DNA from: Synechococcus sp. C9
GTDB taxonomy: Bacteria > Cyanobacteriota > Cyanobacteriia > Gloeomargaritales > Gloeomargaritaceae
DNA: 64,000 nt
NCBI RefSeq assembly: GCF_022984075.1
Contig: NZ_JALAAD010000001.1
Location: 310,001-374,000 of the forward strand
Reading direction: 5' to 3'
The notes under the pieces were generated by a model, which was given only the letters and a program-made list of their open reading frames with translations, did not search any database and was not told where the DNA came from. This document shows positions 1 to 64,000 of the stretch, piece by piece (positions within the stretch are counted from its first letter, which is position 1; each line of letters opens with the position of its first letter). The translations under genes were made by a program, and so were the position numbers.

Positions 1-2
1 AG

Positions 3-137
3 TTTCAGGAGCGGCTGGGAGAATTGAATTTTAATCAGCAGGTGTTGATGAGTGACCTGTTGATTGCCATTGCGGAAACGATTCAGTTTTGGACAATGCG
101 CCTGAAGGATGCCCGAGATGCTGACATGGATGCCTAA
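3..137 (+). CDS. C-terminal end of an unidentified protein (partial)
   Basis: An open frame enters from the left edge and stops at TAA 135-137, giving the last 44 residues of a protein (ends RDADMDA). The piece is helical-looking (QQVLMSDLLIAIAETIQFW) and I do not recognise it. It runs in the same direction as the CRISPR array and ends about 180 bases before the first repeat, so it could belong to the upstream cas operon, but nothing in the residues shows that. It may instead be an unrelated gene. Confidence 0.5.
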   Translation, partial: FQERLGELNFNQQVLMSDLLIAIAETIQFWTMRLKDARDADMDA

Positions 138-318
138 CCGCCAACCCCAACCCATGCCCTCAATCCCCGATTCTGTGGTAAAGGTCGGCGGAGTGGCTCC
201 TACACGGGATTTGCAGGTTTTACAGGGGCGTTTTTGGGCAAAATGTACTAACACCTGTAGGGGGTCGGCGGAAATGGACGCTGGAACCCGCTCTGGGCAA
301 AGGGTGTAGAATAGGGGA
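138..318 (+). promoter_or_regulatory. Probable CRISPR leader
   Basis: This gene-free stretch lies immediately before the first repeat. It is the leader side because the repeats at the far end (2603-2703) are degenerate and the repeats read GTTGAAAC at their 3' end, the usual crRNA 5' handle. It contains a 10-base direct repeat, GGTCGGCGGA, at 183-192 and 263-272. A TAGAAT sequence sits just before the first repeat, but I see no convincing full promoter. Confidence 0.55.
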
Positions 319-2703
319 GTCGCAGACCTTCTCAGAAGGTAAAGGCGTTGAAACCAGCTCCCAGTCAACCTTCCCTTCAGTGCCACGGTACTGTCGCAGA
401 CCTTCTCAGAAGGTAAAGGCGTTGAAACCAATTGCACAACTGTCTGGGGGCCGCCTACGTTGAGAAGTCGCAGACCTTCTCAGAAGGTAAAGGCGTTGAA
501 ACCCGCCTGTCCAAGGTCGGGTACGCCTCTCTTGAAGAGGCGACCGCTGCGGCCATGTCGCAGACCTTCTCAGAAGGTAAAGGCGTTGAAACTGCCCTGG
601 TAACGCTGAGGTTTATGTCAATGTTCAGTCGCAGACCTTCTCAGAAGGTAAAGGCGTTGAAACTTCAGGGGCCATACGACCCCCACGAAACAGCCCTCAA
701 GTCGCAGACCTTCTCAGAAGGTAAAGGCGTTGAAACATGCTCAAACATGAGCACATAACGCCCGTCGTCGAGTCGCAGACCTTCTCAGAAGGTAAAGGCG
801 TTGAAACTCCGGCCGGGGTGTCCAGGCTTCAGGGCTTTAATTTCAGCCCGTCGCAGACCTTCTCAGAAGGTAAAGGCGTTGAAACTTGAGCTTCGGAGGC
901 AGCTTTGGGTTGGAGAAGCAACTACGTCGCAGACCTTCTCAGAAGGTAAAGGCGTTGAAACCGTACCTTCATAAGTACGCGCACCCACGGGTCGCCAGTC
1001 GCAGACCTTCTCAGAAGGTAAAGGCGTTGAAACCCCAAGGGCACCGGGCGCCACCCGGCGGAAATATACAGTCGCAGACCTTCTCAGAAGGTAAAGGTGT
1101 TGAAACAGCAGTAGAGGATGATCGTCCAGCCCCCACCCTGGATCAGGGTCGCAGACCTTCTCAGAAGGTAAAGGTGTTGAAACAGGGACGGGGCGATCGC
1201 CACAGGCGCTTCCCAGACGGTCGCAGACCTTCTCAGAAGGTAAAGGTGTTGAAACTTGAAGGCAGCCCCAGCCTTCATTTCCAAGTCCTCCTTGTGTCGC
1301 AGACCTTCTCAGAAGGTAAAGGTGTTGAAACTTCCTCCGGCTTTCGGTGGTCGGGTAGCACCGGTATGTCGCAGACCTTCTCAGAAGGTAAAGGTGTTGA
1401 AACTAACGCCAAGAGCGTTCGTACTCCCGGCGGTCACGCGTCGCAGACCTTCTCAGAAGGTAAAGGTGTTGAAACTGGTCGTAGTTGTACCCGTGTGCCT
1501 TTGCACAATGTGCGTCGCAGACCTTCCCAGAAGGTAAAGGTGTTGAAACGATTGCAAAAAAATCTCCATGCAAACTTGAGAATACGTCGCAGACCTTCCC
1601 AGAAGGTAAAGGTGTTGAAACTCCGGGACTGGATGCGAGCCGGCCCGCGCATATATAAGTCGCAGACCTTCCCAGAAGGTAAAGGTGTTGAAACCGAGTG
1701 GAATTTATCCTCTACTGCCCGGAGCAGTAGGTCGCAGACCTTCTCAGAAGGTAAAGGTGTTGAAACTTGGTGCCAGAGGGCGACCATCTCTCGTTCCGGG
1801 GGTCGCAGACCTTCTCAGAAGGTAAAGGTGTTGAAACCGAGTGGAATTTATCCTCTACTGCCCGGAGCAGTAGGTCGCAGACCTTCTCAGAAGGTAAAGG
1901 TGTTGAAACTTTGCCCCCCATCACCTTGACCAATTTCTGGTAGATGTCGCAGACCTTCTCAGAAGGTAAAGGTGTTGAAACTGCCTGAATTTCGGCCTCA
2001 AGCTCGGCATCGAGCCGAAGCGTCGCAGACCTTCTCAGAAGGTAAAGGTGTTGAAACTGATGGCTCCGGATGTAGACCTTGACCATCCGGCATTTGTCGC
2101 AGACCTTCTCAGAAGGTAAAGGTGTTGAAACCCCCAAGGGAACTCATGCTCGCCAGGAGCATAACCTGTCGCAGACCTTCTCAGAAGGTAAAGGTGTTGA
2201 AACTCGAGAGATGTATACCACCAGTGGGGAATGTATTTGAGTCGCAGACCTTCCCAGAAGGTAAAGGTGTTGAAACGTGAATTGCGGCTCTTCTACCCCT
2301 CCCACAATGCGGTGTCGCAGACCTTCCCAGAAGGTAAAGGTGTTGAAACCGGAATCTAGGTCAACGGTCAACCCAGGGACGAACCGTCGCAGACCTTCCC
2401 AGAAGGTAAAGGTGTTGAAACTCATTCGTAGCAAACCAGTTCGGCACCGGGTGAGAAGTCGCAGACCTTCCCAGAAGGTAAAGGTGTTGAAACCTTGTAG
2501 CGCTCCACCAACTTCTCGTTGATTTCCCCAGTCGCAGACCTTCCCAGAAGGTAAAGGTGTTGAAACCACCACCGCCGAGTCTGTTTATCAAGGGGGAGGT
2601 TTGTCGCAGACCTTCCCGGAAGGTAAAGGTGTGGAAGCCTTTGATTCAAACGGCGGAGAAAATGGAGATGTAATCGCAGATTGTTCCAGAAGGTAGTTGC
2701 AAC
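319..2703 (+). CRISPR. CRISPR array, 32 repeats plus one relic
   Basis: Thirty-two 36-base repeats start at 319, 393, 467, 557, 628, 701, 772, 850, 926, 998, 1071 and so on to 2603; a 33rd, shortened relic is at about 2673-2703. Each begins GTCGCAGACC, forms the stem ACCTTC/GAAGGT around a three-base loop, and ends GTTGAAAC. Three versions occur: loop TCA with linker GGCGTTG (repeats 1-10), loop TCA with GGTGTTG (11-16 and 20-26), and loop CCA with GGTGTTG (17-19 and 27-31). Repeat 32 has loop CCG and a damaged 3' end. Spacers are 34-42 bases, except the third at 54. The 3' GTTGAAAC handle and hairpin fit Cas6-processed type I or III arrays. Transcription is inferred to be rightward. Confidence 0.97.
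1695..1873 (+). repeat. Duplicated CRISPR spacer
   Basis: The spacers at 1695-1730 and 1838-1873 are identical over all 36 bases, with one other repeat-spacer unit between them. Both end in a perfect 7-base inverted repeat, CTACTGC ... GCAGTAG. The repeat before the first copy has the CCA loop and the one before the second has TCA, so the duplication involved units carrying different repeat versions, or the repeat was converted afterwards. Confidence 0.95.
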
Positions 2704-2717
2704 CAGTAGGAATGTAT

Positions 2718-3047
2718 ATGCTAGATTTCCAACCACTGCTCTCTTATCTCTGGAAATTCAACCTGAGAGAGTTTCAGCTTACCCTCATTTACCAAGGCAT
2801 CAAAGGAGAATGTGAAATCAAGGACAGCATAAAGGATCGTATATGTGAAACCGGTGAAGATTGGGATGCCGAAGACTTAGTTGCATCTATACAGCTTGGG
2901 CGAATTTGCACTCCTCTCCTTAAAGAGTGGTGTAAAAAGCTAGGAGTGGATATAGATGAGATGTCTCAGGGGAGTATCCAACTCACTATCCAAGGAGATG
3001 AAGCTCACCTGCGGATCAAGATGAACGATATAGAGAAGCTTTTTTAG
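2718..3047 (+). CDS. Small unknown protein at CRISPR trailer
   Basis: This encodes a protein of about 110 residues that I do not recognise. The start at ATG 2718 is preferred because AGGA at 2708-2711 gives a good ribosome-binding site; ATG 2712 and 2697 are alternatives, but the latter lies inside the relic repeat. The protein is acidic and ends LRIKMNDIEKLF, with two Cys (GRICTPLLKEWCKK) in the middle. It sits 15 bases after the relic repeat and 42 bases before the RAMP gene in the same direction, so it is probably co-transcribed with it. A small subunit or accessory of a type III complex is possible by position only. It has no signal peptide or membrane segment. Confidence 0.6.
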   Translation: MLDFQPLLSYLWKFNLREFQLTLIYQGIKGECEIKDSIKDRICETGEDWDAEDLVASIQLGRICTPLLKEWCKKLGVDIDEMSQGSIQLTIQGDEAHLRIKMNDIEKLF

Positions 3048-3089
3048 CTTCTGAACGACTCAACAAACACTCACAAAGGATGGTGAATT

Positions 3090-4661
3090 ATGCCTTTACG
3101 TCCACTTTTACCGACCCAACGCTCCCGCTGGTATGGAGTGAAAAAACATCCCGACGACCCCGATAGAGAATGCGGCTACACCCCCCAAACATCCGACATT
3201 CCCGATAAGCCAGAAAACAGAGACATTACCCACGCTTGGAATGGCAAACCCTTTGCTACTTTCCAAAAAACTGCTGATCCTCACACCATTTCCATCTCAG
3301 ACCTCAAGCTCATTAGTCCACTTCAAATTGGCGGCGGTAGCTTTCCCGAAGGGGGCATACTTCCTGCCCAAGTTGCCGGTATTCCCTGGATTCCCGGTTC
3401 GAGCATTCGTGGTTCTTTCCTGCATTATTTGCGCCAAAATTGGCAGAATATCCCCGCCGAAGAACAAGCCTTTTGGGAAACATTATTGAATGACGACCAC
3501 ACCGCTTGGCGACCCAAAAAGATTCGCTTTGAAAATCTCTTTTTGGATAGATCACATCTCAAACCTTATCCACTGAACGCTCAGCAATCTTGGCAAGTAT
3601 TTGGAGAGGCGAATAGAAATTTAGGCGTACAATGGCAACTCCCCGCTGATATAGGCATGAATGCCCCCAAATATACCCTCAGCATCACCCTCAAAGACAT
3701 CCCCACCCAAGCTCAGAAAACCTGGATCATCCAACGGGTGAAAGAAATGTTGTGCTCTCAGGGTTTAGGGCGTGGCGTCCATGCCGGATTTGGACGAATG
3801 GCAGAGAGGATTCCCACCACCGGGCAATGGGAAATTCATTTGCAAGGGATGAAACCCTGTGTGCAACAACACATGACTAAAAGTGGGCAAGTAACGCAAC
3901 CAGGACAATATCGCTGGAGTCCCCAAGTTTTACGGGCAAATTTGCGGGGTTGGTTTACCCGTTTAGCTTTGCCTTTATTGGGGAGAGAAAACACTGAGAA
4001 ATTAACCAATCAAATCTTTGGCGGCTTAGGTTGTCCTGCCGATTTAGTGCTGTGTAGTTTTAGAACTACCGACCGACTACCCGACCTCAGCATGGAAGAT
4101 AAATTAGCCAATGGCTATGCCAACATACCCGCCCATGATGCTCATGAAACCTGGGCAATTCGTGTTGAATGCAACGAGCGATTTCAGCCCCTAATTGACA
4201 ATCTTTTGAACCTTGCCCAACAACTGGGTGGACTGGGGCCTGGTTGGAGACGACCGCCGCACCAACTCACTCGTTTTAGGGGCTTTCGTGGCAGTCAATT
4301 CACCATCAAAAATGTCGCTCCCTTGCCTTTAACTGAGCTAATCAATACGCTTCATGACCAGGTTAGAAATTTGGCTGGAGAGTATGGTATTCCAGTTTTA
4401 AGACAGCCTTATCGTGGCATGGGGTGCATCGTCAGCATTTGGGAGTCAGAAGAACCTGATGCTTGGGAAGCGATTGTGCATGGGGTGTGTCGGACAGAAA
4501 ATAATCCTGGTCGCCCTGCCTGGTGTGGAGATTCACAGCATCGTCCCTCTGGATACGCCGTTAAAAAACTTGCAGATCGGTGTCGGATTACTGTATTTGA
4601 TCCCGATGTAGAACCCACTTTGCGCCAGCAACAATTTAATCGAGTATGGACGAGGGTTTAG
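3090..4661 (+). CDS. RAMP-superfamily CRISPR protein with two RAMP modules
   Basis: This 523-residue protein has two RAMP-like halves. The N-terminal half has ISDLKLISPLQIGGG at 68-83, the binding-loop motif PWIPGSSIRGSF at 99-110, and the glycine-rich loop GLGRGVHAGFGR at 225-236, resembling Cmr6 or Csm-type backbone subunits. The C-terminal half has RWSPQVLRANLRGWFTRL at 275-292, like the LRGxxRWWFR motif of Cmr1, and a second glycine-rich stretch LGGLGPGW at 379-386. RAMP proteins form the crRNA-binding backbone of type III effector complexes. Its position beside the array and the start ATG after AAAGGATGGTGA support a CRISPR role. No Cas10 or other backbone gene follows, so the complex must be encoded elsewhere or this is a leftover piece. 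The Cmr6-Cmr1 assignment is inferred from motifs. Confidence 0.8.
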   Translation: MPLRPLLPTQRSRWYGVKKHPDDPDRECGYTPQTSDIPDKPENRDITHAWNGKPFATFQKTADPHTISISDLKLISPLQIGGGSFPEGGILPAQVAGIPWIPGSSIRGSFLHYLRQNWQNIPAEEQAFWETLLNDDHTAWRPKKIRFENLFLDRSHLKPYPLNAQQSWQVFGEANRNLGVQWQLPADIGMNAPKYTLSITLKDIPTQAQKTWIIQRVKEMLCSQGLGRGVHAGFGRMAERIPTTGQWEIHLQGMKPCVQQHMTKSGQVTQPGQYRWSPQVLRANLRGWFTRLALPLLGRENTEKLTNQIFGGLGCPADLVLCSFRTTDRLPDLSMEDKLANGYANIPAHDAHETWAIRVECNERFQPLIDNLLNLAQQLGGLGPGWRRPPHQLTRFRGFRGSQFTIKNVAPLPLTELINTLHDQVRNLAGEYGIPVLRQPYRGMGCIVSIWESEEPDAWEAIVHGVCRTENNPGRPAWCGDSQHRPSGYAVKKLADRCRITVFDPDVEPTLRQQQFNRVWTRV

Positions 4662-4997
4662 TTCTGAAAATTTAGACAGCTTAATTTACTTGAGAAACCT
4701 CAAATTTCCAGGTAAATAATCGCTTAATTTTTTGCGAATTACCTGATGCTCATCCTATAGGCGGCTGATGGTAATTTTTTTTGCTAAAATTTGAAGCCAA
4801 CTAATTTCTAAGTACAAACTATATTGTGGGAACCTTAATTTATTTGAACCAACCCTAAATCCCATCGTAAAAATGCCCATATTACCCAGAACCAAGGGCG
4901 GGGGTTGTCCCCTGCGACCACTAACTTGGAATTGATAGAGGTACCCTTATTTATATTGATAGATTGAGCCGATGATCACCCCAGGATTTTTTCTGCC
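4662..4997. other. Intergenic stretch with a dispersed repeat copy
   Basis: These 336 bases hold no gene I can support. The first half is AT-rich (runs of A and T around 4680-4810) and the second half is a copy of the dispersed repeat family (4828-4947). A promoter for the downstream exonuclease-ATPase gene must lie here, or the gene is read from upstream. Confidence 0.6.
4828..4947 (+). repeat. Dispersed MITE-like repeat, type 2 ends
   Basis: The core AGAACCAAGGGCGGGGG followed by CCCCTGCGACC is shared with copies at 27, 33, 42, 44, 50 and 61 kb. The ends read GGGAACC on the left and TAGAGGTACCC on the right, matching the type 2 ends seen in the triple copy at 50.0-50.4 kb. Confidence 0.75.
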
Positions 4998-7379
4998 ATG
5001 AGCTACCTGGTCATTGACACCGAAGGCAACCCCGACCTCAAGGAAATCGCCCTCATTGACAGTAGCGGTCAGGTCATCTACCACGCCCACAGCCAAGAAT
5101 ACGCACCCGACCACCCCCAGCCCAAACCCCTGGCGCAAATCGTCGCTGACCTACAACGTCTCGCCCAAAACAAACTGCTGATCTTCCACTACGCCGACCA
5201 CGACCTCAAAATTCTCCAACGTGCCTTCCAAAAAGCCCGCCAACCTTGGCTGTCTAACCCCACCTTTTGCACCTGGTTAGCCGCTAAGCAATACTTCCCC
5301 AACCTCGCCAGCTATAGCCTCGAACACCTCAGCCAACACCTTGGCATTCAACTGGCAAGCGGTTACTTCAACCCCAACATCGCTCACGATGCCAGCTACG
5401 ATGCCCTTTTTACCTATCACCTCTACCGCCACCTCACCCACGCCCAACTCAAAGCCCAAAATCTCCCTAACCCGTTTGCCAACAGCAAAGTTGACCATCC
5501 CTTCCAGCACTATCCCGATGACACCACCACCTATCACGCCCAGTACCAGCAACTCACCGCCGCCCTACAAGACATTCAACAGGATGCCAACCACCAGAGC
5601 CGGGGGGTGATTCTCTTGGGAGAACCCGGTTCCGGGAAAACCCATCTCATCATGCGGGTCGCCCAAAATTTACTCTGCCACAACCGTCTGCTGTTCATCC
5701 CCCAGCCTACCCATCCTGACAACATTTACCACCACATTTACAGCCACACCCTTGAATCCCTGCGGGAGTATGTGGATGACCACCACCACACCCAACTGGA
5801 TTATCTGATTGCCAAGAGCTTTGTGGAAATCCTCAAAACCTTACCCCAGACCCAAAAAAATCAAAACCTTCTCGCCGCCCTCACTGCCGACCCCCTCAAT
5901 CTGTTTCACCGCCTGGGAGCAGAGGGTACGGACCGTCGCCGTCACCAATGGCAACTCATCGAAAAACAAGTTCTGCGCTGGTGGGCGGAGCGTAACTTTC
6001 TCACGGGTGCTACGGAAAGCCTCCTCAAAGGCATCATCAAGTATTGCAGTTACACCGACCCGAACCGTCGTCAACAGATCATCCGCTGGCTCAGTGGCAA
6101 TGACCTGAACCCGGAAGACACCGCCTTGATTGGTTTACCCGCCTGGAGTGCCGACCTCGACCGCAACACCTTTGCCCTGGAAGGGATGAAAGTGATTGGC
6201 AGACTAGCCCTGCTCGACCAACCGCTGATCATCGTCTTTGACCAACTGGAAGCCCTGGGGCGGTCAGAAAACCGAGACATCCTGCTCAACCTGGGGGATG
6301 CCCTCAAAGAACTCTTGACCCTGATCCCCAACAGTTTATTCATCCTGAACCTTTTCCCCGACCGCTGGCAACACTTCCAAACCCAATGGGATCGGGCTAC
6401 CCTCGACCGCCTCTCCCAAACCGTCATCACCCTCAATCCCCCACCCCTCCCCCAGTTGCAAAAACTCCTGCAAACCCGCCTCCCCTCCGACATTCACCTC
6501 TCAGCCCTCTTCAGCCCCGATGACCTGGACGACATCCTCAGCCAGCCCTCCATCCGTGCCATGCTCAACCGTGCCGCCGCCTACTACCGTTACACCATCA
6601 ACGGCATCCCCCTCCCCCCGCTGATACAGCCCCTCCCCACCGCCAGCGACTTACCCGCCCGTGTCCAACGCCTGGAAGCCGAACTGCAAACCCTCAAGGA
6701 ACTACTCATTCCCCTCCTGCCTAACGGTACCGCCATCGCCCTATCCCCCCCTGCCCAACCGGACACCCCCTCGGTGGGTCTCATAGAAGAACTGGAGTGT
6801 TATCTCAGCAATACCGAGAAGCTACTACGTGTCAAGTATTTTGACGAGGCAATCATTGACAGCACCGCCGACATTGGCAAACTCCGCACCATCCTCAATG
6901 CCCTCCAAGCCATCCATCCCCTGCCCATGAGTACCCTCAAACTGAACAAACGCAAACTCCCAGACCATCTCTATTTCCCTACCCAAAAGCGGGTGGTCGC
7001 CTTGATCCAAGTAGCCGCCAGCAGTATGTACCGACAACTCCAAAACTTTAACCAACTGGTGATTTCCCACCCCGAACTGCAATTCCTTTTGCTACGAGAT
7101 GCCCGTCTCCCCCCTCCTTCCAGAACCGCTACTGCCACCCAATCCGCCCTTGCCGCCCTGAACAATAGTGAAAATGGTCATTATGCTCTGCTTCCCCAGG
7201 ACGACCGCATCCATCTGGAACTCATGCACAAGCTGATTACCGACATCCAAAACCGAGACTTAGAAATAGACCTTACCCAAGCCGTCCGCCATTATCTCCA
7301 ACACCAAAAGCCCCCACTCATCGCTTGGATTCTCGGGCAATCCCCCACCTTTGTAACCCACCACAGCAATAATCACTAG
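4998..7379 (+). CDS. DEDDh exonuclease-P-loop ATPase fusion, possible defence protein
   Basis: This 793-residue protein joins two enzymes. Residues 1-145 are a DnaQ-like 3'-5' exonuclease: D7 and E9 (DTEG), a second-motif Asp at HYADHD (64-69), and the ExoIII motif HDASYD (130-135), the DEDDh pattern. After a linker, a P-loop ATPase follows with Walker A GEPGSGKT at 208-215 and a Walker B-like LIIVFDQLEA near 410. The last ~200 residues are a mainly helical domain I do not recognise, with no HNH, TIR or other known effector. The architecture resembles STAND-like or AAA defence ATPases, but the link to defence is inferred from domains and from the CRISPR locus 300 bases upstream. It has a strong C bias at third positions (CAC, ACC, CTC) unlike the RAMP gene before it, suggesting a separate origin. 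Confidence 0.75.
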   Translation: MSYLVIDTEGNPDLKEIALIDSSGQVIYHAHSQEYAPDHPQPKPLAQIVADLQRLAQNKLLIFHYADHDLKILQRAFQKARQPWLSNPTFCTWLAAKQYFPNLASYSLEHLSQHLGIQLASGYFNPNIAHDASYDALFTYHLYRHLTHAQLKAQNLPNPFANSKVDHPFQHYPDDTTTYHAQYQQLTAALQDIQQDANHQSRGVILLGEPGSGKTHLIMRVAQNLLCHNRLLFIPQPTHPDNIYHHIYSHTLESLREYVDDHHHTQLDYLIAKSFVEILKTLPQTQKNQNLLAALTADPLNLFHRLGAEGTDRRRHQWQLIEKQVLRWWAERNFLTGATESLLKGIIKYCSYTDPNRRQQIIRWLSGNDLNPEDTALIGLPAWSADLDRNTFALEGMKVIGRLALLDQPLIIVFDQLEALGRSENRDILLNLGDALKELLTLIPNSLFILNLFPDRWQHFQTQWDRATLDRLSQTVITLNPPPLPQLQKLLQTRLPSDIHLSALFSPDDLDDILSQPSIRAMLNRAAAYYRYTINGIPLPPLIQPLPTASDLPARVQRLEAELQTLKELLIPLLPNGTAIALSPPAQPDTPSVGLIEELECYLSNTEKLLRVKYFDEAIIDSTADIGKLRTILNALQAIHPLPMSTLKLNKRKLPDHLYFPTQKRVVALIQVAASSMYRQLQNFNQLVISHPELQFLLLRDARLPPPSRTATATQSALAALNNSENGHYALLPQDDRIHLELMHKLITDIQNRDLEIDLTQAVRHYLQHQKPPLIAWILGQSPTFVTHHSNNH

Positions 7380-7390
7380 ATTTACCAAAA

Positions 7391-7416
7391 GAGTCGTAAG
7401 GGTACCGCCCCCGTAA
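7391..7416 (-). repeat. Fragment of dispersed repeat core
   Basis: AGTCGTAAGGGTACCGCCCC here resembles the reverse-strand core of the MITE-like family (GGTCGCAGGGGCACCGCCCC). The ends are not recognisable, so it is at most a decayed fragment. Confidence 0.35.
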
Positions 7417-7441
7417 AAAGAAGTGCCCCCATATCTGAAGG

Positions 7442-9490
7442 TTAGGACTGATAGCGAGCCAATTGTTCTAAAGCCATTGCCAAGGAAGTCGCTGGTTCCT
7501 GGCACGTCAAACCTTGGCATACTAACGCTACCCCAGGGATGTCCGTCGCTGATTGCAGTACAGTGGTTGGGAAAAAGTGGGAAGCAATCTGTGCCAAAAT
7601 CTCCGGTTGCGCCTTCACCTGTATCGGGTAAAACCAAGCATCCAGGGCAGTCACCAAACTTGGGCAACTTTGGGGAGCTTCCTTTAAGATTTGCCCAAAC
7701 GCCTGCAATCCCCGTTCCGCCCGCTCCAGGTAGGTCAAATCCCCGGTCAGTAGGGACAAACGCACCAAATTGGTCAGCGCAACCCCATTGGCTGAGGGAA
7801 TGGCATTGTCCTCACAGGGACGTTCCCGTACCAGTAAATCCCCACTCGCCCCCATCGCCGTAGCGTAATAACCTTGTGATGCACTACTCCAATACTGTTC
7901 ATCAAAATTAGCCTGAAATTCTTTCACTTTAGTTAACCAAAACTCTGCATTCATTGCCCCCGTTAGACCAACTGCCATTTGATGCAAATCCAGCAGGGCT
8001 TTGATCCACAGGGCATAATCTTCCGCCTGGGCGATCACTGCCACCTGACCATCATAATTCAGGCGATAAAATTGCCCATTGACCCATTGGGATTGGAGAA
8101 TAAATTCAGCGCATCGGCTCGCCAATTCCCCATAATGGGGTTGCTGAAAGACCACCGCCGCCCGTGCCAAACCAGAAATCATCAAACTATTCCAAGCCAC
8201 GATCATCTTGGTATCCGTGACAGGGGGAATGCGTCCTGGCCAATGGGTCGTTTTAGCTTGCTGGGCATCCACTGCCGGTGGGAATTTTGAGCATAGTTCA
8301 GGAGTAGAGCCATAGCGGTGGGCAAATAGTTTATCCAATGCGGATTCTACCACCGGGGATAAAGCCCCCCCCTGTAACCGTTGCAGAACAATCAAGCCCT
8401 CAAAATTGCCAGCGGGTTCAATATCAAAAGCAGATGTTAAGCCCTGGAATTCCGGTTCTGTTAATAATTCTTGTAATTCCTGATAAGCCCATACATAAAA
8501 TCGCCCTTCCTCTGGTTCCAAGTCTTCAGAATGCACAAAATTATCCGCATCCTGGGCGGCATAAAAGTAACCCGCTTCCGAGCGCATTTCCCGTTCTAAC
8601 CAAGCTACGGTTTTTTGCACCGCCCGCCGCAGAGAATCATCCTGAATCCCCGCACTCCACAGATTACTGATGTATTCCAAAATCAAGCCATTGTCATACA
8701 ACATCTTTTCAAAATGGGGCACTGTCCAGGTCGGGTCAACCGTGTAGCGATGCCAGCCCCCCGCCACATGGTCAAAAATGCCCCCCAGCACCAGATTGAT
8801 CCCCCTTTGTACCGCCGGATGTTCCGTACCCAAGGGCGCACCCCGGCGACTCGATTGCAGTACCGCCTGGGCGTAGGGAATCATGGGAAAAGAATTTCCC
8901 GGCCCTTGGTACGCCAAAATACTGGTGGCTTTGCGATAGCCATTGTCCAGCATATTTTTATCCAATGTACTGAGGGCTGGCAGTTTGCCGGGGGATTCCA
9001 GATATTCCAAAATCTGGGATTTAACCAATTCCACTTGGTCTTTGCCCTGGTCGTATCGCTGTCGTACTGCCCGCAAAAGTTCTAAAAAGCCGGGACGACC
9101 GTAGCGGGGGGTGAGGGGGAAATAGGTGCCGCCGTAAAAGGGAGCCAGATCATAGGGGTCAAGGAACACATTGAGGGGCCAACCCGCCTGCCCAATCATC
9201 AACTGCACCGCCTGGATGTAGATATGGTCAATGTCCGGGCGTTCCTCCCGATCCACCTTGATGGGTAAAAAATAGCGATTCATTATCTCCGCCACCGCCT
9301 GATCCGAGAAGGCTTCCCCCTCCATCACCGTGCACCAGTGGCAACTGGAATAGCCAATCGAGAGAAAAATGGGTTTATTATCCTGGCGAGCTTGGGCAAT
9401 GGCTTCCTCACACCACGGCCACCAGTCAATGGGATTATGACCGTGCTTACGCAGGTAGAGACTTTGGGCATGGATGAGACGGTTAGCCAT
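7442..9490 (-). CDS. Thioredoxin-fold DUF255 protein (YyaL/SPATA20 family)
   Basis: This 682-residue protein begins with a DUF255 thioredoxin-like domain: NPIDWWPW at 19-26 and the CxxC motif SSCHWC at 48-53, followed by [11 protein letters not shown]. The rest looks like the (alpha/alpha) barrel of the YyaL/SPATA20 family ([14 protein letters not shown], and the C-terminal QGLTCQEPA). Length matches the family's usual 670-700 residues. I chose ATG 9490 because [16 protein letters not shown] is the family's normal N-terminus; the longer frame to 9637 adds 49 non-conserved residues. The function is not established for the family; a redox or sugar-related role is only suggested by fold. It faces the preceding exonuclease gene tail to tail. 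Confidence 0.9.
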
Positions 9491-9679
9491 AGGTGCGCTC
9501 AAGGGGTGACTTCTGCTTCCCAGTGTAAAGCCCTTATGGATATTGAGCCATGCCAATATTTCTGTGATCACCAAGTTCTGAGTAAGCCGGTAGTCCTTCA
9601 CACTACCAAGTCGGGGATGCTTTTTAGATAGGCACACGAATCAGATTGACAGGCAAATTGTGCTTTTTCTCGTTCATCA

Positions 9680-10222
9680 TCACCCCAGGATTTCATCAAC
9701 CCCAAAAACAAATTCCGGGAATTGCAGGGGGGTTAGGGATTGCCCCCGGCGCAAAATCTGCGGCTCCTTTTGGCGGTAAACTTCTAAACAATCTTCATCC
9801 AGGTTAACTAACCAAACTTCGGGAATGCCTGCTGATAAATATAGGGGAACTTTTACCCCCCGGTCGTAGGTAATGGTGGTATCAGCAACTTCAATGACCC
9901 AGTAAATGTCAGGGGGTGTGGGATGCCCCGCCAAGTAAAAATCATCCCGCCAGCGGACAATTGCCACATCCGGTTGGGGTTCCGAATCCGCCAGGGTAAT
10001 CGGGTTTTGGATGCGACATCTGGCTTTTTGTCCCAAACGGTTGAGCAACAAATAAACGAGGCGGTCAACCCCAGCGGCGTGACGACGGTTGATTGGTGAC
10101 ATTTTGACAAGCTCTCCGTGAATCAATTCCAGCCGGTCATCGGGGGCAAAAATGCCAGCATCAATCATCTGGTGATATTGCTCGACGCTGAACCGGTGGC
10201 GAATCATTTCACTGGGGGACAT
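9680..10222 (-). CDS. Uma2-family protein, tandem copy 1
   Basis: This 180-residue Uma2 (DUF820) protein has the PD-(D/E)XK nuclease-like fold common in cyanobacterial genomes. Visible motifs are LELIHGELVKMSP at 31-43, PQPDVAIVR at 82-90 with D85, VIEVAD with E111, and K124 in RGVKVPLY, the expected metal-binding set. It is nearly identical to the next three genes except for residues 51-71 (GVDRLVYLLLNRLGQKARCR here). The start ATG follows CGGAGTAAATTC on the minus strand. Family function is unproven; it is sometimes linked to mobile DNA. Confidence 0.88.
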   Translation of the reverse strand: MSPSEMIRHRFSVEQYHQMIDAGIFAPDDRLELIHGELVKMSPINRRHAAGVDRLVYLLLNRLGQKARCRIQNPITLADSEPQPDVAIVRWRDDFYLAGHPTPPDIYWVIEVADTTITYDRGVKVPLYLSAGIPEVWLVNLDEDCLEVYRQKEPQILRRGQSLTPLQFPEFVFGVDEILG

Positions 10223-10305
10223 GAATTTACTCCGTTGGGTTATGGTGGGTAATTTTCCCAGTTTCTTAGATGTTTATTAGTCGAAAAAATGACTATTTTG
10301 CATCA

Positions 10306-10848
10306 TTATCCTAACAATTCATCAACCCCAAAAACAAATTCCGGGAATTGGATGGGTGTTAGGGATTGCCCCCGGCGCAAAATCTGCGGCTCCTTTTGGC
10401 GGTAAACTTCTAAACAATCTTCATCCAGGTTAACTAACCAAACTTCGGGAATGCCCGCTCCCAAGTACAGGGGCACTTTTACCCCCCGGTCGTAGGTAAT
10501 AGTGGTATCAGCAACTTCAATGACCCAGTAAATGTCAGGGGGCGTGGGATGTCCCGCCAGGTAAAAATCATCCCGCCAGCGGACAATCGCCACATCCGGT
10601 TGGGGTTCCGAATCCGCCAGGGTAATCGGGTTTTGGATGCGATGCAAAGCCCTCCGATTTAACCGGTCAGCCAGTAGTAAATTTAAGCGGTCAACCCCAG
10701 CGGCGTGACGACGGTTAATTGGTGACATTTTGACAAGCTCTCCGTGAATCAATTCCAGCCGGTCATCGGGGGCAAAAATGCCAGCATCAATCATCTGGTG
10801 ATATTGCTCGACGCTGAACCGGTGGCGAATCATTTCACTGGGGGACAT
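10306..10848 (-). CDS. Uma2-family protein, tandem copy 2
   Basis: This 180-residue copy shares the motifs and upstream region of copy 1 almost base for base. The variable segment at residues 51-71 reads GVDRLNLLLADRLNRRALHR. Copy 2 ends in DELLG where copy 1 has DEILG, and has LGAGIPEV where copy 1 has LSAGIPEV. The repeated upstream sequence (10849-10931) suggests each copy carries its own promoter or the whole unit was duplicated as one block. Confidence 0.88.
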   Translation of the reverse strand: MSPSEMIRHRFSVEQYHQMIDAGIFAPDDRLELIHGELVKMSPINRRHAAGVDRLNLLLADRLNRRALHRIQNPITLADSEPQPDVAIVRWRDDFYLAGHPTPPDIYWVIEVADTTITYDRGVKVPLYLGAGIPEVWLVNLDEDCLEVYRQKEPQILRRGQSLTPIQFPEFVFGVDELLG

Positions 10849-10931
10849 GAATTTACTCCGTTGGGTTATGGTGGGTAATTTTCCCAGTTTCTTAGATGTT
10901 TATTAGTCGAAAAAATGACTATTTTGCATCA

Positions 10932-11471
10932 TTATCCTAACAATTCATCAACCCCAAAAACAAATTCCGGGAATTGGATGGGTGTTAGGGATTGCCCCCG
11001 GCGCAAAATCTGCGGCTCCTTTTGGCGGTAAACTTCTAAACAATCTTCATCCAGGTTAACTAACCAAGCTTCGGGAATGCCCGCTGATAAATATAGGGGA
11101 ACTTTTACCCCTCGGTCGTAGGTAATAGTGGTATCCGCAACTTCAATGACCCAGTAAATATCAGGGGGTGTGGGATGCCCCGCCAAGTAAAAATCATCCC
11201 GCCAGCGGACAATTGCCACATCCGGTTGGGGTTCCGAATCCGCTAGGGTAATGGGGTCTTGAATGCGCTTCATTGCTCGCCTCCCCAAACATTCTAAAAG
11301 GTAACTGATACGGGCACAACAGGCGGCGTGGCGGCGGTTAATTGGTGACATTTTGACAAGCTCTCCGTGAATCAATTCCAGTCGGTCATCGGGGGCAAAA
11401 ATGCCAGCATCAATCATCTGGTGATATTGCTCGACGCTGAACCGGTGGCGAATCATTTCACTGGGGGACAT
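10932..11471 (-). CDS. Uma2-family protein, tandem copy 3
   Basis: At 179 residues it is one shorter than its neighbours. The variable segment reads CCARISYLLECLGRRAMKR, the most different of the four. The usual NPITLADS becomes DPITLADS, and IPEVWLVN becomes IPEAWLVN. Catalytic-type residues (PDVAI, VIEVAD, RGVKVP) are intact, so it looks functional rather than decaying. Confidence 0.88.
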   Translation of the reverse strand: MSPSEMIRHRFSVEQYHQMIDAGIFAPDDRLELIHGELVKMSPINRRHAACCARISYLLECLGRRAMKRIQDPITLADSEPQPDVAIVRWRDDFYLAGHPTPPDIYWVIEVADTTITYDRGVKVPLYLSAGIPEAWLVNLDEDCLEVYRQKEPQILRRGQSLTPIQFPEFVFGVDELLG

Positions 11472-11554
11472 GAATTTACTCCGTTGGGTTATGATGGGTA
11501 ATTTTCCCAGTTTCTTAGATGTTTCTTAGTCGAAAAAATGACTATTTTGCATCA

Positions 11555-12082
11555 TTATCCTAACAATTCATCAACCCCAAAAACAAATTCCGGGAATTGC
11601 AGGGGGGTTAGGGATTGCCCCCGGCGCAAAATCTGCGGTTCCTTTTGGCGGTAAACTTCTAAACAATCTTCATCCAGGTTAACTAACCAAACTTCGGGAA
11701 TGCCCGCTCCCAAGTACAGGGGCACTTTTACCCCCCGGTCGTAGGTAATAGTGGTATCAGCAACTTCAATGACCCAGTAAATGTCAGGGGGCGTGGGATG
11801 CCCCGCCAGGTAAAAATCATCCCGCCAGCGGACAATTGCCACATCCGGTTGGGGTTCCGAATCCGTTAGGGTAATCGGGTTTTGGATGATATGCAATGCT
11901 TTTTGGTGCAAAAGTCTCCCTAAAATTATGTTGAGACGATTCACTCCAGCGGCGTGACGACGATTAATCGGGGACATTTTGACAAGCTCTCCGTGAATCA
12001 ATTCCAGCCGGTCATCCGGGGCAAAAATGCCAGCATCAATCATCTGGTGATATTGTTCAACGCTGAACCGGTGGCGAATCAT
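11555..12082 (-). CDS. Uma2-family protein, tandem copy 4, shortened N-terminus
   Basis: This copy starts at MIRHRFSVEQ, lacking the MSPSE of the other three, because the repeated block breaks off exactly there: upstream of 12082 the sequence no longer matches the other units and runs into the tRNA-Gly gene 55 bases away. The variable segment reads GVNRLNIILGRLLHQKALHI. It is 175 residues long with intact motifs. Being first in the reading direction and having lost the shared 5' block, its expression signal must differ from the others. Confidence 0.85.
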   Translation of the reverse strand: MIRHRFSVEQYHQMIDAGIFAPDDRLELIHGELVKMSPINRRHAAGVNRLNIILGRLLHQKALHIIQNPITLTDSEPQPDVAIVRWRDDFYLAGHPTPPDIYWVIEVADTTITYDRGVKVPLYLGAGIPEVWLVNLDEDCLEVYRQKEPQILRRGQSLTPLQFPEFVFGVDELLG

Positions 12083-12136
12083 GGGCTACCCCCCGCAACA
12101 TACCCAATTGCTCCCTGTTTTCATTCCCGAAATCTA

Positions 12137-12208
12137 AGCGGGTAACGCGATTCGAACGCGCGACATCAACCTTGGCAAGGTTGCGCTCTACCACTGAGCT
12201 ATACCCGC
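12137..12208 (-). tRNA. tRNA-Gly (anticodon GCC)
   Basis: On the minus strand the sequence begins GCGGGTA at 12208, folds into a cloverleaf with D-arm GCTC/GAGC, anticodon stem AACCT/AGGTT around loop TTGCCAA, and T-arm with GTTCGAATC, and ends TACCCGC. Discriminator base is T, as usual for bacterial tRNA-Gly. CCA is not encoded. Confidence 0.97.
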
Positions 12209-12242
12209 ATGGATTTTTATTTTAACCTGTGGATGTACCATG

Positions 12243-12773
12243 TCAAGCACGGGATTCGGGCAAATCCGCCACCCGTGGCAGGGACGGGGCATAGGGGGAA
12301 CGCAAAGACCGCACTTGGCGCATTAAACTCGCCATTTCCAGGGCATTCATGGCATATTCCCAGCCCTTGTTGCTTTTCACCCCCGCCCGCTCAATCGCCT
12401 GTTGCAAATTATCCGTGGTGAGAATGCCAAACACGACGGGCACGCCGGTCTGAAACCCAGTGGCGGCAATCCCTTTGGCAACTTCGGCGGCGACATAGTC
12501 AAAGTGGGGCGTATCCCCCCGAATCACCGCTCCCAAGCAAATCAGGGCATCATAGCGTTGGGTTTGCGCCAATTGATGCACCACCACGGGAATTTCAAAA
12601 CTCCCCGGCACCCAAAAATAATCCACCTGGGTATCCACATTCACCCCATGCCGTTTGAGGGCATCCTGACACCCGTCCAACAGCTTGCCCACAATCAGGT
12701 CATTGAACCGACCAATGACAATGCCCAGGCGCAACCCCTCGACATCGGTAAAGGCACCTTCAAAGACTGTCAT
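12243..12773 (-). CDS. ribH: 6,7-dimethyl-8-ribityllumazine synthase
   Basis: This is the penultimate enzyme of riboflavin synthesis, condensing 5-amino-6-ribitylaminouracil with dihydroxybutanone phosphate in a cytoplasmic icosahedral complex. Conserved motifs are [29 protein letters not shown] with the catalytic His, and GVLTT-like FGILTTDN. The protein has 176 residues, about 15-20 longer than usual because of a proline-rich tail ending LPESRA. I chose ATG 12773 because it shares one base with the psbZ stop (TAATG), implying translational coupling; the frame continues upstream without conserved sequence. Confidence 0.96.
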
Positions 12774-12961
12774 TAGATAAACAATACATCCATTAAGCCG
12801 ACCGCAATGACTAACAATGTCCAAACCCCGGCACCCAGGTAAATTACCCGTTGATACCGTTGCCATTCCCCAGGGGTCGCCAGCACCACCGGCACGCCCA
12901 CAACCAACACAAAGGACAATACCACCAACGCCAACACCAACGCCTGAAATAAAATGGTCAT
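12773..12961 (-). CDS. psbZ: Photosystem II protein Z (Ycf9)
   Basis: This 62-residue protein has two membrane helices ([20 protein letters not shown] and [16 protein letters not shown]) joined by a short loop with GEWQRYQ, the PsbZ pattern. PsbZ is a peripheral PSII core subunit near CP43 that stabilises PSII-PSII and antenna contacts. The start ATG 12961 gives the conserved MTILFQ beginning; eight more in-frame residues upstream are not conserved. It is first in a two-gene unit with ribH. Confidence 0.95.
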
Positions 12962-13092
12962 CGTTTTGCTCCCAACACAGCCCATCTATCAGGCTATCAA
13001 AAAGTGCGCCCCGGCAACCAAAACCTCCCCAGCCCGGACAAACGATATTACAATGCTCAGTAATTCCCTAATTTCCTCGCCGTAGGTGCGCC

Positions 13093-15282
13093 ATGACCGT
13101 TTCCCCCGCCTTTTGTCAGGGCATTGATTATTTCGGTTCCCCCTGGCACCTGTGGTCGGAGTATGCCAGTGAGGCGGTTGTCAACCCCAAAACTGGGCGG
13201 ATTGATGACCCCCATGACCCTAAAGCGGTGTATCAAACCCTGGTGGCGGCGGATGCCCTGCGCTATTTGGTGGTGCAAACCACAGCCAGTAAGGCTTCAG
13301 GACATCCGGGGGGCTTTGCCAGTTGTGCTGAAGCGATGGCGGCGTTGGTCATGCTGGGCTACAAAAATATCCCCACCGAGGTCGGGCATCATGCGCCGGG
13401 GTTTTACAGCCTACTGTTTTTGGATGGTTCCCTGGAAGCGATGGGGATTACTACGGTTGCCCAAATGCGGGAGAAATTTCGGGAACTGCATGGATTACTG
13501 GGGCATCTGTCGGGAGCGATTCCGGGGGTGTTGTCCCCTGCGGGTCCCTTAGGACAAGGTCAGCACTTTGCAATGGCTGGGGCTTATCTCCATCCTGGGG
13601 TTTTGTTCCCGGTGACGATTGGGGATGGGGGGTTGGGGGAACCCTATGTGATGAGCAGTTTTCAACATTTCCATACGGCATTTCCCCAGGTGACCAATTT
13701 CCTGCCGGTGCTGGTCTGGAATGGGTACAGCCAAGAGCATCACAGTATGGTGGCAACGCTGGACAATGAACGGATGGAACGGTTTTGGCGTGCCAGCGGG
13801 TTTGCGGAAGTAATTTTGGTGGATGCCAAAGCCTTTGACGACCAGGGGCAACCTGGGGACTACGTTGACAGTACTTTATTTAGCTTGGAGCAACGGCTGA
13901 AATTTACCGAGGCGGTACTCACCGGGCTAGACCGGGCGGCGCAAAGTGCCTTGAGTGGGAATTTAACCGTTTTTATCATCAAACAATTGAAGGGGGCAGG
14001 GGTACACGCCCGGGGTGCCAAATCCCATAATCTTTATGCCCAACATACCTTACAAAATCCTGACATTATCCAGGCGTTGCAACAGCGGGCATTACCCCCG
14101 GAGGCTTGGACATTGGTGCGGGAGAATTTCCAACGGGCGGGGGGCGGTTCAGCTTCACAAGTAGCGGTTACGGAATCGGTGCGGGCGTTGCCAGCCTTAC
14201 CCCAATTTACCCAGCAGGAATTTCCCCTGGGGGACAAGCAGGTAGCGACAACGGCGGTGGGGCATCTGGTGGTGCAATTAGGGCAAAGCGACCCCAAGTT
14301 TTTGGTTACGAATGCGGATGGCAACGAGGCTTCCGGGATTGGCAATATTAACCAGGGCTTGAAAATCATTCACCCCACTGTAGATACGTTGTACAACCAA
14401 TCGCCCCAGGGACAGGTGTATGAACCCTTGAGCGAGGATGCCTGTGCGGGGTTGGCGGCGGCGTTGTGTCTGTTGGGGGGGCGTTCCCTGTGGTGTTCTT
14501 ACGAATCCTTTGCGATTAATGGACTTCCCATCTGGCAGACCGTGACCCAGGCGATGGCGGAATTGCGGCGACCGACCCCCTCGACGATTGCCTTGTTTAC
14601 GGCGGGGGCTTTGGAACAGGGGCGCAACGGGTGGACGCACCAACGCCCGGAGATTGAGGCGTACTACATGGCGTTGATGCACAACGGCAATGTTTATCCC
14701 CTGTTTCCGCCGGATGCCAATTGTGCCCAGGCGGCGTATCTGTGGGCGGTGCGGACGTTCAATAAGGGGATTGCCATTTTTGCCAGCAAAACGCCCTTGC
14801 CGGTGCGGACGACGTGGGAACAGGCACAGGCGGGGGTGGAACAGGGGGCGATTGTATTACAGGAAACGCCTGGGGAACGGCTGGTGGTGTTGGCGGTGGT
14901 GGGGGATATGGTGCTGTTGCCGGTGTTTGCGGCGGTAGAGCAATTAAAATCCCAGGGGATTGGTACACGCATTGTCAGTATGGTGAATTTACGGCGGCTG
15001 TGTCGTCCCCAGGATGTGGCGTGGTCACGTTGTGCACAGCCGGACGGGGATTTTATGGAGGATGGGACGTTTGCGCAATTCTTTAGCGGGGATGCGCTGT
15101 TGGGGATTACGGGGGGACCGGTGAGTACCCTGGAACCTTTGATGTTGCGTTCCCAGGTGGCACGGCGGGAGATGCTGGGCTGGCAACGGGGGGAAACGAC
15201 GGCTACGCCGGGGGTATTGATGGAGTACAACGGGTTGAGTGGGGAGCGCATTGCTCAGCGGGCGATGGCTTTGTTGGGGTAG
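13093..15282 (+). CDS. Phosphoketolase/transketolase-like ThDP enzyme
   Basis: This 729-residue thiamine-diphosphate enzyme is of the phosphoketolase-like type found in cyanobacteria beside the classical enzyme (similar to what I recall of Synechocystis Sll0529). The C-terminal half is phosphoketolase-like: LWCSYESFAINGLP, GWTHQRPEIEAYY, VYPLFPPDANCAQAAYL. The N-terminal part has SKASGHPGG and QGQHFAMAGAY. The classical phosphoketolase signature EGGELGY is replaced by IGDGGLGEPY. If active it would cleave ketose phosphates with phosphate to acetyl phosphate; the changed signature leaves substrate and activity open. It is divergent from psbZ and monocistronic. Confidence 0.72.
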   Translation: MTVSPAFCQGIDYFGSPWHLWSEYASEAVVNPKTGRIDDPHDPKAVYQTLVAADALRYLVVQTTASKASGHPGGFASCAEAMAALVMLGYKNIPTEVGHHAPGFYSLLFLDGSLEAMGITTVAQMREKFRELHGLLGHLSGAIPGVLSPAGPLGQGQHFAMAGAYLHPGVLFPVTIGDGGLGEPYVMSSFQHFHTAFPQVTNFLPVLVWNGYSQEHHSMVATLDNERMERFWRASGFAEVILVDAKAFDDQGQPGDYVDSTLFSLEQRLKFTEAVLTGLDRAAQSALSGNLTVFIIKQLKGAGVHARGAKSHNLYAQHTLQNPDIIQALQQRALPPEAWTLVRENFQRAGGGSASQVAVTESVRALPALPQFTQQEFPLGDKQVATTAVGHLVVQLGQSDPKFLVTNADGNEASGIGNINQGLKIIHPTVDTLYNQSPQGQVYEPLSEDACAGLAAALCLLGGRSLWCSYESFAINGLPIWQTVTQAMAELRRPTPSTIALFTAGALEQGRNGWTHQRPEIEAYYMALMHNGNVYPLFPPDANCAQAAYLWAVRTFNKGIAIFASKTPLPVRTTWEQAQAGVEQGAIVLQETPGERLVVLAVVGDMVLLPVFAAVEQLKSQGIGTRIVSMVNLRRLCRPQDVAWSRCAQPDGDFMEDGTFAQFFSGDALLGITGGPVSTLEPLMLRSQVARREMLGWQRGETTATPGVLMEYNGLSGERIAQRAMALLG

Positions 15283-15407
15283 GGAAAATATCACTTTTAC
15301 TGTACAATGTTAGTATAACAAACTCTCTATAGGGAACTGCCTTTGCCTGGGTATTGTCCCCAGATTTTTATGAACATTCGTTCCCCAAGTGTGCCTAAAA
15401 ATCCTGG

Positions 15408-16697
15408 CTAATTCTCCGGCACCGTCCCCTTGGGCAAGTCAATAAATACCCGTTCCCCGGCTTTTAAGCCCTGCAAGACCTGGGTGTATTCATTCAGCGT
15501 TACCCCCAAAACCACCGGCTGAAACTGGGGTTTGCCTTGGGCATTGGGTACCAGCACCCCGGTTTTGCCCCGTTCCGTCACCACTGAAGCGGTGGGAATC
15601 GTCAGGGCTTGGGGCAACTGTTCGCCGATAAAGACCACATCCACATTCATCCCCGACCGCAGGCGATTCTGCCCCGTGACCAGTTGTACCCGCACCTCAA
15701 AAAAGGTGACATTTTGTTCCACCACCGCTTCCGGCGCAATCAACGCCACCCGCCCCCGAAAGGTTTCCCCTGGATAGGCATCCGCCTGAATTTCCACCGT
15801 CTGCCCAGGGCGAATCTGGCTGATGTCCGTCTCCGCCACCCGGGCAATAATTTCCAGGTCGCTGGCTAATGCCACAATCGAACTCGAAGTCGCCGAAGAC
15901 GTGGCGGAAGTGAAACTGCTGGGGGTGACAAATGCGCCCACGGACGCATACCTCTGGGTAATGATCCCGTCAAAGGGTGCCCGAATCACCGTATCACTAA
16001 TCTGTACATTGATGGTACGCAGTTGGGCTTGGGCGGCGGCTACCTGTGCCCGTGCCTGGGCAATCGCTTCCACCCGTGTCCCCGCTTGCAATAAATCCAA
16101 CCGGCGTTGGGTCTCCTTTAAGGTGGCTTCCGCCGTCGCCTCTTCCGTAATTGCCGCATCCAGGGTGTCCTGGGCAATCGCTCCCTGGGCAAAAAGTTCC
16201 TGATTCCGTTGCCGCCGTTGCCGTGCCAATTCATAACGGGACTGAGCCGCCGCCACCTGCGCCCGCACCTGGGCAATTTCCTCGGGACGATTCCCCCGCT
16301 CCAACTCCAGCAGTCGGGCTTCCGCCTGGGCTAAATTGGCGAGGGTTTGTTGCCGACGGGCTTGCAATTCCCGGTCATCCATGCGGGCAATCACCTGCCC
16401 CCGGGTCACCCGCTGTCCCTGCTCCACATTCAACGCCACCAACTGCCCAGACACCTTCGGGCTGAGATTCACCCGTTGCTGTGGCTCCACCCTGCCGCTC
16501 GCCGGTATCCGCACCGTTAAATTCCGGGGGGTCGCAGGTACAGTCAAAGTACTTATATCCGGTTGATTGCGTTGGCGGTTCCCCCGCACCCACAGCCCGG
16601 CTCCGAAAAGGATCAAGACCGCCACCCCAGCGATGACCAACCACCGGGGAACGACCTTAACGGTTTTACCAACAAAACTGATGGGAGCCATAGGCAT
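15408..16697 (-). CDS. HlyD/MacA-type periplasmic adaptor of an ABC exporter
   Basis: This 429-residue membrane-fusion protein has one N-terminal membrane segment (WLVIAGVAVLILFGAGLWV), a lipoyl/barrel half motif (GRVEPQQRVNLSPKVSG), a long alpha-hairpin coiled coil at about 100-230 rich in Q, A and R, and beta-barrel sections ending in TERGKTGVLV. Such adaptors link a MacB/DevC permease to an outer-membrane channel. ATG 16697 or 16691 may be used. It is the last gene of a minus-strand run that begins with the matching ABC permease and ATPase (18829-20777) but is split from them by three other genes. Confidence 0.88.
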   Translation of the reverse strand: MPMAPISFVGKTVKVVPRWLVIAGVAVLILFGAGLWVRGNRQRNQPDISTLTVPATPRNLTVRIPASGRVEPQQRVNLSPKVSGQLVALNVEQGQRVTRGQVIARMDDRELQARRQQTLANLAQAEARLLELERGNRPEEIAQVRAQVAAAQSRYELARQRRQRNQELFAQGAIAQDTLDAAITEEATAEATLKETQRRLDLLQAGTRVEAIAQARAQVAAAQAQLRTINVQISDTVIRAPFDGIITQRYASVGAFVTPSSFTSATSSATSSSIVALASDLEIIARVAETDISQIRPGQTVEIQADAYPGETFRGRVALIAPEAVVEQNVTFFEVRVQLVTGQNRLRSGMNVDVVFIGEQLPQALTIPTASVVTERGKTGVLVPNAQGKPQFQPVVLGVTLNEYTQVLQGLKAGERVFIDLPKGTVPEN

Positions 16698-16767
16698 CCT
16701 GGCGGGGTAGGGAATTTTTCATATCTTTAATAATTGTAAAGACTTTTTTCCGGGTCAGGGGGTTCCT

Positions 16768-17850
16768 TCAGGAGCCAAGGGCAGTGGACAACGCCTGGGC
16801 AATCCGGGAATTCCCATCGGTTGCCAACCGCTCTGGGGCTTGGGGGGGCAAGGGTTCCCAGCGCAAAAATTCCCAGGGATGGCTGTAAAAATCGGCGACG
16901 GGGATCACCCGATGGTAGCAGTACTTTGCCAACCCCTTCAGCAATAAATCCGCTTCCGCAAAACCCCGCCGTTCCAGGGAATAGATGGGTATGCCCAAGC
17001 GATAGGCTTCCGAGTAGGTGCTGTAACCGGGTTTGGTCACCACTTTGCCACACAAGGGCATCACATCCGCAGGACGATAGGGGCTGTCCAGACACCGGCG
17101 CAGGTTGGGTAACGGGGGGGCTTGGGGGTCAAAACTGAGGAAACACCAATCGGGAAATTGGTCGAAATCCTGGTAGGGAACCCCCTGCACACCGTAACCG
17201 CCAAATGCCAATAAAACCGTGCGTTCCAGCGGGGTAGAAATCTCTAATTTGTGGCGAATTATCTCCACTGGAAAACGGGGATTTTGTCCGGTTAAACCCA
17301 CATCTATTTTACTGGGAAATGTGGACATTTCTTCACAAAAAGGCAGACGAAATAACCGCTGACAATAACGATACCCTTGGGCATATTGGTCGGCTAAGTC
17401 CCTAAAATCATCCCCCCAACTGCGGTAGATAAAATCCCAGCCAAAATTACTCGCCATCCAGCAGGGAATCCCGGCTTTTTGGGCAATCAAACCCGCTAGC
17501 GCCGGAATGTCGGCAAAAATTAAATTCACCCCCGTTTTTTGCATATAGTCCGCTTCCTGTTGCACCCGCATTTCGCTTTGTTGGGCTAAGATTTCTAAAG
17601 CTGAGCGGGTTGCCTGGACATCCTGGATCAAGCTATCCTGTTGCACCACCCCCACATCCAATTGCACCGGGCGATGAGCAAATGGTTTGTCCAAATAACG
17701 TTGCAAAACCGTTGGGGGTACTTCAGTCGCCAGGGTTAATTGTAGATGGGGCTGAAGCGCCAGCAATTCCTGAATCACTGCGAGGGTGCGGGTGACGTGC
17801 CCTAGTCCGTGTCCACTGATGGCAATGTATAGGTGGGGTGGGGTTTTCAT
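16768..17850 (-). CDS. Glycosyltransferase-like protein (GT28/GT-B type)
   Basis: This 360-residue protein has the GT-B signature start YIAISGHGLGHVTRTLAVIQ and a C-terminal nucleotide-sugar site KPGYSTYSEAYRLGIPIYSL, like the glycosyltransferase-like half of plant arabinokinases and MurG/MGT relatives. Acceptor and sugar are unknown. I chose ATG 17850 because it overlaps the RES toxin stop as ATGA; a GTG at 17856 is also in frame. It is tightly coupled to the toxin-antitoxin pair, an uncommon partner. Confidence 0.78.
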   Translation of the reverse strand: MKTPPHLYIAISGHGLGHVTRTLAVIQELLALQPHLQLTLATEVPPTVLQRYLDKPFAHRPVQLDVGVVQQDSLIQDVQATRSALEILAQQSEMRVQQEADYMQKTGVNLIFADIPALAGLIAQKAGIPCWMASNFGWDFIYRSWGDDFRDLADQYAQGYRYCQRLFRLPFCEEMSTFPSKIDVGLTGQNPRFPVEIIRHKLEISTPLERTVLLAFGGYGVQGVPYQDFDQFPDWCFLSFDPQAPPLPNLRRCLDSPYRPADVMPLCGKVVTKPGYSTYSEAYRLGIPIYSLERRGFAEADLLLKGLAKYCYHRVIPVADFYSHPWEFLRWEPLPPQAPERLATDGNSRIAQALSTALGS

Positions 17851-18311
17851 TTCCACATTCTCGAATCAAAAGAAAACGGTTGTGCTTCATGGACTTGAAT
17901 TTGCGAAAAATCAGGATGATTGGGATTAAGTAGAATATTTTTTTCTTGGGGAATAATCACGGAAGGAACAATCAGCGCCACTGTGGCATTTGACCTAACC
18001 CAATTGTCACCCAAACGGGCAAGGCTACTGGGGGCTGGAAAACTTCGCCAATTATCAGGGAGCATTGTTGCAGTAATTTCTGTTTTTTCTACCGTCTCAG
18101 GAATGGTAGCAGAAATTGCCACTAGTGATAAATAATTGGCATCAGAAATTTCCATGTGAACAAACATTTCTAAAGCGGCAAGTGACAAACTACTAGAACC
18201 ATAAACAACGGCAATTCCTTGGCTATTCCACCGTCCCCCAAATTGTCTTGCTCCTTCACCCGTAAATGCGCTGGTGGCATATTTTGTTTTGGTAATGCGC
18301 CAAATCTGCAT
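17847..18311 (-). CDS. RES-domain toxin
   Basis: This 154-residue RES protein shows the family landmarks: arginine near the start (QIWRI), FGGRWNSQG with the RES-like conserved Arg and Gly, and SSLSLAALEMFVH. Characterised RES toxins degrade NAD+ (for example MbcT and Res). The start ATG 18311 shares one base with the antitoxin stop (TGATG), so translation is coupled. The C-terminus ends PFSFDSRMWK, typical of complete members, so it looks intact. Confidence 0.92.
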   Translation of the reverse strand: MQIWRITKTKYATSAFTGEGARQFGGRWNSQGIAVVYGSSSLSLAALEMFVHMEISDANYLSLVAISATIPETVEKTEITATMLPDNWRSFPAPSSLARLGDNWVRSNATVALIVPSVIIPQEKNILLNPNHPDFSQIQVHEAQPFSFDSRMWK

Positions 18312-18736
18312 CAACTCAAGACCCCATGTTCAATCCTCCCCAACAGATTGCTCACGTCAAGTGTACCGGCATCCGTATCCAGAAAATCTAAAGGAATCCC
18401 TCCCCCCAAAGCGGGATTGGGACGTTTGAGCCAGGCTTGCGCCGTTTCTCGATTTTCAAAAACCGCTTCTGCTTGCGCCACAATCCGGGCAAGGCGATAA
18501 ATCCGGTCAGAGCTAATTGGATCAAGACGGGTTTGATGATGCCGCTTCCGGGTCAAGGTACGCTCAGAAATTCCCACCAATTTCGGCACCATCGCCGATT
18601 TCAACTTCAAATAGTTCACGATCCGAGGTAAAACTTCCGGGGGAAATCCCGACTGAATCGCCTGTCTCACTGATGTTAACTCATTGGGTACCTCCAACCC
18701 CAGAATTTCCAGGGTTCTGCTATCGGTGGCATTCAT
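18311..18736 (-). CDS. Xre/MbcA/ParS-type antitoxin (DUF2384)
   Basis: This 141-residue antitoxin has a helix-turn-helix-like part (LVGISERTLTRKRHH) and a C-terminal DUF2384 toxin-binding part (DRIYRLARIVAQAEAVFENRETAQAWLKRPNPALGG shape). It neutralises the downstream RES toxin and probably represses its own promoter. The region just upstream (18737-18800) is AT-rich and suits an autoregulated promoter. Confidence 0.92.
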   Translation of the reverse strand: MNATDSRTLEILGLEVPNELTSVRQAIQSGFPPEVLPRIVNYLKLKSAMVPKLVGISERTLTRKRHHQTRLDPISSDRIYRLARIVAQAEAVFENRETAQAWLKRPNPALGGGIPLDFLDTDAGTLDVSNLLGRIEHGVLS

Positions 18737-18828
18737 CCCTTGACCTTAAAACGACAGATGTCTTCCATTATAGAGTCATTTGTCCAAAATAATTCATTTG
18801 GTTCTAACATTTGATACTAATTTTATAT

Positions 18829-19545
18829 TTACATTGTCATGATGGCGTGCTGGACATCTTCCGGGCGCAAATGATCCTGAAGCACCTGCCCATCCCGGAA
18901 CCAGATGATCCGTTCCGCCCTGCGAGCAATGTCTGGTTCGTGGGTCACCATCACAATCGTTACCCCTGCCTGGTGCAGTTGGGCGAATAATTCCATCACC
19001 TCATGGCTGGTGCGGGAATCCAAAGCCCCGGTGGGTTCGTCCGCCAGGAGTAAAGCCGGTTGATTGACCATCGCCCGGGCAATCGCCACCCGTTGTTGTT
19101 GCCCGCCGGAGAGTTGGGTAGGTTTATTCTCCAAGCGATGTCCCAGCCCCACCTGTTCCAGAGCCAGGCGCGCCCGCCGTTGCCGTTCCCGGGGCGGTAC
19201 CCCCGCATACACCAGGGGCAGGGTCACATTCTCCAGGGCGGTGAGTTGGGGCAGGAGATGGAACTGCTGAAACACAAACCCAATCTGCCGGTTACGGATG
19301 TGCGCCAACTGGGCAGAGGTACAACCTGCCACATTCTCCCCCTGGAAGTAATAATCCCCGGCGGTAGGACGGTCTAAACAGCCAATGATATTCATCGCTG
19401 TGGACTTGCCGGAGCCGGAAGTTCCCATGATGGCGCAGTATTCCCCGCTTTGGATGGTCAGGGACACTTCCCGCAGGGCGTGGACGAGGTTATCCCCCTG
19501 TCCATAGGTTTTGCTGACCCGCTCGAACTGGATTAAATTCCCCAC
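18829..19545 (-). CDS. ABC transporter ATPase, MacB/DevA type
   Basis: This 238-residue ATPase has Walker A GTSGSGKST at 41-49, Q-loop VFQQFHLLPQL, signature LSGGQQQRVAIARAM at 145 onward, and Walker B LLLADEP at 165-171. It belongs to the LolD/MacB group of extrusion ATPases that power FtsX-type permeases mechanically. Start is GTG 19545, 14 bases after the permease stop, so both form one operon. Confidence 0.94.
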   Translation of the reverse strand: MGNLIQFERVSKTYGQGDNLVHALREVSLTIQSGEYCAIMGTSGSGKSTAMNIIGCLDRPTAGDYYFQGENVAGCTSAQLAHIRNRQIGFVFQQFHLLPQLTALENVTLPLVYAGVPPRERQRRARLALEQVGLGHRLENKPTQLSGGQQQRVAIARAMVNQPALLLADEPTGALDSRTSHEVMELFAQLHQAGVTIVMVTHEPDIARRAERIIWFRDGQVLQDHLRPEDVQHAIMTM

Positions 19546-19559
19546 TGCCCCATGCTCCC

Positions 19560-20777
19560 TTATGCGGTTCGCAAGGCGACAATCGGGTCTAATCGGGCGG
19601 CTCGTTGTGCCGGTGCCACCCCAAACACCAGTCCAATCGTTCCCGATACCCCCACCGCCAGCGCCACTGCTCCCCAGGATACCTGGGCAGATAGGGGCGT
19701 GACCAGGGCAATGGTGACCACCCCCGCCGTTCCCACCGCCGTACCCAACACCCCCCCAGCCATCGCCAGCACAATTGCCTCCAGCAAAAACTGTTGCAAA
19801 ATATCCCGTTCCGTCGCCCCAATCGCCTTGCGTAACCCAATTTCCTGGGTACGTTCGGTCACGGAAACCAGCATGATATTCATGATCCCAATCCCCCCCA
19901 CCAGCAGGGAAATGCCCGCCGTTGCCGCCAGCACAATCGTCAAGACCCCGGTGACATTCCCCGCAATTGCCACCGCTTCTTTTTGGGTGCGGATATAAAA
20001 ATCATCCTCATCGGTAATCTTGTGCCGACGGCGTAATAAATTCGTCATCTGAAACTGGGCGGCACTCACACTCGCCTCATCCCGCGCCGAGACGGAAATA
20101 AACCCCACGGTCAATCCATAGGGGGAACGGCGGCCCGTGAGTTGATTCGCCATGGTGGTCAGGGGAATGTAGGCCGCATCATCCCGGTTACTGCCCAGAA
20201 ATGCCCCCTTGGGTTCCAGCACCCCAATCACGGCAAAACTGAGATTATTCAGGCGTATCCGGTTGCCCAGGGGGGAACGGTCGCCAAATAATTTTACCGC
20301 CAAATCGCTCCCCAGCACCACCACCCGGCTGTGCCGCTGCACATCCAGTTCGTTAAAAAACCGCCCCCCCGCCAGGTCAAAACTCTGCACCCGGAAAAAA
20401 TCCGCCTCCGTGCCCGTGACATTGGTGCGGGTGGTGCGACTGCCGTAGCTGGCCAAAAAACTGTCACTGATCTGGGCGGCAACCCACCGGGCCGCTGGGA
20501 CTTGGGTGGCAATGGCCTGGGCATCCTCCCAGGTGAGGGTAGCGGGGGGTTGAATTCCCCGCCGTCGGGCATCCTCCCGCCCCGGCACCACAAATAAAAC
20601 ATTGGTTCCCAAGGAGGCAAATTGCCCCTGGGTATAGCGTTGGGCGGCCTGGCCTAGCCCCACCATCCCAATCACGGCGGCATTGCCGATGACAATTCCC
20701 AGCACGGTCAGGAAACTGCGTAACCGGTTGGCGGCCAGGGTGCGGGTGGCCATCCCCAGGGATTCACGAATGTCCAT
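19560..20777 (-). CDS. ABC transporter permease, MacB/DevC type
   Basis: This 405-residue permease has an N-terminal membrane helix (FLTVLGIVIGNAAVIGMVGL), a large periplasmic MacB domain, and three C-terminal helices (VLTIVLAATAGISLLVGGIGIMN region, EAIVLAMAGGVLGTAVG, GTIGLVFGVAP), the FtsX layout. ATG 20777 gives MDIRES, typical of the family. With the ATPase and the HlyD adaptor at 15.4 kb it would form a tripartite exporter, in cyanobacteria often of lipids or peptides; the substrate here is unknown. Confidence 0.93.
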   Translation of the reverse strand: MDIRESLGMATRTLAANRLRSFLTVLGIVIGNAAVIGMVGLGQAAQRYTQGQFASLGTNVLFVVPGREDARRRGIQPPATLTWEDAQAIATQVPAARWVAAQISDSFLASYGSRTTRTNVTGTEADFFRVQSFDLAGGRFFNELDVQRHSRVVVLGSDLAVKLFGDRSPLGNRIRLNNLSFAVIGVLEPKGAFLGSNRDDAAYIPLTTMANQLTGRRSPYGLTVGFISVSARDEASVSAAQFQMTNLLRRRHKITDEDDFYIRTQKEAVAIAGNVTGVLTIVLAATAGISLLVGGIGIMNIMLVSVTERTQEIGLRKAIGATERDILQQFLLEAIVLAMAGGVLGTAVGTAGVVTIALVTPLSAQVSWGAVALAVGVSGTIGLVFGVAPAQRAARLDPIVALRTA

Positions 20778-20967
20778 AGAACCAGGGGGCAAAGGGGGTA
20801 CAATACGGGTGGACGGAGGGGGAGCAAAATTGTGCCACAGATGGTTTCTTTTTTACAAGTTACCCCTTAATATGTTAGGGATAAAATTGTTCCGGTTGCC
20901 TGGAGCAGCGTTGGGTTCATTGGCAGATAATGTCCATAACCGATAATGTCTATATAGTGAGTGTGAT

Positions 20968-22176
20968 GTGCCGGACTTTGAGGCTGAAATCTTGGCTTCC
21001 CCTGCGGCGGGAGCCGACGGGAACCCTACGCCTGGGCAAATTTATCATCAGGTTGACGCTGTGAGTTATAGCAACGAGATTGTTCCTGGGAGTTTGGCTC
21101 GGATTAAAGTCATCGGGGTCGGTGGCGGCGGGGGGAATGCGGTCAGTCGCATGGTGGCGGGCAGTCTGGGGGGGATCGAGTTTTGGATGGTGAATACGGA
21201 TGCCCAAGCCCTCAACCATGTGGTCAATACCAAGCGGCTCCAGATCGGCCAAAAGCTCACCCGGGGTCTGGGAGCGGGGGGCAATCCTGCCATTGGGCAA
21301 AAGGCCGCCGAAGAGTCCCGGGAAGAAATTATGGCCGCCCTGGATCAGTCGGATTTAGTGTTTATCACCGCTGGGATGGGAGGGGGCACGGGTACGGGGG
21401 CGGCACCGATTGTGGCGGAGGTGGCGAAGGAGTTGGGGGCGTTGACCGTGGCGATTGTCACCCGTCCCTTTACCTTTGAGGGCAAACGGCGGGCGGCCCA
21501 GGCGGAGGAGGGGATCAATATGCTCCAGAGCCGGGTGGATACCTTGATCGTCATTCCCAACGACCGCCTGTTGACCGCCATTGGAGAATCTACCCCGGTG
21601 CAGGAAGCCTTCCGGGTGGCGGATGATATTTTGCGCCAAGGGGTACAGGGGATTTCCGATATTATCACCATTCCGGGGTTGGTGAATGTGGATTTTGCCG
21701 ACGTGAAGGCGATTATGGCGGATGCCGGGTCAGCCTTGATGGGGATTGGCACCGGTTCCGGGAAGGGACGGGCGGCGGAGGCGGCCAATATGGCGATTGC
21801 TTCCCCCCTGCTGGAATCCTCCATCCAGGGCGCCAAGGGGGTGCTGTTCAATATCACCGGGGGGAACGACCTGAGCCTGCATGAGGTAAATACGGCGGCG
21901 GAAACCATTTACAACGTGGTTGACCCGGATGCGAATATTATCTTTGGGGCGGTCTTGGATGACCGTTTGCAGGGGGAAGTGCGGATTACGGTGATTGCCA
22001 CGGGGTTCCAACCGGCCCTGCCCAGCACCGGCCCCTTGCCCCGTACCCCCCCCTTGCGTTCCGTGTCCCCGGTACCCCCGCCCACCCCCAGCCCGGAGGT
22101 GAAGCCCAAACCGGAGGAGCCACCCCCGGAGATTGATATTCCTGATTTTCTGAAACGGCGGCGGCCCCGGCGGTAG
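20968..22176 (+). CDS. ftsZ: Cell division GTPase FtsZ
   Basis: This 402-residue tubulin-like GTPase assembles the division ring. The nucleotide-binding loop [10 protein letters not shown] is at 138-147, the T7-type NxxD region is in [12 protein letters not shown], and after a proline-rich linker the C-terminal peptide reads [15 protein letters not shown], the contact for FtsZ partners such as SepF/ZipN. The start is probably GTG 20968; an internal GTG at 21061 would remove a poorly conserved N-terminal extension that is common in cyanobacterial FtsZ. Confidence 0.98.
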
Positions 22177-22246
22177 CGCCAGGTTTTGCCCTGCCACTGC
22201 CAGGGGGAAATGGTAGGATGTCAGATAGCATTTCCAGTCCCTAGCC

Positions 22247-23236
22247 GTGTTACAAACCCCCCATCCCCTCCCGTCACCCCTGCCGGTGACCAATGACCAC
22301 AGTCGGTTACGGCTGTTGGCTGGGTCGGCCAATGTGCCCCTGGCGGAGGAAATTGCCCGCTATCTGGGGGTGGATTTGGGGCCGATTGTCCGCAAGCGGT
22401 TCTCGGATGGGGAACTGTATGTGCAAATTCAGGAGTCGGTGCGGGGCTGTGATGTGTACCTCCTGCAACCCACCTGCCATCCGGTGAATGACCACCTGAT
22501 GGAATTGCTGATCATGATTGATGCCTGTCGGCGGGCTTCGGCACGGCAGATTACGGCGGTGATTCCCTACTATGGCTACGCCCGGGCGGATCGGAAAACG
22601 GCGGGACGGGAGGCGATTACCGCTAAGTTGGTGGCGAATTTGATTACCGGGGCGGGGGCTAGCCGGATTTTGGCGATGGATTTGCACGTGGCCCAGATTC
22701 AAGCCTATTTTGATATTCCCTTTGACCATGTGTATGCCAGCAATGTGCTTCAGCAATACATTGTCAGTAAGGGACTGCGGGATTTTGTGGTGGTTTCTCC
22801 CGATGTGGGAGGGGTGGCCCGGGCACGGGCATTTGCCAAAAAACTGAACGATGCGCCTTTAGCCATCATTGACAAACGGCGCCAGGGGCATAATGTGGCG
22901 GAGGTGTTGAACATCATCGGGGATGTGGCGGGGAAAACGGCGATCCTGGTGGACGACATGATTGATACGGGGGGGACAATGACGGAGGGGGCGCGCTTAC
23001 TCATGGAACAGGGGGCGCAATCCGTGTATGCCTGTGCCACCCATGCGGTACTGTCGGGGCGGGCACCGGAGATTTTGGCTGAGAGCGTGTTTACGGAGGT
23101 GGTGGTCACCAACACGATTCCCGTGCCGCCGGTCAAGCATTTCCCCCAGCTGAAAATCCTCTCGGTGGCGAATGTGATTGGGGAGGCGATTTGGCGGGTG
23201 CATGAGGACAGTTCCGTGAGCAGTATGTTCCGTTAA
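22247..23236 (+). CDS. prs: Ribose-phosphate pyrophosphokinase
   Basis: This 329-residue PRPP synthetase makes 5-phosphoribosyl diphosphate for nucleotides, His and Trp. Motifs are RKRFSDGELYVQI, MDLHVAQIQAYFDIPFDH, the catalytic loop SPDVGGVARARAFAKKL, and the PRPP loop ILVDDMIDTGGTM. Start GTG 22247 gives a ~17-residue non-conserved lead; the conserved region begins at LRLLAGSANVPLAEEI, so GTG 22283 is a possible alternative. Confidence 0.97.
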   Translation: MLQTPHPLPSPLPVTNDHSRLRLLAGSANVPLAEEIARYLGVDLGPIVRKRFSDGELYVQIQESVRGCDVYLLQPTCHPVNDHLMELLIMIDACRRASARQITAVIPYYGYARADRKTAGREAITAKLVANLITGAGASRILAMDLHVAQIQAYFDIPFDHVYASNVLQQYIVSKGLRDFVVVSPDVGGVARARAFAKKLNDAPLAIIDKRRQGHNVAEVLNIIGDVAGKTAILVDDMIDTGGTMTEGARLLMEQGAQSVYACATHAVLSGRAPEILAESVFTEVVVTNTIPVPPVKHFPQLKILSVANVIGEAIWRVHEDSSVSSMFR

Positions 23237-23336
23237 ATGGGGAAGTGCTTTCGGAATTGTCACCGAACCAGGGCTTGCCGGAACGGTCGCTCCAGGGGTA
23301 AAGTCGCATCAAACAGTGTTTCATGAGGTAGGTTTG

Positions 23337-23747
23337 ATGGAATCTGAAATGCAGACCCCGGAGGTTCAGGAAACGGCTCCCAGTGTTGAACCGAGTGCGG
23401 AACCAGCGGCAGCCCCTGCGGACAAGGCTGGCTCGTTGGTGGACTCATTACGGCAAACGTTGGCGGATTCCCTCAGTTTTTTGGGGCCGACCTGGGACAA
23501 GGTGCAGGCGTTTTTTGCGGAGCAACGCAAGACCATCAGTGGGGTGGTGTTGATTTCCCTGGCGGTGCTGGTGCTGGTTTTGGTATCGGGGGTGTTGGGG
23601 ATCATCAATGCCATTCCCTTCCTACCGGCGGTGTTGGAAATTTTGGGGCTGTGGTTCGCCGCGCGCTATCTGGTGATGGCGGAATCCCGGCGGGCGGTGG
23701 TGCAGGAGTTTAGCGAGTTCATCGGCAAAATCACCGGCCAAAGTTAA
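23337..23747 (+). CDS. CAAD/CURT1-type thylakoid membrane protein
   Basis: This 136-residue protein has an acidic, Ala/Pro-rich N-terminus, an amphipathic stretch (SLRQTLADSLSFLGPTWDKVQAFFAEQRK), two membrane helices (TISGVVLISLAVLVLVLVSG and IPFLPAVLEILGLWFAARYL) and an amphipathic C-terminus (EFSEFIGKITGQ). That is the CAAD domain shared with plant CURT1 proteins, which curve thylakoid membranes. I chose ATG 23337 with the GAGG site just before it; an in-frame GTG at 23316 is less likely. Confidence 0.88.
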   Translation: MESEMQTPEVQETAPSVEPSAEPAAAPADKAGSLVDSLRQTLADSLSFLGPTWDKVQAFFAEQRKTISGVVLISLAVLVLVLVSGVLGIINAIPFLPAVLEILGLWFAARYLVMAESRRAVVQEFSEFIGKITGQS

Positions 23748-23761
23748 CCCGAATTACGGCG

Positions 23762-24295
23762 GTGTTGGGGGAATTTCGCCAGCGGTATCCCTTGGGATGC
23801 CTGACCAGTGAATTGCTCCAAATCCATGAGGGGCAGTACCTGGTGCGGGTGACGGTGCAAGCGGGCGGGGTGACTTTGGCAACGGGGCTGGGGGGGGGAA
23901 CGACGATTGAAGCCGCAGAAGACCGGGCCCGGGAGCGGGCATTGGTGGCCTTGGGGCTGACCCCACCCCCAGTTAAGGAACCCAACCGTCCCGTTTTACC
24001 CCCCACGGAAGGGAAACCACCGCCCCCAGCCACGATTGAAACCCAGGCGGTGACCACCGTGACCCCTGCCCCAGCAACGGTCGAAACCCCCGCCCCCAAG
24101 CTGGATATGTTGGACGTTTTGGCACAGACGACGGCGGAGATGAAGCGGTTGGGGTGGAGCAATACCCAGGGGCGGGAGTATCTGCGGCGCACCTATGGCC
24201 GGAACAGTCGTCAGGATTTGAATGACCAGGAATTGCTGGATTTTTTGCACTATCTCCGCAGTCAGCCTGCCGGGAATCCCGACCCGCTTTCCTAA
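23762..24295 (+). CDS. Conserved cyanobacterial protein with dsRBD-like start, unknown function
   Basis: This 177-residue protein starts (GTG 23762) 14 bases after the CAAD gene. Residues 1-65 (FRQRYPLGCLTSELLQIHEGQYLVRVTV and GLGGGTTIEAAEDRARERALVALGL in shape) resemble the beta-beta-beta-alpha layout of RNA/DNA-binding or Rad52-like small domains. A Pro/Thr-rich linker at 68-112 leads to a helical tail, LGWSNTQGREYLRRTYG and ELLDFLHYL. That tail pattern I associate with DNA-annealing or ssDNA-related proteins, but I cannot name the family. A start further upstream is possible. Confidence 0.65.
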   Translation: MLGEFRQRYPLGCLTSELLQIHEGQYLVRVTVQAGGVTLATGLGGGTTIEAAEDRARERALVALGLTPPPVKEPNRPVLPPTEGKPPPPATIETQAVTTVTPAPATVETPAPKLDMLDVLAQTTAEMKRLGWSNTQGREYLRRTYGRNSRQDLNDQELLDFLHYLRSQPAGNPDPLS

Positions 24296-24349
24296 ATCCA
24301 CGTTGTACGCTCGGCAGGTTTTTGCCCAAGCCCGCAGTGGCCCCAAAGG

Positions 24350-25090
24350 TTAAATCGTGTAATGTTCTGCTAGATATTTCACCGTTGCTGGACCTATGTT
24401 TTTGATTGAGAGAAACTCTTGGAAACTCTGAATAGGGGAATGATTTTGGAGGAAATTAAAAATAGCTTCGGCATTGGGTTTAGTGATAGGTTTAGGATGT
24501 TGTTTTAACTCTGCTAATGTAACTTCATGGATGTTTTTCTTGGGCGGTGGTGGCGGGGGCGGGGGCGGCAAACGGTCGAGGATTTTGTTGATTTGGTTCT
24601 CGAAATTATGTACTGTAAATCGGAGTTTCTCGTCTAACTCTTGGGAGAATATTCTTAACTTTTGGTCAATAATTTCCGTAAGAATAATGCGTATTTCTTG
24701 AGCAGATAAGTGAACGATAGATTCAGATGAAAGTTCCTGGGGCTGAGCAGTTGTATTCAGCAATTGCTCAATCTGGGTAATTTGTTCATTAGTTAGGTCG
24801 AATACCCAAACCCAGATTTTTTTCAGACCTGCTCGTTTAGCCGCTTGATACCAATCCCCGCCATAGATTAACTCATACTCCTGGTCTTCCCCATATTGAT
24901 CCGTCCGCCGGACAACAATCGGATGTAAATTAGCCTGAAAATGATTGATGATTTCCACATATCCATCTGGTGGCGGAATCACTTGTTTTTCGGGCACATA
25001 AATCTGCGATATATCCAGTTGCCCATGATGAATGGGTTTAACTTTCAAGTATTCGATAATTTTTTGACGTTCAGCCTCGGAGTAATTCAT
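24350..25090 (-). CDS. ParB/Srx-fold protein with C-terminal helix-hairpin-helix
   Basis: This 246-residue protein pairs with the nuclease-ParA gene upstream (20-base gap, same strand). Residues about 22-95 are a ParB-like fold: HPIVVRR at 56-62 and YELIYGGDWYQAAKRAG at 72-88, which aligns with the ParB box but has GGDWYQ where partition ParB proteins have GERRxR; CTP binding is therefore doubtful. Residues 125-172 form a charged helical stretch, then nine prolines (175-183), then a helix-hairpin-helix-like end FLSIKNIGPATVKYL at 226-240, suited to DNA binding. No HTH like that of true ParB is visible. The gene is AT-richer than its neighbours, pointing to transfer. Confidence 0.72.
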   Translation of the reverse strand: MNYSEAERQKIIEYLKVKPIHHGQLDISQIYVPEKQVIPPPDGYVEIINHFQANLHPIVVRRTDQYGEDQEYELIYGGDWYQAAKRAGLKKIWVWVFDLTNEQITQIEQLLNTTAQPQELSSESIVHLSAQEIRIILTEIIDQKLRIFSQELDEKLRFTVHNFENQINKILDRLPPPPPPPPPKKNIHEVTLAELKQHPKPITKPNAEAIFNFLQNHSPIQSFQEFLSIKNIGPATVKYLAEHYTI

Positions 25091-25110
25091 AATGGTTTCC
25101 AGGAGTAGTC

Positions 25111-26523
25111 TTATGGGGTTGTCAGTTGAATCACATACTTTGCCAATTCTAAATAGGCATTAAACGCATCCAGAGCCGCTTCTTTCTCACTTGTACTGAG
25201 GTTACTATCATACTCTGCCCAAGCCAAAGGATAACCTTTCCCTGGGGTATTGGCGACAATGTTGCGCTGGGGTATCCAAGTATTTTCAGGAAAGACTGGC
25301 ACCATCGCACCCAGGGGATGATGATTTAAGATGCGATTCATTTCCTGAAGCATTTCGTAGGCTTGTTTGGTAGCGGAACGATTGTACATACTGACCGCCA
25401 AACCTAAAACGTTTAATTGTCCATCCCGTGCCGCACGAATAGCCATAATCCGATTCATGACATACTCTAAGGCTCGAATCGGATAAGGTGCCAATTGGGT
25501 CGGAATTAAAACATTATCCGAAGCCATCAAAGAAATAGTATTGACTTTGCCAAAGGATGGGGGCGGGTCAATAAAAATGTAATCATAATTCGCACGAATT
25601 TTACTCAATTTTTTTGCCAGAACCCGGTCAACATCAATGATCTGTATTAGAGTGGCTTCCATGTCACTCAAACGAATATGGGAAGGTACAATATCTAAAA
25701 CAATTTTATTCCAACGCTTAGAAATAATCGTATCCGCAACGTTCACACTATTTTCAGTCAACAGGTGCGTAATGTCTTTTTTGTCTTGTTGTTCCACATC
25801 TAATAACGGGTCAATGCCCAAACCCGTCGTTAAGTTTGCCTGCGGGTCAATATCAATGAGTAAAACCCGTTTGCCTAAATGGCTGAGGGCGGCAGCCATA
25901 TTAATGGTGGTCGTGGTTTTGCCTACCCCACCTTTGTTGTTAAATACGGTAGTGATAATAGCTGAGGTTGGGGCGGTCGGGCTAGGGGCATTAGCTGTCA
26001 TGGGATTAGGAGGAGTCAGGGCACTGGCGGGAAAAAATTTGTACAAATTCATCATAACCTGTTGGTGAAATGCAATACGAGTTTTTTGGAGATACTGACT
26101 GACTTGTATGCTGGTGGGACGACCGAGAACGATACGCAACCGCTGGAGGTTATCGGCAAATTCCTGTTGATTGTATCGGCATAGGGAGATGATTTCTTGA
26201 TGATTTTGATAAAACAACTGAAATTCCAAACCGTTGGTGAGTAAACCAAACAAGGCTTGGCTGTGCCGTAAATAATCATGTAATTGCCAAACTTGATTGT
26301 TGAGCTGGCATCGAGGTGCTTTAACTTCAATCACCAGATAGGGAATTTGGAATGGGGTCTGGTTTGGTAAACATAGGATAAAATCCGCTCGTTTCCGACC
26401 AAGCCACACTTCCCGTTGCCAATCGGATTCCTGATACCCCCAGGACTTTAAGAGGGGAATAATGAGCTTTTGTTCGATGTCTTTTTCCGTACTCCTGCGG
26501 GAGATATTCTTGAATAATTCCAT
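25111..26523 (-). CDS. HsdR-N-like nuclease domain fused to ParA ATPase
   Basis: This 470-residue fusion starts at ATG 26523. Residues 1-130 match the N-terminal nuclease domain of type I restriction R subunits: helix with E14, RADFIL with D47, LVIEVKAP with E66 and K68, then the NQVWQLHDYLR helix, so the PD-(D/E)XK set is intact. After a linker with many Pro/Ala/Thr (167-188), a ParA/Soj ATPase follows: deviant Walker A NNKGGVGKTT at 195-204, LIDIDPQANLTTGLG, and Walker B YIFIDPPPS. The C-terminus (TPGKGYPLAWAEYD) is also ParA-like. ParA normally moves plasmids or chromosomes with ParB. The fused nuclease suggests a defence or mobile-element role, which is inference. Confidence 0.82.
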   Translation of the reverse strand: MELFKNISRRSTEKDIEQKLIIPLLKSWGYQESDWQREVWLGRKRADFILCLPNQTPFQIPYLVIEVKAPRCQLNNQVWQLHDYLRHSQALFGLLTNGLEFQLFYQNHQEIISLCRYNQQEFADNLQRLRIVLGRPTSIQVSQYLQKTRIAFHQQVMMNLYKFFPASALTPPNPMTANAPSPTAPTSAIITTVFNNKGGVGKTTTTINMAAALSHLGKRVLLIDIDPQANLTTGLGIDPLLDVEQQDKKDITHLLTENSVNVADTIISKRWNKIVLDIVPSHIRLSDMEATLIQIIDVDRVLAKKLSKIRANYDYIFIDPPPSFGKVNTISLMASDNVLIPTQLAPYPIRALEYVMNRIMAIRAARDGQLNVLGLAVSMYNRSATKQAYEMLQEMNRILNHHPLGAMVPVFPENTWIPQRNIVANTPGKGYPLAWAEYDSNLSTSEKEAALDAFNAYLELAKYVIQLTTP

Positions 26524-26538
26524 AATTCTGAAATGAGT

Positions 26539-26580
26539 GTAACACCGTGATATACTTAACCAAGGTAACACTTGCAACAC
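26539..26580. promoter_or_regulatory. Candidate operator: repeated GTAACAC
   Basis: Between the divergent nuclease-ParA and gloB genes, GTAACAC occurs at 26539-26545 and 26565-26571, with GCAACAC at 26574-26580. The spacing of the first two is 26 bases. These could be ParA/ParB-type binding sites or an operator; this is inferred from position and repetition only. Confidence 0.35.
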
Positions 26581-26593
26581 GCCTTGGCGAGAG

Positions 26594-27364
26594 ATGCGGA
26601 TTGAACGGCTACCGGCTCTGCGGGATAATTACATTTTTGTCCTCTGGGATGAAATGGGGGGACAGGCGGCGGTGGTTGACCCAGCGGAACCCGCACCGGT
26701 TTTAGATTTTTTACGCACGCAACGATTAGAATTAACCGCTATTTTGAATACCCATCATCACGGGGATCACGTGGGTGCCAATCAGGATTTATTGCATTAT
26801 TTCCCCAATTTAACGGTTTATGGAGGGGCGCAGGATCGGGGTCGGATTCCAGGACAAAATGTATTTTTAGAAGCAGGAGATCAGATAAATTTTGCGGATA
26901 GAACTGCCAGAATTTATTTTGTGCCTGGGCATACCCGCGCCCACATTGCTTACTATTTTTTACCCACAGTACAAGAGCCAGGGGAACTTTTTATTGGGGA
27001 TACATTATTTTCGGGGGGATGTGGTCGTTTGTTTGAAGGCACCCCTGCCCAAATGCTTAATTCCCTGGAGCAAATTCGCTCGTTACCCGCCGATACTCGG
27101 ATATGGTGCGCCCATGAATATACGGAAAATAATTTACGGTTTGCCCTGACCATTGAACCGGAGAATATAGCCCTGAGAACTTATGCCCAGCAGGTACAAC
27201 AGTTACGCCGGGAAGGAAGAGCCACCATTCCCAGTACGATAGGTTTAGAGTGCGACATTAACCCTTTTTTGCGCTGGGATCAACCGAGGATTCAACAGGT
27301 GATGGGGACACGATCACCTGTGGCAACATTTACCCAATTACGCCAACGCAAAGACCATTTTTAA
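26594..27364 (+). CDS. gloB: Hydroxyacylglutathione hydrolase (glyoxalase II)
   Basis: This 256-residue metallo-beta-lactamase-fold enzyme hydrolyses S-lactoylglutathione to lactate and glutathione in methylglyoxal detoxification. The metal motif [11 protein letters not shown] is at about 53-63, with [26 protein letters not shown] and CAHEYT supplying the remaining ligands. The C-terminal HAGH domain ends [11 protein letters not shown]. Full family length, start ATG 26594. Confidence 0.96.
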
Positions 27365-27386
27365 GATGATTCTATAGCACTCATAA

Positions 27387-27511
27387 CTATAGCAATCCTA
27401 CTTGATTTGCATTAGCTTGCGTGCCGTAGGCATACAAAAATTTTTCAGAACCAAAGACGGGGGCGGTGCCCCTGCGACCCCCTCTTCGATTCTCATTTAG
27501 GATTGCTATAG
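27387..27511 (+). repeat. Dispersed MITE-like repeat, type 1 ends (125 bases)
   Basis: Perfect 13-base terminal inverted repeats, CTATAGCAATCCT at 27387-27399 and AGGATTGCTATAG at 27499-27511, enclose the core CAGAACCAAAGACGGGGGCG then GTGCCCCTGCGACCCC. There is no coding frame inside, so if mobile it would depend on a transposase elsewhere. Confidence 0.88.
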
Positions 27512-27594
27512 AATTGAATAGGAGTCGCAATTTTTGTGCATTGATCAAGTAAAATTGCTATACATGATGGTTTTAATCCTTTCGTGATCATCCA

Positions 27595-27969
27595 ATGCTG
27601 GACACGATTGTATTAAATAATATCCGTGCTTATGGATATACGGGTTTGTTACCGGAGGAACGCACCCTGGGACAATGGTTTGCGGTGGATGTGCGTTTGG
27701 AATTGTGCCTGGAAAAGGCGGGTCAAACGGATGACATACGGGATACTTTGGATTATCGGGGGGTGATTGACCAAATTAAAAATACGATTAGAACCGAGCG
27801 GTTTTTACTCCTGGAACGGCTGGCGCAGGTGCTGACCCAACAGGTTTTGGCATTTCCTTTGGTGCAGGCGGTGACCTTGCGGGTGACCAAGGTGGCTCCC
27901 CCCATTCCCGATTTTACGGGGCAGATTAGTATCGAACTGCATCGTGGTAAAGTGCAGGTACAGTCCTGA
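27595..27969 (+). CDS. folB: Dihydroneopterin aldolase
   Basis: This 124-residue enzyme converts dihydroneopterin to hydroxymethyl-dihydropterin and glycolaldehyde in folate synthesis. Family motifs are the start LDTIVLNNIRAYGYTG, the catalytic-region Glu in LPEERTLGQWF, TLDYRGV, and the KVAPPIPDFTG stretch with the conserved Lys. Normal length. It ends 11 bases before recJ, so the two are probably co-transcribed. Confidence 0.95.
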   Translation: MLDTIVLNNIRAYGYTGLLPEERTLGQWFAVDVRLELCLEKAGQTDDIRDTLDYRGVIDQIKNTIRTERFLLLERLAQVLTQQVLAFPLVQAVTLRVTKVAPPIPDFTGQISIELHRGKVQVQS

Positions 27970-27980
27970 GGTGCGCTGGG

Positions 27981-30245
27981 ATGACGTGGCCGGTACAACG
28001 ATGGTTGGTCAGTCCGACCTACCCTGAGCGAGTGAAATTGGCGCAGGAACTGGGTTTATCCCCCTTGACTGTACAGATTTTGTTTGACCGGGGGTTGCAG
28101 ACGGCGGCAGAAATTCAGCGTTTTTTTGACCCCCACCAGGAACCGCTTCCCCCCCCATTCCCGGATTTTACGGATTTGCCCGTAGCTGTAGATATTTTGG
28201 CAGAGGCGGCGAAACGACAGCAAAACATTGCCATCTGCGGGGATTATGATGCGGACGGGATGACCAGTACATCGTTATTACTGCGGTTACTGCGGGGGGT
28301 GGGGGCACAGGCGGATTATGCCATTCCCAGTCGGATGCGGGAAGGATATGGAATTAACGAACGGATTGTCCAAGAATTTTATGAACAAGGTATTGATATT
28401 ATTATTACGGTAGATAACGGCATTGCCGCCCATGCCCCGATTGCCCTCGCCCGGGAGTTGGGGATGACGGTGATTGTGACCGACCACCACGAGCCGTCGC
28501 CGGAGTTGCCCCCGGCCCATGCGATTTTGAACCCCCGGTTGATCCCGGCGGATTCCCCCTACAGCAGTTTGGCGGGGGTGGGGGTGGCCTATTTGCTGGG
28601 GTTGGGGGTGGCAGAACGTTTGGGCTATGGGGAGGATTTGACCGAGCCGTTGTTGGAGCTGTGTACGCTGGGGACGATTGCGGATATTGCCCCCTTGACC
28701 GGAGTAAACCGCCGCTGGGTACAGCAGGGCTTGCGGTTGTTGACCCGTTCCCGGCTGTTGGGGGTACGCACGTTGATCCAGGTGGCGGGGTTGGGGACGG
28801 CGGAGGAATTAAACCCGGACCATGTGGGGTTTCAGATAGGACCGCGGATCAATGCGGTGGGGCGGATTGGCGACCCCCAGGTGGTGATCGAATTGTTTAC
28901 CACCGAGGATGAAACCCTCGCGCTCCAACGGGCAGAGGAATGTGAGGCGACGAATCTGCGGCGGCGGCAATTGTGTAGCCAAATTGAGCAGGAAGCCATT
29001 AGCATTTGCGAGCAGCAGCCCCCGGATTTTTCCCAGGAGCCGGTGCTGGTGTTGGTGCAGCCCGGTTGGCATCACGGGGTGATCGGGATTGTCGCCTCCC
29101 GGTTGGTGGAGCGGTACGGGGTGCCGGTGTTTTTGGGGACGTATGAAAATGAGGCGCAGACGGTGATTCGGGGTTCCGCCCGGGGGATTCCTGAGTTTCA
29201 TGTGTATGAAGCCTTGCACGCCAGCGGAGAATTTTTGGAACGGTATGGGGGGCATCGGGCGGCGGGGGGATTTACGCTGTCGGCGGCGCATTTTTCCCAG
29301 TGGCGGGAACGGCTCCAGAGCTTTGGTCGCCAGTGTTTGCAACCCCATCATCTCCGCCCCTTGGTGGAATTGCACGCCCAGGCGCAGTTGGGGGAACTGA
29401 CCCTGACGTTGTATGACGAACTGCAACGGTTGCAACCCTACGGGATGGCGAACCCAGCCCCCCAATTCTGGAGCCAGCGGGTGCGGGTGGTGGAGCAACA
29501 GGTGATGGGCAAGGAGAAAAATCACGCCAAATTGACGGTGACGGATGGGACGGGGGAGAAAAAAGTTTTGGCCTGGAATTGGGCGCCCCATGTGCCCCTA
29601 CCGGAATGGGTGGACATGGCCTACACCCTCCGCCCCAACGAATTTCAGGGACAAACGACCCTGGAATTACAACTCCTGGGGGTGCGTTACCCTATCCCGC
29701 AACTGGAAATCAAACCTGCGCCTGCCCATGCCCATACGCCCCGGTGCGTGCCCTTGGAGAACCTGGAACAGTTGTTATGCCAAAATACGGATAAAAAACT
29801 ACTTTTGTATGGCTATCAACGGCCCGAATTGCCGCATCACCCCCATCTGGATTATGACCGTCCCCGGGGCACCTATGGGGCGTTGATTCTCTGGAGCTTA
29901 CCCCCGGCCCCCATTTATCTGCGCTGGTTGGTGGCGGTGGCACAACCCAACATTCTCTATGTTCATAACGTCCATGCCCACATCCCCCCCCTGCCGACGG
30001 TGGCACAGGTACACTGCTGGGTGTGGGAGACCCTACGTCAGCCTAGCCTCCACCCCTGGAACCTCCTGGCTCTGGGACAACAGCATTGGGTCAGCCCCCA
30101 GGTATGGATTGCCGGGCTGAGGGAACTGGGCTATAGTCACCCGGATTGGCCGGAGACCCAATCGGTGGAGGGGGAATTGGCGGAGCTAAAGGCCTGGTAC
30201 CACACCCCCCTGACCGAGTTGCCCAAGCTGTGGAATGCCCTGTAA
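27981..30245 (+). CDS. recJ: Single-stranded-DNA exonuclease RecJ
   Basis: This 754-residue DHH-family 5'-3' exonuclease acts in recombination and mismatch repair. DHH motifs are GDYDADGMTS at 87-96, VDNGIAA near 144, VTDHH at 166-170, and the DHHA1 motif GGHRAAGGFTL later, followed by an OB-fold region. It is longer than E. coli RecJ (577) because of a C-terminal extension of about 170 residues (from PAPAHAHTPR), typical of cyanobacterial members in my recollection; its role is unknown. Confidence 0.95.
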   Translation: MTWPVQRWLVSPTYPERVKLAQELGLSPLTVQILFDRGLQTAAEIQRFFDPHQEPLPPPFPDFTDLPVAVDILAEAAKRQQNIAICGDYDADGMTSTSLLLRLLRGVGAQADYAIPSRMREGYGINERIVQEFYEQGIDIIITVDNGIAAHAPIALARELGMTVIVTDHHEPSPELPPAHAILNPRLIPADSPYSSLAGVGVAYLLGLGVAERLGYGEDLTEPLLELCTLGTIADIAPLTGVNRRWVQQGLRLLTRSRLLGVRTLIQVAGLGTAEELNPDHVGFQIGPRINAVGRIGDPQVVIELFTTEDETLALQRAEECEATNLRRRQLCSQIEQEAISICEQQPPDFSQEPVLVLVQPGWHHGVIGIVASRLVERYGVPVFLGTYENEAQTVIRGSARGIPEFHVYEALHASGEFLERYGGHRAAGGFTLSAAHFSQWRERLQSFGRQCLQPHHLRPLVELHAQAQLGELTLTLYDELQRLQPYGMANPAPQFWSQRVRVVEQQVMGKEKNHAKLTVTDGTGEKKVLAWNWAPHVPLPEWVDMAYTLRPNEFQGQTTLELQLLGVRYPIPQLEIKPAPAHAHTPRCVPLENLEQLLCQNTDKKLLLYGYQRPELPHHPHLDYDRPRGTYGALILWSLPPAPIYLRWLVAVAQPNILYVHNVHAHIPPLPTVAQVHCWVWETLRQPSLHPWNLLALGQQHWVSPQVWIAGLRELGYSHPDWPETQSVEGELAELKAWYHTPLTELPKLWNAL

Positions 30246-30257
30246 CCAAGCGGGGCT

Positions 30258-30554
30258 TTACCCCTGGGCGTTGCTACCCCCGTCGGCCACCTTTTCCCGA
30301 AATAATTTGCCTGCGGAAAACGTCGGTACCGTCTTGGCGGGAATGTGGAGTGGGTCGCCCGTGCCGGGGTTGCGGCCTTCCCGAGCCTGCCGTTTGCGAG
30401 CCTCAAAGGAGCCAAACCCCACCAGCGTCACCTTTTGCCCTTCCGCCACGGATTCAATGATCGCTTCGAGGGTAGCATCTAAAACCGATTCTGCCACTTT
30501 TTTCGTGGTTCCCGCTTTCGAGGCAACTTCAGTGACTAACTCTTCCTTATTCAT
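30258..30554 (-). CDS. hup: HU-family DNA-binding protein
   Basis: This 98-residue nucleoid protein shows the HU pattern: MNKEELVTEVASKAGTTKK, VTLVGFGSFEARKRQAREGR, the NPGTG loop and the DNA-contacting arm with IPAKTVPTFSAGK. It dimerises and bends DNA. It ends convergent with recJ with a 12-base gap, and its own promoter must lie in 30555-30695. Confidence 0.96.
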   Translation of the reverse strand: MNKEELVTEVASKAGTTKKVAESVLDATLEAIIESVAEGQKVTLVGFGSFEARKRQAREGRNPGTGDPLHIPAKTVPTFSAGKLFREKVADGGSNAQG

Positions 30555-30695
30555 ACCATGCGCCTCAACAAAAAGTTAAGAATTTTCCACCCATCCCCCT
30601 GGCTTAATCGTAGCACTCGCTTTCTAATTAAGGCTGTGACCTGCGATAAACCAATGGTTTGACGCTTCCAAGCTTAATCAACTTTCCCCAATCCG

Positions 30696-31187
30696 TCAAC
30701 TCCTGATAGGAACTAATAAAGCCACCGCATGGGCGGCAATTCCTTCCTCCCGTCCCACCGGCCCTAACCGCTCATTCGTGGTGGCCTTCACCCCTACCTG
30801 CGCCGGTGCTACCCCCAACGCCTCTGCTAGCCGTGCCTGCATCGCCGGGATGTGGGGTTTGAGCTTGGGTCGCTCCGCCACCACCACCGTGTCCACATTC
30901 GCCACCTGCCAGCCCTGCTCTGCCACCCACCGCCGTACCTGGGTCAATAACATCACACTATCTGCCCCCGCCCACTGCGGGTCATCCGGGGGAAAGTAAT
31001 GCCCAATATCCCCTAAACCCAACGCCCCCAACAGGGCATCCATCACCGCATGGGTCAAGACATCCGCATCACTATGTCCCAGCAAACCTAGGGTATGGGG
31101 AATATTAACACCCCCCAGGATCAAAGGTCGTTCCGGCACCAGGCGGTGAATATCGTACCCGTTACCGATGCGAAAGGGGGGGGTCAC
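30696..31187 (-). CDS. ispF: 2-C-methyl-D-erythritol 2,4-cyclodiphosphate synthase
   Basis: This 163-residue enzyme of the MEP isoprenoid pathway makes MEcPP. Motifs are [11 protein letters not shown] with the zinc ligands D and [21 protein letters not shown] and the C-terminal [10 protein letters not shown]. Start is GTG 31187, overlapping the rpmB stop as GTGA, so it is translationally coupled to the ribosomal protein L28 gene. Confidence 0.97.
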
Positions 31188-31420
31188 AGTTGATTCAGGT
31201 CAATCCCCGCTGACTGGGCCATCGCCTGCAAGCCCCGCCGCTGGAGGGTGCGAATCGCCTGGGTGGAAAGCCGTAGCCGTACCCAGCGTTGCCGCTCTGG
31301 CCACCAAACCCGCTTCCACTGCAAATTCACCTCCTGGAGCCGCTTGGTGCGCCGGTGGGAGTGGGAAACAGCAAAGGCATTATTCGCCCGCTTGCCGGTC
31401 AATTGACAACGCCGTGCCAT
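31184..31420 (-). CDS. rpmB: 50S ribosomal protein L28
   Basis: This 78-residue basic protein has the L28 pattern [26 protein letters not shown] and the C-terminal [16 protein letters not shown]. It lies between trxA (16-base gap upstream) and ispF (overlap downstream), all on the minus strand. Confidence 0.97.
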
Positions 31421-31436
31421 AGTGAACCGTACTCCT

Positions 31437-31766
31437 TTATGCCGATAAATGCTGTTGTAACGCTTTGACCAGGGTGGTTTTGGGCACTGCCCCCATCACC
31501 ACGTCCACTTTCTGACCGCCTTTGAAAATCATCAGAGTCGGGATACTGCGAATGCCATATTCGTTGGCGGTTTTGGGATTGTCGTCGGTGTTGAGTTTCA
31601 GCACTTTCACCCGACCCTCAAATTCCTTCGCCACTTCATCCACCACGGGCGCTACCATACGACATGGCCCGCACCAGGGTGCCCAAAAGTCAACCAGCAC
31701 CGGAATCGGGCTGTGAATTACCTCCTGCTCAAAGGTTGCATCCGTGACCGGGGCTGCATCTGACAT
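31437..31766 (-). CDS. trxA: Thioredoxin (m-type-like TrxA)
   Basis: This 109-residue thioredoxin has the active site [10 protein letters not shown] and the cis-Pro region [13 protein letters not shown]. It reduces protein disulfides in the cytoplasm, including light-regulated carbon enzymes. I chose ATG 31766 ([16 protein letters not shown]), the family start; 17 upstream in-frame residues are not conserved. Its position after guaB3 and Yfr1 is the conserved cyanobacterial order. Confidence 0.97.
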
Positions 31767-31871
31767 AAGCATCCATCCTCTGAATGATTTTGAAATCCGC
31801 ATTTTTGATCCTATCATAAAAATTTGGCGTTACCGGTTTCCCCCCAAGGTACCCCCAGACCCAAAATGGAC

Positions 31872-31898
31872 AAAAAAAGACCTAAGCACCAGCTTAGG
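31872..31898 (-). terminator. Rho-independent terminator of Yfr1
   Basis: Hairpin CCTAAGC-TGGT-GCTTAGG is followed on the minus strand by TCTTTTTTT. It ends Yfr1 and should also stop read-through from guaB3 before trxA. Confidence 0.92.
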
Positions 31899-31943
31899 CC
31901 AGAGTGTGGTGTGAGGAGTGAACGGAAACTTGCGTCTCCGCAC
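31872..31943 (-). ncRNA. yfr1: Cyanobacterial functional RNA Yfr1
   Basis: On the minus strand a short stem CGGA/TCCG is followed by the invariant unpaired motif ACTCCTCACAC (31909-31919), then a strong hairpin CCTAAGC/GCTTAGG (31881-31898) and a T run (31872-31879). This stem, single-stranded motif, terminator layout and the place between guaB and trxA match Yfr1 as described in cyanobacteria, where it base-pairs with outer-membrane protein mRNAs. The 5' end is inferred from the promoter. Confidence 0.93.
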
Positions 31944-31949
31944 TCCATC

Positions 31950-31978
31950 ATTATATACAAATTTCTTCAGACGCAACC
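31950..31978 (-). promoter_or_regulatory. Promoter of Yfr1
   Basis: On the minus strand TATAAT (31950-31955) lies about 7 bases before the inferred Yfr1 start, with TTGCGT about 15 bases further upstream as a candidate -35 element. The -10 is a perfect consensus; the -35 spacing is a little short. Confidence 0.7.
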
Positions 31979-32089
31979 ACTCCCCTGTCAGTATTTCTTA
32001 AGGATCGGTGCCAACCCAGTCACCTCAGTACATTGAAGCCACAGGTTCAGAGCGGAGTGAACAGCATTTGTACTGATAATGAACTACGG

Positions 32090-33259
32090 TTATTTGCCCA
32101 TACCCAGTTTCTGTGCCCGTTGATAGACCTTACCTTCTGTCAACAGGGATGGGGCAATGACCACCTCCGTCTGTTGCATTTCCCGCAGGTTTTTCGCACC
32201 CACCGTTGCCATGCTGTTTTTCAACGCCCCTAGCAGGTTGTGGGTACCGTCATCCAGGAGGGCTGGTCCCCGCAGAATTTGCGCCAAGGTGCCGGTGGTG
32301 CCCACCCGAATCCGAGTGCCCCGGGGGAGAACCGGGCTAGGGGTCGCCATGCCCCAATGGTAGCCCCGACCGGGAGCCTCCTGCGCCCGTGCCAAGGGGG
32401 AACCGATCATCACCCCGTCCGCCCCGCAGGCAATCGCTTTACAAATATCCCCGCCCGTGACCAGCCCCCCATCGGCAATCACCGGGACGTAGCGACCGGT
32501 TTGAGCGTGGTAATCCTCCCGAGCCGCCGCACAGTCCGCCACCGCCGTCGCCTGGGGAACCCCCACCCCCAACACCCCCCGGGACGTACAGGCTGCCCCT
32601 GGACCAATCCCCACCAACACCGCCGCCGCCCCCGCCTTCATCAGGTTCAGAGCCACTTCGTAGGTGACACAGTTGCCCAGCACCACGGGCATGGGTAACT
32701 CCTGGCAAAACCGGTGCAAATCCAGAGAGTCCACCCCCGGCAGAGCCAAATGGGCTGTGGAGACCACCGTCGCCTGCACGAAAAACAAATCCGCCCCCGC
32801 CTGCGCCGCCAAGGGTGCCAAGGTGGTTGCCCGCCCCGGCGTACTGCTCACCGCGGCAATGCCCCCCCGTTGCTTGATTTCCTGAATCCGGGCGGTGACC
32901 AATTCCGGCTTGATCGGCTCCTGGTACAACTCCTGCATCAGCCCCACAAATTCCTCATTGCCCACCTGGGTAATCCGCTCCAGAATGGGGGTCGGGGATT
33001 CATAACGGGTTTGTAACCCCTCCAAATTCAGCACCCCCATCGCCCCCAACTCCGTCAACCGCACCGCCACATTCCCATCCACCACCCCGTCCATCGCACT
33101 GGCAATGATGGGAATTTCCCGTACAATGCCACCTATGGACCAAGTGGTGTCTGCCAAGGCTGGGTCGAGGGTGCCTGACCCCGGAACAAGGGCGATTTCG
33201 TCAATACCGTAGGCTCGCCGTGCTAGTTTGCCCCGCCCAATCGGGATGAGTGCCTCCAT
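32090..33259 (-). CDS. guaB3: GuaB3-family IMP dehydrogenase-related protein
   Basis: This 389-residue protein has the (beta/alpha)8 IMPDH/GMPR barrel without CBS domains. The catalytic-loop-like [17 protein letters not shown] carries the active Cys, with [26 protein letters not shown] and the GYHWGMA flap. This form is found in actinobacteria and cyanobacteria and acts in guanine nucleotide synthesis. Start ATG 33259; full length. Confidence 0.94.
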
Positions 33260-33710
33260 GATTAACGTTCCCTAAATTTTATTTAAGTTAACAAATTCCG
33301 ATGGGTTGTGTCAAAAAGTAGGTTTTCCCGCATCCTATAGCAATCCTACTTGATTAATGAACAGAGATTCCCTATAACGAAGGACGGGGGTGGTGCCCCT
33401 GCGACCCCTATTCCATTTTCATTTAGGATTGCTATAGTCTGAAATCAAAGTTTTGCCAACCTATAGAGTGCAACCTATTCATAGATTCATAGGAGTAATT
33501 TCTCACTATTGAGAACACTCCTGGGGTTGTTGACAATTGTCAAGAAAATTGTACTTTCGGTTACACCAGACTAGGAGCGCAACCTGTGTCCCTAAATAAT
33601 ACCAATATCCTAGCGGAATAACATCCTAATTGTGTGAATATCAATTTTATAAACAAATGTAAATATTTTGCAGACATCTGTAAAGTACTGTAAGATCAGA
33701 AACATCTGGG
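33260..33710. other. Intergenic stretch with one dispersed repeat, otherwise empty
   Basis: These 451 bases separate divergent guaB3 and the histidine kinase. A type 1 MITE-like element occupies 33335-33437. The rest is AT-rich (33440-33700) and should hold the kinase promoter, but I can point to no specific site. I see no gene. Confidence 0.6.
33335..33437 (+). repeat. Dispersed MITE-like repeat, type 1 ends (103 bases)
   Basis: Perfect 13-base terminal inverted repeats CTATAGCAATCCT (33335-33347) and AGGATTGCTATAG (33425-33437) enclose the core GACGGGGGTGGTGCCCCTGC. It is the same family and orientation as 27387-27511, but 22 bases shorter in its left arm. Confidence 0.88.
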
Positions 33711-36700
33711 ATGGGTGAAGTGCTTGTGGATTGTAGGGAATTTTATGCACTGTTGACGGAAATGACTCGCCGCCTCCAAGCGGGGGATGTGGTAGCAGAT
33801 GTACTGCAAGACACTCTGGGACAATTGCAACAGGGGTGGGGCGTACAGCATCTGGCGCTCTACCGCAATGAACAGTTGGTACTGAGCAGTGGGGAAACGT
33901 TTCACCCTGGGCAATTACCGGATACGTGGCAGGTGGAAAAACGTGCAAATACGAATGGGGAAACTTGGTTTTGCCCAGTCATGGTTCACCAACAAAAATG
34001 GGGTTGGTTGGTGGCTCATTGGCTGGTACCACCGGCGGAATCTATCACTGCTCAAGGGAAATTGTTCACTGCCCATTTGGGTTTGGTCATCGCCGCCACC
34101 GGATGGGAATATGCGGCAACGGTAAAGCCCGGTTTTCACCAAACGACGTTGGCGGATGAACCCTATCATTTTTTACTCGATGTTTTGCCCATCGGTGTAG
34201 CACTGAGAAACCCGGCGGGGGATTTCATTTATGTCAATGAATATCTGGTGGAACAATTGTTGCAAATGCCGCCCCATGAATTATTAGGAAGGGGGTGGAT
34301 AACAGTACTTCATCCAGAGGATCGGGGACGGGTGATCCAGTCATGGCTGAGAAGGACTCAACCCCCGCTCTACCAGAAAGAAGAATACCGGCTCAAACGC
34401 CAAAATGGTTCTGTCATTTACCTGCGGGAACAATCGGTAGCTCTTAACAATCCCGATGGCATGACCGTTGGTTTTATTGCGATATTTACTGACATTACCG
34501 AAGAGAAAACACTCCAGTCCCTACTCACCAAAAATGAACAAAAATATCGGCAGATCGTCGAGTATCAAACTGATTTTCTGGCTTATTCTTTACCAGATCA
34601 AACGATTACCTTTGCTAACCGATGTTTGTATGAAGCGCTAGGCTATTCCTTAGAGTCAGCCGAGTTGGTAGGGATGAAATGGGAGCAGGTGGTGCTGAAC
34701 CCTGAAGATTTGCAGATTTTAGAGCAACATATTCGCCAATTAACCCCCAAAAATCCCATTTTCTCCTATATCAATCCTGTGCGGGGTAAACAGGGACAAA
34801 TTTTGGAAGTGGAGTGGTTAAACTTGGGAATTTTTGATGATGCAGGGCACTTATTAAGCATTCAATCCATTGGACGAGATATTACGCTTTTACGGCAAAC
34901 GGAACGGGAATTGCGGGAAAGCCAAGAACGATTCAGTACCCTGCTAGGAAATATCCCAGGCATGGTCTATCGTTACCATCCAGCGACCCCTGAACATCCC
35001 GATGCCTTTAGCTATTTAAGTAGTGGTGCTGAGGACATCTTTGAATTCACTGTCGAGGAAATCAAGGCTAATCCGAGGGAAACGTGGATGAGGTGTACCC
35101 ACCCAGAGGATTTAGATTTATTATTGTCTTCAATTCAAACAGCGGTTGCGAACCAGGGCAGTTGGTTTTGTGAATGGCGGATAATCACGCCTTCAGGCAA
35201 GCTGAAATGGCTACAAGGACGCTCCCAAATGCGCCAGCAGAGCGAAGGTGAACCCTACTGGGATGGGATTTTATTGGATATTACAGAGAAGAAAAATACT
35301 GAGCTACAACTGGCACAACAAGCGGAATTTCTCCATCGGATTCTCGTAGCTACTCAAGCTATCATTTACGTTTATGATTTGGTGGAACAACGGAATGTTT
35401 TTGTGAATAACGAAATTGAATTCTTGCTTGGCTACTCGGTTACAGAAATCCAAGCGATGGGGAATCAGTTGCTTCCTAACATTATTCACCCAGAGGACTT
35501 GCCCAAGGTGCAAGCGTTACACGAAAATTTAGCTGGGATCAGAGACAAAGAAGGGTTTGAAGTTACCTATCGGGTACGTACTAAATCGGGGGAATGGCGG
35601 TGGATGCTCAGTCAGGATCGGGTTTTGAGCCGGGATAAGCAGGGATTACCAAAACAAGTGTTGGGGGTAGCAACAGATATTACCGAGTTAAAAAACACAG
35701 AATTAGCTCTAGCGGAAAAACAGCAACTCTTAGATAACGTTTTGAGCAATCTACCGGTCGCCGTGTTGCGTTATCAGCTTTGCCCGGACGGACGTGAAGC
35801 CTTGCTCTATGTAAGTGCTGGTTGTGAAAAAGTCTATGGCGTGACCGCTGAGGAAGCGATACAAAATATACCAAAATTATGGGGTTTAGTTGTCCCTGAA
35901 GATTTGCTTTCTCTAAAACAGTTAACGCAACAATCTGCACAGAATTTATCCATTATTGAGACGGAATTTCGTATTCGCACACCCCAAGGTCAGCTCAAAT
36001 GGTTACGCATTTATGGGCAACCGGAACGGCAGGCAGATGGTAGCACGATTTGGGATTCGGTATTTTTAGATATTACCTCTAAGAAGGAAGCCCAATTGGC
36101 ACTGCAAAAATTGAATCAAGAACTAGAACAACGCATCCATGACCGCACCTTAATTTTGCAAAAGCAAGCCCAAAAAGAGGGTTCATTGCGCTTGATTATT
36201 GAAACGATTCACCAGGCTGTGAGTATTGAACAAATGCTGAAGGTGGTGCTGGATTCAGCCCGCCAAAACTTGGGATGTGACCGGGTAGTGCTTTACAAAT
36301 TCAACCCGGATTGGAGCGGCTATTTTGTAGCGGAATCGGTGGCACCGGGTTGGGTGTCGGTCGTGACTGAACCTTTATCTACCCTATCCGATCATTGTTT
36401 GGAAGAAACCCAGGGTGGGCGGTTCCAACAGCACTATATTCTCGTGAGCAATGACATTTATCAATCAGGTTTTACCCCTTGTCATATTGAAGTATTAGAA
36501 AAATTTCAAGCCCGGGCTTTTGTGATTACACCAGTCTTTTTGGAGAATAAACTCTGGGGTCTATTAGCCGCTTATCAAAACAGTGGTTCTCGGATTTGGC
36601 AAATGGATGAAATAGATTTTTTACAGCACATTGGCTTGCATTTAGCGATTGCCCTGCGTCAGTCAGAGTTGTATCAGGCAGCACAGGCACAGGTGGTCGA

Positions 36701-37475
36701 ATTACAGAAACTAAACAAACTCAAAGATGAATTTCTCAGCACTGTCTCCCACGAATTGCGCTCCCCCATGCACAATATCAAAATGGGGCTAAAAATGCTG
36801 GAATTGAAATTACAAAAAAGTGGCATTTTAGCGGATACTGAACTGGGGATTTCCCGGTATTTAGATATACTTAAAAGTTCAACTGAACGGGAAACCAATC
36901 TGATCAATGACTTATTGGATTTAGCCCGGTTAAATGCGGATGAATTGACATTAGAATTGACCCAGGTGGATGTGCGGGAAGTTTTAGATAAAATTCTACC
37001 CCCGATTGAGGAGCGCACCCAAACCCAAAACCAAGGATTTACTGTGCAATTACCAACGGAATTTTGCCCACTATATACCCATCAGCACTCTTTAGAACGA
37101 ATTTTGCAAGAACTTTTACACAATGCCTGTAAGTACACGCCTGCGGGGGAAACCATTACCCTTGCGATTGAGCGGGAATCGGAACGTTTTTGCTGTTTCC
37201 GGGTGATCAATACGGGCGTGGACATTCCCCCCGCCGAACAGGAACGGGTGTTTGATAATTTTTACCGCATTCCCACCCATGACCCCTGGCAATATGGGGG
37301 TACGGGTTTGGGCTTAGCATTGGTGAAAAAATTGGTCGAACGTCTGGGTGGTACAATTCGTTTAACCAGTGAAAACAAGCGCACGGAATTTGCGGTCAGG
37401 TTGCCCATATCTTGCCCCAGAGAGGGAGAAATGGCGACGACCCACCAGCTATCGGATGACTCACTCGCCAGTTAA
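33711..37475 (+). CDS. Multi-PAS/GAF hybrid-input sensor histidine kinase
   Basis: This 1254-residue kinase has, in order, an N-terminal unassigned sensor part (1-150), about five PAS domains (about 155-800; several end with the PAC pattern such as TDITEEKTLQ, GRDITLL, LDITEKKNTE, TDITELKNTE), a GAF domain (about 835-985, phytochrome-like GCDRVVLYKFNPDWSG), HisKA with SHELRSP and phosphoacceptor H1014, and HATPase (NACKYTPAGE, GGTGLGLALVKKL). The GAF contains SDHCLEE and FTPCHIEVLE, with no clear bilin Cys-His pair. No membrane segment is visible, so it is probably soluble. No response regulator is adjacent. Signal and partner are unknown. Confidence 0.92.
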   Translation: MGEVLVDCREFYALLTEMTRRLQAGDVVADVLQDTLGQLQQGWGVQHLALYRNEQLVLSSGETFHPGQLPDTWQVEKRANTNGETWFCPVMVHQQKWGWLVAHWLVPPAESITAQGKLFTAHLGLVIAATGWEYAATVKPGFHQTTLADEPYHFLLDVLPIGVALRNPAGDFIYVNEYLVEQLLQMPPHELLGRGWITVLHPEDRGRVIQSWLRRTQPPLYQKEEYRLKRQNGSVIYLREQSVALNNPDGMTVGFIAIFTDITEEKTLQSLLTKNEQKYRQIVEYQTDFLAYSLPDQTITFANRCLYEALGYSLESAELVGMKWEQVVLNPEDLQILEQHIRQLTPKNPIFSYINPVRGKQGQILEVEWLNLGIFDDAGHLLSIQSIGRDITLLRQTERELRESQERFSTLLGNIPGMVYRYHPATPEHPDAFSYLSSGAEDIFEFTVEEIKANPRETWMRCTHPEDLDLLLSSIQTAVANQGSWFCEWRIITPSGKLKWLQGRSQMRQQSEGEPYWDGILLDITEKKNTELQLAQQAEFLHRILVATQAIIYVYDLVEQRNVFVNNEIEFLLGYSVTEIQAMGNQLLPNIIHPEDLPKVQALHENLAGIRDKEGFEVTYRVRTKSGEWRWMLSQDRVLSRDKQGLPKQVLGVATDITELKNTELALAEKQQLLDNVLSNLPVAVLRYQLCPDGREALLYVSAGCEKVYGVTAEEAIQNIPKLWGLVVPEDLLSLKQLTQQSAQNLSIIETEFRIRTPQGQLKWLRIYGQPERQADGSTIWDSVFLDITSKKEAQLALQKLNQELEQRIHDRTLILQKQAQKEGSLRLIIETIHQAVSIEQMLKVVLDSARQNLGCDRVVLYKFNPDWSGYFVAESVAPGWVSVVTEPLSTLSDHCLEETQGGRFQQHYILVSNDIYQSGFTPCHIEVLEKFQARAFVITPVFLENKLWGLLAAYQNSGSRIWQMDEIDFLQHIGLHLAIALRQSELYQAAQAQVVELQKLNKLKDEFLSTVSHELRSPMHNIKMGLKMLELKLQKSGILADTELGISRYLDILKSSTERETNLINDLLDLARLNADELTLELTQVDVREVLDKILPPIEERTQTQNQGFTVQLPTEFCPLYTHQHSLERILQELLHNACKYTPAGETITLAIERESERFCCFRVINTGVDIPPAEQERVFDNFYRIPTHDPWQYGGTGLGLALVKKLVERLGGTIRLTSENKRTEFAVRLPISCPREGEMATTHQLSDDSLAS

Positions 37476-37597
37476 TTCCACCCAGGAACTCCCGGTCAAC
37501 CATCAACGGGTAGAAAATGGCTGTTGTTGGTAACATTCATTCACCTACAGCCGAAAAATGTTATCCTGCATTTGTTGAGGAGTGATCGTACCCAAAG

Positions 37598-38665
37598 ATG
37601 CAACAGTTCGCTGGGGTCCCACGACCAGAATCCTTGCGGTCAGCGGCAGTTAATCTGAATCATTGGTATGCGGTGGCACTGAGTAGTGAAGTGCGGAAAA
37701 AACCATTGGCGATCCAAATTTGGGGTCAGGATATTGTGCTATTTCGGAACCATGATCATCAGGTGCAAGCATTAGAAAATCGTTGCCCGCATCGGTTGGT
37801 AAAACTGAGCAGTGGTTATGTGCAAGGCAATGATATTGTCTGTATTTATCATGGTTGGAAATTTGATGGCACGGGGCATTGTACCGATATTCCTTATTTG
37901 CATAAAAGTCAGAAATTACCTCCCTGTCGTATTCGGAGCTACCCGGTTCAGGAACGGCATGGGTTTATTTGGTTGTTTCCCGGCGATCCAACCCAGGCGC
38001 AGAACCAGGAACCCCTGGCGATACCGGAATGGGAACATTTGAATTATGTGGTGAGTGTGGCACCGATGAATTTTCGGGCGCATTTCTCATTTTTGGTAGA
38101 AAATTTAATGGATATGTATCACGGTCATTTGCACCGGAATTTTCAACCCTGGGGAAAGGCAATCTTACAGAAAAAACGGGTTGGTTCTGATTGGGTGGAA
38201 GCGGAATATCAGGCGGAATGTTACTTCCAAATTAACCGCCCTTGGTCAATGATTCAACTTTTTATTCCTTGGTTGCGACGGGGCTTTTTAACCGCCTTAA
38301 TTGTGCGTTATGAATATCCCCATTGGCATTCCTGGTTGGGCAAGGACTTTCGCCTCTATTGTTTGATTGCGCCGGTGAGTGCCACCCAAACCCGTGCCTA
38401 TTTGATCCATACGGTTTCCTTAGGGACATTTCGGGATTTGCATCGCTTGCCCATCTGGTTTCGCCGTTGGGTAAAAAATCGCTGTTTTAATGCGGCGAAA
38501 GGTTTTCTGCAAGGTTTAATTCGGGAAGATGTGCTGATGATGGAACAGGAACAACAGGCGCATTTAACCCATCCCCAAACCCGAGGGGTAGAGGTGAATC
38601 CGGTGGTGGGTGCGGTACAGAAACTTATTTATCAAGAAGCGCAGATTTACAACACCAAAGATTGA
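37598..38665 (+). CDS. Rieske non-haem iron oxygenase (PaO/CAO-like)
   Basis: This 355-residue oxygenase has Rieske ligands C63, H65, C82 and H85 (CPH ... CIYHGW) and the mononuclear iron motif ENLMDMYHGHLH. The C-terminal part resembles the cyanobacterial and plant group that includes pheophorbide a oxygenase, chlorophyllide a oxygenase and Tic55-like proteins. The substrate cannot be told from sequence; a chlorophyll-breakdown or tetrapyrrole role is plausible. It overlaps the convergent E2 gene by 19 bases. Confidence 0.85.
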   Translation: MQQFAGVPRPESLRSAAVNLNHWYAVALSSEVRKKPLAIQIWGQDIVLFRNHDHQVQALENRCPHRLVKLSSGYVQGNDIVCIYHGWKFDGTGHCTDIPYLHKSQKLPPCRIRSYPVQERHGFIWLFPGDPTQAQNQEPLAIPEWEHLNYVVSVAPMNFRAHFSFLVENLMDMYHGHLHRNFQPWGKAILQKKRVGSDWVEAEYQAECYFQINRPWSMIQLFIPWLRRGFLTALIVRYEYPHWHSWLGKDFRLYCLIAPVSATQTRAYLIHTVSLGTFRDLHRLPIWFRRWVKNRCFNAAKGFLQGLIREDVLMMEQEQQAHLTHPQTRGVEVNPVVGAVQKLIYQEAQIYNTKD

Positions 38666-39909
38666 GTTTCCGTTTCCATGAGTTTGGCTAGGTCCTGCAA
38701 AAAAGCCGCCGCCTGGGCACCATAAATCACCCGATGGTCACAGGTGAGGGTGACCCGCATCCGCCGCCGCACCGCAATACAGCCATCCGCAAGTGCCATC
38801 ACCTCCGGTTGCGCCGCCCCCACCGCCAAAATCGACCCCTGATTGGGGGGTAAAATCGCATCAAATTGTTCCACCCCAAACATCCCTAGGTTGGATAGGG
38901 TAAATGTACCGCTATTGTACTCCTGGGGTTGCAGTTGCTTCGCCTTGGCACGTTTGACCAAATCCTGCCAGGAGCGGGAGAGGCTATAAATATCCTGTTG
39001 ATGAGGGTTTGCCAACACCGGCGTTACCAGTCCGCCATCTTCCATCGCCACCGCCACCGCCACATGAATCCCCTCCGGTTGTTGGATGCCTTGGTCGGTA
39101 TAGCGACTGTTGAGCAGGGGATGTTTGGTCAATGTCAGGGCAATGGCTTTCGCAAGTAATGCGGTCATCGTCACCCCTTTGCCCTTAATTTGTTGGTACA
39201 AAGTATCCAAGGCATTGGTAGTAATGGCATAGGTCACCCGAAAAACTGGCACCGCCAAGCTCGCCACCATATTCCGTACCACCGCCTGTTGCAGGGTGCT
39301 GAGGGGGGTAATGGTGCCTGAACCGGTCACCGTTGCCGGGGGAGGAGAGGCAGGAGCCGCTGGTGGGGAGGCAGGAATGACCACCGCAGGGGCAGATGGG
39401 GTTGGACGGGACGGAGGAGATGCAATTTGCAGTACATCTTCCGCCACAATCCGCCCGTAGGGACCGCTACCTTTAATCTGGGTTAAATCCAAATGATAGG
39501 TTTGGGCTAATTTTTTCGCCCGGGGGGATGCGATCACCCGCCCATTGGTCGCTGGGGTAGCCGTTACCAATTCCGGTTCCGGGTTAACGGGAGGTTTCGC
39601 CGTTTGCGATTGGGTTTGCAATTGTGCCAGGTACTGCTGGGGATTTTGTTGCACCTGTTGCATTTCTTCCACCGTCTCCGCAATCAGGGCAATCGGTTGC
39701 CCCGTGGGTGCTTGCCCCCCTGCAGGTACTAAAATCGCCGCCAGATACCCATCATGGAAGCACTCCGCCTCCATGTCCGATTTATCCGATTCCACTACCG
39801 CAATATTTTCATTAGCCTTGACAAAATCTCCCACCTGCTTTAACCACGCCACCACCTTCCCCTCGGTCATAGTGGAACTCAGCACAGGCATCTCAAATGG
39901 GTGAATCAT
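38647..39909 (-). CDS. pdhC: Pyruvate dehydrogenase E2 (dihydrolipoamide acetyltransferase)
   Basis: This 420-residue E2 transfers acetyl groups from lipoyl-lysine to CoA. It has one lipoyl domain (VESDKSDMEAE with the lipoylated Lys), a Pro/Ala linker, an E3-binding domain (SPRAKKLAQTYHLDLTQIKGSGPYGRI), a second linker, and the catalytic domain ending TCDHRVIYGAQAAAFLQDL. The Tyr in DHRVIYG, where most bacteria have Asp, is normal for plastid-type E2. ATG 39909 (MIHPFEMPVLSSTMTEG) matches the family start; a TTG frame reaches 39927. Confidence 0.94.
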   Translation of the reverse strand: MIHPFEMPVLSSTMTEGKVVAWLKQVGDFVKANENIAVVESDKSDMEAECFHDGYLAAILVPAGGQAPTGQPIALIAETVEEMQQVQQNPQQYLAQLQTQSQTAKPPVNPEPELVTATPATNGRVIASPRAKKLAQTYHLDLTQIKGSGPYGRIVAEDVLQIASPPSRPTPSAPAVVIPASPPAAPASPPPATVTGSGTITPLSTLQQAVVRNMVASLAVPVFRVTYAITTNALDTLYQQIKGKGVTMTALLAKAIALTLTKHPLLNSRYTDQGIQQPEGIHVAVAVAMEDGGLVTPVLANPHQQDIYSLSRSWQDLVKRAKAKQLQPQEYNSGTFTLSNLGMFGVEQFDAILPPNQGSILAVGAAQPEVMALADGCIAVRRRMRVTLTCDHRVIYGAQAAAFLQDLAKLMETETQSLVL

Positions 39910-40001
39910 AACGGTATCCGACGACAAACCATCCCTATCATAGCCGTTTCGGGGACACAGGGAGCGACTATGATAAAAGCAGGCAAATCATTTTTAGGGC
40001 A

Positions 40002-42182
40002 ATGGTCATGGCAACGTCCTGGGTTACCCAAGCGCAAACCTATCTACAGGGAAAAAAATATCCTGATCTCAGTGATTTAGCGCAAAAGATTTTAACCCAA
40101 GAGCCTGATAATCCGACCACCTACGCCTATGGAATTATTGCTTTTCTTGCGCAAGAAGAAGTGGAAGCGGCTCAGGAACTTTGGCTCCAAGCCATGCTCA
40201 ATTTAAGCGAATCAGCTTGTCAAGCAATCATTAACCTCCTTGACCAAATTGCTACCGAATACCATGATAATGCCCCCTTTGCCTGTTGGTTGCGGCAATG
40301 GATTTGGGAAGTGGTACCGGACAATGTTGAGAATTTACTTTTGTTTGCCGAATTGTTGGCAATTAATCATAATTTTACTCGTTTACAAGAACTGGAACTC
40401 CCCCAATACATCAAGCAAAGATCATCGGAGCATATTAATGTAACAACCCTTAGAAATACCCTACATATTATTTTCAAAGAAATTGAAGACCAAAGCATCC
40501 AACCTTGGCAAAAAGAATTATTAGATGTAGGGGTTGAACGAATTGATAATTTTCCCAATATCATTTTTCTGAGTGCCCTGATTCAGCACCATGAAAAACA
40601 AAACACTCTGTTTACCCGCCATCTCCTAGAATGGTGTATTGAACAACAACCGAATAACTGCGATTACCATTACTTTTTGGTAAGTGTATTTTACCATCTG
40701 AATGAATATCGCACTGGTTTAGAGTTAGCCCGTGAATTGACGGAACTAGCCCAACAGCACGGTACTTTTTTACATCAACTGGATGCGATTGATAAAATGC
40801 TCCAAGGTTTGATTCATATTCGGGGAAAAAAACAGCAGGAATATCAGGAAGTTGGTCAGCGTTATATTCAGACCCTTGAGCAGGTTGTACAACAGGATGT
40901 TGACACCATCAATGATATGCTTCAACGGACAATTCGGGCACCCTTTAATGTGCCATTTTTATTGCCGTACCTACGGGATGATTTAGCCAATAATCAATAC
41001 TTAAAACAAAAATTTATTGGTCTGATTACCACCTGCATCCAAAGAAGGAATGGCGTGTTTGATCATCAGCACCGGGAGCGGGATAAACTGAGAATTGGTT
41101 TCCTTTCCCATACGTTTCGGAAACATTCAGTTGGCTGGTTGATGCGCTGGTATATCAAATATACGAACCGCCAAAAATTTGACTTTTATATGTATGCCCT
41201 GGTGAATCAACCGGATCAATTTGCCCATGAGTTTTTATTACCCAAATGTCAAGCCTGTGTCTATTACCGTGACCCTAAAGCGATGGCGGATCACATTTAT
41301 AAAGATCAAGTGGATATTTTGATTGATTTAGATAGTGTGACGTTGAATGCCGTTGGCGTAGTCTTGGCGCAAAAACCGGCACCGGTGCTGGTCAGTTGGC
41401 TGGGTTGGGATGCAATGGGGATTCCCACGATGGATTATTTTGTGGTTGACCCCTATGTTTTACCGGCGGATGCCCAAGCCCATTATCAGGAAACTTTGTG
41501 GCGGTTACCCCACTGCTATATCGGGGTGGATGGCTTTGAAATTGGGGTGCCAACGTTGCGCCGGGAAGACTTGGGAATTCCGGGGGATGCCACCATTTTT
41601 TATAGTGCCCAAGCCAGTTATAAACGCCATGATGAAACGGTGCGTTTGCAGTTGGAAATTCTCAAACAAGTTCCCCATAGTTATCTACTGCTCAAAGGCA
41701 TTGGGGATCAGCAAGGGATTCAAGAATTTTTCAGTGATTTAGCGCAGGAAATGGGGGTGAATCCAGACCGTTTGAAATTCTTAGCCCGGGATGTGAATGA
41801 GTATGTCCATCGGGCGAATATGGGCATTGCGGATGTGGTTCTGGATACCTATCCCTACAATGGAGCGACGACGACGCTAGAGGCTTTGTGGGTGGGGGTG
41901 CCTTTGGTGACCCGGGTGGGACAGCAATATGCGGCACGCAATAGCTATAGTTTTTTGGTCAATTGCGGAATTACAGAAGGGATTGCTTGGAATGGGGCAG
42001 AATATGTGGAATGGGGGATGCGGTTGGGGACTGATGCCAAATTACGACAAAACATTCGCCAAAAATTGTATTTGTCCCGGCGCACTTCTCCCCTCTGGAA
42101 TGGGCGGCAATTTGCCCAGGAATTTGATCAAATGTTAGAGCAAATGTGGCAAAATTATCTCAATACTCACGCCGGGGTTTAA
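40002..42182 (+). CDS. SPINDLY/OGT-like GT41 glycosyltransferase with TPR region
   Basis: This 726-residue protein has a TPR-like helical N-terminal half (1-340) and a GT41 catalytic half starting RDKLRIGFLSHTFRKHSVGWL. It contains PAPVLVSWLGWDAMGIPTMDYFV, the P-H-C-Y loop, FLARDVNEYVHRANMGIADVVLDTYPYNGATTTLEALWVGVPLVT with the nucleotide-sugar site. Cyanobacteria often carry such genes; targets (protein Ser/Thr O-GlcNAc or fucose) are not established. ATG 40002 or 40008 could start it. Confidence 0.88.
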   Translation: MVMATSWVTQAQTYLQGKKYPDLSDLAQKILTQEPDNPTTYAYGIIAFLAQEEVEAAQELWLQAMLNLSESACQAIINLLDQIATEYHDNAPFACWLRQWIWEVVPDNVENLLLFAELLAINHNFTRLQELELPQYIKQRSSEHINVTTLRNTLHIIFKEIEDQSIQPWQKELLDVGVERIDNFPNIIFLSALIQHHEKQNTLFTRHLLEWCIEQQPNNCDYHYFLVSVFYHLNEYRTGLELARELTELAQQHGTFLHQLDAIDKMLQGLIHIRGKKQQEYQEVGQRYIQTLEQVVQQDVDTINDMLQRTIRAPFNVPFLLPYLRDDLANNQYLKQKFIGLITTCIQRRNGVFDHQHRERDKLRIGFLSHTFRKHSVGWLMRWYIKYTNRQKFDFYMYALVNQPDQFAHEFLLPKCQACVYYRDPKAMADHIYKDQVDILIDLDSVTLNAVGVVLAQKPAPVLVSWLGWDAMGIPTMDYFVVDPYVLPADAQAHYQETLWRLPHCYIGVDGFEIGVPTLRREDLGIPGDATIFYSAQASYKRHDETVRLQLEILKQVPHSYLLLKGIGDQQGIQEFFSDLAQEMGVNPDRLKFLARDVNEYVHRANMGIADVVLDTYPYNGATTTLEALWVGVPLVTRVGQQYAARNSYSFLVNCGITEGIAWNGAEYVEWGMRLGTDAKLRQNIRQKLYLSRRTSPLWNGRQFAQEFDQMLEQMWQNYLNTHAGV

Positions 42183-42189
42183 TCATTTG

Positions 42190-42284
42190 GGCACCTCTAT
42201 TCAAAATTAGCGGTCGCAGGGGCACCGCCCCCGTACTTGGTTCTGGAGAATTTCTATTCACTAAATCAAATAGGACTGCTATAG
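42190..42284 (-). repeat. Dispersed repeat with mixed ends (type 2 left, type 1 right)
   Basis: The left end reads GGGCACCTCTAT (type 2) and the right end AGGACTGCTATAG (type 1 with one change), enclosing GGTCGCAGGGGCACCGCCCC, the core in reverse orientation. It sits between the GT41 gene and the dehydrogenase and appears to be a recombinant of the two subfamilies. Confidence 0.75.
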
Positions 42285-42340
42285 GTATCAGGAGAAGTCA
42301 TGAGCTAAAATCCAGAATGTTCCCCATCTCTGGCAAAACC

Positions 42341-43342
42341 ATGATCCATGCCTATGCGGCGCACACCCCCGGTGGTGCCCTCGAACCCCTGGATTACGAC
42401 CCCGGTGCCCTGCCGGAACAAGCAGTGGAAGTCCAGGTGGAATACTGCGGGATTTGCCACAGCGACCTGAGCATGGTGAACAACGAGTGGGGCATCAGCC
42501 AATACCCTTTGGTGCCGGGGCATGAGGTGGTGGGGGTAGTGGCGGCAGTGGGTGCCCAGGTGACGACCCTCCAGGTGGGGCAACGGGTGGGGTTGGGGTG
42601 GTTTTCCCATTCCTGTATGCACTGCGAATGGTGTATGAGTGGGGAACATAATCTTTGCCCAACCGCTGAGCAAACGATTGTGGGACGGTATGGCGGTTTT
42701 GCGGACCGGGTGCGTGCCCATCCCGAATGGCTGGTACCTTTGCCCGAAACCCTTGATCCCGCCCAGGCAGGACCCCTATTTTGTGGCGGCATTACCGTAT
42801 TTAATCCGATCATTCAATTTGACATTAAACCCACAGATCGGGTGGGGGTGGTGGGCATTGGGGGTTTGGGGCATTTGGCGTTGCAGTTTCTCCACGCTTG
42901 GGGTTGTGATGTGACTGCCTTTTCCACCAACCCGGAGAAGGAGGGGGAAGCCAGGGCTTTGGGAGCAGATCATTTTGTCCATTCCCGTGACCCCCAGGCA
43001 CTGCAAAAGGTGGCAAATTCCTTTGATTTTATTCTCTCAACGGTGAATGCGGATTTGGATTGGGGAATTTACATCCAAGCTCTGCGCCCCAAGGGACGGT
43101 TACATTTTGTGGGGGTGGTGCCCAGTGCCATCAGTGCCTTTGCGTTTCCTTTGATTGCGGGGCAAAAGTCCCTCTCCGGCAGTCCCCTGGGTAGTCCGGC
43201 GACGATTGGTAAAATGCTGGAGTTTGCCGCCCGGCATGGCATTGCCCCGGTGACTGAGAAGTTTGCGTTTGCCCAGGTGAATGAGGCGATGGCGCATCTG
43301 AGTGCTGGCAAAGCCCGTTATCGCTTAGTTCTGCATCATTAA
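42341..43342 (+). CDS. Zinc-dependent alcohol/aldehyde dehydrogenase (CAD-like)
   Basis: This 333-residue medium-chain dehydrogenase has catalytic zinc ligands C36 (CGICHSD) and H61 with E62 (GHEVVG), a structural zinc set C92, C95, C98, C106, and the NAD(P) loop [13 protein letters not shown]. It resembles the YahK/cinnamyl-alcohol dehydrogenase group, which mostly use NADPH to reduce aldehydes. ATG 42341 is the family start; the frame extends upstream through the dispersed repeat but that part is not coding. Confidence 0.92.
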
Positions 43343-43349
43343 TACACCA

Positions 43350-44468
43350 GTGAGCCAAACCGTTGTTGTCAAAATTGGCACCTCCAGCCTCACCCAGGGG
43401 AGTACGGGGAAGCTTGCCCTCGCCACCTTGAGTAGTCTGGTGGAAACCCTGGCGGGTCTGCGGCAGAACGGACACCGGCTGGTGTTGGTGTCCTCCGGGG
43501 CGGTGGGGGTGGGCTGTCAACGCTTGGGGTGGAGCCAACGTCCGCAACAATTAGCAACTCGGCAGGCAGTGGCGGCGGTGGGACAAGGGCGGTTAATGCG
43601 TTTGTACGATGACCTGTTTTCCGTGCTGGGACAACCCATTGCCCAGGTACTCCTGACCCGGGAAGACCTGAGCGAGCGGCACCGCTATCGCAACATTCTC
43701 AATACCTTGACCGAACTGCTCAACCTGGGGATCATCCCGATTGTGAATGAAAACGACACAGTGGCGGTGGAAGAATTGCGCTTTGGGGACAATGATACCC
43801 TGTCGGCACTCCTGGCGAGTTTGCTGGGAGCGGATTGGCTGATTTTGCTCACGGATGTGGACCGCCTTTATGCCACTGACCCCCGGCACGACCCTAATGC
43901 CCAACCCATTGCCCTAGTAAATCGGGTGGCGGATTTGGCTGACCTGGGGGTACAGGTGGGGAACGCAGGTTCCGGTTGGGGCACCGGGGGTATGGTCACC
44001 AAGATTGCGGCGGCACGGATTGCCACGGCGGCGGGGGTACGGACGGTGATCACCGAGGGACGACAACCCCAGAACCTCAGTAAAATCCTGGCGGGGGAAT
44101 TGATTGGCACTCATTTTTTACCCCAGGAACCGCCAGTGCGTGCCCGGAAACGCTGGCTGGTGCATGGTTTGGTGCCAGTGGGGCGGGTGGTGGTGGATGC
44201 GGGGGCGGCGGTTGCCATCCGTACCCAGGGGAAATCGCTCCTAGCCGCTGGGATTGTGGCGATTGAGGGGGAATTTCCCGCCCAGTCAGCGGTGCAGGTG
44301 ATGGACGAGTCGGGACAGGAAATCGCCCGGGGCTTGGTCAATTACAGCAGTGAAGAACTCCAGCAAATCCGGGGCTGTCACTCGGAAGCGATTGGGGAAC
44401 GGTTGGGTTATGTGGGACCAGAAACGGTCATCCATCGGGATAATTTAGGAATTATTGACATGGCTTAA
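43350..44468 (+). CDS. proB: Glutamate 5-kinase
   Basis: This 372-residue enzyme makes gamma-glutamyl phosphate, the first step of proline synthesis. The amino-acid kinase domain has [46 protein letters not shown] and [10 protein letters not shown]; a C-terminal PUA domain follows from [12 protein letters not shown]. Start is GTG 43350, seven bases after the dehydrogenase stop. Confidence 0.97.
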
Positions 44469-44473
44469 AGGGG

Positions 44474-44592
44474 TATTGCGATCTCATGCTTCAGAGGAGT
44501 AAGGAGTGAGAAGCGAGAAGTGAGATTTCCTAGAACCAGGACGGGGCGGTGCCCTGCGACCCCTGTTCTAAACTCAGTGAGGATTGCGACAA
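44474..44592 (+). repeat. Decayed dispersed repeat
   Basis: The core AGAACCAGGACGGGGCGGTG then CCCTGCGACCCC is clear, and GAGGATTGCGAC resembles a damaged type 1 right end. The left end is not recognisable apart from TATTGCGAT. Confidence 0.6.
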
Positions 44593-44598
44593 ACCCCA

Positions 44599-45555
44599 TC
44601 ATCCCACCGGCACTGTAGTTGTCGTTTGGGCACGGGGAATGCTGTAGGTAAAAAAATCACTCGCCAGCACCGTATTGGGGAAAATCGCCTGGGCTTCCGC
44701 CAATAAATCGCTCAATTGCAGGGGATTACCCGGAGCATAACGGGGGCTGAAATGGGTGAGGATCAACTGCTTGACCCCCGCCGCTAGAGCCACCTGCGCC
44801 GCCATCGTGGATGTGGAATGGAGCCGTTCAAACGCCAACGCCGCATCCTGGTGGGCAAAGGTCGCCTCATGCACCAACACATCCGCCCCCTGCGCCAACG
44901 CCACCGCCTGGTCGCAATAGATTGTATCTGTGCAGTACACAAAATGCCGTCCCGGTTGCGGCGAACCACAGAACTCCCGCCCATCGATCACCCGTCCATC
45001 CGGCAGGGTCACCGTTTCCCCCCGTTTCAACTGTCCGTACACCGGTCCTGGTGGAATCCCCAACGCCTGCGCCTTCGCCACGTTAAATTCCCCCGCCCGT
45101 TCCCGTTCCCCCACCCGATAGCCAAAGGCGGGCACCCGATGCTTCAACGGCGCACAGGTCACTTGAAACTCCCCATCCTCATAGACCAACCCCGGCGACA
45201 CCGGATGCACCTCCACCGGAAACGCAAACCGCATCTGACTGTAGCGCAAGCAGGCTTTGATATACCCCTGCAAATCCGCCGGACCATAGATGTCCACCCG
45301 GTGATTGTCCCCCGCCAACCCGCAACTGGCAAGCAACCCAACCAAGCCAAAAATATGATCCCCATGCATGTGGGTGATAAAAATCCGACGAATTTGACTG
45401 GATTTCAAATCACTGCGTAACAGTTGGTGCTGGGTGCCCTCCCCACAGTCAAACAGCCACACCTCCGCCCGCTGGGGCAACTTTAACCCGATACTGGACA
45501 CATTCCGCCCCCGGGTCGGCACCCCCGAACTGGTTCCCAAAAACGTGATTTCCAC
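44599..45555 (-). CDS. rnz: Ribonuclease Z
   Basis: This 318-residue metallo-beta-lactamase-fold endonuclease trims tRNA 3' ends. It has THMHGDHIFGL at 61-71, the FLGTSSGVPT start, an exosite region, YCTDTIYC, and the later HEATF and LTHFSPRY ligand motifs. Since the tRNA in this window lacks an encoded CCA, 3' processing by RNase Z fits. It ends convergent with proB. Confidence 0.96.
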   Translation of the reverse strand: MEITFLGTSSGVPTRGRNVSSIGLKLPQRAEVWLFDCGEGTQHQLLRSDLKSSQIRRIFITHMHGDHIFGLVGLLASCGLAGDNHRVDIYGPADLQGYIKACLRYSQMRFAFPVEVHPVSPGLVYEDGEFQVTCAPLKHRVPAFGYRVGERERAGEFNVAKAQALGIPPGPVYGQLKRGETVTLPDGRVIDGREFCGSPQPGRHFVYCTDTIYCDQAVALAQGADVLVHEATFAHQDAALAFERLHSTSTMAAQVALAAGVKQLILTHFSPRYAPGNPLQLSDLLAEAQAIFPNTVLASDFFTYSIPRAQTTTTVPVG

Positions 45556-45700
45556 CCGTCACCTGCGGCATAACCCTACTCCCCCAGTCTAACCAACCCC
45601 CCATTTGACGCAAGCCCCAAAACTTTCTAAAATTAAAGGCAAGTTACAAAATGTAAATTTTGTTGAGCCATTGGTTAATTTACGGGTTTATTACGGAGTG

Positions 45701-46507
45701 ATGCCAGCGATGTTTAAGTCATGTTCCTGGGTAATGGGGTGGGTGTTGGCAGTGGTATTGGGTTGGGGGCTGTGGGTGTCGCCCGCCTTTGCCTACGATA
45801 ATCCCGACCTTTTGCCCAGCCAGCCCACGCCGATTATTGACCTGAATCGTTCCCTCACCGATGTCCAGGAAATGGCTTTGGCGCAGGAGTTAGAGCAATT
45901 TGAGCAGGAACATGGCTGGAAACTGCGGGTGGTGACCCAGTACGACCGTACCCCCGGCAAGGCGGTCAAAGATTTTTGGGGTTTGGATGACCGGAGTGTG
46001 TTGTTGGTGGCAGACCCCCGGGGCGGTAATTTGCTAAGTTTCAACGTCGGGGATGCGGTATATCAAAAAATGCCCCGCCTGTTTTGGATTGAACTGCAAG
46101 CCCGGTTTGGGAATATGTTTTATGTTCGGGAGCATGGGGAAGATCAGGCGATTATCCAAGCCTTGCGTTCCGTAGAAACCTGTCTGGTGCGGGAAGAGGG
46201 ATGCAAAGTGGTGCCCGGTTTACCCCAGGAGCAATGGCTGTTGACCCTGATCACTTCCCTGGTGGGGGGCGTAATTTGTGGGTTTGCCGCCCAACCCCGT
46301 CGCCAAGGACAGGTGATCGCCTGGCAATGGGTACTGATTTTTTCGCCCCTGTGGGGAATGCTGTTTATTTCCTTCGGTTTAGGACCCGTTCTGAGCCGTA
46401 CCAGTGATTGGTTGCCCGTCGTGCGGAACGTGGCTGGGTTTGCCATCGGTGCCTTGGTCGCCTACCTCAGCCCCATTTTTGGGGAACCTTTTCCCTCCAA
46501 AACCTGA
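45701..46507 (+). CDS. psb32: TPM-domain thylakoid protein, Psb32/TLP18.3 type
   Basis: This 268-residue protein has a signal segment (VMGWVLAVVLGWGLWVSPAFA, cleaved after AFA), a lumenal TPM domain (DLNRSLTDVQEMALAQELEQFEQEHGWKLRVVT in pieces, RSVLLVADPRGGNLLSFNVGDAV), and C-terminal membrane helices. Such proteins assist PSII repair. I chose ATG 45701 with CGGAG four bases before; ATG 45710 is an alternative. Its 3' end overlaps the convergent gamma-carbonic anhydrase gene by 46 bases. Confidence 0.86.
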   Translation: MPAMFKSCSWVMGWVLAVVLGWGLWVSPAFAYDNPDLLPSQPTPIIDLNRSLTDVQEMALAQELEQFEQEHGWKLRVVTQYDRTPGKAVKDFWGLDDRSVLLVADPRGGNLLSFNVGDAVYQKMPRLFWIELQARFGNMFYVREHGEDQAIIQALRSVETCLVREEGCKVVPGLPQEQWLLTLITSLVGGVICGFAAQPRRQGQVIAWQWVLIFSPLWGMLFISFGLGPVLSRTSDWLPVVRNVAGFAIGALVAYLSPIFGEPFPSKT

Positions 46508-46986
46508 CGGGCGTGCTGGCGGGCGAGGATAACGTATTCCTGGGCATGGGTGATCAGGTTTGCCGCCTCCTGGGGGGTCACCTCCCGTACCACCTTGGCG
46601 GGAATGCCCACTGCGAGGGAATAATCCGGCAAAGATTTGGTCACGACCGCTCCCGCCCCCACGATACAGCCTGTGCCCACCGTCACCCCATTCAGGATAA
46701 TCGCCCCGATGCCGATCAACGCCCCCGTGTGGATTTCCGCACTGTGAATCACCGCCCGATGCCCCACCGTCACCCAATCCCCCAAAATCGTAGGTGCTCC
46801 TGGGTCGCCGTGCAGGATACAGCCGTCCTGGATATTCGTGCCCTGTCCTACGAGAATCGGGCTGTAATCCCCCCGCAGTACCGCCTGATACCAGATATTG
46901 GCATCCACCCCCAGGCGCACATCCCCAATTAAGGTTGCATTAGGAGCTACAAAAGCGGCTAAATCCACCTGGGGAACAGCATTCAT
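46462..46986 (-). CDS. Gamma-carbonic-anhydrase-like hexapeptide protein
   Basis: This 174-residue left-handed beta-helix protein of the gamma-CA/PaaY type has the repeated hexapeptide pattern and likely zinc ligands in VTVGHRAVIHSAEI and IHTGALIGIGAIILNGV, with RGDYSPILVGQGTNIQDG earlier. Activity as carbonic anhydrase is uncertain; many such proteins are thiolesterases or inactive. Start ATG 46986 overlaps the upstream small gene (ATGA). Confidence 0.85.
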   Translation of the reverse strand: MNAVPQVDLAAFVAPNATLIGDVRLGVDANIWYQAVLRGDYSPILVGQGTNIQDGCILHGDPGAPTILGDWVTVGHRAVIHSAEIHTGALIGIGAIILNGVTVGTGCIVGAGAVVTKSLPDYSLAVGIPAKVVREVTPQEAANLITHAQEYVILARQHARQVLEGKGSPKMGLR

Positions 46987-47318
46987 GCTTGACCAGCCAA
47001 CGCCCGCAGCGCCAAAACCGGCTGGTAGGTGTCAATATCCGCATTGGTCAGCACCGTTTCTTCCCCGGGGGCGCATTCGTACACTATATAGGTCCAAATT
47101 CCCGGTTTGCCCGCTTCGGCGGATTCCGCTTCGTAAAACGTGGTGGTGCCATCCTCGGGACATTCATAGTAAGCGGAGTAAATATCCTCCCATTCCGCAT
47201 CTGAATCTGCCAGACTTTCCCGGATATTCGCCAACAAACCCGCCACATGATGGGGTTGGGTTTCCACCTGCACCAGCCGTTCCTGATCCCAATAAAAATT
47301 ATGCAATTCAAGCCCCAT
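46983..47318 (-). CDS. Small conserved hypothetical protein
   Basis: This acidic 111-residue protein (MGLELHNFYWDQERLVQVET, later YYECPEDGTTTFYEAE and WTYIVYEC) is of unknown function, no signal peptide or membrane segment. It is translationally coupled to the gamma-carbonic-anhydrase-like gene through an ATGA overlap, so the two may act together. I recall similar short proteins in cyanobacteria only vaguely. Confidence 0.65.
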   Translation of the reverse strand: MGLELHNFYWDQERLVQVETQPHHVAGLLANIRESLADSDAEWEDIYSAYYECPEDGTTTFYEAESAEAGKPGIWTYIVYECAPGEETVLTNADIDTYQPVLALRALAGQA

Positions 47319-47430
47319 GATTGATGCTCCCATGAGAAAATGATTTCTTATTATAAAAGAGAATTAACCTTCAGGGAATGCCAGAATTAGCTTCATCGGG
47401 ACTGTGAACTTTGACCCCACTTCTATAACA

Positions 47431-48078
47431 ATGGTTACGTTACAATTCCGACAACTGGATATTCCCCCTGGTCAACGCTTGCTCATTCATGGGCTTCAAT
47501 GGTCTGAATTTGAGGCGATTATGGCTGAATTGGGCGAAAAACGAGCCAGCCGCCTTGCCTATTGGGATGGAGTGTTGGAGATTAGGATGCCATTACCAGA
47601 GCATGAAGTGGATAAAGAACTGATTGGTGATCTGGTGAAAATCCTGTTAGAAGAATTAGGGCTTGACTGCGAGTGCTTTGGTTCAACCACCTTCAAACGC
47701 CAAGAAATGAACTTTGGCATTGAACCGGATCAATGCTTTTACATTCAACACCATAGACAAATGCAAGGTAAGCGTCGGCTCAACTTAGCCATTGACCCCC
47801 CACCCGACCTCGCCATTGAAGTAGATGTTACCTCCCAGACCCAGGTGGAGGCTTATACCCGTTTGGGCGTGCCGGAATTATGGGTTTATGGGGAGGCTGA
47901 GCTAACGATTTATGTTCTGCAATCGGGACAATATCAGCGTGCTGAGTGCAGTTCTATCTTCCCCAATGTGCCAATTTTAGCCTGGGTGCCGGAACTCCTG
48001 AATCAGAGCATCACCCTGGGGAGAAGCCAAGCCCTACGCAGTTTGCGCCAAAAAATCAGGTCGTTGCCCCTGCCCTAG
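47431..48078 (+). CDS. Uma2-family protein, divergent type
   Basis: This 215-residue Uma2 protein differs from the tandem group at 9.7-12.1 kb. Motifs are YWDGVLEIRMPLPEHE, IEPDQCFYI (with the Asp) and LAIEVDVTSQTQVEAYTRLGVPELWVY, in which Q replaces the usual Lys of the RxxK motif region. ATG 47431 is chosen; an in-frame GTG lies at 47404. Confidence 0.85.
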   Translation: MVTLQFRQLDIPPGQRLLIHGLQWSEFEAIMAELGEKRASRLAYWDGVLEIRMPLPEHEVDKELIGDLVKILLEELGLDCECFGSTTFKRQEMNFGIEPDQCFYIQHHRQMQGKRRLNLAIDPPPDLAIEVDVTSQTQVEAYTRLGVPELWVYGEAELTIYVLQSGQYQRAECSSIFPNVPILAWVPELLNQSITLGRSQALRSLRQKIRSLPLP

Positions 48079-48181
48079 GAACCCTCATGGGAAATCCCAT
48101 CTCCCTTCCCATCTCTGGGCATGGCATATAATAGTTATTTGAGCGTAATTTCCCTTTTAATAAATTAGTAAACTCTATTCC

Positions 48182-49534
48182 ATGACCCGTCGTTATCACA
48201 TTGTTACCTTTGGTTGTCAGATGAACCGTGCCGATTCGGAGCGGATGGCGGGGGTTTTAGAGGATTTGGGCTGGGAGGCAACCGCCGATGAAAACCAAGC
48301 GGATTTAATTCTGTACAACACCTGTACGATTCGGGACAATGCTGAGCAAAAGGTTTATTCCTATCTGGGGCGGCAGGCGAAACGCAAGCACCAAAATCCC
48401 GGTTTGACCCTGGTGGTGGCGGGCTGTGTTGCCCAACAGGAGGGGGAACGGTTGTTGCGCCGGGTGCCGGAATTGGATGCGGTCATGGGACCTCAGTATG
48501 CGAACCGCCTGGGGGACATTTTGGCGCAGGTGGAACAGGGACAGCAGGTGGTGGCGACGGAAGCGATTGACATTTTGGAAGACATTACCAAACCCCGCCG
48601 GGACAGTCGGGTGACCGCCTGGGTGAACGTGATTTACGGGTGCAACGAACACTGTACCTATTGTGTCGTGCCCCAGGTGCGGGGGAAGGAACAATCCCGC
48701 CAACCGGAAGCCATCAAACAGGAAATTATTGGGCTGGCAGAACAGGGGTATAAAGAAATTACGTTGTTAGGACAAAATATTGATGCCTACGGGCGGGATT
48801 TGGGCACTCGTCCCGACGGTCGTTATCGGGTGACGTTAACGGATTTGCTGTATTTTATTCATGAGGTGCCGGGGATCGAGCGGATTCGGTTTGTGACCAG
48901 TCATCCCCGGTATTTTACTGAGCGGTTGATCCAAGCCTGTGCGGCATTGCCTAAGGTGTGCGAGCATTTTCACATTCCCTTTCAGTCCGGGGATAACGAG
49001 ATTTTGCGGCGGATGCAGAGGGGCTATACCAGGGAAAAGTACTGTCAAATCATTGACAAAATTCGTCATTATCTCCCGGATGCCGCCATCAGTGCCGATG
49101 CGATTGTGGGGTTTCCCGGCGAGACGGAAGCCCAGTTTGAACGGACGTTGGACTTGGTGGCGCAGATTGGCTTTGACCAATTGAATACAGCCGCCTATTC
49201 CCCTCGCCCTGGGACACCGGCGGCGACTTGGGACGGGCAAGTTCCTGAGGAGGTGAAACAGGACCGCCTGCAACGGTTGAATCATCTGGTGGCGCAGGTG
49301 GCGGCGCAACGCTCCCAACGCTATCAGGGGCGGGTGGAGGAAATTCTCATCGAGGGGTTCAATCCCAAGGATGCCACCCAGGGGATGGGGCGTACCCGCA
49401 CGAATCGGCTGACCTTTGTGGCGGGGGAAACCCAGGTGGGGCGGTTGGTGCCGGTGCAAATCACGGAGGTGCGGGCGTTTAGCCTGACGGGGGTGCCGGT
49501 GGTTTGCCTTTCCAGGGCTGGACAGGTCGGTTAA
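48182..49534 (+). CDS. miaB: tRNA-2-methylthio-N6-dimethylallyladenosine synthase
   Basis: This 450-residue radical-SAM methylthiotransferase modifies A37 of tRNAs. The N-terminal cluster is bound by C12 (FGCQMN), C48-region [10 protein letters not shown] and AGCVAQ; the radical-SAM cluster by CNEHCTYC; a TRAM domain closes the protein (VEEILIEGF to [12 protein letters not shown]). Length is normal. Confidence 0.96.
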
Positions 49535-49568
49535 GATAGAGGGGCAATCCGTTTGGTGGGGGTGCAGG

Positions 49569-49868
49569 ATGGAATTTGAGGCTTTATTTTTGGGCTTGGA
49601 ACCGGTGACGGCTCTGGCTGTGGGGGTGGGGGTTTTGGCGCTGGCTCCCTTGGTGGGGATGGCGACCAAGAGTGAATTGGCAGATTCCGCCCGGGAAACC
49701 GCCAAAAAAGGTCTGGTGATGGTTTTTGAAGCCTTTGACAAAGCCCAAAGTGCGGTGGCAGAAGCGGGAGAATCGTTCCAGGATTTGGTGGCAGAGGCGA
49801 GGGCAGAACGGGCGGCTTCCCGAAATGGGGCAAGTGCGCCCCCGCAGGAAGTGAATTTGAGCGACTAA
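49569..49868 (+). CDS. Small protein with one membrane helix, possibly DUF5132
   Basis: This 99-residue protein has an N-terminal hydrophobic segment (PVTALAVGVGVLALAPLVGM) followed by an amphipathic helix (ETAKKGLVMVFEAFDKAQSAV) and an Ala/Glu-rich tail ending NLSD. It resembles DUF5132 proteins in layout, but I am not certain. It lies 35 bases after miaB in the same direction. Confidence 0.6.
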   Translation: MEFEALFLGLEPVTALAVGVGVLALAPLVGMATKSELADSARETAKKGLVMVFEAFDKAQSAVAEAGESFQDLVAEARAERAASRNGASAPPQEVNLSD

Positions 49869-50404
49869 GTCGGCATTCCCCATGAGTAACCGGGTGGGGG
49901 GATGGGGCTGAGCGATTCGTTCAGTTTTGTTTCTCCTACCCTCGGTTTCACCCCAGAGCATTAAGCAAAATTCAGGTTTGGTTTCCTGTTGGCAGAGCAG
50001 GTGAATAGGGGGCATCTCTATTTATTTGAATCAATCATAAATCCCATCGTTGGCATACCCATATTAGCTAGAACCAAGGGCGGGGGTGCCCCCTGCGACC
50101 GCTAACTTTGAATTTAGGGAACCTCTACATAACCTCTATATTATTTGAGCCAACCAGAACTCCCATCATTGGCATACCCTTATTACCCAGAACCAAGGGC
50201 GGGGGTGCCCCCTGCGACCGCTAACTTTGAATTTAGGGAACCTCTACATAACTTCTATATTATTTGAGCCAACCAGAACTCCCATCGTTGGCATACCCAT
50301 ATTAGCTAGAACCCAAGGCGGGGGTGCCCCCTGCGACCGCTAACTTTGAATTGATAGAGGTGCCCTAGTTCTTATTACCAGAGTATTGGGGGTTCGTTCG
50401 GTTA
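49869..50404. other. Gene-free stretch dominated by three dispersed repeats
   Basis: Of these 536 bases, 50006-50367 are three tandem dispersed repeats. The first 130 bases (49869-50005) hold nothing I can identify, and no coding frame is credible. Confidence 0.65.
50006..50367 (+). repeat. Three tandem type 2 dispersed repeats
   Basis: Units start at about 50006, 50115 and 50234, marked by TAGGGAACCTCTA (50115-50127 and 50234-50246), and the last ends TAGAGGTGCCCTA (50355-50367). Each contains CCCATC, then the core AGAACC(A)AGGGCGGGGGTG and CCCCCTGCGACCGCTAACTT. Units differ at only a few bases, so the tandem growth is recent. Confidence 0.9.
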
Positions 50405-51403
50405 TCAGATATTACGGAATTGTTGCATTTTTAATACTTCAGTCACTTGGTCGCACCGCTCTGTATCGCCCATTTCTAAGAATAAATCAGCGGCTTTCCG
50501 CAGGTCATCCACTGCCCCCACCTGGTCGCCAATGGCTAAGCGCACTTTTGCCCGGTCAAAATAACAGGGAGCTAAATCCGTATCCATGCGTAGGGCTTGA
50601 TTGAGTTCTTCTAAGGCACCTTTGTAGTCCCCTTTTTCCATCTTGACCAATCCCCGTTCGTAAAAATCATCCGCTCCCATCCGCTGTTTGTGGGTGGTGA
50701 CTTCCTTGTGAATGTATCGGTAATTGGGATTCAAATCCAGGGCTTTTTTGTAATCAGCGGAAGCCCCTTCGTAGTCCCCCAATTTGCGGCGAGCCAGGCT
50801 ACGATTGTGATAAAATTCTGCCGCTTCTGAGTTAAATTCTAAGGCTTTGCTGTAATCCTCCACCGCCCGTTGATAATCTTTGACTTTGAACCGAATTAAC
50901 CCCCGATTGTAGTAGGCTTCTCCCATATTGGGGTTAAATAAAATCGCCTGATTCAGGTCAGCGAGAGCTTGGGCATAATTTTGCAAACGTCGGTAGGCAA
51001 CCCCCCGCTCGTAGTAGGCTTCCGCATTGTGGGGGTCGAGAGCCAGCACCTGGTTAAAGTCCTGGATCGCCTCTTCATGGTCGCCCCGTTCTGCCTTTTG
51101 TCTCCCCATATTTAGGAAAATGTTGGCTTGACTGGGAGGTTTGACCGGGTTGGGTTTGGGGGGTGGGGGAGCCGGTGGGGCAGAGGAAACCGGGGGTGTG
51201 GCAGGGGGACTGGCTGGGGGCTGGCGTTGGGAAAGCAACCAGAGGGCTAAAACGCCGATGGTTAGCACCCCTCCGCTGGCGATTAAAATCAACGGTAATG
51301 AATTATTGGCACGGGTACTGGGGGTTTGACCAGGGCTAGGGGACGCACTCAGGGCAAGCATGACTCCGAGAATGACACCCATCCATCTACGGTCAATGTT
51401 CAC
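50405..51403 (-). CDS. Membrane-anchored TPR protein
   Basis: This 332-residue protein has a signal-like N-terminus (MGVILGVMLALSASPSPG), a membrane helix (LILIASGGVLTIGVLALWLL), a Pro-rich linker (about 62-90) and then six or so TPRs (AEAYYERGVAYRRLQNYAQA and relatives) to residue ~320. It is probably anchored in the plasma or thylakoid membrane with the TPRs exposed. A scaffold role is likely; partners are unknown. Confidence 0.88.
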   Translation of the reverse strand: MNIDRRWMGVILGVMLALSASPSPGQTPSTRANNSLPLILIASGGVLTIGVLALWLLSQRQPPASPPATPPVSSAPPAPPPPKPNPVKPPSQANIFLNMGRQKAERGDHEEAIQDFNQVLALDPHNAEAYYERGVAYRRLQNYAQALADLNQAILFNPNMGEAYYNRGLIRFKVKDYQRAVEDYSKALEFNSEAAEFYHNRSLARRKLGDYEGASADYKKALDLNPNYRYIHKEVTTHKQRMGADDFYERGLVKMEKGDYKGALEELNQALRMDTDLAPCYFDRAKVRLAIGDQVGAVDDLRKAADLFLEMGDTERCDQVTEVLKMQQFRNI

Positions 51404-51534
51404 GATTGTTTGACCCCGCCTACAGGTTTATTGTTTTAATGCTGGTTTCTAAATCTTAACTTTTAGCCCTAGTTTTGCCAACCATTTCACCCCCAGGCAA
51501 TGACCTATATTAGGACTATTTGGGTTACTTAAGA

Positions 51535-53022
51535 ATGCGGCGTTGGCAGTGGGGTTTATTCCTGGTGGGTCTGGTTGTGACCCTGGTTTTGGGGCTGGGA
51601 TTTCTGCAAAATTTACTGGGTTTGTACACCCAAATCCTGACCCTGAGCGGGGCAACCGTCGCGAATCTCCTGCTGGGATTGGTGTTACTGGTGGTGTTGG
51701 GATTATTGCTGACCTTGGCACGCATTTTTTGGTTGGTCGGTCATCGTCCCACCCGACGACCCACGCCCCGGCATCCCCACCAGGCGGTCGGTGCCCAACT
51801 GGAGGCAATTGCCCAACAGCTCGCCCAAATCGAAGACCGGATTGCCCGGCAGGTTTTGGAAGCCCAACATCAAGAACTCGCCGCCCAGCAAGCCCGCCAA
51901 CCCCTGCGCCTGGTGATCATCGGTACCGCCTCAACGGGGAAAACGGCTTTGGTCAATACATTGCTAGGACGCATTGCCGGGGAAGTTGCCGCCACCTTGG
52001 GAACCACGACCACCGCTCAGGTGTACGGGTTTCGCCTCAAAGGGGTCCCCCGTCCGATTGAACTGATGGATACCCCCGGACTCCAGGAGGGTTCGGCGGC
52101 GGGAGCCACGCGGGAACAGCAGGCACGGGCATGGGCGGCTCAGGCGGATTTGGTGATTTTTGTGGTGGATAATGACCTGCGCCAGTCGGAATTTGAGGTG
52201 CTGAAACATTTGCGGGAACAGGGGAAACGGGTGGTGTTGGCGTTCAATAAAACGGATTTGTACCTCACCAGCGACCAGGAGGAACTGCTCACCCAAATTC
52301 GCCAACGGGTGCAGGGACTGCTTGCCCCTGGGGATGTGGTGGGCATTGCCGGTGCCCCCCCTGCGGTTACGTTAACTACCGGGGAACCCTACCAGCCCCC
52401 CCCGGAAATTGAACCCCTGTTACAGCGGGTGGCAGAAATTTTACGCACCGAGGGGGAGGACTTGATTGCCGATAATTTGTTATTGCAATGTCAGCGGTTG
52501 GGTGCCCAAGCCCAGGAGATTCTCGACCGGCAACGGCAACGGCAGGCGGAGGCGATTGTGGAGCGGTTCCAGTGGATTGGGGCGGGGGTGGTGTGGCTCA
52601 CCCCTTTGCCGGGGGTGGATTTGCTGGCGCAGGCGGCGGTACAGGCGCAAATGGTGGTGGAATTGGGGCAGGTCTATGGCTGTCATCTGAGTTTGGCGCA
52701 GGGGCGGGAGTTGGCGCTCTCCTTGGCGAAAACCCTGACCGCATTGGGGGTCGCCCGGGGGGTCGCCAGTCTGGTCAGCCGTACCCTCAAGGCAACGATA
52801 GCAGGATATGTATTAACATCAGCAGTTCAAAGTATTAGTGCCGCCTATTTGACCCGGGTGGCGGGGTTGAGTTTTATCACCTATTTTCGCCATCAGCAAA
52901 GCTGGGGGGCGGCGGGGATGGCGGGCGTCGTGCAAAGCCAGGTGCAAGCCCAACAGGCGGGGCTGTCCCAATTTATCCAGCAGGCATGGCAACGCCTCCA
53001 ATCCCAAAATAAATCCGAATAA
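51535..53022 (+). CDS. Membrane-associated GTPase with DUF697 C-terminus
   Basis: This 495-residue protein begins with two membrane helices (WGLFLVGLVVTLVLGLGFL and LLLGLVLLVVLGLLLTLA), then a TRAFAC-type GTPase: G1 GTASTGKT at 130-137, G3 DTPG, G4 NKTD. The C-terminal part (GAGVVWLTPLPGVDLLAQAAVQAQMVVELGQVYG region) is DUF697/YcjF-like. Cyanobacterial members are common, function unproven. ATG 51535 is chosen over TTG 51520. Confidence 0.88.
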   Translation: MRRWQWGLFLVGLVVTLVLGLGFLQNLLGLYTQILTLSGATVANLLLGLVLLVVLGLLLTLARIFWLVGHRPTRRPTPRHPHQAVGAQLEAIAQQLAQIEDRIARQVLEAQHQELAAQQARQPLRLVIIGTASTGKTALVNTLLGRIAGEVAATLGTTTTAQVYGFRLKGVPRPIELMDTPGLQEGSAAGATREQQARAWAAQADLVIFVVDNDLRQSEFEVLKHLREQGKRVVLAFNKTDLYLTSDQEELLTQIRQRVQGLLAPGDVVGIAGAPPAVTLTTGEPYQPPPEIEPLLQRVAEILRTEGEDLIADNLLLQCQRLGAQAQEILDRQRQRQAEAIVERFQWIGAGVVWLTPLPGVDLLAQAAVQAQMVVELGQVYGCHLSLAQGRELALSLAKTLTALGVARGVASLVSRTLKATIAGYVLTSAVQSISAAYLTRVAGLSFITYFRHQQSWGAAGMAGVVQSQVQAQQAGLSQFIQQAWQRLQSQNKSE

Positions 53023-53040
53023 ATCCTGAATTTGTGTTTT

Positions 53041-53070
53041 GATAACCGCTCCTTAATGGGTTTTTAACCT
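53041..53070 (+). promoter_or_regulatory. Pho box upstream of the PhoX gene
   Basis: Three 8-base direct repeats with 3-base spacers, GATAACCG (53041-53048), CTTAATGG (53052-53059) and TTTAACCT (53063-53070), fit the cyanobacterial SphR/PhoB box (YTTAACCT every 11 bases). A TATAAA at 53088-53093 sits 17 bases after the last repeat as a -10 element, the usual arrangement where the box replaces the -35. Confidence 0.72.
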
Positions 53071-53157
53071 CAATCTGCGATTCGGTTTATAAAATGCCAT
53101 TGGGGGTATTTTGAGCAATTTTACGCACTCCCACCATCTTTGAGAGCAGGCGAAGTT

Positions 53158-55287
53158 ATGAGTATCACCCGGCGGGAAGCGCTGTTATTTTTGGCGAGCG
53201 GATTGGGGGCGGTGGCTTTGGGAACGGGGAAAGCGGCGGTAGCCAAGCCCACCCCTTTGAAATTTACGCCGGTGCGGGGGGTGATGCCCCTACCGACGGA
53301 CGGGCTGACGGGGGCGCAACAAAAAACCGCCTATCGCCAGGTGGAGGTGCGGGATGAATTAGTCCTGCCGGAGGGTTACACCTACGAGGTGATTGCCAGT
53401 TGGGGGGATAAATTGGGGGACAGCCGGTTTGGGTATAACAATGATTATTTGTCCTTTATCCCCGCCGGTGCCAATCAGGGCTATTTGACCGTCAATTTTG
53501 AATACATCAGTGCCCTACCCTGGACACAAACCTATCAACAGGTGATTGGGGAAGCCCTGCCTTTTGAGGAGTTGCAAAAAGCCCTGGAAAAAGGGGCAGT
53601 GGATGCCTACGGTCTGCCTGCGGGCGACCCGCTGAAGGAACAAATTCAAAAAGTGGCTGTCGCCGCCCTGACCGATGTGGGGATTGGGGTGATGACGATC
53701 CGGCAGGAGGGAAATCGCTGGGTGAAGGCTCCTAGCCCGGCGGATCGGCGGATTTCTGGCATTTCCGGCTGGCGAGATGGCAATTATCTGGAATCAACCG
53801 GACCCGCTACCCTGATTTTCCGCAAGACCCAGGGGCAGGGCTATGTGGATAATTTGGGCACTAAAATCATCGGTACCCTTGGCAACTGTGCGGGGGGAAC
53901 CACGCCCTGGGGGACGGTGTTGAGTGCGGAGGAAAATTTCCAGTATTTAGTGGCAGAACCAGTGTACAGTGATGGCACCTCCTTTGCGCCCGCAACCCGC
54001 CCCTTTGCCATTGCGGATGGGGAATTGGCGGGTCATGGCAGTGCCCTGGGGTTGCCGGGGAATAAGTACGGTTGGATCGTGGAAATTGATCCGGCTAATC
54101 CCAACGACCGGGGCACCAAACACACCTGGCTGGGGCGTTATCGTCATGAGGCGGTGGGGATTCGAGTGGTTGCTGGGAAACCCTTAGCCTTTTACTCCGG
54201 CTGTGACCGGCGGGGCGGGCATCTGTACAAATTTGTCAGCCGGGAGGCGGTGCAAAACCCGCAGGATAAAAACAATTCCCGCCTGTTGCGGGATGGGATG
54301 CTCTATGCGGCGAAATTCAACCCGGACGGGACGGGGCGGTGGATTCCCCTGCAACCGGAAACGCCCGTGAACCCCGACCCCCCGGAAGTCCACGCTGGCG
54401 GATTGCTCAACCTGCCCAAACGTCCTGAGGGGGGCTTTGCGCCGGTGACCACCACCAGCGAGGTGGAACAGTACAAACAGCAGTACAAAACCCTGGGGGA
54501 TTTATATACGGGGAGCCGGGAGGAAAAACAGGGGGCGATTTTGATTGATGCCCACTACGCCGCCAATGCTGTCGGTGCTACCTGTACCGCCCGCCCGGAA
54601 GATACCAAGGTTGCCGCCGATGGCACGCTGTATATTGCCTTTACATCGGGTAGCCCCAGTAGCAAAGATGGGGGCCCAGACGAGCGGGTGTTTATTGGGC
54701 CCTACAACCAAAAATCCTACGAACCGGGCTGGATCATGGCGCTACGGGAGCAGGGAGGGGAACCGACGGCGATGACGTTTACCTGGCAGATGGTCGCCAC
54801 CGGGGGGGAACCCACTTTGGACGGCGGCGGGTTTGCCAATCCCGATAACCTGATGGTGGACTCGGCGGGGGATTTGTGGATGGTCACGGATATGTCCACG
54901 TCCCGGTTGAATAATCCAGCGGCGGTGCCGGGGATTGGGCGGTTTGGCAACAACACCATGTGGTACATTCCCACCCAGGGGGCGCAGGCGGGGCAGGCGT
55001 TTTTGTTTGCCATTGGGCCGATGGGTTGCGAAATGACCGGGCCCTATCTGAGCGATGACCGGAAAACCCTGTTTCTGGCCGTGCAACACCCGGGTGAGGA
55101 TGCCGGTATCCGCAAAGATGGTGCCAAACGCACACTGGAAGTACGGATGCAAACCAAGGACGGTGAGCGGTTTATGCAGGAGCGGGTGGTGCCCCAGGGT
55201 TCCAACTGGCCCGCCCGTACCCCCAATGCCCCCCCCAAACCCGCAGTGGTAGCGATTCGCCGTCTGGATGGGCAACCCCTTGCCTAG
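53158..55287 (+). CDS. phoX: PhoX-family alkaline phosphatase (DUF839)
   Basis: This 709-residue protein starts with a Tat signal (TRREALLFLASGLGAVALG, with twin Arg at residues 4-5), and shows PhoX landmarks: GNCAGGTTPWGTVLSAEENFQ, HGSALGLPGNKYGWIVEID, YSGCDRRGGHLYKFVS, FANPDNLMVDSAGDLWMVTDMS. PhoX enzymes use calcium and iron to release phosphate from phosphomonoesters outside the cytoplasm. The upstream Pho box suggests induction by phosphate starvation. Confidence 0.92.
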   Translation: MSITRREALLFLASGLGAVALGTGKAAVAKPTPLKFTPVRGVMPLPTDGLTGAQQKTAYRQVEVRDELVLPEGYTYEVIASWGDKLGDSRFGYNNDYLSFIPAGANQGYLTVNFEYISALPWTQTYQQVIGEALPFEELQKALEKGAVDAYGLPAGDPLKEQIQKVAVAALTDVGIGVMTIRQEGNRWVKAPSPADRRISGISGWRDGNYLESTGPATLIFRKTQGQGYVDNLGTKIIGTLGNCAGGTTPWGTVLSAEENFQYLVAEPVYSDGTSFAPATRPFAIADGELAGHGSALGLPGNKYGWIVEIDPANPNDRGTKHTWLGRYRHEAVGIRVVAGKPLAFYSGCDRRGGHLYKFVSREAVQNPQDKNNSRLLRDGMLYAAKFNPDGTGRWIPLQPETPVNPDPPEVHAGGLLNLPKRPEGGFAPVTTTSEVEQYKQQYKTLGDLYTGSREEKQGAILIDAHYAANAVGATCTARPEDTKVAADGTLYIAFTSGSPSSKDGGPDERVFIGPYNQKSYEPGWIMALREQGGEPTAMTFTWQMVATGGEPTLDGGGFANPDNLMVDSAGDLWMVTDMSTSRLNNPAAVPGIGRFGNNTMWYIPTQGAQAGQAFLFAIGPMGCEMTGPYLSDDRKTLFLAVQHPGEDAGIRKDGAKRTLEVRMQTKDGERFMQERVVPQGSNWPARTPNAPPKPAVVAIRRLDGQPLA

Positions 55288-55531
55288 GGGGAGCAAGAAA
55301 ATTACCTAGCCAAAAAATACTGCCGACTTGGGCATGGCCGGGGGATACCCTACCGCCAATCCTTAAATCCTTATCCCTTGGGGGGAGGGGCAAGGAGCGA
55401 CCGTTTTCCCTGCCTGCTCCTGCATCCTGAAACCGGGGCGTGACTTTTGGGGCGCCTTTACCGATCAAGAGATTAAATTTGGGGAAGTTGCGGTCATTCT
55501 TGGGGTAAATTACAAAAAATCTTTATTTTAG

Positions 55532-56815
<1,284 letters not shown>

Positions 56816-56829
56816 ATCCACCGGATTGA

Positions 56830-56854
56830 CCCCAGGGCCTATCTCCTCCTGGGG
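56830..56854 (+). terminator. Hairpin after petH, possible terminator
   Basis: CCCCAGG (56830-56836) and CCTGGGG (56848-56854) form a 7-base stem with an 11-base loop, 15 bases after the petH stop. No T run follows, so termination is uncertain; it may act in mRNA stability. Confidence 0.4.
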
Positions 56855-56954
56855 TTGCCCCCCAATCTCCCCGGGGATGCTTAAGACTTGCGCCCTTTAT
56901 TGCTAAATTATTATGTAGAACTGTAAAGTTTTTTTTGTAACCGGGGGTCAAAGT

Positions 56955-57263
56955 ATGGTGACCACAACAACGGCCAGCATTTGTTTCCAAAAAGAGGGCA
57001 AAGAGGTGATTGTCGCCAATGGGGCTAATCTGCGGCAACAGGCTCTGGCCAATGGCATTGACCTGTACACCTGGACGGGCAAATTGATGAACTGTGGGGG
57101 CGTGGGGCAATGTGCCACCTGCGTGGTGGAAATTCTGGACGGCATGGAGCATTGTTCCCCCCCGACCGAATTTGAGCAGAAAAAACTCCGCAAAAAGCCC
57201 CAATGTCGCTTGGCCTGCCAAACCCGGGTGTACGGCCCGGTGACGGTCAAGACCAAACCCTAG
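56955..57263 (+). CDS. 2Fe-2S ferredoxin, divergent plant type
   Basis: This 102-residue ferredoxin has the cluster motif with C47, C53, C56 ([10 protein letters not shown]) and C88 (CRLACQT). It is shorter and more basic at its C-terminus than photosynthetic PetF (whose motif is CRAGACSTC), resembling the low-abundance cyanobacterial ferredoxin that some species keep next to photosynthesis genes. Its partner enzyme is unknown; petH lies just upstream in the same direction, which hints at an FNR link. Confidence 0.86.
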
Positions 57264-57334
57264 CCACAATCCTTAAAAATTCCGCCCCCCATTCTCCGCT
57301 AGAGTAGAATCTGGAGAATTTGAGGTCACCACCG

Positions 57335-57448
57335 ATGGAAGTGAACATCCTGGCTTTAATTGGCACTGCCCTGCTGGTGCTGATTCCCACCGCTTTTTTG
57401 ATCATCCTGTACGTGCAGACCGCCAGCCGGGGGGAAGGGCAACGCTAA
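57335..57448 (+). CDS. psbM: Photosystem II protein M
   Basis: This 37-residue single-helix protein reads [20 protein letters not shown] then [17 protein letters not shown], closely matching PsbM. PsbM sits at the PSII dimer interface. The gene is too short for standard gene callers at a 60-residue cut-off. Its stop overlaps the convergent universal stress protein gene by 4 bases (57445-57448). Confidence 0.96.
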
Positions 57449-58320
57449 CGCACCAACAGCACCGGGCTATCCGCATGCACCCGCACGTAGTCCGATAGGG
57501 AATTGCCGAGCAGGCGATCCAAATCCACCAAACTGCGGGCAATCGTGGGGCGGCGGTCCGGGGAACCCAACAGCACCAAGTCGGCGGCCACTTCCTTGGC
57601 CAAACGACAGAGGCTCACCCCCGGATTCCCTTCACTGACGACACAGCGGTATTTCAGCCCCCGTTGGCGCACCTTTTGGATCGCCTCAGCTAGGACAGGG
57701 CTGGCCGCTGGATTTTGCATCAATTCAGCCAGGGTCACTCCCTCCAGGTTGGGGTTCACATCCGCCAGCACCAATTCTCCTCCCTTCAGGTCCGTGAGTA
57801 AAAAGAGAGCCAGTTCCAGGCTTTGTTTGGCGCTGGGGGAACCATCGTAGGCGACGAGAATGCGCTGGATTTTTTCCACATAGGTATCATCTTTGACCAA
57901 GAGCATGGGGCGGGAAGCCAGTTGAAACACGTACTGACTGACGGAATTTTCCAAAATCGCCCGCAGTCGCCCCAACCCCCGGGAACCCATGATGATCAAA
58001 TCCACCGCCAATTCATCCGCCACCCGGGGCACCACATCCTTGGGGTCGCCCTCCCGGAGCATGGTGGTCACCTGGGCGGGTTTCAAACAAGCGGTGGTAT
58101 CCCCCTCCTGCCGACAGACATGGATTTTGGCGAGGGAATTTTTGAGGATTTCCACCCCCTCCGCCTGTTTGGCCACCATATCCTGGGCGGAAGCCTGGGG
58201 GGTGACCACATGGAGTACCGTCACCTGGGTCTGGGCGATGCAGGGCAGGTCAATCAGGGCATTGAGCATTTCCTCCGTGTGACCCGTACCGGACACCGCC
58301 ACCAATATTTTGCGAATCAT
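57445..58320 (-). CDS. Universal stress protein, two UspA domains
   Basis: This 291-residue protein has two tandem Usp domains. The first (1-150) has the ATP-binding signature [20 protein letters not shown]; the second (155-291) has [15 protein letters not shown] and [19 protein letters not shown], with the G-x2-G-x9-G pattern altered, so nucleotide binding there is doubtful. Tandem Usps of this type are common in cyanobacteria and respond to stress or light. Start ATG 58320. Confidence 0.9.
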
Positions 58321-58427
58321 GGGGTTAACTTCCTCTGCGTAGATGCTATTTATAGGCTTAGACCAGAAACCCCTCTACCGTCCCATTTCTTCAGGTTTCT
58401 TCAAATTCCCAGTTGATTTAGATTTGT

Positions 58428-59609
58428 TTAGATTTGTAACCAGAGCAACTGCCGTTGTTGCAAATCCAGCACCTGGGCGGGGGTCGCCTCTGGGTTCTGG
58501 GCTAATAAATCATTCACCGTCACTGCCCCTGTACTCTGGGCCAGAATTTGCTCCTGCACCGGGGTCAAATCCACCGGCTGGTAGTCATAATCCAACAGGG
58601 AACGCCCCGGCCACCCCATCATACAAGGGGAACGCAAAGGTCGAGCCTGACGGAGCAAAGTCGGGTTGCTCCAATCGTGGCGGGTCAGGGGCGGTCGTCC
58701 CAAAAACAATTCAAAATGGGTCAACTCCGGGTCAAGGGCTTCCATCAATTCGTACTGTTGCTGTACGGGTAGCTGGCGAGCCACTTCCAACCATGCTGGC
58801 AAGGGGGCAAGCAACCGTTCCAACTGCCAATAACGGGGATTGGAAAACCCCAAAAACTCCAGCCCAGAATCGGCAATCAAGTCAAACAATGTTTGTACAG
58901 TGTAATCAATTTCTTGGGGGTGGACATACATATCCGCAAAGGTGGCATCCTGGAGATTATCCCAAGCCCACCGTTCCCGTTCCCGCCGCACCAACCGATT
59001 ATCCGCCGGGAGATGGGCAAACAACTGCCGCCCCAGCGTCACCCCCGCCCGATAGTCCCCCGCTGGTTGGAGCAAACGGATCGCCTTTTGCATTAAACGG
59101 ATTTCCCACCGCCCCCACTGGGCATAAACAAAAACGTGCATCAGCCCCCCAGGTGCCAACACGCCCGCCAGCGCCCGCAAACCCGCCTTGGGGTTCGGTA
59201 AATGGTGCAGTACCCCCACACAGTTAATGTACTGAAATTGTTTATCTAATTGCTGGACATCCGTCAGGCTCAACTGCCGAAATTGCACCCGTTGTCCTAC
59301 CCCAGAGCGTGCCACCCGTTCCTGGGCAATTCCCAAAGCCGCTTCACTCAGGTCAATCCCCGTCACCTGCGCCGTCGGGTTCAAATGCGCCAGATAGTCC
59401 GTTCCCACCCCCGTTCCACACCCCGCATCCAGGATATGTAGTTCCCGCCACTGGGCTGGTACCCAACCCAAAGCAAAATGATGCGCCGCCGGGACACTCC
59501 AACGCCAGTTATACCCTGGGGGTGCCCCATCCGTGAGTGGCTCCGGGGGAAATGGATAGGTATTGTATAAATTTTGTACCGCTTTGGTAATGTTATGAGG
59601 ATGATCCAT
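58428..59609 (-). CDS. Class I SAM-dependent methyltransferase
   Basis: This 393-residue protein has motif I ILDAGCGTGVGTDYL, the acidic loop VTGIDLSE and motif III GVLAPGGLMHVFVYAQWG, with a C-terminal domain of about 150 residues I do not recognise (EFLGFSNPRYWQLERLL onward). Such a two-domain methyltransferase is widespread in cyanobacteria. The substrate is unknown. ATG 59609 lies two bases after the pentapeptide gene stop, so they are probably coupled. Confidence 0.86.
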   Translation of the reverse strand: MDHPHNITKAVQNLYNTYPFPPEPLTDGAPPGYNWRWSVPAAHHFALGWVPAQWRELHILDAGCGTGVGTDYLAHLNPTAQVTGIDLSEAALGIAQERVARSGVGQRVQFRQLSLTDVQQLDKQFQYINCVGVLHHLPNPKAGLRALAGVLAPGGLMHVFVYAQWGRWEIRLMQKAIRLLQPAGDYRAGVTLGRQLFAHLPADNRLVRRERERWAWDNLQDATFADMYVHPQEIDYTVQTLFDLIADSGLEFLGFSNPRYWQLERLLAPLPAWLEVARQLPVQQQYELMEALDPELTHFELFLGRPPLTRHDWSNPTLLRQARPLRSPCMMGWPGRSLLDYDYQPVDLTPVQEQILAQSTGAVTVNDLLAQNPEATPAQVLDLQQRQLLWLQI

Positions 59610-59611
59610 GC

Positions 59612-60253
59612 TCAGTCCCAGGGAAACCAATTCAACCAAAACTGGTAACGCCAACCATTGGGTAAGGTCGCCCCTTGGCAGTGGGCACGCAGGAGGTACA
59701 TTCCCTGGAGTTTTGCCCCGGTCAAATCCGCTCCCCGCAGGTCAGCCCCCCGTAGATTAGCCGCCGTCGGACTCCGCCAGAGGATCGCCACCAGATTGAC
59801 CAACAGCGCCAAGCCCAAGAACCCTAAACCGGCACTCCAGCGCCCTAGGAACACCAGGACACCCATCGCTACTAAAAATAATAAATTGATCACCATCATC
59901 AGCCAGCGGGGGGGGTGGGGGCGGGGCTGGTCCAAAATGGCATTGCGCAGGTCCACTTCCCGGAGATCGGCACCGCTCAGGTCACACCAGACCAGGGAGC
60001 AAAGGCTGAGATTGCTCTGGTGCAAATTAGTCCGGCGCAAATTCGCCATGCGGAGGGACGCTCCCCGCAGGTTGGCACCACTCAAACGGCAACGGCTCAG
60101 GTTGGCACCATTCAAATTCGCCGCCTGTAGGTTACTGCCCCGCAGGTCTGCCCCCGCCAAGATAATCCCGCTCAAGTCCGCCCCAGCCATATCCAGACGG
60201 CTGAAATTCTTTTCCCCTTGGGCGTACCGTTGGCTGAGGGTTTGGGGGTGCAT
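59612..60253 (-). CDS. Pentapeptide-repeat protein with membrane segments
   Basis: This 213-residue protein has A(D/N)LxX repeats at about 22-108 (GADLSGIILAGADLRGSNLQ), two hydrophobic segments at about 118-158 (LMMVINLLFLVAMGVLVFLG and GLGFLGLALLVNLVAILW), and more repeats (TAANLRGADLRGADLTGAKL). The repeats form a right-handed beta-helix. Splitting the helix by membrane segments is unusual but occurs in cyanobacteria. Role unknown. Confidence 0.88.
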   Translation of the reverse strand: MHPQTLSQRYAQGEKNFSRLDMAGADLSGIILAGADLRGSNLQAANLNGANLSRCRLSGANLRGASLRMANLRRTNLHQSNLSLCSLVWCDLSGADLREVDLRNAILDQPRPHPPRWLMMVINLLFLVAMGVLVFLGRWSAGLGFLGLALLVNLVAILWRSPTAANLRGADLRGADLTGAKLQGMYLLRAHCQGATLPNGWRYQFWLNWFPWD

Positions 60254-60305
60254 TGCCCATTGTTTGCGCCAAAATCACTAGGATTGTACCGCAAAACCAC
60301 AGGGG

Positions 60306-61004
60306 TTATCCCTGATCCCAGCCGGAACTGGGGGGAGTGGTCGTAAGGTTTTGGATAAATTCCTGGTGGGCGGGGGTATGGATGCCCTGTGCCAGCACCG
60401 ATAAAACCTGGGCTAAATCTCCCTGCACCAATGCCACCGGGTCCAGCCACAGCCCTGGAAACACCTGACTGCGGAAAATGCCATCCCCATTGGGACTTTG
60501 CGCCTGATACTCCCCATCCACCCAGCGGAACCAGTCCAGGGTTTGCTCCAAGGTACGCCAGACCAGATATTCCTGCACCCGATTGCGGGCGTAGGCGGAT
60601 TTTTTATCATGCACATCAATGGCGGCACTACTGGCGGCAATTTCCACAATCAATTCCGGTGCCCCCACAATGAAATCATCCTCGCTAATGGTAGCCTGCC
60701 GACCGGGGATAAACAGCACCGCATCCGGTTGGGGTTCATTGTCCGGGTCAAGCCGCACGGTGGGTTCAATTCCCAAGACCACTCCCGGTGTCGCCACCTT
60801 GTAATTGCCCAGCCAAATGACCACATTGCCATGCGGTTCGCCGTGACTTTTGATCCTCAAGGGGGAGGCCATATAAACCACTCCTTCGATGAGTTGGGCA
60901 TGGGTGCCGGGGGGCATAGCCTGATAACGGCGTTCAAATTCCGCTTGGGACAGATGATCCCCGTTTTCTAATGGTGGAATGGTGGGCGTGGGCAAAAGTA
61001 CCAT
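60306..61004 (-). CDS. Uma2-family protein, longer type
   Basis: This 232-residue Uma2 protein has AQLIEGVVYMASPLRIKSH, QPDAVLFI, APELIVEIAASSAAIDVHDKKSAYARNRVQEYLVW with E and K in the family positions. It is distinct from the tandem group (60% longer spacing between the first two motifs, different ends). The family is abundant in this organism: six members in 64 kb. Confidence 0.86.
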   Translation of the reverse strand: MVLLPTPTIPPLENGDHLSQAEFERRYQAMPPGTHAQLIEGVVYMASPLRIKSHGEPHGNVVIWLGNYKVATPGVVLGIEPTVRLDPDNEPQPDAVLFIPGRQATISEDDFIVGAPELIVEIAASSAAIDVHDKKSAYARNRVQEYLVWRTLEQTLDWFRWVDGEYQAQSPNGDGIFRSQVFPGLWLDPVALVQGDLAQVLSVLAQGIHTPAHQEFIQNLTTTPPSSGWDQG

Positions 61005-61170
61005 AGGGTTATGTCATGGGTATTCAGGTGGCAAGGAGACGGTTTTTAGGCAATCTTAACGCCTCTTTTCCCTTTTAACATAAGGGTGAGGAGCAAAGGT
61101 GAATGTCTGAAAATGATTTGGCATAACGGGAGCAATTACGCTTGAATTACAGTTTATTCATCAATTAAAT

Positions 61171-61370
61171 TAAAGGCACTTCTAAAAATTAGGTCGCAGG
61201 GGGTATCTCCCGCCTTTGGTTCTGGACTAATATAAGCATTCCCACGATGGGATTTCTGGTTGGCTCAAATAAATAGAGGTTCCCCTAAATTCAAAGTTAG
61301 CGGTCGCAGGGGGGCACCCCCGTTCTTGGTTCTGGCGAATTTCTATTCGTTAATCAAGTGAATCATCATC
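61171..61370 (-). repeat. Two tandem type 2 dispersed repeats, reverse orientation
   Basis: Two copies run in reverse orientation (core GGTCGCAGGGGG...TTGGTTCTGG). The first ends with TAGAGGTTCCCCTA, and GCACTTCTA marks the left end. The second ends in a degenerate CTATTCGTTAATCAAGTG. Core and ends match the 50.0-50.4 kb block on the opposite strand. Confidence 0.8.
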
Positions 61371-61402
61371 GTTTGCTCAACATTAAAAGAGGATTACACT
61401 GA

Positions 61403-61504
61403 TATAGCAATCCTAACTGAGAATGGAACAGGGGTCGCAGGGGCACCGCCCCCCTATTTGGTTCTGGCGAATTTTTGCTGCGTAATGGTTGAGGATTGCT
61501 ATAG
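61403..61504 (-). repeat. Dispersed MITE-like repeat, type 1 ends
   Basis: TATAGCAATCCT (61403-61414) and AGGATTGCTATAG (61492-61504) enclose GGTCGCAGGGGCACCGCCCC and TTGGTTCTGG, the reverse orientation of the copies at 27.4 and 33.4 kb. It lies only 8 bases from the ruvB stop codon. Confidence 0.86.
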
Positions 61505-61511
61505 AAATACC

Positions 61512-62564
61512 CTAAAACAGGGGTAACTGTTGCTCCGGTGGTTGTTTGCCCAAATGCACCCAAGCGGGAGCCAAAGCCACCCGTCCCCGGGGCGTGCGCT
61601 GGAGATAACCGATTTGCATCAGGTAGGGTTCATACACATCCTCAATGGTCTGGGGGTCTTCGCCACTCATGGCCGCCAGGGTGTCCAAACCCGCCGGACC
61701 CCCCTGAAATTGCTCGATGAGAATCGTCAATAGGGTGCGATCCAGCCCGTCCAACCCCTGGGGATCAACGGCCAATAGTTCTAAAGCGGTGGCGGCCAAT
61801 TCCGGGGTAATCACCGGGGCGTTTTGCACCTGGGCATAGTCCCGCACCCGTTTCAAAAGCCGATTGGCAATCCTGGGGGTTCCCCGTGACCGTTGGGCAA
61901 TGGTTTCCGCCCCGGCGGGGGTCAAACAAACCGCCAACCGTTCGGCCGTGCGGGTAATAATTTGCGCCAATTCCGGCACGGTATAAAATCGCAGTCGTTG
62001 TACCAGCCCAAACCGGTCCCGCAAGGGGGAACTCAAGGCACCCACCCGGGTCGTCGCCCCCACCAGCGTAAATTTGGGCAACGTCAAGGAACGGGTACGG
62101 GCACTGGCTCCCTTGCCGACCGTGACATCCACCCGAAAATCCTCCATCGCCGAGTAGAGGGTTTCCTCCGTCACCCGGGGCAGGCGGTGAATTTCATCCA
62201 CAAATAAAATATCCCCGGCGTCCAAATTCACCAACAGGCCAACAATGTCCCGGGGGCGTTCCAACGAAGGGCCGCTGGTAATATGGCATTGGCGACCCAG
62301 CTCCTGCGCCAGGATCAACGAGAGGGTCGTTTTCCCCAACCCCGGCGGGCCATAGAGCAACAGGTGATCCAGGGGTTCCCCCCGCCCCTTGGCCGCCCCC
62401 ACCGCAATCTCCAGAACTTGTTTCAGTTCCGTTTGCCCCAGATATTCCGCTAAGGATTGGGGACGCAGGGAATCCTCCGGCAGAATTTGGGTCTCCTGCG
62501 CCGTCACCTGGGGCTTTAAGAGCGGATTGCGCCCCCCCTCACCCTGGGAGGAGACAATCGCCAT
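61512..62564 (-). CDS. ruvB: Holliday junction branch-migration helicase RuvB
   Basis: This 350-residue AAA+ motor moves Holliday junctions with RuvA. Walker A is [11 protein letters not shown], Walker B is ILFVDEIHR, sensor 1 is LVGATTR, arginine-finger region is [11 protein letters not shown], and the winged-helix C-terminus ends [15 protein letters not shown]. The N-terminal 30 residues ([18 protein letters not shown]) are a non-conserved lead. It follows rpsJ by two bases. Confidence 0.97.
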
Positions 62565-62566
62565 GA

Positions 62567-62890
62567 CTAGGTGGGCAATTTGACTTCAATATCCACCCCC
62601 GCCGGTAAGTCCAATTTCATCAGCGCATCAATGGTCTTGGACTGGGGCTGGTAAATGTCAATGATCCGCCGATGGGTGCGGCTCTCGAAATGCTCCCGGG
62701 AGTCCTTGTCCACGTGGGGGGAACGCAACAGGCAGTAAATCCGCCGTTTGGTGGGCAAGGGAATCGGGCCGACCGCATGGGCTTGGGTGCGGTTGACCGT
62801 ATCCATGATCCGCTCACAGGAAGTATCCAACAGGCGATGGTCGTAGGCCTGCAGGCGAATACGGATTTTTTGTTTGGTCAAAGGGGTCAT
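62567..62890 (-). CDS. rpsJ: 30S ribosomal protein S10
   Basis: This 107-residue protein starts at ATG 62890 ([22 protein letters not shown]) and has the conserved loop [22 protein letters not shown]. An upstream in-frame ATG at 62941 gives residues that are not conserved and overlaps the AT-poor gap after tuf. The tuf-rpsJ order is the conserved end of the str operon. Confidence 0.97.
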
Positions 62891-62946
62891 CACATTTACC
62901 TCCCAAAACAGCGGAGAACCACCCAATTGCAGCTCCCCCACAGGAA

Positions 62947-64000
62947 CTAGTTGAGGATTTTGGTCACCACCCCGGCACCGATGGTACGCCCACCCTCCCG
63001 GATGGCAAACCGCATCCCCTGCTCGATGGCGATGGGATGGATCAACTCCACCGTCATTTTGATCCGGTCACCGGGCATGACCATCTCCACATTTTTGCCA
63101 TCGTCGGAGGTGTAGGCCTTGATGGTACCCGTCACATCCGTCGTCCGCACGTAGAACTGGGGTTTGTAGCCGGAGAAAAAGGGCGTGTGCCGTCCCCCTT
63201 CCTCCTTTTTCAAAACGTACACCTCGGATTCAAACTCCGTATGGGGTTTGATGCTTCCGGGTTTGGCCATCACCATCCCCCGCTCAACGTCGGTCTTTTG
63301 AATCCCCCGCAACAGCATCCCCACGTTATCCCCGGCAATCCCCTCTTCCAGGGTTTTTTGGAACATCTCCAGACCGGTGACCGTGACCGTGCGGGTTTCC
63401 CGTAAACCGACAATTTCCACGGTTTCCCCGACTTTGACCTTGCCCCGCTCAATCCGACCCGTCGCCACCGTACCCCGCCCGGTGATGGAGAACACATCTT
63501 CCACCGCCATCAGGAACGGCTTATCAATCTCCCGCTCCGGCGTTTTGATGTACTCGTCCACCGCATCCATCAGTTCATAGATTTTGTCCACCCAGGGGTT
63601 TTCCCCCCGCACCGTGTTGGGGTTTTTCTGCATGGCTTCCAAAGCTTGCAGTCCCGACCCCCGGATGATGGGAATCTCATCCCCAGGGAAGTCATAGTTG
63701 GTCAGCAATTCCCGGAGTTCCAATTCCACCAACTCCAATAGCTCCTCGTCCTCGGCCATGTCCACCTTGTTCAGGAACACCACAATGTTGGGCACCCCCA
63801 CCTGTTTCGCCAGCAAAATATGCTCCCGGGTCTGGGGCATGGGTCCGTCCGTCGCCGCCACCACCAGGATCGCCCCATCCATCTGGGCAGCACCGGTGAT
63901 CATATTTTTCACGTAGTCGGCGTGCCCAGGGCAATCCACGTGGGCATAGTGACGCTTCTCCGTCTCGTACTCCACGTGCGCCGTGTTAATCGTGATCCCC
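62947..64000 (-). CDS. tuf: Elongation factor Tu (5' end outside the window)
   Basis: The frame is open to the window edge, giving about 351 C-terminal residues of a roughly 400-residue protein. It enters at [13 protein letters not shown], the end of switch I, and has [20 protein letters not shown] (G3), VFLNKVDM (G4) and domains 2 and 3 ending [14 protein letters not shown]-Tu brings aminoacyl-tRNA to the ribosome. It is the first gene of the tuf-rpsJ-ruvB run on the minus strand. Confidence 0.98.

Follow-up and report, generated by a model that had tools for sequence, protein, structure and literature searches.

What a ParA-type ATPase might do when it carries a nuclease domain and is encoded beside a ParB-like protein is the question raised by a two-gene locus of Synechococcus sp. 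C9. The window analyzed here is the whole stretch of 64,000 nucleotides (contig NZ_JALAAD010000001.1, positions 310,001 to 374,000), in which genes A and B form a minus-strand pair, with B downstream of A across a gap of 20 bp. The pair is flanked by a hypothetical gene (23762-24295, plus strand) and by glo2 (start at 26594, plus strand). A sequence-only reading of this DNA had proposed that A fuses ParA to an HsdR-N-like nuclease built on D47, E66 and K68. The open frame of gene A spans 25111-26580 on the minus strand, and choosing the conserved ATG at 26523 gives a 470-aa protein with the following features.

25111..26523, minus strand: gene A, PD-(D/E)XK nuclease domain plus ParA ATPase (470 aa, ATG at 26523)
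26170..26490, minus strand: HsdR-N-type PD-(D/E)XK domain, residues 12-118 (Pfam HSDR_N_2 and fold topology of the model)
26383..26385, minus strand: codon of D47, catalytic by sequence (kept in 42/42 subfamily I proteins)
26320..26328, minus strand: codons of E66-x-K68 (kept in 42/42 subfamily I proteins)
25966..26133, minus strand: linker, partly helical, residues 131-186 (model: helix 135-163, low pLDDT 166-185)
25114..25965, minus strand: ParA/Soj domain, residues 187-470 (fold search; dN/dS 0.054)
25912..25935, minus strand: deviant Walker A KGGVGKTT with signature lysine K197 and K202 (motif in sequence)

Both halves of A are recognized by Pfam, with HSDR_N_2 at residues 15-105 (E=4.3e-9, which clears the family cut-off) and AAA_31/ParA at E=1.2e-49. 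Inspection of the AlphaFold2 model (mean pLDDT 85) reveals an N-terminal domain of order alpha-beta-beta-beta-alpha-beta, in which D47 lies on the second strand, E66 ends the third and K68 follows just after, such that the D, E, K triad is predicted to sit on a PD-(D/E)XK core fold. The identity of this domain rests on Pfam together with model topology; the fold-search list was filled by matches of the ParA domain, and the best match of the N-terminal domain among PDB sequences was only BpuSI (E 0.12). For the ParA portion, the modeled residues 187-468 superpose on Soj with a Z of 34.6 and an rmsd of 1.7 Å over 253 residues (34% identity), and the fold of McdA is matched at Z 30. Pfam and the model together show that A combines a predicted PD-(D/E)XK nuclease with a complete Soj-like ParA ATPase, which confirms the proposed fusion with a residue numbering that fits the 470-aa protein.

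Gene B encodes a shorter protein that resolves into a ParB-like portion and a tail.

24350..25090, minus strand: gene B, ParB-like partner of 246 aa (Pfam, model, fold search)
24740..25042, minus strand: ParB/PadC/sulfiredoxin-like domain lacking GERR, residues 17-117 (alignment and fold search)
24572..24703, minus strand: long predicted helix, coiled-coil-like, residues 130-173 (model)
24542..24571, minus strand: polyproline tract (sequence)
24353..24541, minus strand: HhH DNA-binding-like tail, residues 184-246 (ComEA match Z 7.1; dN/dS 0.65; swaps in relatives)

Pfam detects ParB_N in B (E=7.4e-7) along with a weak HhH match. The structure model of B has a mean pLDDT of 85, and fold searches place residues 17-117 closest to PadC (Z 11.9) and then ParB (Z 11.8), while residues 184-246 match the HhH domain of ComEA (Z 7.1). 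GERR is the triphosphate-binding (CTPase) motif of ParB. Its position reads GGDW in the window's B, and GERR occurs neither in the B alignments nor in the motifs extracted from subfamilies I-III. B also has no central parS-reading HTH, in that no HTH match was returned and the model passes from residue 117 into a long helix and then the HhH tail. The earlier description of a ParB-like fold without the ERR arginines, followed by a polyproline tract and an HhH end, is borne out in each of these parts.

Comparison across relatives, which yields the strongest new evidence, indicates that the ParB-like end of B stays constant while the tail varies. Tail classes were assigned by Pfam and by reading, regex classes being too crude; Pfam places HHH_3 in L033, HeH/SAP/Rho_N-like modules in L035 and L044, and Rho_N in L161 and L144. 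A third tail, with the signature EYWK...LTWxN, is found in subfamily I (L034, L038, L091, L124) and subfamily II (L106, L225), and the HhH, SAP/Rho_N-like and third modules recur across subfamilies, tail classes being shared among I, II and III. The clearest view comes from Nostoc CCCryo 231-06 (L116) and NMS2 (L117), where A is 96% and the B N-domain 94% identical yet the tails are unrelated. From the upstream gene to codon 168 of B, with A included, their DNA is collinear at 93.4%; homology then breaks off, the tails being HhH in one and SAP/Rho_N-like in the other (22% identity), and 91% identity resumes after the tail in the downstream flank and glycosyltransferase gene. Judged from these alignments, one syntenic locus has exchanged its tail as a cassette. 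L131 and L124 are likewise 94% identical in the B N-domain and 23% in the tail. Between the window and its closest copy (G002), nonsynonymous changes number 31 over the 63 codons of the tail and 5 over the 117 codons of the ParB-like domain (Fisher P=5e-11). The HhH tail is the fastest-evolving part of B (dN/dS 0.65), with a dS of 0.38 that is also raised, so that selection and the import of a diverged tail are equally possible explanations. Sequence and model together show B to be a predicted ParB/Srx-fold adaptor with an exchangeable DNA-binding-like tail, and the architecture of the pair and the swapping of its tails are well supported.

The homologue search for the exact fusion returned a real family with the partner adjacent. 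We gathered 114 non-redundant A proteins in three subfamilies, all from cyanobacteria or their phylum, with the window pair in subfamily I. The closest copy, in a Gloeomargaritales genome (G002, record OV696605), is 95% identical in A and 84-85% in B. Subfamily I occurs in 3/7 searched genomes of the genus, the third copy being G005 and the other four genomes lacking it. The search for the fusion across genomes covered 386 genomes of the phylum. A strong nuclease-ParA of subfamily I or II (E < 1e-37, well separated from weaker matches) is present in 63 of them and a strong subfamily III partner in 35; 23 have both and 75 at least one. Co-occurrence of I/II with III exceeds independence (P ~3e-12), a value that common descent and genome size confound. 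When 84,980 species genomes were scanned with a subfamily I B motif, all 36 loci found were cyanobacterial.

Conservation of the putative active site is close to complete. D, E and K are each kept in 42/42 subfamily I proteins; the counts are 32/33, 33/33 and 32/33 in subfamily II and 39/39, 39/39 and 37/39 in subfamily III, where K is replaced by E in L153 and L154. The triad is therefore intact in at least 110 of the 114 A proteins, the reverse of a nuclease site mutated in most members, and the Walker A motif NKGGVGKTT is present in 104/114. For the window compared with G002, dN/dS comes to 0.12 in the nuclease domain (residues 1-130), 0.054 in ParA and 0.077 in the ParB-like domain, set against 0.12-0.17 for the neighbors glo2, folB and recJ. 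By these rates, the nuclease domain is under purifying selection, like the neighboring housekeeping genes.

Genes A and B travel together, as gene order across the family shows: in 108/114 cases A is followed directly by a gene on the same strand, at a median gap of ~0 bp, and almost every one of these genes is B-like. The remaining six A genes comprise four at contig ends, one in G030 (which encodes its subfamily I B at another place) and a copy in G104 that is frameshifted. Subfamily I B genes without an adjacent subfamily I A occur at L096-L099, L102, L095, L100 and L119; at L096-L099 and L102 the lone B adjoins a complete subfamily II pair, and G208 (L100) holds the B although its genome gave no match to a subfamily I or II A. 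Among genomes that could be viewed in full, none was seen to have a complete A and no B. This pattern of decay suggests that A is costly alone, which is consistent with restriction or addiction. Natural variants of A include a ParA without the nuclease domain (L123, 4137-4985), a nuclease with a truncated ParA (L136, 4289-4993) and a decayed A (L135).

With regard to mobility, subfamilies I and II were seen on chromosomes only, whereas III occurs on plasmids as well; homologues are mostly chromosomal rather than confined to plasmids. Subfamily I B had no match among 72,556 plasmids and none in IMG/VR, and A matched phage records through its ParA domain only; a prophage or plasmid origin of the window pair was set aside on these grounds. 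The mobile-element idea of the sequence-only reading is thus weak for subfamily I, but subfamily III is carried on plasmids and phage-like contigs. Nostoc sp. UHCC 0870 holds III pairs on three plasmids, alongside canonical ParA/ParB and ParM (unnamed4), ParA and ParM (unnamed9) or canonical ParA/ParB (unnamed10), so the pair is not the sole partition system of those three plasmids. Pseudanabaena plasmids also carry III pairs, and on the 12.6-kb ABRG53g the pair is the sole ParA pair found. The phage-plasmid pLBA of Leptolyngbya boryana carries a III pair, the only ParA pair in the scanned parts, together with a terminase gene, and a full III pair lies on an IMG/VR contig (L201). On another IMG/VR contig (L202, 4605-5675, plus strand), a gene in a virion-like cluster encodes a domain related to the III ParB-like protein, with no A beside it.

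Chromosomal surroundings lend little to the defense role that had been put forward. Neighbors of subfamily I are mainly housekeeping or metabolic genes (glycosyltransferases, desaturases, ilvD, tRNA synthetase and similar), and the Nostocales loci are syntenic, which implies long vertical inheritance. PADLOC families reach at most 3 of the 98 neighbors of the loci from genome contigs, mostly generic kinases and ParA, in a count made without a matched control set; with no clear pattern, a defense island was rejected. Neither defense nor the cutting of unpartitioned DNA is borne out here.

Comparison with known systems indicates that the parts are familiar and that the combination is, as far as searched, new. 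The pair resembles ParABS/Soj-Spo0J in its Soj-like ParA with a deviant Walker A (KGGxxK[TS]) and in a downstream partner with the ParB N-domain fold; it differs in the intact predicted PD-(D/E)XK nuclease of A, in a B devoid of GERR and of the central HTH that binds parS, and in the exchangeable HhH/SAP/Rho_N-like tail. A shares the HSDR_N_2 domain and its D...ExK with HsdR of type I restriction, but its motor is ParA rather than an SF2 helicase and no HsdM/HsdS genes lie beside the pair. Exchange of target domains in HsdS resembles the tail swapping of B, by analogy only, in that a recognition module resides in a separate subunit. McdA, of the McdA/McdB carboxysome positioning system, is likewise a cyanobacterial ParA-type ATPase, with no known nuclease, and McdB is not known to be related to the ParB fold. 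PadC of Myxococcus, the best structural match of B residues 17-117, is a ParA-recruiting adaptor rather than a centromere clamp; it binds CTP and links ParA to bactofilins (PMC12704722), whereas B lacks GERR and has DNA-binding-like tails. GmrSD and SspE also couple a ParB/Srx fold to a nuclease in conflict systems, but there an HNH nuclease is fused to the ParB-fold protein itself, without ParA (PMC5512222), and SspE matches B weakly (Z 3.7).

No family describing full A or B is present in Pfam, NCBIfam, PHROGs or PADLOC; against PADLOC-DB 2.0, A gave weak single-domain matches only (best E 2.5e-9, in the ParA part) and B none. RefSeq names the plasmid copies 'AAA family ATPase', 'ParA family protein' and 'Rho termination factor N-terminal domain-containing protein'. 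A 2025 survey of ParB folds (PMC12704722), which also reports ATP/GTP binders, found ParB-DUF3850 to be the only fusion consistently next to parA. That survey demanded Pfam gathering scores, and several B proteins fall below them, so the family could have escaped it. The polyvalent-protein survey (PMC5512222) describes ParB-fold DNases, not a nuclease-ParA with a B partner, and the HEPN survey (PMC3710099) proposes dyads of HEPN with ParA/Soj as toxin-antitoxin pairs. The literature searched, with subscription papers and preprints outside its scope, holds no description of a nuclease-ParA fusion; the earlier statement that none had been seen stands within these libraries and this literature, and the family is apparently undescribed.

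Architecture and tail swapping together suggest targeted DNA cutting or replicon conflict, not ordinary chromosome partition. We favor a predicted ATP-gated DNA-targeting nuclease used in replicon conflict, at a probability of roughly 0.5, over modified partition. For cleavage, contact between A and B, ATP gating, phenotype and biological role, we infer the following scheme. The tail of B would bind chosen DNA, and its constant ParB-like domain would dock on the ParA domain of A, itself seated on DNA as an ATP sandwich dimer; docking or ATP turnover would then license the nuclease to nick or cut the B-carrying DNA. Such a module could limit plasmids, phages or rival elements; its changing targeting part would be the tail. 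A swapped DNA-binding tail, a constant docking domain and a conserved nuclease are what would be expected if the target changes and the machine does not, which fits replicon conflict. We count in favor of a targeting nuclease the intact triad, purifying selection, operon, tail exchange, the decay pattern of G208 and the coexistence of III pairs with canonical ParA/ParB or ParM. Against it we count the lack of a PADLOC model match, the housekeeping neighbors and the vertical-looking synteny. The tails are also generic DNA binders (HhH, SAP/Rho_N), such that sequence specificity is only putative, and the ParA-only variant L123 and the sole ParA pair of the 12.6-kb Pseudanabaena plasmid, which fits partition, weigh on the same side.

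Tail change could also reflect centromere turnover, and modified partition or positioning is the main rival, although we consider it rather unlikely. Here A would move or anchor B-marked DNA as in ParABS, the nuclease-like domain would be a DNA-binding or topology accessory, and the swaps would track changing centromeres or incompatibility groups. A Soj-like ParA domain (Z 34.6) with a full Walker motif, a ParB/PadC-fold partner within the same operon and carriage of III on plasmids, as the sole ParA pair found on ABRG53g and in the scanned parts of pLBA, all suit this account, and DNA-binding ends are renewed in partition systems too. It is harder to reconcile with a B that lacks GERR and the parS-reading HTH, a near-invariant triad under purifying selection, the canonical ParA/ParB or ParM also held by the three Nostoc plasmids, and no iteron array adjoining the window pair. 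Chromosomal genome maintenance, for instance end processing or cleavage of abnormal DNA in polyploid cyanobacterial chromosomes, appears less probable again; it would explain why I and II lie on chromosomes only, syntenic in Nostocales and among housekeeping genes, and a structured or non-specific DNA substrate would be in keeping with HhH and SAP tails. Its patchiness (any subfamily in ~75/386 phylum genomes, I in 3/7 of the genus) argues otherwise, and tail exchange and plasmid carriage would be unusual in a repair enzyme. The asymmetric decay, with B lacking an adjacent A at several loci and G208 lacking any subfamily I or II A, is also what a toxin-antitoxin-like addiction pair would leave if the A nuclease were harmful alone and restrained by B, and the HEPN-ParA/Soj dyads (PMC3710099) are a proposed precedent. 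We nevertheless judge addiction improbable: a large ATPase-nuclease with a DNA-binding partner of swapped tails is atypical, II and III pairs show no other toxin-antitoxin hallmarks, and loss of A before B is also expected of a costly defense. Least credible is a catalytically dead relic kept for DNA binding: the K to E change in 2/39 subfamily III proteins (L153, L154) and the missing domain of L123 speak for it, but at least 110/114 A proteins keep all three triad residues.

A more specific form of the targeting-nuclease reading, which we put forward tentatively and below even odds, is DNA interference retargeted by recombination, in which a ParA-gated nuclease would be directed by an adaptor that exchanges its recognition tails as cassettes. 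If true, cyanobacterial chromosomes and plasmids would redirect the destruction of rival or foreign DNA. To our knowledge, ParA ATPases are known to position cargo rather than to command a nuclease; a conserved nuclease-ParA whose ParB-fold adaptor has swapped tails would extend the ParA/ParB-fold repertoire into DNA targeting. Such a module would also be a candidate barrier against plasmids or phages in cyanobacteria, which matters for their genetic engineering, and it is directly testable through point mutants and natural tail pairs.

The DNA around the pair bears on two further claims. GTAACAC repeats had been offered as binding sites of the ParB-like protein, and one feature holds two copies 26 bp apart upstream of A.

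26524..26593, no strand: divergent intergenic region shared with glo2, 70 bp (GTAACAC copies at 26539 and 26565)

The window contains 4 copies versus 4.6 expected by chance, which leaves that role unsupported, and a centromere built from them was dropped. The pair had also been described as AT-richer than its surroundings. Its low GC is real (A 43.5%, B 40.6%), but the patch is larger than the pair, given that glo2 (47.6%) and folB (50.1%) are low as well; GC of 46-50% extends through these genes (window 26500-27970), with recJ beyond at 58%. In G002, B abuts a 248-aa gene (L031, 11241) whose orthologue lies ~370 kb off in the window's genome, which implies a rearrangement breakpoint just after B (window 24290-24350) in one of the two genomes. 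An empty site could not be used to argue recent insertion because gene order is shuffled within the genus, and G001, G003, G004 and G006 show no remnants of A or B next to either glo2 or the downstream gene.

Several further arrangements were observed. The window's own genome holds a second, divergent pair (L144, G000:C1 ~751.3-752.7 kb), a subfamily III nuclease-ParA with a ParB-like/Rho_N partner and a KGGVAKTT Walker motif. A stand-alone ParA of 294-333 aa with the motif ATANMKGGVGKTTLTVN lies divergent and upstream of subfamily I A at seven loci from different genera (L112, L118, L125, L132, L141, L034, L093); a functional link or shared old synteny is possible. An AAA-ATPase and TOPRIM-like pair lies upstream at L091. 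At L103 (4078-10151), a frameshift-split subfamily I pair and a subfamily II pair lie close together in one locus, adjoining DUF2779-like and helicase-like genes.
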